DNA from: a virus
Length of the DNA stretch: 20,357 nucleotides
Virus record (IMG/VR): IMGVR_UViG_3300049734_000021
Span: 1 to 20,357 of that record
Reading direction: 5' to 3' (one strand)
Positions 1-20,357 of the stretch are shown here, piece by piece. The translations under genes were made by a program, and so were the position numbers. The notes under the pieces are model-generated. The model did not search any database and was not told where the DNA came from. It saw only the letters and a program-made list of their open reading frames with translations. Positions within the stretch are counted from its first letter, which is position 1. Every line of letters starts with the position of its first letter.

Positions 1-406
1 TGCCGACACATACGTTGCGCGCACCATAACCGTTCAATCCCGGCATGAGTAGAGTTGACTTAGCACTGACGTTGACGGCGTAGCGTAAGGCGTGTTCGCT
101 GAACTTGGTCAAGCTATCAACAATTACAGTGTCGATGTGTTGATCTTCAAGTATACGGTGTATACCGAACGGCTCAGGCTTCATTGCTTCTTTAGCTATG
201 TCGATGCTGTCTTCACCTGACATGTCAATGCGCTGCCAACCCGGCATGTTGCGGATTGATTGATCGCCATCAGGATCGAATAACAGGAACAGCTTGTTAC
301 CGGGAGCGGTTGCAGCGAGTGTAGTCTTACCACAACCTGCATCGCCCCACAGTGTCATAGATATACGGCTGATAGTGTCGCTTGGTTTCTCGACTTTGAT
401 TTCCAC
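1..406 (-). CDS. Sak4-like RecA-fold ATPase (partial, 3' end outside window)
   Basis: P-loop ATPase, cut by the window edge after about 135 residues. It has a Walker A GDAGCGKT at residues 21-28 and a Walker B strand TVIVD at 93-97 followed by SLTKFSEHAL. The segment LLFDPDGDQSI after Walker A fits the phage Sak4/AAA_24 type of RecA-like ATPase, which works with single-stranded DNA in phage recombination; that assignment is from family knowledge, not a search. The start is a GTG at 404-406, chosen because GAAGGAGA lies 6-7 bases upstream. The gene lies just downstream of the exonuclease (678-1739) and a 77-aa gene, so the set looks like a recombination module. A degenerate copy of the 13-bp palindrome (TATACGGTGTATA, 152-164) lies inside the coding sequence. 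Confidence 0.85.
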   Translation of the reverse strand, partial: MEIKVEKPSDTISRISMTLWGDAGCGKTTLAATAPGNKLFLLFDPDGDQSIRNMPGWQRIDMSGEDSIDIAKEAMKPEPFGIHRILEDQHIDTVIVDSLTKFSEHALRYAVNVSAKSTLLMPGLNGYGARNVCVG

Positions 407-420
407 TTGCTGTCTCCTTC

Positions 421-458
421 ATTATACATAGTATAACACACGTGCAATCACCCGCAAG
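421..458 (-). promoter_or_regulatory. Predicted sigma70-type promoter of the Sak4-like gene, overlapping a palindrome
   Basis: Reading the minus strand, CTTGCGGGTGAT (447-458) resembles the extended -35 of the other minus-strand promoters with two changes. TATACT (430-435) lies 16 bp away as a possible -10. An alternative pairing is TTGCAC (442-447) with TATAAT (421-426), spacer 15. The -10 lies inside the imperfect palindrome at 423-435, so a protein bound there would block RNA polymerase. Confidence 0.4.
423..435. repeat. 13-bp palindrome, one-mismatch copy (TATACATAGTATA)
   Basis: Matches TATACANTGTATA except for one base in the right arm; the outer arms TTATAC/GTATAA (422-436) are intact. 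It lies between the stop of the 77-aa gene and the start of the Sak4-like gene and overlaps the predicted -10. Confidence 0.7.
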
Positions 459-681
459 TCTTGTAGAATGTATCACATGCGGTGTGAGCCTCTTCATATG
501 TCTTGAACTCGCCTAAGTCGATGCGAGTTTTGTCGAACGGTTTAGCACCTACTGGTTTGGCGCTAGCAGCATATACACCATCATCTAGTGAGATCATGAA
601 TGTATGCTTCGTACCCATAGCACCCCACATAGGCATGTCAGGAAACACACGCGGTGTTGGTTTGAATACGAGTGTCATCAT
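448..681 (-). CDS. Hypothetical protein, 77 aa
   Basis: Not recognised. A small protein with one ordered-looking stretch (TFMISLDDGVYAAS, then DLGEFKTYEEAHTACDTFYK), like a short beta-hairpin followed by a helix. The ATG at 679-681 overlaps the stop of the exonuclease gene within ATGATG, so the two are probably translationally coupled; AGGAG lies 5 bases upstream. It is followed by the imperfect palindrome at 423-435 and the Sak4-like gene. Position suggests a small accessory protein of the recombination module, but that is inference. Confidence 0.75.
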   Translation of the reverse strand: MMTLVFKPTPRVFPDMPMWGAMGTKHTFMISLDDGVYAASAKPVGAKPFDKTRIDLGEFKTYEEAHTACDTFYKTCG

Positions 682-1739
682 ACTAGCTCCTGATCTAACG
701 GCGACCAGCGCTCTTCCTTCATCTCGTTGTCGAATATGTGCTGGCGTTGTGCTGGTGGTTCGGTGCAGAACGGGATAAAGCTACACGCACGGAAGTAGCG
801 GTTGCAGCTATGTGTGTAGGTAGGTGCATTAACTGGATCGTCTTTGTAGTTGTGTAGTAGATGTAGAGTGTGAGCAAACCACTGTGCCCATGACAAGAAA
901 GCATCACCATCGCGTGATGTAGGATAACGCATTACACCATCGGTGTAGCTGCTAGCTTTAGGCACAGGTATTTGCAATCCCCACATCACCACGTTTCTAA
1001 TGTCGCTCGAAAGCAAGCAGGACATAGCGACACAGTACCCTGTGACTTGATGTGAAACATCGAAGCTTGACGACCACACGGTGTCGATACGTGAGCCAGT
1101 CTTGTTCTCATGGACTTCTGGCGTTTGATCAGAGGTACGGAGTGTATCGGTGCAAACTGCATCAATACGCCCCACGAAGCGGATTGGTTTAAGATCAGTG
1201 TCAGGGAAGCTAACTGTGACATCGAATGGTATCTCCACTCCGATGAAGTCTTTGTTGTAAATCGGTATGAAGCGACCGAGCGGGTAGCGCTGTATGTAGT
1301 TGATAGCAGCGCTCTCAAGGTTTGCTTGTGTGCGCTTAGTATCACGTGGGTCATCGTGATAGCCACTAGTATCTAGCAGCGATAAGCCCATCTGCATCGC
1401 ACGTGTTTCTTTGTCTTCCTTGCCTTCGTAGTAGCGCACAGCTTCACGCCAGCGCTCAGCACCGAATAGCTTGTCGCCATAGCTGTGTACGAAAGCTACA
1501 AATTCTGCCTGTTGGTTCTCTTTATTATGCTCAAGCAGATCGAACAAGCGGACGCATGCAAAGACATCATGCATAGCGCGACCAGCTTCAAGAGGTAGCA
1601 CACGGTCAACGCCGCTAGGCAAGCGCTTGCCGTACCAGCTATGCACAATGCCCCATCGCGGACACGTGTTAACTGCCGAGAGTGTGGAGTAGTCAACCCA
1701 TTCAAGTGTCGTGTCGGTTGTTCTGTGTACGAGCATCAT
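678..1739 (-). CDS. PD-(D/E)XK exonuclease with Fe-S cysteine quartet (RecB/Cas4-like)
   Basis: The PD-(D/E)XK nuclease signature is visible: GRAMHDVF with H57, VEIPF with E169, GRIDAV with D193, VHENKT with E211 and K213, and HQVTGYC with Q231 and Y235 (the QxxxY motif). One cysteine near the N-terminus (C26, NTCPRW) and three near the C-terminus (C312, C319, C325) match the 4Fe-4S arrangement known in Cas4, AddB and related phage nucleases. The likely role is DNA end resection for recombination, together with the Sak4-like ATPase two genes downstream. The ATG at 1737-1739 overlaps the TGA of the upstream 87-aa gene (ATGA). Length (353 aa) is ordinary for phage RecB-like exonucleases. Confidence 0.85.
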   Translation of the reverse strand: MMLVHRTTDTTLEWVDYSTLSAVNTCPRWGIVHSWYGKRLPSGVDRVLPLEAGRAMHDVFACVRLFDLLEHNKENQQAEFVAFVHSYGDKLFGAERWREAVRYYEGKEDKETRAMQMGLSLLDTSGYHDDPRDTKRTQANLESAAINYIQRYPLGRFIPIYNKDFIGVEIPFDVTVSFPDTDLKPIRFVGRIDAVCTDTLRTSDQTPEVHENKTGSRIDTVWSSSFDVSHQVTGYCVAMSCLLSSDIRNVVMWGLQIPVPKASSYTDGVMRYPTSRDGDAFLSWAQWFAHTLHLLHNYKDDPVNAPTYTHSCNRYFRACSFIPFCTEPPAQRQHIFDNEMKEERWSPLDQELV

Positions 1740-1999
1740 TGGCTGTATTTATCCTCATCGGTTGGGTAGTGTGCAGCTTTCAGCTTCTCGAAGTCATCCT
1801 TCAACCGCTTACCGACAGTTGATATGTCAGCAACGATGTTAGCCATCATATCGACGGTCTTCACTACGCCAGCCATCTCTTGACGTAGCATCTCGTTGTC
1901 TTCACACACACGCTCTAACGCCTTGATTAGACCGCGCTCGACACCGTGTTCTTTGATAAGCAAGCGCACATCACGCGCACGTTGGACGTAGTTCACCAT
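1736..1999 (-). CDS. Hypothetical coiled-coil protein, 87 aa
   Basis: Not recognised. Almost entirely predicted helix, with heptad-like spacing in ALERVCEDNEMLRQEM and VGKRLKDDFEKLKAAH, so probably a small coiled coil. ATG at 1997-1999 is preferred over the in-frame GTG at 2002 because GGAG lies 7 bases upstream of the ATG. It overlaps the end of the 128-aa gene (GTGATG) and the start of the exonuclease gene (ATGA), which implies coupled translation in one operon. Confidence 0.75.
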   Translation of the reverse strand: MVNYVQRARDVRLLIKEHGVERGLIKALERVCEDNEMLRQEMAGVVKTVDMMANIVADISTVGKRLKDDFEKLKAAHYPTDEDKYSQ

Positions 2000-2385
2000 C
2001 ACTCTGCTCCATCGTTGGGGAAGTCACCAGCTACAAACACAGGGAAGGCGTGCTTGCGGTCTTTCTTGAACTCGTCAATGAACTCAGCAGGTGTAAGTAC
2101 ACGATCAGTTGTACCGAGTGGATTGCGTGTGATCATGCGGAAGGTAGTGACATAGTACACAACACGCCGACCGTCGAAGCGGAATGATAGTGCGCCTGTA
2201 CTTGAGTTGAACGCCATATGCATAACGATAGGACACTGCTTGACAGCATCAATAAGAGGTTGTGCACCTAGTATCAACCTCTGTGCATGTGCTTGGCGTT
2301 GCATACGCATGCGATCAAGCTTGGTGCGATGTTCAGGTGTGAATTGTCTACGATTTGGTGGGCGAGTGATTGGTCTTTGTGGCAT
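1999..2385 (-). CDS. Hypothetical protein, 128 aa
   Basis: Not recognised. The N-terminus is basic and proline-rich (RPPNRRQF, HRTKLDRMRMQRQ). The middle part reads like a small beta domain (MHMAFNSSTGALSFRF, RRVVYYVTTF). No catalytic motif seen. Its start overlaps the 3' end of the preceding coiled-coil gene by 38 bases; the upstream SD (GGACATAACAG) is weak, so translation may depend on ribosomes arriving from the upstream gene. Confidence 0.7.
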   Translation of the reverse strand: MPQRPITRPPNRRQFTPEHRTKLDRMRMQRQAHAQRLILGAQPLIDAVKQCPIVMHMAFNSSTGALSFRFDGRRVVYYVTTFRMITRNPLGTTDRVLTPAEFIDEFKKDRKHAFPVFVAGDFPNDGAE

Positions 2386-2749
2386 CTGTTATGTCCATGT
2401 CCGTGTGTTGTAGTGTCAATGCGCGTAGATCGTAGATAAGTTCTTCCAACTTATCTAACGCCTTGCCAGCGCGATCTAGCTGACGCTGTACTTGATCAGC
2501 TTTCTTCTCAAGCTTGACGCTAGCTTGCACGCTACTGGCGTAGCGCTTTGCTTCTTGTGCTGCACGTAGCGCTTCAGCAGCACGCATGCGACGGTCGCGG
2601 AGCGATGACAAGAATGCATCTTGCTCCAAGTCTGACATGTCTAGTAGGGATTTGGGAGTGATAGCTTCATCAACACTAGAAGCAGCCACAGGCTTGTTAA
2701 CCTGTGGCTGCCTCAGTTTGACGACTTTGTTGTTGTCGCCATTTGCCAT
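2348..2749 (-). CDS. Hypothetical coiled-coil protein, 133 aa
   Basis: Not recognised. Residues from about 40 to 110 are alanine-, lysine- and glutamate-rich with helix periodicity (ALRAAQEAKRYASSV, LEKKADQVQRQLDRAG), so a long helix or coiled coil is likely. The N-terminus is short and flexible. GGAG lies 9 bases before the ATG at 2747-2749, close behind the stop of the 150-aa gene, so both are in one operon. A structural or nucleoprotein partner of the neighbouring recombination genes is possible but unproven. Confidence 0.75.
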   Translation of the reverse strand: MANGDNNKVVKLRQPQVNKPVAASSVDEAITPKSLLDMSDLEQDAFLSSLRDRRMRAAEALRAAQEAKRYASSVQASVKLEKKADQVQRQLDRAGKALDKLEELIYDLRALTLQHTDMDITDATKTNHSPTKS

Positions 2750-2755
2750 CTGCTG

Positions 2756-3208
2756 CTACTCCGCTTGGCGCGATGCTGTGATAGAGAGTGCTGGCGTTGC
2801 TTTCTTACTCACTTTGTTGATAGCTGCGTCGATCAGATCAACGTTGATACCAACACGCACAAGCTCTGTACGCAGTTCGTCAACATCTGTTATAAGACGC
2901 GGACGGTTAGCAGAGAAGTTCAATGACCAGTCTTCACCATGTACGCTGGTGCCAGTCTTGACCATCAGTTCAGCAGCTTTACTGCGTACTTCAACTATCT
3001 CTTTCTCGTACTCGTCACTGACACGCGCCTTCACTGTCTCGTAGCGCTTCTCAGCGTATGAGCGCAGCATGTGTGCTGTAGCAAACTCTGCACCTAGCTG
3101 GTCTAAGCTGTCTTGAGTTGTCTTCGGTGCAGGAAAATCGTTTATACACTGTGCAACTCTTGCTTCAAGCGGCAGTTCAACTACCGCTGGCTTTGTCTTT
3201 GCTGGCAT
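2756..3208 (-). CDS. Hypothetical protein with coiled coil, possibly Gam/Gp157-like, 150 aa
   Basis: The start is ATG 3206-3208, not the in-frame upstream codon at 3244, because AAGGAGA lies 8 bases before it and the predicted promoter (3247-3274) would start transcription near 3240. A helical central part (YAEKRYETVKARVSDEYEKE) is followed by DWSLNFSANRPRLITD and a helical C-terminus with DVDELRTELVRVG. The pattern of coiled coil plus short strand plus basic C-terminus resembles Gam and siphovirus Gp157 nuclease-inhibitor proteins that neighbour phage recombination genes, but no diagnostic motif is visible, so this is a weak suggestion. First gene after its own promoter, leading the recombination operon. 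Confidence 0.75.
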   Translation of the reverse strand: MPAKTKPAVVELPLEARVAQCINDFPAPKTTQDSLDQLGAEFATAHMLRSYAEKRYETVKARVSDEYEKEIVEVRSKAAELMVKTGTSVHGEDWSLNFSANRPRLITDVDELRTELVRVGINVDLIDAAINKVSKKATPALSITASRQAE

Positions 3209-3881
3209 CGCTTGTGTCTCCTTGTGTTGTGTTGGTAGTATCATTAATTATAGCAGATGTAGGATCAGATGCAAGCCGCGACTTCTTCAAATCATCTAAT
3301 CTACGTCTGCGTATGGTTGCGTATGCATCACCCCACGGCCACTCGATGTGCTTGTAGATGACGCGCATGCGTATTTTGCGTATCACGCTGGCGTCTATTT
3401 GTAGATCATAGCCTTCTCTCATCTTCGCACTGATGAACGCTGCATCGCAGCCAATTTCTAACATCTGCATGATGCGGCGTATTTGGTAGTGCTTCATGCC
3501 GACACGTTCACGCTTGATCATGTCGGCTACGTTGTCAGCTTGTGTGCCGATGATCATATGTGTGGGATTGCAGCACCAACAGTTGTCGCACTTGTGACGC
3601 ACGACTTCACTTGAGCGCAGCTTGTAGCCTGTGTAGAGTTCATAGACGATGCGATAGACGTAGTAATCCTTTTGGCCTATCACAACACGTGGACGGTATT
3701 CGCCACGTGTACCCTTACCGTGTGCGCCTTTCCATTCCCAACATACATCAACGTCGCCATTGTGCATGTTGATACGCTGGAATACGTCGTGCAGTTCTGC
3801 GTGCTGCTTTTGCTTTCGCGGCAGCTTTTCTTTTACCGCTTCGCGTTGCTCTACTACGTGCTGCGGGATTGGCTTGTGGTT
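3177..3881 (-). CDS. HNH endonuclease (homing-type)
   Basis: Carries an HNH_3-type core: CWEWKGA, then RPRVVIG and YRIVYELYTG, then RHKCDNCWCCNPTHMIIGT and DNVADMIKRE, giving the histidine-asparagine-histidine triad at about H96, N105 and H108 with three or four nearby cysteines that could bind zinc. Such genes are usually mobile homing endonucleases in phages. Start chosen as GTG at 3879-3881 because GGAG lies 6 bases upstream; the ATG at 3894-3896 adds five residues but has no SD. The C-terminal region after about residue 130 is basic and may bind DNA. Its 5' end overlaps a small membrane ORF by up to 134 bases and its 3' end overlaps the next gene and contains that gene's promoter, which is what a late insertion into an operon would look like. 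Confidence 0.9.
   Translation of the reverse strand, partial: NHKPIPQHVVEQREAVKEKLPRKQKQHAELHDVFQRINMHNGDVDVCWEWKGAHGKGTRGEYRPRVVIGQKDYYVYRIVYELYTGYKLRSSEVVRHKCDNCWCCNPTHMIIGTQADNVADMIKRERVGMKHYQIRRIMQMLEIGCDAAFISAKMREGYDLQIDASVIRKIRMRVIYKHIEWPWGDAYATIRRRRLDDLKKSRLASDPTSAIINDTTNTTQGDTSDASKDKASGS
3247..3274 (-). promoter_or_regulatory. Sigma70-type promoter TTGCAT-N16-TATAAT
   Basis: On the minus strand TTGCAT (3269-3274) and a perfect TATAAT (3247-3252) are 16 bp apart; the -35 is extended to CTTGCATCTGAT. Transcription would begin near 3240, ahead of the SD and ATG of the 150-aa gene at 3208. It lies inside the 3' end of the HNH gene, so genes downstream keep a promoter of their own. Confidence 0.7.
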
Positions 3882-4008
3882 CACGATAGTCTCCATTCAA
3901 GCGCTTGTACAAGCGTAATGTCGCATAGGTTGGAATGAAGTACAACAGCACGAATAGAGTGACTGTTGTACTCCAATAGACGGAGTAGTAGTATACATTG
4001 TATAACAT
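3748..4008 (-). CDS. Small membrane protein candidate, 86 aa, overlapping the HNH gene
   Basis: Not recognised. The first 35 residues hold one strong membrane segment (VTLFVLLYFIPTYATL) after a tyrosine-rich N-terminus; the second half is a very basic tail rich in Lys, Arg and Ala (GKRKAAAKAKAARRTARR). Its ATG overlaps the TGA of the upstream 99-aa gene (TGATG), which supports coupled translation. The SD is weak (GAGA). The last 45 codons lie in another frame of the HNH gene's 5' end, so either the tail is an out-of-frame product of an HNH insertion or the two really overlap. The palindrome at 3992-4004 lies in codons 2-6. Confidence 0.5.
   Translation of the reverse strand: MLYNVYYYSVYWSTTVTLFVLLYFIPTYATLRLYKRLNGDYREPQANPAARSRATRSGKRKAAAKAKAARRTARRIPAYQHAQWRR
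3992..4004. repeat. 13-bp palindrome TATACATTGTATA
   Basis: Perfect match to TATACANTGTATA. It lies right after the stop of the 99-aa gene and inside the first codons of the 86-aa ORF. Confidence 0.9.
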
Positions 4009-4307
4009 CAGATAGTCTCGTCGCGCGGCATTGGCGTGTTCTCTTCCACAACTAGCTCGTAAGTCTTGCGGAAGATGTCAGGCTTGCACGGATAAAACTC
4101 GCCTTCAACACCGCGAATGATGTAGTCACCGAGCGTGGCAGTCATTGTGCCTTCAAGCGTGTGAATGAGTGCACGTATGAGGTAGATGCCATCGAGTGCA
4201 TAGATGAACTCGACGTTGCCTGTAATCCAATCAGGAGGGGGTTCTTCAGGCTTGCTTGTGAAGAGCCATGCGTCTACTTCAACTGGTATCTTGCGATAAC
4301 GTGGCAT
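4008..4307 (-). CDS. Conserved phage protein of unknown function, 99 aa
   Basis: Function unknown. The stretch GDYIIRGVEGEFYPCKPDIF is one I recognise from many small phage proteins that share the ending 'GDYIIRGV.GEFYPCKPDIF..TYE'; these are conserved but uncharacterised. The N-terminus MPRYRKIPVEVDAW is also typical of that family. The SD is strong (AGGAGGT, 7 bases before the ATG at 4305-4307). The gene ends in TGATG with the 86-aa ORF. Confidence 0.85.
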   Translation of the reverse strand: MPRYRKIPVEVDAWLFTSKPEEPPPDWITGNVEFIYALDGIYLIRALIHTLEGTMTATLGDYIIRGVEGEFYPCKPDIFRKTYELVVEENTPMPRDETI

Positions 4308-4317
4308 TGTAAACCTC

Positions 4318-4737
4318 CTAGTGTTTCTTGTCAGACGATGAAGGTTGTTCTGCTATCAAGATGCTGCCATCAACGTACTCGATAACGTCGAATGCAGGAC
4401 GCTCACCGACACGTGGCTTGACGAAATCGTGTTTTGCGAACGGCTCTGGCGGTCGCAATCCCTCAATGAGATTGCTGTTTTCAGGCAGCACGCAGATAGG
4501 CAGTAGTTTAGCCTTGTGCTTGATGTCGAGTATGTGAGCGCACAGCACATACACATATTGACCATCGCGTAGCGTTGTGAACTCGACAACTACTAAGTCA
4601 CCTAACTCACATGCCATGAGCAGATGACGTAGAGATGTATTGACGCCAGCCGGTAGCGGCGTTTCACCGTTGCCTACACATTCAACCATGTAGTTCTCCC
4701 CTGTTTCGTCAATCAGAGGGTTTATTGGCTTGCTCAT
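4318..4737 (-). CDS. Hypothetical protein, 139 aa
   Basis: Not recognised. The central part alternates strand and helix (LLMACELGDLVVVEFTTL, YVYVLCAHIL), ending in a polar lysine-containing tail. No catalytic motif, signal or membrane segment seen. AGGAA lies about 8 bases before the ATG at 4735-4737. The start overlaps the end of the 85-aa membrane gene by 29 bases, and the palindrome at 4759-4771 lies 22 bases upstream of the ATG. Confidence 0.75.
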   Translation of the reverse strand: MSKPINPLIDETGENYMVECVGNGETPLPAGVNTSLRHLLMACELGDLVVVEFTTLRDGQYVYVLCAHILDIKHKAKLLPICVLPENSNLIEGLRPPEPFAKHDFVKPRVGERPAFDVIEYVDGSILIAEQPSSSDKKH

Positions 4738-4966
4738 CTTGTCGTTCCTTTATTCTTTTATACAGTGTATAACGCAGCTTACGCCTACCAGCTACACGCT
4801 CGCAGTAGTCAGCAAATGGTTCTGCATAGTAACCTACTATGACACCTATTACTAAACCGCAGGTAAACGGGTAGTGATCAATAAGTCGTGATCCCCACCA
4901 ATCCAACTCGATCCACATGCGGAGTTGGTGTAGTCTGAACGCTATCTCGTCGTATGCTTCATACAT
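4709..4966 (-). CDS. Small membrane protein, 85 aa
   Basis: Not recognised. One membrane segment at about residues 33-50 (YPFTCGLVIGVIVGYYAEPF) separates an N-terminal part with several tryptophans and acidic residues from a basic C-terminus (RRKLRYTLYKRIKERQ). No SD precedes the ATG at 4964-4966, so the start is uncertain. The gene lies 59 bases behind the PEP-CTERM gene and may be cotranscribed; a link to surface biology is only an inference. Codons for RYTLYK contain a perfect copy of the 13-bp palindrome. Confidence 0.65.
   Translation of the reverse strand: MYEAYDEIAFRLHQLRMWIELDWWGSRLIDHYPFTCGLVIGVIVGYYAEPFADYCERVAGRRKLRYTLYKRIKERQDEQANKPSD
4759..4771. repeat. 13-bp palindrome TATACAGTGTATA
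   Basis: Perfect copy, inside the 3' end of the 85-aa membrane gene and 22 bases upstream of the start of the 139-aa gene. Confidence 0.9.
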
Positions 4967-5025
4967 GAGAGTGGTAGGAGAGTGCGGTCTGTGTAGAGAC
5001 TGCCAGCCACACCCTCCCCCTCACA

Positions 5026-5748
5026 CTACGCCGTTACAGGCGCAGGTGTAGTCTGCATAGCAGCTTCAGCCTTCTTACGCCTACGCATAAGCCAGCCTAG
5101 ACCTGCCATACCACTACCGAACAACCACACTGCACCCGGTATAGGTACAGGTGGCGGGTTGTCAAACGGTGTTGGCGTGCCACCGCTCAAGTCAACAAAC
5201 CCTGTTCGTCCATTAGTACCTGATAAGATGTCAAGCACCATGAACGCTTGTGTGTCACCGGGAGGATTGCTCGACAGTTGAGCAAAGCTTGCCAGTGTTA
5301 GACCAGCACCACTGATACTGAAGGTGGTGTCGCCGGGACCATTGCCGCCGTTCCACGTACCTTCAATACCATATTCAAACAAGCCGAAGCCATCAGCAGT
5401 CAGTGCGCCAGCGTTTTGCTGGTTAACAGGTATCACACCGGGAATGCTGAAGAGCGGCGACAAGCCTGAGTAGGTGATGGTAGGATCACCGACAAGGTTA
5501 AAGCCAAAGACAACACCTTGACCTCCATTGGCGAAGTGATTGCCATTGAGGAAGTTGATGGCGATGTCAATAGTGCCATTGCCTTGATCGGTAGCTGTGA
5601 TAGTCGCAAAGCCACTTGGCTGTGGACCACACAAGTCCGTACAGTGATCAGAACGGAACACGCCAGTTCCGACTGTCACTGCACTCGCTGCAGTTGTTGC
5701 AAGCGCGGCGAGCGACACCGCGATTGCCATGAGAGCTAGCTTTCTCAT
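5026..5748 (-). CDS. Secreted PEP-CTERM protein
   Basis: A Sec signal peptide (MRK, then LALMAIAVSLAALATTA, cleavage likely after ASA at residue 23) is followed by a low-complexity Gly/Asn/Thr-rich beta-type domain (24-195) with two cysteines (C36, C40), and then a PEP-CTERM sorting signal: proline-rich NPPP, VPIPGAVWLFGSG at 201-213, a hydrophobic helix and RRRKK at 222-226. In bacteria such proteins are cut and anchored or released by exosortase, usually linked to extracellular polysaccharide. Unlike most, 14 residues (ending TTPAPVTA) follow the basic cluster. The SD is strong (AAGGAGA). No exosortase gene lies in the window, so the host's would be needed. Codon use does not obviously differ from neighbours. 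It may have been acquired from the host and could change the cell surface during infection. Confidence 0.85.
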   Translation of the reverse strand: MRKLALMAIAVSLAALATTAASAVTVGTGVFRSDHCTDLCGPQPSGFATITATDQGNGTIDIAINFLNGNHFANGGQGVVFGFNLVGDPTITYSGLSPLFSIPGVIPVNQQNAGALTADGFGLFEYGIEGTWNGGNGPGDTTFSISGAGLTLASFAQLSSNPPGDTQAFMVLDILSGTNGRTGFVDLSGGTPTPFDNPPPVPIPGAVWLFGSGMAGLGWLMRRRKKAEAAMQTTPAPVTA

Positions 5749-5820
5749 GTCTTCTCCTTATGCTGCTACTCAGTGATACATCGCAACAAGTGTAGCAGCT
5801 TTACTCGTTGCGAATGTGGT

Positions 5821-5897
5821 GGAGGCTCACTGCAGTATGTGGCGTCAGAGGTCCACTGGTGGGAGACACAGGGACATGGCTACTACAGGAGCCTCCA
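5821..5897 (-). other. Inverted repeat in the leader of the PEP-CTERM gene
   Basis: GGAGGCTC (minus 5890-5897) pairs with GAGCCTCC (5821-5828) across about 61 bases, with a smaller CCAC/GTGG inverted repeat inside. It lies in the 153-bp gap between the GHKL gene's stop and the PEP-CTERM gene's SD and could fold in its leader. It begins GGAGGCT and ends AGCCTCC-ACCA like a tRNA acceptor, but lacks T- and D-arms. Confidence 0.35.
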
Positions 5898-5901
5898 TAA
5901 G

Positions 5902-7137
5902 CTACTGATTACTCTCACTATGTTCGATTTGATAGACCTGTTCCATCAATGAAGCGCACTTGTCCACAAGAACATTCTGCATCTTGCGTGTGTGATCTTC
6001 AAGCTCTTCGCTATAATGTAACCATTCTTCGTAGATGGTTCCGAGTATAGCAACTGGACCACGCTCGAAAGCTAACTTAGCGATGTATATCTTGCCATCA
6101 CGTGTCAAGCCGAGTACATCGTCTGGCAAGCTGACACATAGATGCAGTACGTTATGTGTCACCATGATGTTGTGATGGTTCAACACCTTGATAGCATGAT
6201 CGAGTTGCAAGCGCTCAAACTTGGTAGGCTTGTAGCGGTCGTATTGTTCGTCGAGCGGTCGCGTCTTGATGTACGTATCACGTGCCCACAACGGCATCGT
6301 CAGATGGTGTTCGACTAGGAACGCACACGCCTTGATGAAGTCAGCACTAGGTTCACGATAGCTAGGTTGTAGCTGGCTTTCATAGTACGATGAATGAGCG
6401 ATCTTCGGCAGATGCTCTACGAGTGCATCGTAGGTCATACCACGTATCCACAAGTCATAGATGTGCGACGAGATGTACCACGGATCAGCTAATGTACGAT
6501 CTTCCGTGAGTTGCACCTTGTGTACATAGTCGTATGTGAAGTACGTAGGCTTCTCCGTCTTTGTACCTGTGTACATAGAGCGATAATAGATGACGTTATC
6601 ATCGTTGTGACGCTTCTCAACGCAACGGATTATCTTGTCGCTAGCAACAGCGTCAGCTTTGATGAAGTACTTGTCATGCTCCGCTGCAATTGCAACAAGC
6701 TCATTCAACTCAACAATGACCATGACACTGCCCATGTTCTCGAACTCTTGCACAGGTGCATCGGTAGTCATTACACCGCCGCCTTCATCGAGTGCGTTGG
6801 TATATAGCTCACGGTATGCTTGCCACAGCTTCCAGTTAGCGCCTAAGTGAGTAGTGAATGGAAGCTCAAACTCCCTGTCAGTCGTCATGTCGTGTGCGTA
6901 GATGAAGTCGAACTCCTTGTCACGGAAGCTGCCCTTGTCTGTATAGAACACATATTTAGTTTCGGGCGTGATTACACTGATGTCTGCGCCATGTCTTAGC
7001 AACACAGACAAAGCGTATTTGAAGCCTGTGCCAAAGAAGCCAATAGCATTGTCGCTAGACTTAGCAGACAAGCCAAGCATAGTGAATGCACGGCGGTCGA
7101 GTGTGCCGTTGTTGTAGAAGATAACACGTGTAGTCAT
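5902..7137 (-). CDS. GHKL-type (Hsp90-like) ATPase with C-terminal EExxH motif
   Basis: Two ATP-binding motifs of the GHKL fold are visible: IGFFGTGFKYAL (32-43), very like the Hsp90 'GxFGVGFYS' lid, and YRELYTNALDEGG (108-120), like the N-box helix. They occur in the reverse of the usual order, which suggests a circularly permuted or rearranged fold. Near the C-terminus EEWLH (370-374) is followed by LEDHTRKMQ, reminiscent of zincin-like metal sites but without HExxH. T4 rIIA is a phage GHKL protein, though similarity beyond the fold is not claimed. The SD is GGAGA, 7 bases before the ATG. The palindrome at 7177-7189 lies 40 bases upstream, in the intergenic gap behind the AT-hook gene. Role unknown; ATP binding likely, hydrolysis and partner unknown. 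Confidence 0.75.
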   Translation of the reverse strand: MTTRVIFYNNGTLDRRAFTMLGLSAKSSDNAIGFFGTGFKYALSVLLRHGADISVITPETKYVFYTDKGSFRDKEFDFIYAHDMTTDREFELPFTTHLGANWKLWQAYRELYTNALDEGGGVMTTDAPVQEFENMGSVMVIVELNELVAIAAEHDKYFIKADAVASDKIIRCVEKRHNDDNVIYYRSMYTGTKTEKPTYFTYDYVHKVQLTEDRTLADPWYISSHIYDLWIRGMTYDALVEHLPKIAHSSYYESQLQPSYREPSADFIKACAFLVEHHLTMPLWARDTYIKTRPLDEQYDRYKPTKFERLQLDHAIKVLNHHNIMVTHNVLHLCVSLPDDVLGLTRDGKIYIAKLAFERGPVAILGTIYEEWLHYSEELEDHTRKMQNVLVDKCASLMEQVYQIEHSESNQ

Positions 7138-7176
7138 GATAGTTCTCCAATGGTTGTAGTGTCGTGTCTTGTTGGT

Positions 7177-7189
7177 TATACAGTGTATA
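7177..7189. repeat. 13-bp palindrome TATACAGTGTATA
   Basis: Perfect copy in the gap between the stop of the AT-hook gene (7192) and the start of the GHKL ATPase (7137). Confidence 0.9.
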
Positions 7190-7191
7190 GT

Positions 7192-7338
7192 CTATGGCTC
7201 AAACTTGTAGCCAATAACTACGTCGATCTGCTCTAGCAACTCAGCTATAGCTTCACGATGACGCTGTTCCTCTTGAGCGACCGCTTCAAGCAGTTCACTC
7301 AAATTCTTCTGCGATTTAGCTGGTCTTCCGCGTGGCAT
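7192..7338 (-). CDS. AT-hook miniprotein, 48 aa
   Basis: The start is ATG 7336-7338, preceded by GAAGGAGAGCAAG; the in-frame upstream codon at 7395 lacks an SD. Residues 2-7 (PRGRPAK) match the AT-hook core (RGRP) that inserts into the minor groove of AT-rich DNA; the rest is an acidic helix (SELLEAVAQEEQRHREAIAE). This is a small DNA-binding candidate. Its start overlaps the end of the 146-aa gene by 23 bases. Its palindrome-rich surroundings may be coincidence. Confidence 0.7.
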   Translation of the reverse strand: MPRGRPAKSQKNLSELLEAVAQEEQRHREAIAELLEQIDVVIGYKFEP

Positions 7339-7756
7339 CTTGCTCTCCTTCAGTGCTACCGCCATTCTGCGGTAAGCGTTGTAGCAGGTTTTCAAGTTTA
7401 GCTACATCAGTGCTACTAACCTGCGGAGTTAGCACTGCTGTAGGACGATATGCAGCACGTTTAGCTTCCTCAATGGTGCTGCTTATGAGCGTTTGAATGT
7501 TGTTCAGGCGTGCTGTTAGCTCCGTACAGTAGCGCATGTAGTGATCACGCTCGACGGTGGCGGTCGCCAGCCTGCCTTCGAGTTGATTAGTGCGCTCGCG
7601 GAACAGAGCAAGTTCTGTCATCATGCGGTCGTTGTTGCGTAGTAGCTCATCACGCTGAACGACTATAGCATGTATAGCCTCAACGCCACGTGCTGCTGTT
7701 TCGTGCAGCGCATCAGCTACAGGTGTACTGTTGGCTTTACCGTTGGGTACGTTCAT
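7316..7756 (-). CDS. Hypothetical coiled-coil protein, 146 aa
   Basis: Not recognised. Residues about 25-100 form a long helix with heptad periodicity (VVQRDELLRNNDRMM, TNQLEGRLATATVERD), the rest is flexible. GGGGAG lies 8 bases before the ATG at 7754-7756. The gene overlaps the end of the 89-aa gene by 20 bases and the AT-hook gene at its other end, so translation of the three is probably coupled. No function can be given. Confidence 0.75.
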   Translation of the reverse strand: MNVPNGKANSTPVADALHETAARGVEAIHAIVVQRDELLRNNDRMMTELALFRERTNQLEGRLATATVERDHYMRYCTELTARLNNIQTLISSTIEEAKRAAYRPTAVLTPQVSSTDVAKLENLLQRLPQNGGSTEGEQDATRKTS

Positions 7757-8006
7757 ATGTAATGCTCCCCTTTGTCGGTGGTCTGATCATCAACTCACGC
7801 ACTTCTGTCTCACTACGAAAGTGTTGCATGCACTTACCATCAGCGAATAGCTGCAAGTATGTGCCGCGCCACTCACTACTAGGGCCATTGCGTGAATTGG
7901 TAGCAGTCCACGCCTCCCATGATTGCGAGTATACACTGTATACCAGCATATGAAGGCGTGTGCCGGGATGCAGCCACACCTTGTCTTCATTCAGGCGATG
8001 TGTCAT
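7737..8006 (-). CDS. Hypothetical protein, 89 aa
   Basis: Not recognised. Start at ATG 8004-8006, two codons after an in-frame GTG at 8012, because GGTGAG is well spaced only for the ATG. The protein has a few ordered stretches (MLVYSVYSQSWEAWTA, YLQLFADGK) and no motif. The codons for YSVYS contain a perfect copy of the 13-bp palindrome (7930-7942). Both ends overlap neighbours by about 20 bases. Confidence 0.75.
   Translation of the reverse strand: MTHRLNEDKVWLHPGTRLHMLVYSVYSQSWEAWTATNSRNGPSSEWRGTYLQLFADGKCMQHFRSETEVRELMIRPPTKGSITYERTQR
7930..7942. repeat. 13-bp palindrome TATACACTGTATA (intragenic)
   Basis: Perfect copy fully inside the 89-aa gene, encoding part of LVYSVYS. Confidence 0.9.
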
Positions 8007-8220
8007 CGTCACTCACCACTATTGTAACACGTGTCACTAACTCGTCTGCATCACCAAACATGTCAGCAGGTATGTTGGTGCGTACATAGACTTTCTCACC
8101 ACATGAGCCGTGAGTGAGTGCCATCTTCTCCCAATACTCAGGAGCGCTACTAGAGAACAACTCGCCGGGGAGTAAATCACGTGCGCGGACACGTTCTGCT
8201 TTGATGACTACGTTTCTCAT
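7987..8220 (-). CDS. Conserved small phage protein, 77 aa
   Basis: Function unknown. Start at ATG 8218-8220, which overlaps the TGA of the 314-aa gene (ATGA); GAAGGA lies further upstream. The longer in-frame ORF back to 8289 has no SD. The sequence reads RARDLLPGELFSS, then GEKVYVRT and LVTRVTIVV, a layout seen in several small phage proteins that are described only as hypothetical; the resemblance is from memory. The end overlaps the next gene by 20 bases. Confidence 0.75.
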   Translation of the reverse strand: MRNVVIKAERVRARDLLPGELFSSSAPEYWEKMALTHGSCGEKVYVRTNIPADMFGDADELVTRVTIVVSDDDTSPE

Positions 8221-9161
8221 TTGGTTACGTCCTTCTCTGTGAACATCACACCTAGTGCAGGGTCGCCACGATAATGCGGCTCGATCCACACGGTGTATGG
8301 TGGATCGTGTTCATCATAGTGTCGGAAGTGACCCATGACTTTGTGATAGCGGCGATGTTGTTTAGCTGCTTCACTCTCTGTGTCTAGTAATGTTTCACCT
8401 TCGCTGATCTGTGGTCTTATCTTGCTAGGCACGTAGCGCGTTGCAGGTGTGAGTACACGCATGCGTATACGCCTGTATTCAAGCAACGGAGGCTTGTTAG
8501 ACTTCTTACGTGCAGCTTGCTTCTTCGGATGCCACTCTACACGCTCTTCTTTGTATATCTTAGGCTGCGTGACTAGAAAGATACCGAAGATAAGCTCGCT
8601 CACTATGCTGCCTAGTTCGTCGATGGCACCAGCATAGTCACGCATGTTCTCACGTATGTTGAATGCATACTCAACATCAAACTGCAGTGCACTACGACCT
8701 TTGAACCGTTCGCTGTTAACGAGTGGAGGCCAACGATCGAAGTTGCACACATAAGCAATAGTGCTGGCGAACTTGTTGCTATCCTCAATGCCAGCGACGA
8801 TGTACATCTTGACAGCACCATCTTGTGTATTGCCAGTACGCTTGATAAGCGCTCCATACATGCCACGTTTGATGTCATCATCTGGAACTACTCCCATCTT
8901 GGTAGAGTACTCAATCCAGAAGCAATCGTATGGCAGCTTTGCAGAGTTGATCATCGAATGGAAGGATAGCTGCTTATTATCCCATAGCGAATACAACAAC
9001 GTCGGAACGTCGTCAGTGAAGACGATGCGTTCCGCGATGTTGTTCAGTACTGCTACGCTACTAAATGGATTGAACTTATCAGGTATGGTTAGGTGCGCTT
9101 CAAGTACTTTGTCGTATCTAGTACGCGCACGTTCGCCATATAGCCACGCTTGCGCTAGCAT
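8217..9161 (-). CDS. Hypothetical protein, 314 aa, conserved HFRHY...VWIEPHYRGD C-terminus
   Basis: Not confidently recognised. The C-terminal 45 residues contain VMGHFRHY, then YTVWIEPHYRGDPALG, an aromatic-His-Arg block I recall from many phage proteins of unknown function. The remainder is mixed helix and strand with no visible catalytic motif; a basic stretch (WHPKKQAARKKSNKPP) lies at about 216-231. ATG at 9159-9161 has GGGAG 6 bases upstream. It follows the palindrome at 9179-9191, which separates it from the DUF932-like gene. Confidence 0.75.
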   Translation of the reverse strand: MLAQAWLYGERARTRYDKVLEAHLTIPDKFNPFSSVAVLNNIAERIVFTDDVPTLLYSLWDNKQLSFHSMINSAKLPYDCFWIEYSTKMGVVPDDDIKRGMYGALIKRTGNTQDGAVKMYIVAGIEDSNKFASTIAYVCNFDRWPPLVNSERFKGRSALQFDVEYAFNIRENMRDYAGAIDELGSIVSELIFGIFLVTQPKIYKEERVEWHPKKQAARKKSNKPPLLEYRRIRMRVLTPATRYVPSKIRPQISEGETLLDTESEAAKQHRRYHKVMGHFRHYDEHDPPYTVWIEPHYRGDPALGVMFTEKDVTK

Positions 9162-9178
9162 TGTAGTCTCCCACTAGT

Positions 9179-9191
9179 TATACAGTGTATA
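9179..9191. repeat. 13-bp palindrome TATACAGTGTATA
   Basis: Perfect copy in the 32-bp gap between the stop of the DUF932-like gene (9194) and the start of the 314-aa gene (9161). Confidence 0.9.
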
Positions 9192-9193
9192 AT

Positions 9194-10015
9194 CTACGCC
9201 GCCTTCAACAAATCTTCAGCGCCTTGCCACACAGCCTGATTGATGTTGATGTTGCGATCAACTGCTCGTACATCTTGCAAGCGGCGCACGCTGTTGCCGC
9301 TCGTTTGATAAGAGAAGCCGCCACGAATGACGTTCTCTTGGATGACGTTCATGACTGTATACATGTCATCACTAGCGTCTTCACGGCGACGATGATGTAG
9401 TATACGCTGACGCATATCAGCAATAAATCCTACGCTGCGATCTTCGCCAAAGCGCGCACGGATGGCGATGTCAGCTAGTGCAATACGCTCACCGATGTTT
9501 GTCTTGTGATCTTTCATACGCTGGACACGTTCACGCAGTGTGTTGATCGGCTGCTCTATGTCGTCAATCTCAAGCATGATCTGCGCCATCAAGTCAGGCG
9601 CTAGATGCATGAATGATTTGCTATACAACACATCACCAGCAATCATGCCGTTCATGCAGATGAACTTGATGATGCCTAAGCATAGCTTGATGCGTGAGCT
9701 ACCATCATGGCTATCAATGACGATCAACTCAGGTGCTTCATCGCGGCTATCATAGGCAGAGTGACGCATACGCACCATCACCTTAGCGTACTTGTTCTGA
9801 CCACCTTGCACACTAGATACCTTGAAGCCCTTATTGTGTATGTGGGTCAAGATGTCATAGGTGTTAGTGAATGCGTAACGCTCACTCATCTTCGGATGCG
9901 CTGTAGTTGTGAATAGTGCAGGTGCACGTTCATACATCGCGTCTGCATCAGCAAATAAGCTAGCAGTACGCATTGCATCAACTTCACTCTTGGCGAATAG
10001 ATCGCTTTGCAACAT
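9194..10015 (-). CDS. DUF932-like phage/plasmid protein
   Basis: The layout fits DUF932 (phage/plasmid-like protein): RYAFTNTYDILTHIH with GFKVSSVQ in the N-terminal half, then LIVIDSHDGSSRIKL and IIKFICMNGMIAGD in the middle, and NVIQENVIRGG near the end. The SHDGS-to-CMNG region is the recognisable core. Members are common in phages and plasmids; their role is poorly known. ATG at 10013-10015 has GGAG 8 bases upstream. Length 273 aa is typical. The family assignment is from memory of the pattern. Confidence 0.7.
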   Translation of the reverse strand: MLQSDLFAKSEVDAMRTASLFADADAMYERAPALFTTTAHPKMSERYAFTNTYDILTHIHNKGFKVSSVQGGQNKYAKVMVRMRHSAYDSRDEAPELIVIDSHDGSSRIKLCLGIIKFICMNGMIAGDVLYSKSFMHLAPDLMAQIMLEIDDIEQPINTLRERVQRMKDHKTNIGERIALADIAIRARFGEDRSVGFIADMRQRILHHRRREDASDDMYTVMNVIQENVIRGGFSYQTSGNSVRRLQDVRAVDRNININQAVWQGAEDLLKAA

Positions 10016-10039
10016 GGCTATATCTCCATCTCCTATGTG

Positions 10040-10246
10040 TTACTTAACGTCAACGATCAAGCCCGACTTCATCGTGACTTGACCAAACCACTCGCGGCCT
10101 TTGTGTGTGATATGTGGACGGTTAGCTACTGTAAGCACACCATCATGTCTGTACTCAGGACCGAATACAGATGTTTCAATGTAGCGCAACGGCTTACCTA
10201 CATTAGCCTTGCACTCTTTCTTCGTCGCGTAGTTAGCTATCAACAT
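10040..10246 (-). CDS. Hypothetical protein, 68 aa
   Basis: Not recognised. Start at ATG 10244-10246, because GGGAG lies 6-7 bases upstream; an in-frame ATG at 10252 is too close to the SD and the longer frame to 10291 would translate the palindrome. The C-terminus has strand-like GVLTVANRPHITHKGREW and VTMKSGLIVDV. It is the first gene after the promoter at 10351-10378 and so leads the long left-arm transcript. Confidence 0.7.
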   Translation of the reverse strand: MLIANYATKKECKANVGKPLRYIETSVFGPEYRHDGVLTVANRPHITHKGREWFGQVTMKSGLIVDVK

Positions 10247-10269
10247 GATCATCTCCCACTGATTGATGT

Positions 10270-10282
10270 TATACACTGTATA
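10270..10282. repeat. 13-bp palindrome TATACACTGTATA
   Basis: Perfect copy in the leader of the 68-aa gene, about 60 bases downstream of the predicted start of transcription and just upstream of the SD. Confidence 0.9.
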
Positions 10283-10300
10283 AGACATCACAAGTCAGCA

Positions 10301-10330
10301 TTAGCCACCACTAGCCACCTTTAGCCGTAT
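10301..10330 (-). repeat. Three tandem 10-bp repeats in the leader of the left operon
   Basis: On the plus strand TTAGCCACCA, CTAGCCACCT and TTAGCCGTAT lie head to tail. On the minus strand they give a leader RNA with GGCTA three times at 10-base spacing, between the promoter and the palindrome. An SD-like AGGAG lies just before them without a clear start codon. Confidence 0.55.
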
Positions 10331-10350
10331 CTCCTGTGTGTCCAAGTATT

Positions 10351-10378
10351 ATTATATCACATACAAAATCAGATGCAA
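10351..10378 (-). promoter_or_regulatory. Sigma70-type promoter TTGCAT-N16-TATAAT
   Basis: TTGCAT (10373-10378) and a perfect TATAAT (10351-10356) are 16 bp apart on the minus strand, with an extended -35 (ACTTGCATCTGAT). Transcription would start near 10344 and run into the 68-aa gene and the rest of the left arm, giving a leader of about 100 bases. Confidence 0.75.
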
Positions 10379-10383
10379 GTCAC

Positions 10384-10630
10384 TAAATATACATATTAAC
10401 ACTTGTGGCAAGCACTAAATCTAGTGGCCCAAGTGGGCTGGCTTGAGTTCTTCGTTTGTTCACTCATGCGAGCGAGCGGGCGAAGCCCGTCTATGTGCTG
10501 CCGCAGTCTACATGTATACATTGTATAGCACGCACGCGGTGATGACTGAAGCGGCACAGTGAGTGCGTGTGTGCTGTGCGCTTGCGTGAATTTGCGGGTG
10601 TATGAGTGGCGGGCGCAAGCGCTTGGCTAA
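10384..10630. other. Gene-free stretch between terminator and left-operon promoter
   Basis: No ORF here has an SD or protein-like composition. It holds a GGGC-GAA-GCCC hairpin (about 10477-10492), another short one (GCCC-AAGT-GGGC, near 10435) and the palindrome at 10515-10527. No other signal is visible. Confidence 0.5.
10515..10527. repeat. 13-bp palindrome TATACATTGTATA
   Basis: Perfect copy in the gene-free stretch between the 34-aa gene's terminator and the left-operon promoter. Confidence 0.9.
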
Positions 10631-10665
10631 TATAAAACCCGCGCTTACTAATGCAAGCGCGGGTT
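10631..10665 (-). terminator. Rho-independent terminator after the 34-aa gene
   Basis: On the minus strand an 11-bp perfect stem (AACCCGCGCTT with AAGCGCGGGTT; loop of 8) is followed by a tail reading TTATATT after the stem's final TT. It ends the transcript of the 34-aa gene. Its upstream edge shares one base with the palindrome at 10665-10677. Confidence 0.85.
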
Positions 10666-10677
10666 ATACACTGTATA
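10665..10677. repeat. 13-bp palindrome TATACACTGTATA abutting a terminator
   Basis: Perfect copy between the stop of the 34-aa gene (10681) and its terminator hairpin. Confidence 0.9.
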
Positions 10678-10680
10678 GCG

Positions 10681-10785
10681 TTAGGCTTCATTATAACCGT
10701 ACCATAGGAACAACGCGAGCAACGCTAGCGCTACAATCCAATGATCTAGCACTATATCTGATAAGCGTATAGCTGTATCGGTCAT
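10681..10785 (-). CDS. Single-pass membrane miniprotein, 34 aa
   Basis: A 34-codon gene with an ATG at 10783-10785 preceded by AAAGGAAG 9 bases upstream. The first 14 residues are polar (MTDTAIRLSD, then IVLD), followed by one membrane segment HWIVALALLALFLWY and a short polar end. It lies alone between two rho-independent terminators (10811-10842 upstream, 10631-10665 downstream), so it is expressed by read-through or by an unseen promoter. No family recognised; small phage membrane peptides often act in host membrane interference or lysis control, but nothing here proves that. Confidence 0.65.
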   Translation of the reverse strand: MTDTAIRLSDIVLDHWIVALALLALFLWYGYNEA

Positions 10786-10810
10786 GACTGCTACTTCCTT
10801 TCGCACAAGA

Positions 10811-10842
10811 ATAAACGCCGCTAGCATTTGCGCTAGCGGCGT
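10811..10842 (-). terminator. Rho-independent terminator after the 301-aa gene
   Basis: On the minus strand an 11-bp stem (ACGCCGCTAGC with GCTAGCGGCGT; loop of 6) is followed by TTATTCTTG. It lies 18 bases beyond the stop of the 301-aa gene, with the palindrome at 10844-10856 between them. Confidence 0.85.
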
Positions 10843-10843
10843 C

Positions 10844-10856
10844 TATACACTGTATA
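10844..10856. repeat. 13-bp palindrome TATACACTGTATA beside a terminator
   Basis: Perfect copy between the stop of the 301-aa gene (10860) and its terminator, one base from the hairpin. The bases linking stop and palindrome (TAACGC) are the same as after the 34-aa gene. Confidence 0.9.
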
Positions 10857-10859
10857 GCG

Positions 10860-11765
10860 TTAGGCTGTCTTACGCTTCGCACCACCGCGCAACGCGCGCT
10901 TGATGCTAGCTTCGGCCTTTGCATCTTCGGCCTTTGCCTTGACGCCTTCAGCCGCGAAAGCCTTACGCGCTGCAGCCTTGTCGCTATCGGACATCATTGC
11001 ATCAAGTCGCGCCCACAGCAGATGCAGCGCTTCTGTTGCCTTCGGTCCTGCAGCGATGCCCTTGCCATCAGGCTTGATGATAGCTGCAACGCTAGTGTCA
11101 ATGCGCGTCACAGCATTCGGCAATTCAGAAGGCGAGAAGCGTTCACCGCTACCGCCTTTCTTGTCGTTAGCCGCGCCGCTCTTCGCAGTAGACAAGCTTT
11201 CGCGGACATCGGCTGTGCTGGTCTTAGCTTCGATCTTAGCGCCGCTCACGTTACGCAATTGCGCGGCGTTAAAGCGCACAAGCTCAAACTCATCACCGCG
11301 CTTGACGTAGCAAGCGAACGTGTTTGAGTTTTGCACTTTGGCGATCGTCACAGCGAAGCCTTGCTTACGCAAAGCGCTAACGCCGCGATACGTATCAACC
11401 GCTCGCTGCAGCATAGTGTTGACCATGTTCAGCGATTTAGTTGATTGCTCAAACGCTGCCTTCTGTTGCTCTGTCTTTTCTTTGATACCGGCAAGACCAG
11501 CATGCGCGGTCATAAAGACATTGCCTTCAGGTGACGCCTTCCAGTAGTCGAGCAAGATAGACCTAACGCTGTCTTGCTTCTCAACAGCTAAGCTGCCGTT
11601 GAAATCAAGCTTTGCGCTAAGCGCTTCAAGCTCGCTGCCGTAAGAGTGCACAAGGTAGATCGGTCCTGTTTCAATCTCGCCTTTCATATTGGCAAGTCGC
11701 AGGACATCACCGCCGAAAGCGCTAGCGTTACGCTGTGCCGGTGCAATTACTGTTGTCTTGTTCAT
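10860..11765 (-). CDS. Hypothetical protein, 301 aa, basic Ala/Lys-rich C-terminus
   Basis: Not recognised. The N-terminal 190 residues look globular (GPIYLVHSYGSELEAL, then NVFMTAHAGLAG, then FAVTIAKVQNSNTFACYV), then a flexible Ser/Gly/Lys linker leads to a helical, lysine- and alanine-rich C-terminus ending RALRGGAKRKTA, which might bind nucleic acid. AAAGGAA lies 8 bases before the ATG at 11763-11765. It has its own promoter (11824-11851) and terminator (10811-10842), so it is a separate transcription unit next to the divergent control region. That position is where phages often put regulators or host-takeover proteins; no direct evidence for either. Confidence 0.8.
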   Translation of the reverse strand: MNKTTVIAPAQRNASAFGGDVLRLANMKGEIETGPIYLVHSYGSELEALSAKLDFNGSLAVEKQDSVRSILLDYWKASPEGNVFMTAHAGLAGIKEKTEQQKAAFEQSTKSLNMVNTMLQRAVDTYRGVSALRKQGFAVTIAKVQNSNTFACYVKRGDEFELVRFNAAQLRNVSGAKIEAKTSTADVRESLSTAKSGAANDKKGGSGERFSPSELPNAVTRIDTSVAAIIKPDGKGIAAGPKATEALHLLWARLDAMMSDSDKAAARKAFAAEGVKAKAEDAKAEASIKRALRGGAKRKTA

Positions 11766-11823
11766 TGTCTTAGTTCCTTTGCTTGTGTTGTCGTTAGCTA
11801 CGTTATTGCAGCTAACTAAGATA

Positions 11824-11851
11824 ATTATAGCATACGCAATATCACATGCAA
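11824..11851 (-). promoter_or_regulatory. Sigma70-type promoter TTGCAT-N16-TATAAT of the 301-aa gene
   Basis: TTGCAT (11846-11851) and a perfect TATAAT (11824-11829), 16 bp apart on the minus strand, with the extended -35 CTTGCATGTGAT. Transcription should start near 11817, about 50 bases before the ATG. Confidence 0.75.
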
Positions 11852-11903
11852 GCGCTTAAATCTGCACTAGCTAAACAGGCACAAGTGCAAGCGAGCTAGC
11901 GGC

Positions 11904-11916
11904 TATACACTGTATA
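11904..11916. repeat. 13-bp palindrome TATACACTGTATA
   Basis: Perfect copy upstream of the promoter of the 301-aa gene, within the CTAG-rich stretch. Confidence 0.9.
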
Positions 11917-12078
11917 ACGCGCACTAGCTACGCACTAGCTGCCGTCGCCTTGCAGCTAGCTAGCACAAGCGCAACAGCGTAGCGCATAGTGGAGTGCTGC
12001 CGCCTTGCCAATTGACTAAACTTGCCGCGCTTCACATTCACGCTAGATGCTAGCTGCCTAGCTGCAAGCGCTGCCAAC

Positions 12079-12091
12079 TATACAGTGTATA
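12079..12091. repeat. 13-bp palindrome TATACAGTGTATA
   Basis: Perfect copy in the middle of the divergent control region. Confidence 0.9.
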
Positions 12092-12271
12092 ACGCGCGGC
12101 GCTGTTGCTAGTGCATGCGAGCTAGTGAGCTAGTCCCCGCCCGAAAGCAAAACGCCTAGTGTTAAGTTGGCCGCGCGGAGAGAGAAGAGCACCGTCACAA
12201 GCCGCGTAGACTTTGCAATTTGCGTGTGTGAGCTATAGTACTTGGGTTGCCTATATGTACTTAATAAGTAT

Positions 12272-12348
12272 AAAAAAATGGTGTAGTGTAATAGCCTCAT
12301 GTAGAGACTACTACAGCTACACCAAGTTATACGCAATACAACACAAGC
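12272..12348 (-). ncRNA. Candidate small RNA, ~77 nt, long hairpin with U7 tail
   Basis: On the minus strand TGGTGTAG, bulged C, TGTAGTAG, TCTC, loop of 5, GAGG, CTATTACA, CTACACCA fold into a 20-bp stem, followed directly by seven Ts. Two pairs are G-U on the minus strand and would be A-C mismatches in RNA made from the plus strand, so the structure is selected for minus-strand RNA. A promoter of the phage's own family lies just upstream (12355-12383). No ORF fits. It could also be simply a strong terminator of unknown upstream transcription, though no gene lies on that side. The 5' arm includes 10 bases complementary to the predicted late leader (12516-12525). Confidence 0.55.
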
Positions 12349-12354
12349 ATATAT

Positions 12355-12383
12355 ATACTACCACACCTACAAATCACATGCAA
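12355..12383 (-). promoter_or_regulatory. Predicted promoter of the small RNA, TTGCAT-N17-TAGTAT
   Basis: TTGCAT (12378-12383) in the extended form ACTTGCATGTGAT and a weaker -10 TAGTAT (12355-12360), 17 bp apart on the minus strand. Transcription would start near 12348. Confidence 0.5.
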
Positions 12384-12440
12384 GTCATCAGCTTTAGTAG
12401 TTGTAGTTCTCTTGTAGTTAGTGCGAACAGGTGCAAGGCT

Positions 12441-12457
12441 CCGGCCCTTCGGGCCGG
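12441..12457. other. GC-rich hairpin beside a palindrome upstream of the late promoter
   Basis: CCGGCCC-TTC-GGGCCGG is a perfect 7-bp stem, one base away from the palindrome at 12459. No U-run follows on either strand, so it is not a standard terminator. Confidence 0.5.
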
Positions 12458-12458
12458 T

Positions 12459-12471
12459 TATACAGTGTATA
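12459..12471. repeat. 13-bp palindrome TATACAGTGTATA at the late promoter
   Basis: Perfect copy ending five bases before the -35 of the late promoter (12477). This is a normal place for an activator or for a repressor that contacts the polymerase. Confidence 0.9.
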
Positions 12472-12476
12472 ATGCG

Positions 12477-12505
12477 TTGACAGGGCGAGCTAATCGTAGT
12501 ATAGC
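12477..12505 (+). promoter_or_regulatory. Late (structural) promoter TTGACA-N17-TATAGC
   Basis: A consensus -35 TTGACA (12477-12482), a 17-bp spacer and TATAGC (12500-12505). Transcription would start near 12512, giving a leader of about 32 bases to the first structural-arm gene, with GGAGGT at 12532. Confidence 0.75.
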
Positions 12506-12543
12506 CGATCTATAGGACTACTACACCTAGTGGAGGTAGAGCT

Positions 12544-12933
12544 ATGCCTAATTGGGCAGGTCTGTGGGACAGGCAACACGGTCAACCATACGCACTGCTG
12601 AATGAACCTGATGCTGCCATGCGTGGTATTGCTCGCATCATGGCACCACAAGCGCAGAAGGCACGTGGTGAAGTCGGTGTGAAGTTGACGGGCAGTGCTA
12701 TTGGTGCTGCAGCTTCAGCTTCAATCGGTCAAGTCAAAGCACAGCAAGCAGATGGCTTTAACATCGGTGGTGCTGTTCCTGTTGTCAACACGATTGTTGT
12801 CAGCCGTGCAACAGAGACAGCCGACGAGACTGCGCTCGATGCACAACTCCAACCAACGTTTGCACCTGCTACCTATCCGCCCGACAAGAGCGGCAACGGT
12901 GGCGGCGGCATGTTAGGTAAGCTTAGCGCCTAA
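12544..12933 (+). CDS. Hypothetical protein, 129 aa, first gene of the structural operon
   Basis: Not recognised. The N-terminus has MPNWAGLWDR and a helical stretch, the middle is Ala/Gly-rich (GSAIGAAASASIGQVKAQQ) and the C-terminus is proline- and glycine-rich (PPDKSGNGGGG). It could be a small virion or head-maturation protein, judged only by its place. GGAGGT lies 6 bases before the ATG. The next gene begins 13 bases after its stop. Confidence 0.7.
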   Translation: MPNWAGLWDRQHGQPYALLNEPDAAMRGIARIMAPQAQKARGEVGVKLTGSAIGAAASASIGQVKAQQADGFNIGGAVPVVNTIVVSRATETADETALDAQLQPTFAPATYPPDKSGNGGGGMLGKLSA

Positions 12934-12946
12934 TCAGGAGTTGACA

Positions 12947-13792
12947 ATGCCTGCAGTTGACATGACGCGCATCCCGGCGCAGACACAACAAGCTGTGGCT
13001 GCACAACAAGGCGCTACCAACGTAAGTGACATGGAGACAGTGCTTGCAACATTAGCACAAGACCCCGCTGCAATGTCACAAGCGTTAGCTGCATTGGGCA
13101 TTCAAGTATCTCCTGAAGAGTTGCAGCAAGTCGCAGAGAATTGGGTCGATGCTGCTGCAGATAAAGCTAGCGGTGAAAGCACTAGTGATAGTGAGACAGC
13201 CGCCGACGCGGAAGCAGAAGGTGACACTGGCGGTAGTCCCCGAAGCTCACCTTCAGCACCTTCTGCTCCGCAAGCACCGCGCGGTCCTATGGACGCAAGC
13301 GGTAATGATGTTGAAGCTACTGGACCTGATGGTAGTGAAGACGAAGGTGGCGAAGGTGAGGGTGATACTACAGAACTGTCAGCACGTTCAAGACAACCTC
13401 AAGCTGCTGCTGCTCCACAAGCAGAAGCGCAAGACCCACGCGCTGCAGCTTTAGCTCGCGCAGTAGGAGGCGGTGGTATGCCCACACGTGGACCAGCTTC
13501 ACCTATGGACGACATCGTAAGTGCTGCAATGATGCAGCAAATGGCTGGCAATCCTAACGCGCCAGTGCCTACAGGTCCGCAGATGCCACGCCCCGGTATG
13601 CCGCGTACACCGTCTGCTGCAGCTAGTGGCGATCCACGTATGCGTGGCTTGATTGCAAACATCTATCGCAGTGTCGCAGCGCAGAACTCCGCAGCAGATC
13701 GCGTAGGTGTGCCCACACGCCCGCGTGTTGCTGGTGGTGCTGCAGCACGACCGCGTAGAGCAACTACAAGGCGAAGCGAAAATGTCAGGTAA
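12947..13792 (+). CDS. Low-complexity, probably disordered protein, 281 aa
   Basis: Not recognised. Start at ATG 12947-12949, since AGGAG lies 6 bases upstream; the in-frame TTG at 12941 is too close to it. After a short helical part (about 25-75, METVLATLAQDPAAMSQAL) come an acidic Gly/Ser/Glu block (about 80-145), Pro/Ala/Gln-rich stretches and a basic Arg/Ala-rich end (RPRRATTRR). Such composition suggests a disordered protein. Between the late promoter and the terminase it may be a virion or assembly protein. It overlaps the next gene by 11 bases. Confidence 0.7.
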   Translation: MPAVDMTRIPAQTQQAVAAQQGATNVSDMETVLATLAQDPAAMSQALAALGIQVSPEELQQVAENWVDAAADKASGESTSDSETAADAEAEGDTGGSPRSSPSAPSAPQAPRGPMDASGNDVEATGPDGSEDEGGEGEGDTTELSARSRQPQAAAAPQAEAQDPRAAALARAVGGGGMPTRGPASPMDDIVSAAMMQQMAGNPNAPVPTGPQMPRPGMPRTPSAAASGDPRMRGLIANIYRSVAAQNSAADRVGVPTRPRVAGGAAARPRRATTRRSENVR

Positions 13793-14453
13793 TGGCGATA
13801 GCAAACCAACTCATCTTCCGTTAGCCAATGGTCTGATCATCGACACGACCACAGGTCAAGCTATGGTGCCAAGCACCGCTCCCGATGCTACAATACAACA
13901 ACAGACAGCGCGACACGGCCAATCGGCAAAATCAGCTACTACTAATGGGCGGGATCGTAATAACCGCGATATTAGGCGTGGATTGGTTGATCTCCCTGCT
14001 GACGTTAAAGCAGTAACGACAGTAGGCGCTGTGTGGTTGTATCACATGCTCGGTATCTCTGACGCAGAGATATGTGAAGCTCTAGGCTTGCGTATGTCAC
14101 AAGTTGATATGATCAAGGGCTTGCAGCTATTCACGCAGGTTGACAACATCATCAAAGAGAACCTTGCAACGCTTGATCACAATGATGTGCAGAAACGCAT
14201 CAACAACATGTCAGGCAACGCTCTCGACAAGCTTGAAGACATACTTGAAGACGACGACGCTAAACCAGCTACCAAGTCACGCATCTTGATGAACATGCTT
14301 GACCGTGGTGGCTTCAGTGCTCGTCAGATCATGGAACACAGACACACGCTTGATGGCAGCTTGACTATTCGTCACATACGAGAAGTCGCGCAGCCTAAGA
14401 ACATGCCGATGGTTGACATCACACCGGAGAGCGTCAATGGCGATAGTTCCTAA
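13782..14453 (+). CDS. Terminase small subunit candidate
   Basis: Chosen start is ATG 13782-13784 (SGNGDSKPTH), with AAGG about 11 bases upstream; the frame is open further upstream without an SD. A helix-turn-helix-like region (WLYHMLGISDAEICEALGLR, then MSQVDMIKGLQLF) at about 85-120 fits the DNA-binding domain of phage terminase small subunits, and a helical C-terminal part follows. Its place two genes upstream of the large subunit supports the role of recognising packaging sites. The family was not identified by search. Confidence 0.65.
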   Translation: MSGNGDSKPTHLPLANGLIIDTTTGQAMVPSTAPDATIQQQTARHGQSAKSATTNGRDRNNRDIRRGLVDLPADVKAVTTVGAVWLYHMLGISDAEICEALGLRMSQVDMIKGLQLFTQVDNIIKENLATLDHNDVQKRINNMSGNALDKLEDILEDDDAKPATKSRILMNMLDRGGFSARQIMEHRHTLDGSLTIRHIREVAQPKNMPMVDITPESVNGDSS

Positions 14454-14658
14454 CAAAGACGGTCAAGGCATCAAAGCTAACGGCTACGCAAGCGATGTAG
14501 ACCCGAAGTACGCAACGCCTAACCGTAGTGGCAGCGGTGTGCCAACAGGTCCATCGCTGTATGCAGGTGAAATCATGCTCGACACTGCAACAGGTCTGAC
14601 ATACATGGCACTGTCCGGCCCCGGCACTACACAGTGGGTTAACACAGACGTAGGCTAA
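14437..14658 (+). CDS. Hypothetical protein, 73 aa, between terminase genes
   Basis: Not recognised. Start at ATG 14437, with GGAG 7 bases upstream; the in-frame ORF starting at 14413 lacks an SD. The C-terminal half (GEIMLDTATGLTYMAL, then TTQWVNTD) resembles a short beta-repeat found at the ends of phage tail-fibre and head-fibre proteins; this is only a similarity of pattern. The gene overlaps the small subunit gene by 17 bases and the large subunit by one base (TAATG). Confidence 0.65.
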   Translation: MAIVPNKDGQGIKANGYASDVDPKYATPNRSGSGVPTGPSLYAGEIMLDTATGLTYMALSGPGTTQWVNTDVG

Positions 14659-16256
14659 TGGCTCGACCGCGCGTTGTACAGGTTGCAGATCGTCCTGAAC
14701 TGCTACTTAAAGAGGGCAGTCTACAGGACAAGTTTCTGCGCTCGCGTGCCAAGGTGCAGATATACGGTGGTGGCTTCGGCAATGGTAAGACAACAGCAGC
14801 AGTCATCAAAGCATTACAACTATGTGAGATGTACCCCGGTTGCACAGGTCTAATCTCACGCTCGACGTATCCTAAACTCAATGACACCATTCGCAAAGAG
14901 TTCATCAAGTGGTGTCCCCCGAAGTGGATCGTCAGCTTCTCCACAGGACAAAACGGCGACAATATATGTCATCTCAAAAACGGATGCTCAATATATTTTA
15001 GGTACATTGCACAACAAGGAACAAAGACAGAGAGCAGTAGCAGCAATCTTCTCAGCGCCACATTCGATTGGGTCATTGTTGATCAGGTTGAAGACCCTGA
15101 AATCACGCATAAGGATTTTCTTGATTTGTTTGGTCGCCTCCGTGGTCGTGCACATTATAACGGTGACGATGCTAATTTTCCTGCTACTGGCCCACGTTGG
15201 ATGATGCTCACATGCAATCCAACAGGCAATTGGGTATACACCAAACTAGTAAGACCACTCATCATCTACCAACGCACAGGCGTCATCACTGACGACTTAG
15301 TGTGCTTGCGTGATGTAGACCGCAAACCTGTACTTGACAAAGACGGCAAAGCACAACTGCTGATCGAAGTCATCGAAGGCAGCACATATGAGTTACGACA
15401 CGTGCACGAAGCTGACGGTGGTGACTTCATTCAAACACTCGAAACCATGTACAGCGGTCAGCAGCGTGATCGTTTCTTACTCGGCAAGTGGGTCGCCTAT
15501 GAGGGTCTTGTATATCCGCAATATGACGCGACGGTGCACCTACTGCAAGAAGGCAACATACAAGCACTGCTTGATGCGTTGTATGAAACACACTATCATC
15601 CCAATTGGCTCGAAGCGTATGACTACGGCCAAGCGCAGCCTAGCTGCTATGCACTAGCGTTCGTGACACCTGAGAAGCATGTCATCATAGTAGATGGCTT
15701 CTATCAGAAAGAGATGCCACTTGACGTACAAATCAACGCTATACGCCGTATACGCGAAGAATGGAACGTCGAGCTAGACGAGATGCACAAGATCGACGCT
15801 GATCCTAGCATCTTCGGTCGTCGTACTGTGATGAAACGTACAGTAGGTAAGACCATCGCTGACATGTTCAAAGAAGACGGTATCTACATGGCGCGTGGTA
15901 ACAACGACATTGCCAACGGCGTGTTGAAAGTAGGTGGCTATCTCAATATCAGCGATAGACTACTACACCCACTTACACGCACCGCAGGCTCTCCGCGTCT
16001 GTTCATCAATGCCAAGCTTGATTGGTGGGCTGATGAATGCAGCGGATACTTCTGGCAGCAATCAACTTCAGGCGAGCGTATCGACAAGCCGACAGATCGC
16101 AATGATCACGCAATGGATATGACACGTTACTTGTTAAGTCGTATGCCTGATGTAGGCAAATTCATCCTCCCTGCAAAGGATCGTGTACCTAGCTACATGT
16201 TGTGGCAAGAGCGCGATCGTCGCGCAGAGAACCCGCGAGCGCACCGCTATGGCTGA
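14658..16256 (+). CDS. terL: Terminase large subunit
   Basis: DNA-packaging motor and nuclease. ATPase domain: Walker A GGGFGNGKT at 37-45, Walker B VIVDQVED at 139-146, and a coupling motif LTCNPTG at about 184-190. Nuclease domain: D322 (EAYDYG), D380/D382 (KIDADP) and D483 (DRNDHAMDMTRYLL), the acidic residues of the RNase H-like fold. Length 532 aa is typical. Walker B has Q where many terminases have E; the glutamate two places on may serve. The ATG overlaps the preceding stop (TAATG) and the end overlaps the portal start. Confidence 0.95.
   Translation: MARPRVVQVADRPELLLKEGSLQDKFLRSRAKVQIYGGGFGNGKTTAAVIKALQLCEMYPGCTGLISRSTYPKLNDTIRKEFIKWCPPKWIVSFSTGQNGDNICHLKNGCSIYFRYIAQQGTKTESSSSNLLSATFDWVIVDQVEDPEITHKDFLDLFGRLRGRAHYNGDDANFPATGPRWMMLTCNPTGNWVYTKLVRPLIIYQRTGVITDDLVCLRDVDRKPVLDKDGKAQLLIEVIEGSTYELRHVHEADGGDFIQTLETMYSGQQRDRFLLGKWVAYEGLVYPQYDATVHLLQEGNIQALLDALYETHYHPNWLEAYDYGQAQPSCYALAFVTPEKHVIIVDGFYQKEMPLDVQINAIRRIREEWNVELDEMHKIDADPSIFGRRTVMKRTVGKTIADMFKEDGIYMARGNNDIANGVLKVGGYLNISDRLLHPLTRTAGSPRLFINAKLDWWADECSGYFWQQSTSGERIDKPTDRNDHAMDMTRYLLSRMPDVGKFILPAKDRVPSYMLWQERDRRAENPRAHRYG
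15740..15752. repeat. Degenerate palindrome TATACGCCGTATA inside terL
   Basis: Arms TATAC/GTATA are kept but the centre differs in two places from TATACANTGTATA. It encodes part of AIRRIR and is probably chance. Confidence 0.25.
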
Positions 16257-18576
16257 TGATTATGAAAATCCTCCTGCTGCAGCACCCGGTGGTGACTACA
16301 ACACCTATGAAGGTGTCACGCAAGAGCCTACAGTAGAAGACCAACAGCCTATCTACCGCATGATAGGCGAAAGCAAGATACCTGTCAGCAAGCATCGTGG
16401 TCCGCTGTGGCGTGCACGTTACGATCAAGGTAAAGCTGCAATGTCCAAGCAGACAGACGCTTGGGATGAAGCATATAGGTACTACCGTCATGACCACACC
16501 CGCACTTCAAGCTCGCGTGACGAACAGCCTGACCCTGCCGCAGGTAAACCTCTGCAAGGAACGTTCGATAGCACTGAGAACTTGGTTTTTGCGAACGTGT
16601 CTGCTCTCGTACCCATGCTATTTACAAAAAATCCCGACGCTGAGTTCACATGTGAAGACGAAGCAGATAAACCCTACGCACGTGTTGTCGAGAAGCTTGT
16701 CAACGTCCTCGCCGCCAAAAAGACCGCTCCGGGTCTTAACCTTAAACGTAAAGTCAAACGCAACATCGTTAGCACGACGCTCACCAATGTCGGGTGGTTT
16801 GAGATAGGTTACGTGTTGCGTGAGCAATCAAGTGAAGCTGCGCTTGAAGAGATACAGACATTAAGCGCTCAACTTGAACAAGCTAAATCACAGAAGGACA
16901 TCAAAGAAATCGAAGGCAAGCTGTTAGCGTTAGAGATGACAATTGACATGCTCACCCCATCGGGACCGTGGGTGAAGGTGCGGAGGCCGAACCAAGTCAT
17001 CGTCGATCCAACGGCTACTGATCTTGACCTCAGTGGTGACTGCAATTGGGTCATGATTGAAGACTTGATGTACACTTCTCTCTTACGCGCTCGCTACGGA
17101 CGCAAAAAGCCAAACAGCGACGAGTGGGAAAGTGTGTTTTACCCTTCACATGTCATTAAAGCAGGCGTCAGTCCTGACCAAGGTGAGCGTGGTCAGACTG
17201 ACAACTTCCAACTATTCAGCTATTCAACCGCTGAGTACACGAAGTATGGCTACACAGATCAACGCAGCTTCCTTGCAGCGCAGATGACTAAAGTCTGCTA
17301 CGTGTGGGATCGTGTTACTCGCCGTGTTGAGTTATACAATTGCAATGATTGGTGCTATCCGTTGTGGGTTTGGGATGATCCTTACAACGTTGACCAATTC
17401 TTTCCCATCGTACCGATGGAGTTTCACACCGATCCAATCACGATGTACGCCAAAGGTGAAGTCACTTACTACTTAGATCAACAAGATGACATCAACATCA
17501 TCAACAATGAGTGGTCTAAGGTGCGTAAGTTCGCTGCTGGCAAGGTTGTGTATGACAAAAACTCATTCAAAGACACACAGCTTATCGAAAGCATCGTCGC
17601 TGGCACACTTGACACTAATGCTGTAGGCGTTGACTTGCCAGAAGGCAAGAAAGTTGGTGACGTTATTGGTCCACTGCTGCCACCAAGTGCAGATGCTATC
17701 AAGTTCTTCGACAAAAAGCCTGTGCTTGAGGCAATTGATCGTATGTCAGGCGTAGCTAGCGTACAGCGTGGTGTAGAATACAAGACAAACACCACAAACC
17801 GCGCTATCGAGAGCTACGAAAGCCAAATCCAGACACGTGCTGACGAAAAGATGGACGCGATTGAAGACAGCGTAGGCACTGTGCTGTGGATTGTCGCGCA
17901 AATGTGCATACAATTCATGAAACAAGACGAAGTTAGCACGCTACTCGGTGAAAAGTACGCGAAAGACTGGAAGAACATGAGTTCTGACGAAATTCGCACG
18001 ACATTCACACCGCGCGTCATCGGCGGTAGCAGTTTGAAGCCTACATCACGCGCGAAAAAGGAACAAGCGCTGCAAATCACGCAAATTATCGGCCAATTCA
18101 CACGCGCTACACCGATAGCCATAGTAGTCGCGTTGAAAGTACTTGCACAAGCGTTCGATAACGTAGTTGTGTCACAGGAAGATTGGGAGTTGATCTACAA
18201 AGGCATCATGAAGGAGACTGCTGGCCCCGGTCCTGACGAACAGGCAGCTACAGAAGCAGAACAAGGTCAACAACAGCACGCATCTACTATGGCTGACGCT
18301 CAAGCGCAACGCGCACATGAGCGCGAGATGGCACAAGCGCAACCTGCTGCTCCCGGCGCACAAGCTGGCGGTGCACAAGGGGCACAACCTCAACGGGGTG
18401 CCGGTGGGCCACAAGTTGACGATATTGCTACAATTGTGCAAGAAGTAGGAAGGCTTATCGACGGCTTGCCGCCTGAGATGAAGCAATTTCTCGGTGTACA
18501 ACTTGCGCGTGGTCGTAGTGTTGCTGACATCGCAACACAAATCATACAACAGATGCAGCAAGGTGCTGCAGCATAA
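16249..18576 (+). CDS. Portal protein
   Basis: Start ATG 16249 (ADDYENPP) overlaps the terL stop (ATGGCTGA). At 775 aa it is long, as in P22-like podoviruses. Portal-like features are the N-terminal helical region with AYRYYRHDHT, a central fold (TNVGWFEIGYVL; QVIVDPTATDLDLSGD; WVMIEDLMYTS) and helical wing residues (YYLDQQDDINIINNEWSKVR). The last ~75 residues are Gln/Ala/Pro-rich (QQQHASTMADAQAQ), a disordered tail. Its place between terL and the scaffold gene is the standard one. Confidence 0.85.
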   Translation: MADDYENPPAAAPGGDYNTYEGVTQEPTVEDQQPIYRMIGESKIPVSKHRGPLWRARYDQGKAAMSKQTDAWDEAYRYYRHDHTRTSSSRDEQPDPAAGKPLQGTFDSTENLVFANVSALVPMLFTKNPDAEFTCEDEADKPYARVVEKLVNVLAAKKTAPGLNLKRKVKRNIVSTTLTNVGWFEIGYVLREQSSEAALEEIQTLSAQLEQAKSQKDIKEIEGKLLALEMTIDMLTPSGPWVKVRRPNQVIVDPTATDLDLSGDCNWVMIEDLMYTSLLRARYGRKKPNSDEWESVFYPSHVIKAGVSPDQGERGQTDNFQLFSYSTAEYTKYGYTDQRSFLAAQMTKVCYVWDRVTRRVELYNCNDWCYPLWVWDDPYNVDQFFPIVPMEFHTDPITMYAKGEVTYYLDQQDDINIINNEWSKVRKFAAGKVVYDKNSFKDTQLIESIVAGTLDTNAVGVDLPEGKKVGDVIGPLLPPSADAIKFFDKKPVLEAIDRMSGVASVQRGVEYKTNTTNRAIESYESQIQTRADEKMDAIEDSVGTVLWIVAQMCIQFMKQDEVSTLLGEKYAKDWKNMSSDEIRTTFTPRVIGGSSLKPTSRAKKEQALQITQIIGQFTRATPIAIVVALKVLAQAFDNVVVSQEDWELIYKGIMKETAGPGPDEQAATEAEQGQQQHASTMADAQAQRAHEREMAQAQPAAPGAQAGGAQGAQPQRGAGGPQVDDIATIVQEVGRLIDGLPPEMKQFLGVQLARGRSVADIATQIIQQMQQGAAA

Positions 18577-18587
18577 CGGAGGCTACA

Positions 18588-19655
18588 ATGCCGGGAGAAG
18601 ACAAAGACCTCATGACGCAAGTTGGTGAAAGCTTCGGTATACAAGATGTACCGCAGCAACCTGAGCCTGATACATCAGGTGATGATGGTGATGTAGGTGA
18701 GCAACAGCTACCTGCACAACAGACTGAACAACCTTCGGCACAGCCTGAGACTGCAGACAATGAAGTGCAACCTGCAAGTCGGCAGGAACCGCGCGAGTTG
18801 AAAGACGGCAAAGATCAACTCTTTACCGACAAACCGCGCAAAGGTCCGAAGGGCGAACTACTCGACAAAGATGGTCGCGTTATTGCGTCTACACGACGCG
18901 AGAAGCAACTAGCTTACAATCTAAACCGCGCACAGTACGCAGCCAATCAAGCTGTGCGTGAGAACCGTGCACTGCGTGGACAGCTTCAACACTTCTCGCA
19001 GATGCAAGCACAGATACAGGCTGCTAACCTATCACCGCAAATGGTACGAGAGGCTATTGAACTACGAGCAATGGCCGAACAAAATCCTGTGCTTGCAGTA
19101 CGCGACATTGTTGCGCGTGTACTGGCACAAGGCGTGACGATGGAGCAGATATTCGGCAATGATGCTATACCTGCCATCAACGCGCGTGTTATCACTAACG
19201 AGCTTGATCGCCGCTTAGGTCCGATTGAAAGACAACACCGCACTGTGCAGCAAGCAGAGCAAATTCATCAGCGCGCACAGGAGCAGTTAGAAGACTTTGT
19301 AGCTGACCATCCACACGCTGATACACACGGTGTGGAGATTAGCAACTTAGTTAATCAGCACGGCTTGACGCCGGAACGAGCGTACTTTGAACTACGCAGT
19401 TGGGTTGAACGAAGAGGCTTTGATTTCGGTTCGCCGCTCCGTCCGCAGATTGAAGCTGCTATGCAGCAGCAGCAACGCGGCAGAGGCCAACAGCCACGCG
19501 GTAGACAACCGTCAACACCGGGCGCGATGCGCGGTGTACAGCCTAGCGGACAAGTCCCCACTCAGAACGTCAACGGTGGACGCGGTGACTTCCGTGCTAG
19601 TGAACCTTGGAAGGACATTGCAGCTACCGTTTTCAGAGAGCTTAACTCTAGATAA
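18588..19655 (+). CDS. Scaffold-like head assembly protein
   Basis: GGAGG lies 7 bases before the ATG. An acidic, Gln/Pro-rich N-terminus (about 1-70) is followed by a long helical region (about 100-240; RREKQLAYNLNRAQYAAN, RAQEQLEDFVADHP) and a Gln/Arg/Gly-rich C-terminus. Together with its place directly before the capsid gene, this fits a scaffolding protein that is lost or cut during head assembly. No protease domain seen. The function rests on composition and order, not on a family match. Confidence 0.75.
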   Translation: MPGEDKDLMTQVGESFGIQDVPQQPEPDTSGDDGDVGEQQLPAQQTEQPSAQPETADNEVQPASRQEPRELKDGKDQLFTDKPRKGPKGELLDKDGRVIASTRREKQLAYNLNRAQYAANQAVRENRALRGQLQHFSQMQAQIQAANLSPQMVREAIELRAMAEQNPVLAVRDIVARVLAQGVTMEQIFGNDAIPAINARVITNELDRRLGPIERQHRTVQQAEQIHQRAQEQLEDFVADHPHADTHGVEISNLVNQHGLTPERAYFELRSWVERRGFDFGSPLRPQIEAAMQQQQRGRGQQPRGRQPSTPGAMRGVQPSGQVPTQNVNGGRGDFRASEPWKDIAATVFRELNSR

Positions 19656-19669
19656 CGGGACAATCAGCA

Positions 19670-20357
19670 ATGCCTGTACTCCAAAACGTACTTGCTACTA
19701 CAATCGAGCGCTCACGTAAGAAGCTCATTGTAGCTGCAATGCAGAGCAACGCGCTCATGGCATGGTGCTTTGCACGTGACCGCATTGAGAACGAAGCAAG
19801 CGGTTACAACATCACAAATCCGTTGCTGACGGGCCGCAACCCGACAGTGACAAGCTACAGCTACTACGATGCGCTGCCTGTGCAGCAAACTCAAGAGTTC
19901 ATCAAGCTTGAGTATCGTTGGTCGCGCGTAGCTGGCACCGTCATCATCTCCAATCAGGAGGAAGACGAAAACAAGGGTGAGCAAGCTGCAGTGAAGTTGC
20001 TGCAAGGCAAGCTTGAAGCACTTGAACTCTCCATCAAAGAGAAGTTCAGCGTCTACCTCTATGGTTTGGGTGGTGGCAACGATCCGAATGGTCTTGCTCT
20101 ACTTGTGCCTGACGATCCTACCACTGGCTCGCTTGCTGGTGTTGATCGTGCATTGGAAGTGCAGTGGCGCTCGTCATCGTATGACTTCGCCGGTACGTTG
20201 AACTCAACGAACATCGAAGAGGCTTACGACGATGTGCTGCTCGATCTGAAGCAGGGCACCGAACGTCCGAAGGTGATCATCGCTGGTCGCAACCACTACC
20301 GCCTGTATCGTGCGGCAGTGCGTAGCAAGCTCACCATTCCGCTCACCAACACAAGTG
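19670..20357 (+). CDS. Major capsid protein (partial, 3' end outside window)
   Basis: The first 229 residues are in the window. Features that fit HK97-fold capsid proteins of this type are YYDALPVQQTQEFIKLEYRW, then GEQAAVKLLQGKLEALELSI, and LYGLGGGNDPNGLALLVPDD with the following GSLAGVDRALEVQWRS. The N-terminal helix is short, without an obvious long delta domain, which agrees with a separate scaffold gene upstream. The ATG lies 14 bases after the scaffold gene's stop; the SD is weak (ACGGGA). Confidence 0.85.
   Translation, partial: MPVLQNVLATTIERSRKKLIVAAMQSNALMAWCFARDRIENEASGYNITNPLLTGRNPTVTSYSYYDALPVQQTQEFIKLEYRWSRVAGTVIISNQEEDENKGEQAAVKLLQGKLEALELSIKEKFSVYLYGLGGGNDPNGLALLVPDDPTTGSLAGVDRALEVQWRSSSYDFAGTLNSTNIEEAYDDVLLDLKQGTERPKVIIAGRNHYRLYRAAVRSKLTIPLTNTS

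Follow-up and report, generated by a model that had tools for sequence, protein, structure and literature searches.

A candidate small RNA in a phage control region and its predicted pairing with the leader of an early gene

The window examined, an IMG/VR virus record of 20,357 bases, encodes on its minus strand a predicted small RNA (sRNA) of 77 nt (12272–12348), and the 5' part of this RNA matches the leader of orfL1, the first leftward early gene and main predicted target (10860–11765, minus strand, 301 aa). The best reading, to which we give a probability of about 0.78, is that of an antisense sRNA that acts in trans and prevents the early protein L1 from being translated. A short non-coding RNA would be made from an early-type promoter and would stop at an intrinsic terminator of its own; the 5' part of this RNA would pair in trans with the orfL1 leader, at or near the Shine-Dalgarno sequence or start codon; the pairing would keep ribosomes off orfL1 and less L1 would be made; and in some phages a second early gene would also be lowered. 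Production of the sRNA, its pairing in cells and the repression are all steps that we infer from comparing sequences.

Results

The sRNA locus in the window

The putative sRNA promoter (12355–12383, minus strand), of an early, sigma70-like type with a consensus over 29 relatives, has a -35 TTGCAT (12383–12378), a 17-nt spacer and a -10 TAGTAT (12360–12355). The start, placed by spacing from the -10, falls on G12348, the seventh base after it, and a G occupies that place in 28 of the 29 loci. The transcript would end in a terminator hairpin of 20 bp, two of them G-U, with a single bulged C (12279–12324, minus strand), followed by a U7 tract (12272–12278), so that promoter and intrinsic terminator both belong to the unit, which contains no reading frame. 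For the 77-mer the fold energy was -33.4 kcal/mol, with z -7.0 and none of 200 shuffles as good; the opposite (plus) strand here reached only -24.6, and the sRNA was thus assigned to the minus strand. The sequence-only reading had proposed a candidate phage small RNA of about 77 nt at this place, from a promoter of the phage family followed by a 20-bp hairpin and U7, and had put the fold on the minus strand by its two G-U pairs; it named no function for the RNA. Promoter and hairpin are both present there, the fold energies agree with the strand, and the same promoter type recurs on the minus strand at 11851, 10378 and 3274; it is the comparison of relatives, below, that argues for the RNA itself.

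A simple consensus scan of the window listed neither the promoter nor the terminator of the sRNA, because the site lies outside the scan thresholds. A search of Rfam gave no match to the sRNA, either at the gathering threshold or at E up to 10; the sRNA belongs to no known RNA family, and Rfam holds none that fits. The open-licence papers searched held no description of this RNA.

The phage and its relatives

The rightward genes, of which orfR1 (12544–12933, plus strand) is the first, include the large terminase subunit (TerL) and a portal protein. The nearest TerL among deposited phages was about 26% identical, no DNA match to the window was found, and the bacterial and archaeal genome collection held no relative of orfR1 or TerL. 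Related IMG/VR phages were gathered in two overlapping sets, eighty by way of TerL and sixty by way of orfR1. In these relatives, too, the control region is bordered by the divergent pair, orfL1 leftward and orfR1, at its far border, rightward.

The unit of promoter, leader, hairpin and U-tract occupies one and the same place in 34 of the 45 distinct control regions, a recurrence far beyond chance, and the 34 units reduce to 29 distinct RNAs. Across these the distance from the -10 to the U-tract is 65–129 nt, and the hairpin stems have 13–21 pairs with a single exception of 36. The control region upstream of orfR1 (668) in L041 carries a 36-pair, 91-nt hairpin instead of the usual terminator stem. 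Over the 29 loci, which were picked by promoter score, both hexamers and the TG preceding the -10 are strongly conserved. The exact promoter pattern, sought across all viral contigs, gave two loci only, both already known.

The "no RNA" state requires three changes on the TerL tree, and the simplest reading is probably that the sRNA was lost in the lines of L050, of L013/L018/L070 and of L038/L042. The sequence-only reading had held that relatives lacking the stem would speak against the RNA; both stem and promoter are kept in the main clade, apart from two or three lines that have probably lost them. In the outgroup L062 a hairpin and U5 stand behind a different promoter, TTGACA-N17-TATAAC, and no orfL1 match was evident for this unit.

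Evolution of the hairpin

The terminator stem evolves faster than the adjoining leader and promoter in the 29 sRNA loci, with pairing retained; between L026 and L028, for example, the leader is 97% identical and the hairpin 58%. Stems that diverged and yet stayed paired fit a terminator held by structure only. Covariation, which the sequence-only reading had offered as a check, came out differently by method. Covariation folding on MAFFT alignments was weak (changes on the two sides in one pair of 15 and in none of 8), since the stems are too diverged for alignment; counts anchored at the stem base showed many compensated changes between close relatives, but are supportive only, because the hairpins were picked for being paired.

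A terminator kept by structure and not by sequence, and a strong one is certainly encoded here, is also what would be expected if the hairpin did no more than shield the leftward early operon from stray transcription, the short transcript being a by-product. Such a function needs neither a conserved promoter, which begins 22–80 nt upstream of the hairpin in the 29 distinct loci, nor the matched complementarity to orfL1 described below, and we consider it very improbable.

Complementarity to the orfL1 leader

The 5' seed of the sRNA, UGCUUGUGUUGU (12338–12349, minus strand; 11 of its 12 nt lie inside the RNA if the start is 12348), is the exact reverse complement, 12 of 12 nt, of ACAACACAAGCA in the orfL1 leader (11780–11791, minus strand; -26 to -15 from the start codon). 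This predicted target site adjoins the Shine-Dalgarno sequence AAAGGA (11780–11775), within the ribosome footprint, and is predicted to be single-stranded, behind a leader hairpin. The seed/orfL1 helix ranked first among ungapped helices on both strands of the 20,357 bases.

Matched pairs of differing sequence were found in the relatives. In L099, UUGUGAUAGUCU pairs with AGACUAUCACAA, spanning the Shine-Dalgarno sequence into the start codon; the corresponding pairs are GUGUUGCGUUGA with UCAACGCAACAU in L047, GUGGUAGUCC with GGACUACCAC in L075, and UGUCAUACAC with GUGUAUGACA in L064; and in the long-form RNAs of L020, L026, L035 and L068 an internal GACAUGGUA matches UACCAUGUC, which covers the start codon. 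L003 and L059 have near-identical RNAs and rearranged orfL1 leaders, each keeping a helix of at least 12 pairs. The complementarity between sRNA and target amounts to only 8–14 nt, and the orfL1 sites in relatives lie at -30 to +11 from the start codon, within the ribosome footprint. By the ungapped measure the orfL1 helix ranked first in L003, L046, L059, L065, L072 and L099, and second in L020, L035, L047, L056 and L064. That measure was adopted after a gapped ranking had been run, in which the orfL1 site of the long-form RNAs ranked low (31 of 37, 21 of 21, 8 of 16 and 8 of 14); gapped duplex energies were replaced by ungapped helices because the energy grows with leader length.

Each sRNA was compared with its own and with other leaders by tests that only partly account for phylogeny, and whose values are optimistic because clades were assumed independent and the helix measure was fixed after exploring: own pairs had a mean of -21.8 kcal/mol, and permuting the partners gave -16.9 (sd 0.78; none of 20,000 as good); with one row for each of 13 clades the values were -22.1 for own and -16.6 (sd 0.91) for swapped partners (0 of 100,000 permutations); and against dinucleotide-shuffled leaders p was below 0.02 in 16 of 18 rows, with a combined p of 2.5e-16 over 12 clade representatives. 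The orfL1 helix alone was not significant in L029 and L051 (p 0.11 and 0.20). As a control, in five clades with a readable orfL1 leader and no RNA, matches from the control region reached 8–9 nt at most, except in L050, which has a G-U-rich run of 13 nt at -40 to -28 without promoter or terminator. As judged from these sequences, the complementarity is specific and is maintained in relatives though both partners differ.

Pairing of a stem arm with the orfR1 leader, through a direct repeat (12306–12319 and 12516–12529), was also considered and was set aside, since the stem arms diverge strongly in relatives and it is the leader seed that carries the maintained signal.

The orfL1 promoter and product

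About 500 nt separate the sRNA from orfL1 on the strand that carries both, and cis pairing of leader and ribosome binding site would use the same complementarity, as if the hairpin were a regulated terminator within one long leader and read-through reached orfL1. That arrangement seems most improbable to us: near the start of orfL1 lies a separate promoter of the sRNA's type, both in the window (TTGCAT-N16-TATAAT, 11824–11851, minus strand) and in L003, L029, L031 and L059, so that a separate, trans-acting RNA is enough, and an unsystematic search turned up no other fold in which the terminator would be opened.

For the L1 product no known homologue was found by sequence or by fold; its model is of moderate confidence (pLDDT 78.5) and gave no fold match at E < 0.001. 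L1 has 279–313 aa in 18 complete homologues and is predicted to be of mixed helix and strand. We dropped a type I toxin-antitoxin reading on account of this size, for the target should then be a small hydrophobic toxin.

Other early genes and the direction of control

A second predicted target site, ACAACACAAG (3221–3230, minus strand), is a 10-nt match to the same seed and overlaps the Shine-Dalgarno sequence of a 150-aa early gene (2756–3208, minus strand) with an early-type promoter at 3274. Homologues of this gene have an 11-nt match in L145 and L147, 8 nt in L146 and little elsewhere; L051 and L052 have 11-nt matches at another early gene, that of L052 with one G-U pair. Since these matches vary by line, orfL1 would be the chief target that they have in common, some lines having further early targets.

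A match at a second early gene in some phages would also suit an sRNA that activates orfL1, or an orfL1 leader that serves as a sponge for an sRNA directed at host or other phage mRNAs. Pairing of an sRNA at the ribosome binding site normally represses, and the sites lie on or right beside the Shine-Dalgarno sequence or start codon; the window site, moreover, is predicted to be open, leaving no masked site there for the sRNA to expose. We regard activation or a sponge as unlikely, and prefer repression of orfL1 by the sRNA. One promoter type is common to the sRNA, to orfL1 and to the leftward genes behind 10378 and 3274; from this type we infer that the sRNA and its targets are early, and because sRNA and target share it, the sRNA would serve to brake early expression.

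Other features of the window

The palindrome TATACANTGTATA has twelve exact copies in the window (starting at 3992, 4759, 7177, 7930, 9179, 10270, 10515, 10665, 10844, 11904, 12079 and 12459), or 14 with one mismatch allowed, against 0.07 expected in shuffles. Many copies are intergenic, several stand directly before a Shine-Dalgarno sequence and one is upstream of a candidate rightward promoter; the palindrome is probably the operator of a phage regulator. A candidate promoter of orfR1 (TTGACA-N17-TATAGC, 12478–12506, plus strand) lies seven bases past a TATACANTGTATA copy. A 56-nt module is repeated at 10632–10687 and 10811–10866 and consists of a GC-rich hairpin, then TATACANTGTATA and CGTTAGGCT. 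Another GC-rich hairpin, CCGGCCCTTCGGGCCGG, lies at 12441–12457, and relatives have similar ones there. A 240-aa open reading frame (5026–5748, minus strand) has a signal-peptide-like start and ends in VPIPGAVWLFGSGMAGLGWLMRRRKK, which we take to resemble the PEP-CTERM sorting signal of bacterial exported proteins and which would be odd in a phage early region.

Discussion

To our knowledge, most of what is known of phage base-pairing RNAs comes from a small number of temperate phages in culture. Of the present sRNA there are 29 natural variants to follow, and for 20 the accompanying target variant can be read as well; comparing these supports a specific RNA-RNA interaction with no need of culture, and they form a natural series for testing the co-evolution of seed and target. 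They also single out orfL1, an orphan early protein that would seem to need its own brake. A wider idea, which we offer tentatively and with considerable doubt, is that the RNA may be a post-transcriptional hub of early control throughout this uncultured phage family, the code of seed and early leader co-evolving, with each lineage silencing its own early protein and that of a superinfecting sibling, and not those of distant relatives.

The sar RNA of P22 is antisense in cis to its target region. The present sRNA (12348–12272) differs in this from sar and OOP, for it is encoded on the orfL1 strand without overlapping that gene. Two known RNAs act at the start of their target gene, ant, as is predicted here for orfL1: sar is a small antisense RNA that hinders translation initiation of a phage gene, and the c4 RNA of P1 and P7 pairs around the ant ribosome binding site and blocks translation, with specificity between relatives set by sequence differences (PMC12197685). 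The predicted pairing at the ribosome binding site of a phage mRNA thus resembles that of c4. The present RNA differs from c4 in its target, an orphan early gene; in having its own promoter and terminator; in a seed that lies in a largely open 5' part, whereas that of c4 lies in structured loops; and in showing no match to the sequence or structure of the c4 Rfam family. The OOP RNA of lambda is likewise short, with its own promoter and hairpin terminator in a phage control region, and lowers expression of a phage gene, but it overlaps the 3' end of cII by 52 bases and triggers mRNA cleavage (PMC12197685, PMC5869508), unlike the short pairing predicted here in trans at the start of the target gene. 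VpdS of phage VP882 and PreS of phage lambda are phage-encoded sRNAs that act in trans on mRNAs (PMC12197685), as is predicted for this one; those act with Hfq, and PreS has the host dnaN as target, whereas here a phage early gene is the supported target. The present RNA, which is not encoded at its target and has no sequence relationship to the RNAs above, is a new family of a known kind.

Follow-up and report, generated by a model that had tools for sequence, protein, structure and literature searches.

An operator-like palindrome upstream of a putative late promoter recurs throughout most genomes compared in a clade of uncultured phages

A palindrome stands 5 nt upstream of a predicted late promoter

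What does a 13-base palindrome do when it stands directly upstream of the -35 box of a phage promoter, and does it govern the structural genes that follow? We addressed this question in a virus record of 20,357 bases from a soil phage (the window, meaning the whole stretch of DNA analysed), in which a control region of about 780 bases separates the leftward from the rightward gene arm (Table 1). Genes for the terminase large subunit and a P22-like portal were recognised in the window, and the structural arm is presumed to be late from its gene content and layout. The relatives found through TerL make up one clade, of uncultured viral contigs. A TerL search returned 166 stretches, of which 80 were retained, and about 80 related IMG/VR contigs were compared; one of these, G026, is the window's own phage and identical to it. 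The nearest isolates are less than 30% identical in TerL, and likewise in capsid.

The original prediction had the palindrome ending five bases before the TTGACA of a consensus-like promoter, with its centre near -47. The placement is exact in the sequence, the linker ATGCG (12472-12476) supplying the 5 nt, and the centre at 12465 computes to -47 when +1 is taken as about 12512; the first ATG is at 12544. The description as consensus-like overstates the -10, which follows the -35 after a 17-nt spacer, matches at 4/6 positions and has no T at position 6, and because of this weak -10 a consensus promoter scan did not list late promoter 1. A TATAAT also spans the palindrome edge (12467-12472). 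The conserved GC hairpin upstream of late promoter 1, which the original prediction left out, has no U-tract and is thus not an ordinary terminator. On the - strand all of its listed loops are GNA or GNNA closed by C-G, a loop form that is unusually stable in DNA hairpins and occurs in phage N4 promoters.

Table 1. Features of the window discussed in the text
Feature	Position	Strand	Details
Virus record (window)	20,357 bases		leftward - strand genes up to 11765, rightward structural genes from 12544
Palindrome TATACAGTGTATA, probable operator of late promoter 1	12459..12471	.	exact copy; relatives compared
-35 TTGACA, late promoter 1	12477..12482	+	sequence; at least 5/6 match in 31/32 distinct relatives, exact in 23
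-10 TATAGC (4/6), late promoter 1	12500..12505	+	17-nt spacer; lines up with the TATGGC-like -10 boxes in relatives
GC hairpin CCGGCCC-TTC-GGGCCGG	12441..12457	.	abuts palindrome; 7-bp perfect stem, same place in 30/32 distinct relatives
First structural-arm gene, 129 aa	12544..12933	+	no Pfam/PHROG match; homologues in 21/26 other contigs
Palindrome copy, divergent control region	12079..12091	.	
Palindrome copy, control region	11904..11916	.	139 nt upstream of first leftward gene
First leftward gene, 301 aa	10860..11765	-	lysine-rich, fast-evolving; weak binder candidate; no Pfam/PHROG match; 27-46% identity in alignment
Palindrome copy	10844..10856	.	4 nt past stop of 10860-11765 gene; directly before terminator-like hairpin 10817-10842 (- strand)
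Palindrome copy	10665..10677	.	after short - strand ORF; adjoins terminator 10636-10665
Palindrome copy TATACATTGTATA	10515..10527	.	
Palindrome copy	10270..10282	.	upstream of small - strand ORF (ATG at 10246)
Palindrome copy	9179..9191	.	between stop codon and following start, - strand
Palindrome copy	7930..7942	.	within conserved 91-aa ORF 7737-8012
Palindrome copy	7177..7189	.	40 nt upstream of ORF 5902-7137
Palindrome copy	4759..4771	.	22 nt upstream of ORF 4318-4737; within unsupported 85-aa ORF
Palindrome copy	3992..4004	.	3 nt past stop of ORF 4008-4307

The promoter is conserved among relatives and the palindrome is not

The first structural gene was located in 77 sequences, 76 of them with at least 110 nt upstream, which gave 32 distinct versions of late promoter 1. 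All but one carried a -35 at 5/6 or better; 30 had a 17-nt spacer and 30 had TG before the -10, the scoring having favoured both. Among the 31 scored promoters the window's is the sole one without the TG of an extended -10, a feature that the scoring favoured. These alignments support a real, conserved promoter preceding the structural genes. The palindrome lay within 90 nt of it in 18/32 distinct versions, at spacings of 1, 1, 1, 2, 2, 3, 5, 9, 12, 13, 13, 14, 14, 14, 14, 17, 33 and 33 nt. The 14 versions with no palindrome here include three from contigs that do carry the site network (G002, G004 and G006) as well as contigs with no network (G007, G009 and G014), and in G007 the promoter is present with zero copies of TATACNNNGTATA within the 40,000 bases read. 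Since some relatives thus have the same promoter and lack every site, late transcription does not depend on the palindrome.

A similar arrangement was found at late promoter 2, before the tail-fibre gene, where 52 upstream sequences reduced to 22 distinct ones, all with TTGACA. A complete TATACNNNGTATA site was present in 7/22 versions (that of G017 with an off-type centre), and in 7/7 the gap to TTGACA was exactly 5 nt, the same 5-nt, -47 geometry as at the window's promoter 1. An eighth site, in L021, is cut by the end of the stretch and has a gap of 6. The linkers between palindrome and TTGACA vary in sequence, and the constant gap may in part reflect descent of the slot from a shared ancestor. 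The window's own phage, as represented by G026, has promoter 2 without a site. The proposed tie between the palindrome network and control of the structural genes thus holds, at the level of sequence, as an association with two late promoters (18/32 and 7/22) but not as a requirement, given the range of 1-33 nt at promoter 1, the 14/32 versions without a site and the G007 promoter.

The palindrome belongs to a genome-wide site set that appears to switch as a whole

Within the window we counted 12 exact copies of TATACANTGTATA, 13 bases each, and 14 sites at up to one mismatch, where 100 shuffles gave 0.07 on average, so that a chance origin was rejected. An unbiased gapped-palindrome scan ranked TATAC-N3-GTATA first in most of 26 fetched contigs. 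Most contigs with an early arm carry 8-23 copies of TATACNNNGTATA, whereas in Markov shuffles the most frequent palindrome reaches 2-4; G007, G009 and G014 lack such a network. Sites avoid coding sequence, with 63/183 own-type sites inside conserved ORFs where 156 were expected (G026, being identical to the window, was excluded, and other near-duplicate genomes were kept). Many lie 1-12 nt past stop codons, and certain slots recur: downstream of the capsid stop, between the first leftward gene's stop and its terminator, where converging operons meet and, in the early arm, between stop and Shine-Dalgarno. A promoter adjoins the site in 17/379 site-orientations. Because sites are as common between genes and after stop codons as they are at promoters, a promoter-only role is too narrow. 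Judged from these comparisons, the palindrome is a real conserved feature and part of a distributed operator-like network.

Two promoter-like roles for the copies themselves were also considered. That every copy serves as a -10 box was rejected, as several early copies abut a Shine-Dalgarno with no room (by eye), and a search for a T7-like phage RNA polymerase, whose promoters the sites might be, gave no PF00940 match in 15 records, where the positive control also gave none. No sigma-70-like promoter for the leftward early operon was found in the control region (11765-12600, - strand).

The contigs use A/T, T/A or R/Y at palindrome positions 6 and 8, and flank preferences differ as well. Related phages carry different versions (TATACANTGTATA, TATACTNAGTATA, TATACRNYGTATA); any one genome is consistent in its version, and the version switches along the tree. 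The intergenic sites were TATACTNAGTATA in 18/18 cases in five contigs and TATACRNYGTATA in 102/102 in the others, an agreement to be read with the fact that types had been assigned from these very sites. A TerL plus portal tree with 25 rows requires 7 changes of type, against a shuffled mean of 12.5, and at least 2 for the T/A type. At the promoter 2 slot, the A/T sites of G001 and G005 and the T/A site of their tree neighbour G021 all stand at 5 nt. The apparent switching of entire sets suggests a protein that acts in trans and whose specificity changes, and because the sets switch between close relatives this protein is likely phage-encoded, a host factor being possible. A scan of all viral contigs for the T/A-site pattern returned 59 stretches, most of them on contigs beyond those compared here.

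Candidates for the binding protein

Among the 69 early proteins scanned, and among the main genes, no recurring DNA-binding family was found beyond an HNH endonuclease. The HNH protein (window 3180-3896) was rejected as the switching factor, its C-terminal part being conserved across site types. A comparison for proteins that track site type gave no clear winner, and most T/A-type contigs lack the early region. The product of the first leftward gene has a predicted structure with mean pLDDT 76.9 and no significant PDB match (Foldseek best E 0.095, TM 0.12; PDB profile best E 0.13), and the gene also occurs in G007 and G014, both without the network, which makes it a weak candidate.

No repressor, integrase or other lysogeny gene was recognised (PF00589 in 0/15 records, from contigs that may be incomplete), and the early proteins scanned included no partition gene. 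A pattern-limited search with TerL or capsid found no relatives among the genome contigs of bacteria and archaea. Neither an integrase nor a prophage form, the marks of temperate-phage immunity, was seen.

Regulator binding and its alternatives

We favour the explanation, to which we give a probability of about 0.5, that the palindromes are operators for a DNA-binding regulator, probably encoded by the phage, which would repress promoters and might also block elongation. A sequence-specific regulator, probably a symmetric dimer, would bind the genome-wide operator set. At the late promoter, where it would occupy -53 to -41, it would exclude RNA polymerase or hold polymerase there, and bound in short intergenic gaps it would hinder elongation, much as repressors do at mycobacteriophage stoperators. 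Both the binding of a protein and its effect as repression or roadblock are inferred, and repression with a possible elongation block seems the likeliest role. That site-less relatives keep the promoter is as expected of a dispensable regulator. Counting against this explanation are the lack of a strict position at promoter 1, the roughly one third of own-type sites in ORFs, and the searches that recognised no lysogeny gene (PF00589 0/15), no recurring DNA-binding family beyond an HNH endonuclease and, when pattern-limited, no genome-contig relatives. A more far-reaching version, in which an uncultured clade with a P22-like portal uses palindromic stoperator-like silencing through a binder of a new family, with heteroimmune-like switching of whole sets and no recognised integrase or repressor, is possible but tentative.

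The gap of exactly 5 nt to TTGACA in 7/7 complete promoter 2 sites and in the window would suit a late-gene activator, a phage regulator at -47 that recruits polymerase to the two late promoters while the other copies serve other promoters, and the promoter 1 spacings are weakly phased at 10.5 bp (R=0.62; p about 0.001 with 18 values, 0.014 with 13 values). However, the 10.5 peak is broad, the -35 and extended -10 of the relatives look strong enough alone, a complete site is absent from 14/32 promoter 1 and 15/22 promoter 2 versions (one of the latter cut) while TTGAC is kept in nearly all, and many sites have no adjoining promoter; we therefore consider an activator unlikely. If the phages instead carried sites for a host protein, with types mirroring different hosts, this would accord with a scan that recognised no phage-encoded regulator, with the several switches on the tree and with the absence of the network from G007, G009 and G014. 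The phage-wide placement after stops and before terminators suggests silencing rather than a borrowed host operon signal, and a host regulator's site is improbable in our judgement.

Many of the early sites fall in the gap from a stop codon to a Shine-Dalgarno, and we also weighed an RNA element, with a UAUAC-NNN-GUAUA hairpin after stops or before Shine-Dalgarno acting in translational control or RNA processing. The asymmetric early-arm sites favour one direction relative to transcription (29 vs 5 overall; 14 vs 3 outside ORFs, in the contigs examined and with A/T-type sites impossible to orient), and the first flanking pair can pair, G-U counted, in 72/128 cases against a shuffled mean of 54 (p=0.0002). 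Both results are as compatible with a DNA site that has an orientation as with RNA. Against RNA, the hairpins of the window copies reach only -0.7 to -5.2 kcal/mol, the asymmetric form preferred in early arms sets A opposite C, pairing beyond the first flanking pair gives no signal except a marginal one at the second, and sites also occur upstream of promoters at fixed spacing. The weak hairpins and the promoter-proximal sites favour DNA over RNA, and we regard an RNA element as very unlikely. Multiple palindromes with an intergenic preference, mostly with no promoter beside them, would also be compatible with DNA maintenance sites (partition, replication or condensation) that sit in gaps because gaps tolerate them; this is just as hard to credit, given the fixed spacing at late promoter 2, the search that found no integrase in 15 records and the lack of a partition gene among the proteins scanned.

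Relation to known systems

The stoperators of Cluster A mycobacteriophages (L5, Bxb1) are many 13-bp copies in promoters and short intergenic spaces that differ in sequence between related phages (PMC6550527, PMC9283540). They are asymmetric sites whose repressor binds as a monomer, and their orientation follows transcription. The set described here resembles the L5 stoperators in having many copies of one short site (12 in the 20-kb window, 8-23 in most early-arm relatives), placed in promoters (two late promoters) and in short intergenic, post-stop spaces. It differs in that the sites are palindromic rather than asymmetric, and in that no lysogeny genes were found; no cognate repressor of the L5 Rep kind was recognised among the 69 early proteins scanned. 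The conserved inverted repeats (CIRs) of phiC31, an integrating actinophage with a known repressor, are repressor operators repeated in intergenic regions, and share with our sites, by description, a palindromic operator repeated in the intergenic DNA of one phage. P2 Ogr and Mu C are phage activators of late promoters with a symmetric site upstream of the -35, as here; in contrast to an Ogr/Mu C-type promoter, which requires its site, the relatives here keep the promoter without one, and most sites are not at promoters.

To our knowledge, most documented cases of repressor sites spread over a genome and acting between genes come from actinobacteriophages. Literature searches found no publication that describes a palindromic system for this clade, which is not proof of absence. 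In an unrelated clade of soil phages a palindromic set would, if true, show that the strategy arose more than once, and repeated coordinated switches would give a natural series of operator/regulator pairs for the evolution of immunity groups.

Other genes of the clade

Several further genes were observed in the course of these comparisons. A 1415-aa protein (L106:5597-9844), conserved in the clade, has no relative in Pfam, PHROG or PDB, and was rejected as a virion RNA polymerase, as the PDB search gave no relative. L108:9207-11735 encodes a Family A DNA polymerase with a uracil-DNA-glycosylase-like domain at its N-terminus. A small protein with a sigma-70 region 4-like helix-turn-helix (L126:4592-4921, E 0.00029) was seen only in the T/A-type contig G019. 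One of the 69 early proteins matched an Acb2/Tad1 hairpin domain (E 8.5e-10) and is a possible anti-defence protein. The window's 5026-5748 encodes a putative secreted protein with a PEP-CTERM-like tail at its end (Pfam below cut-off, E 0.068), and G002, G006 and G016 carry small secreted ORFs that resemble its product.
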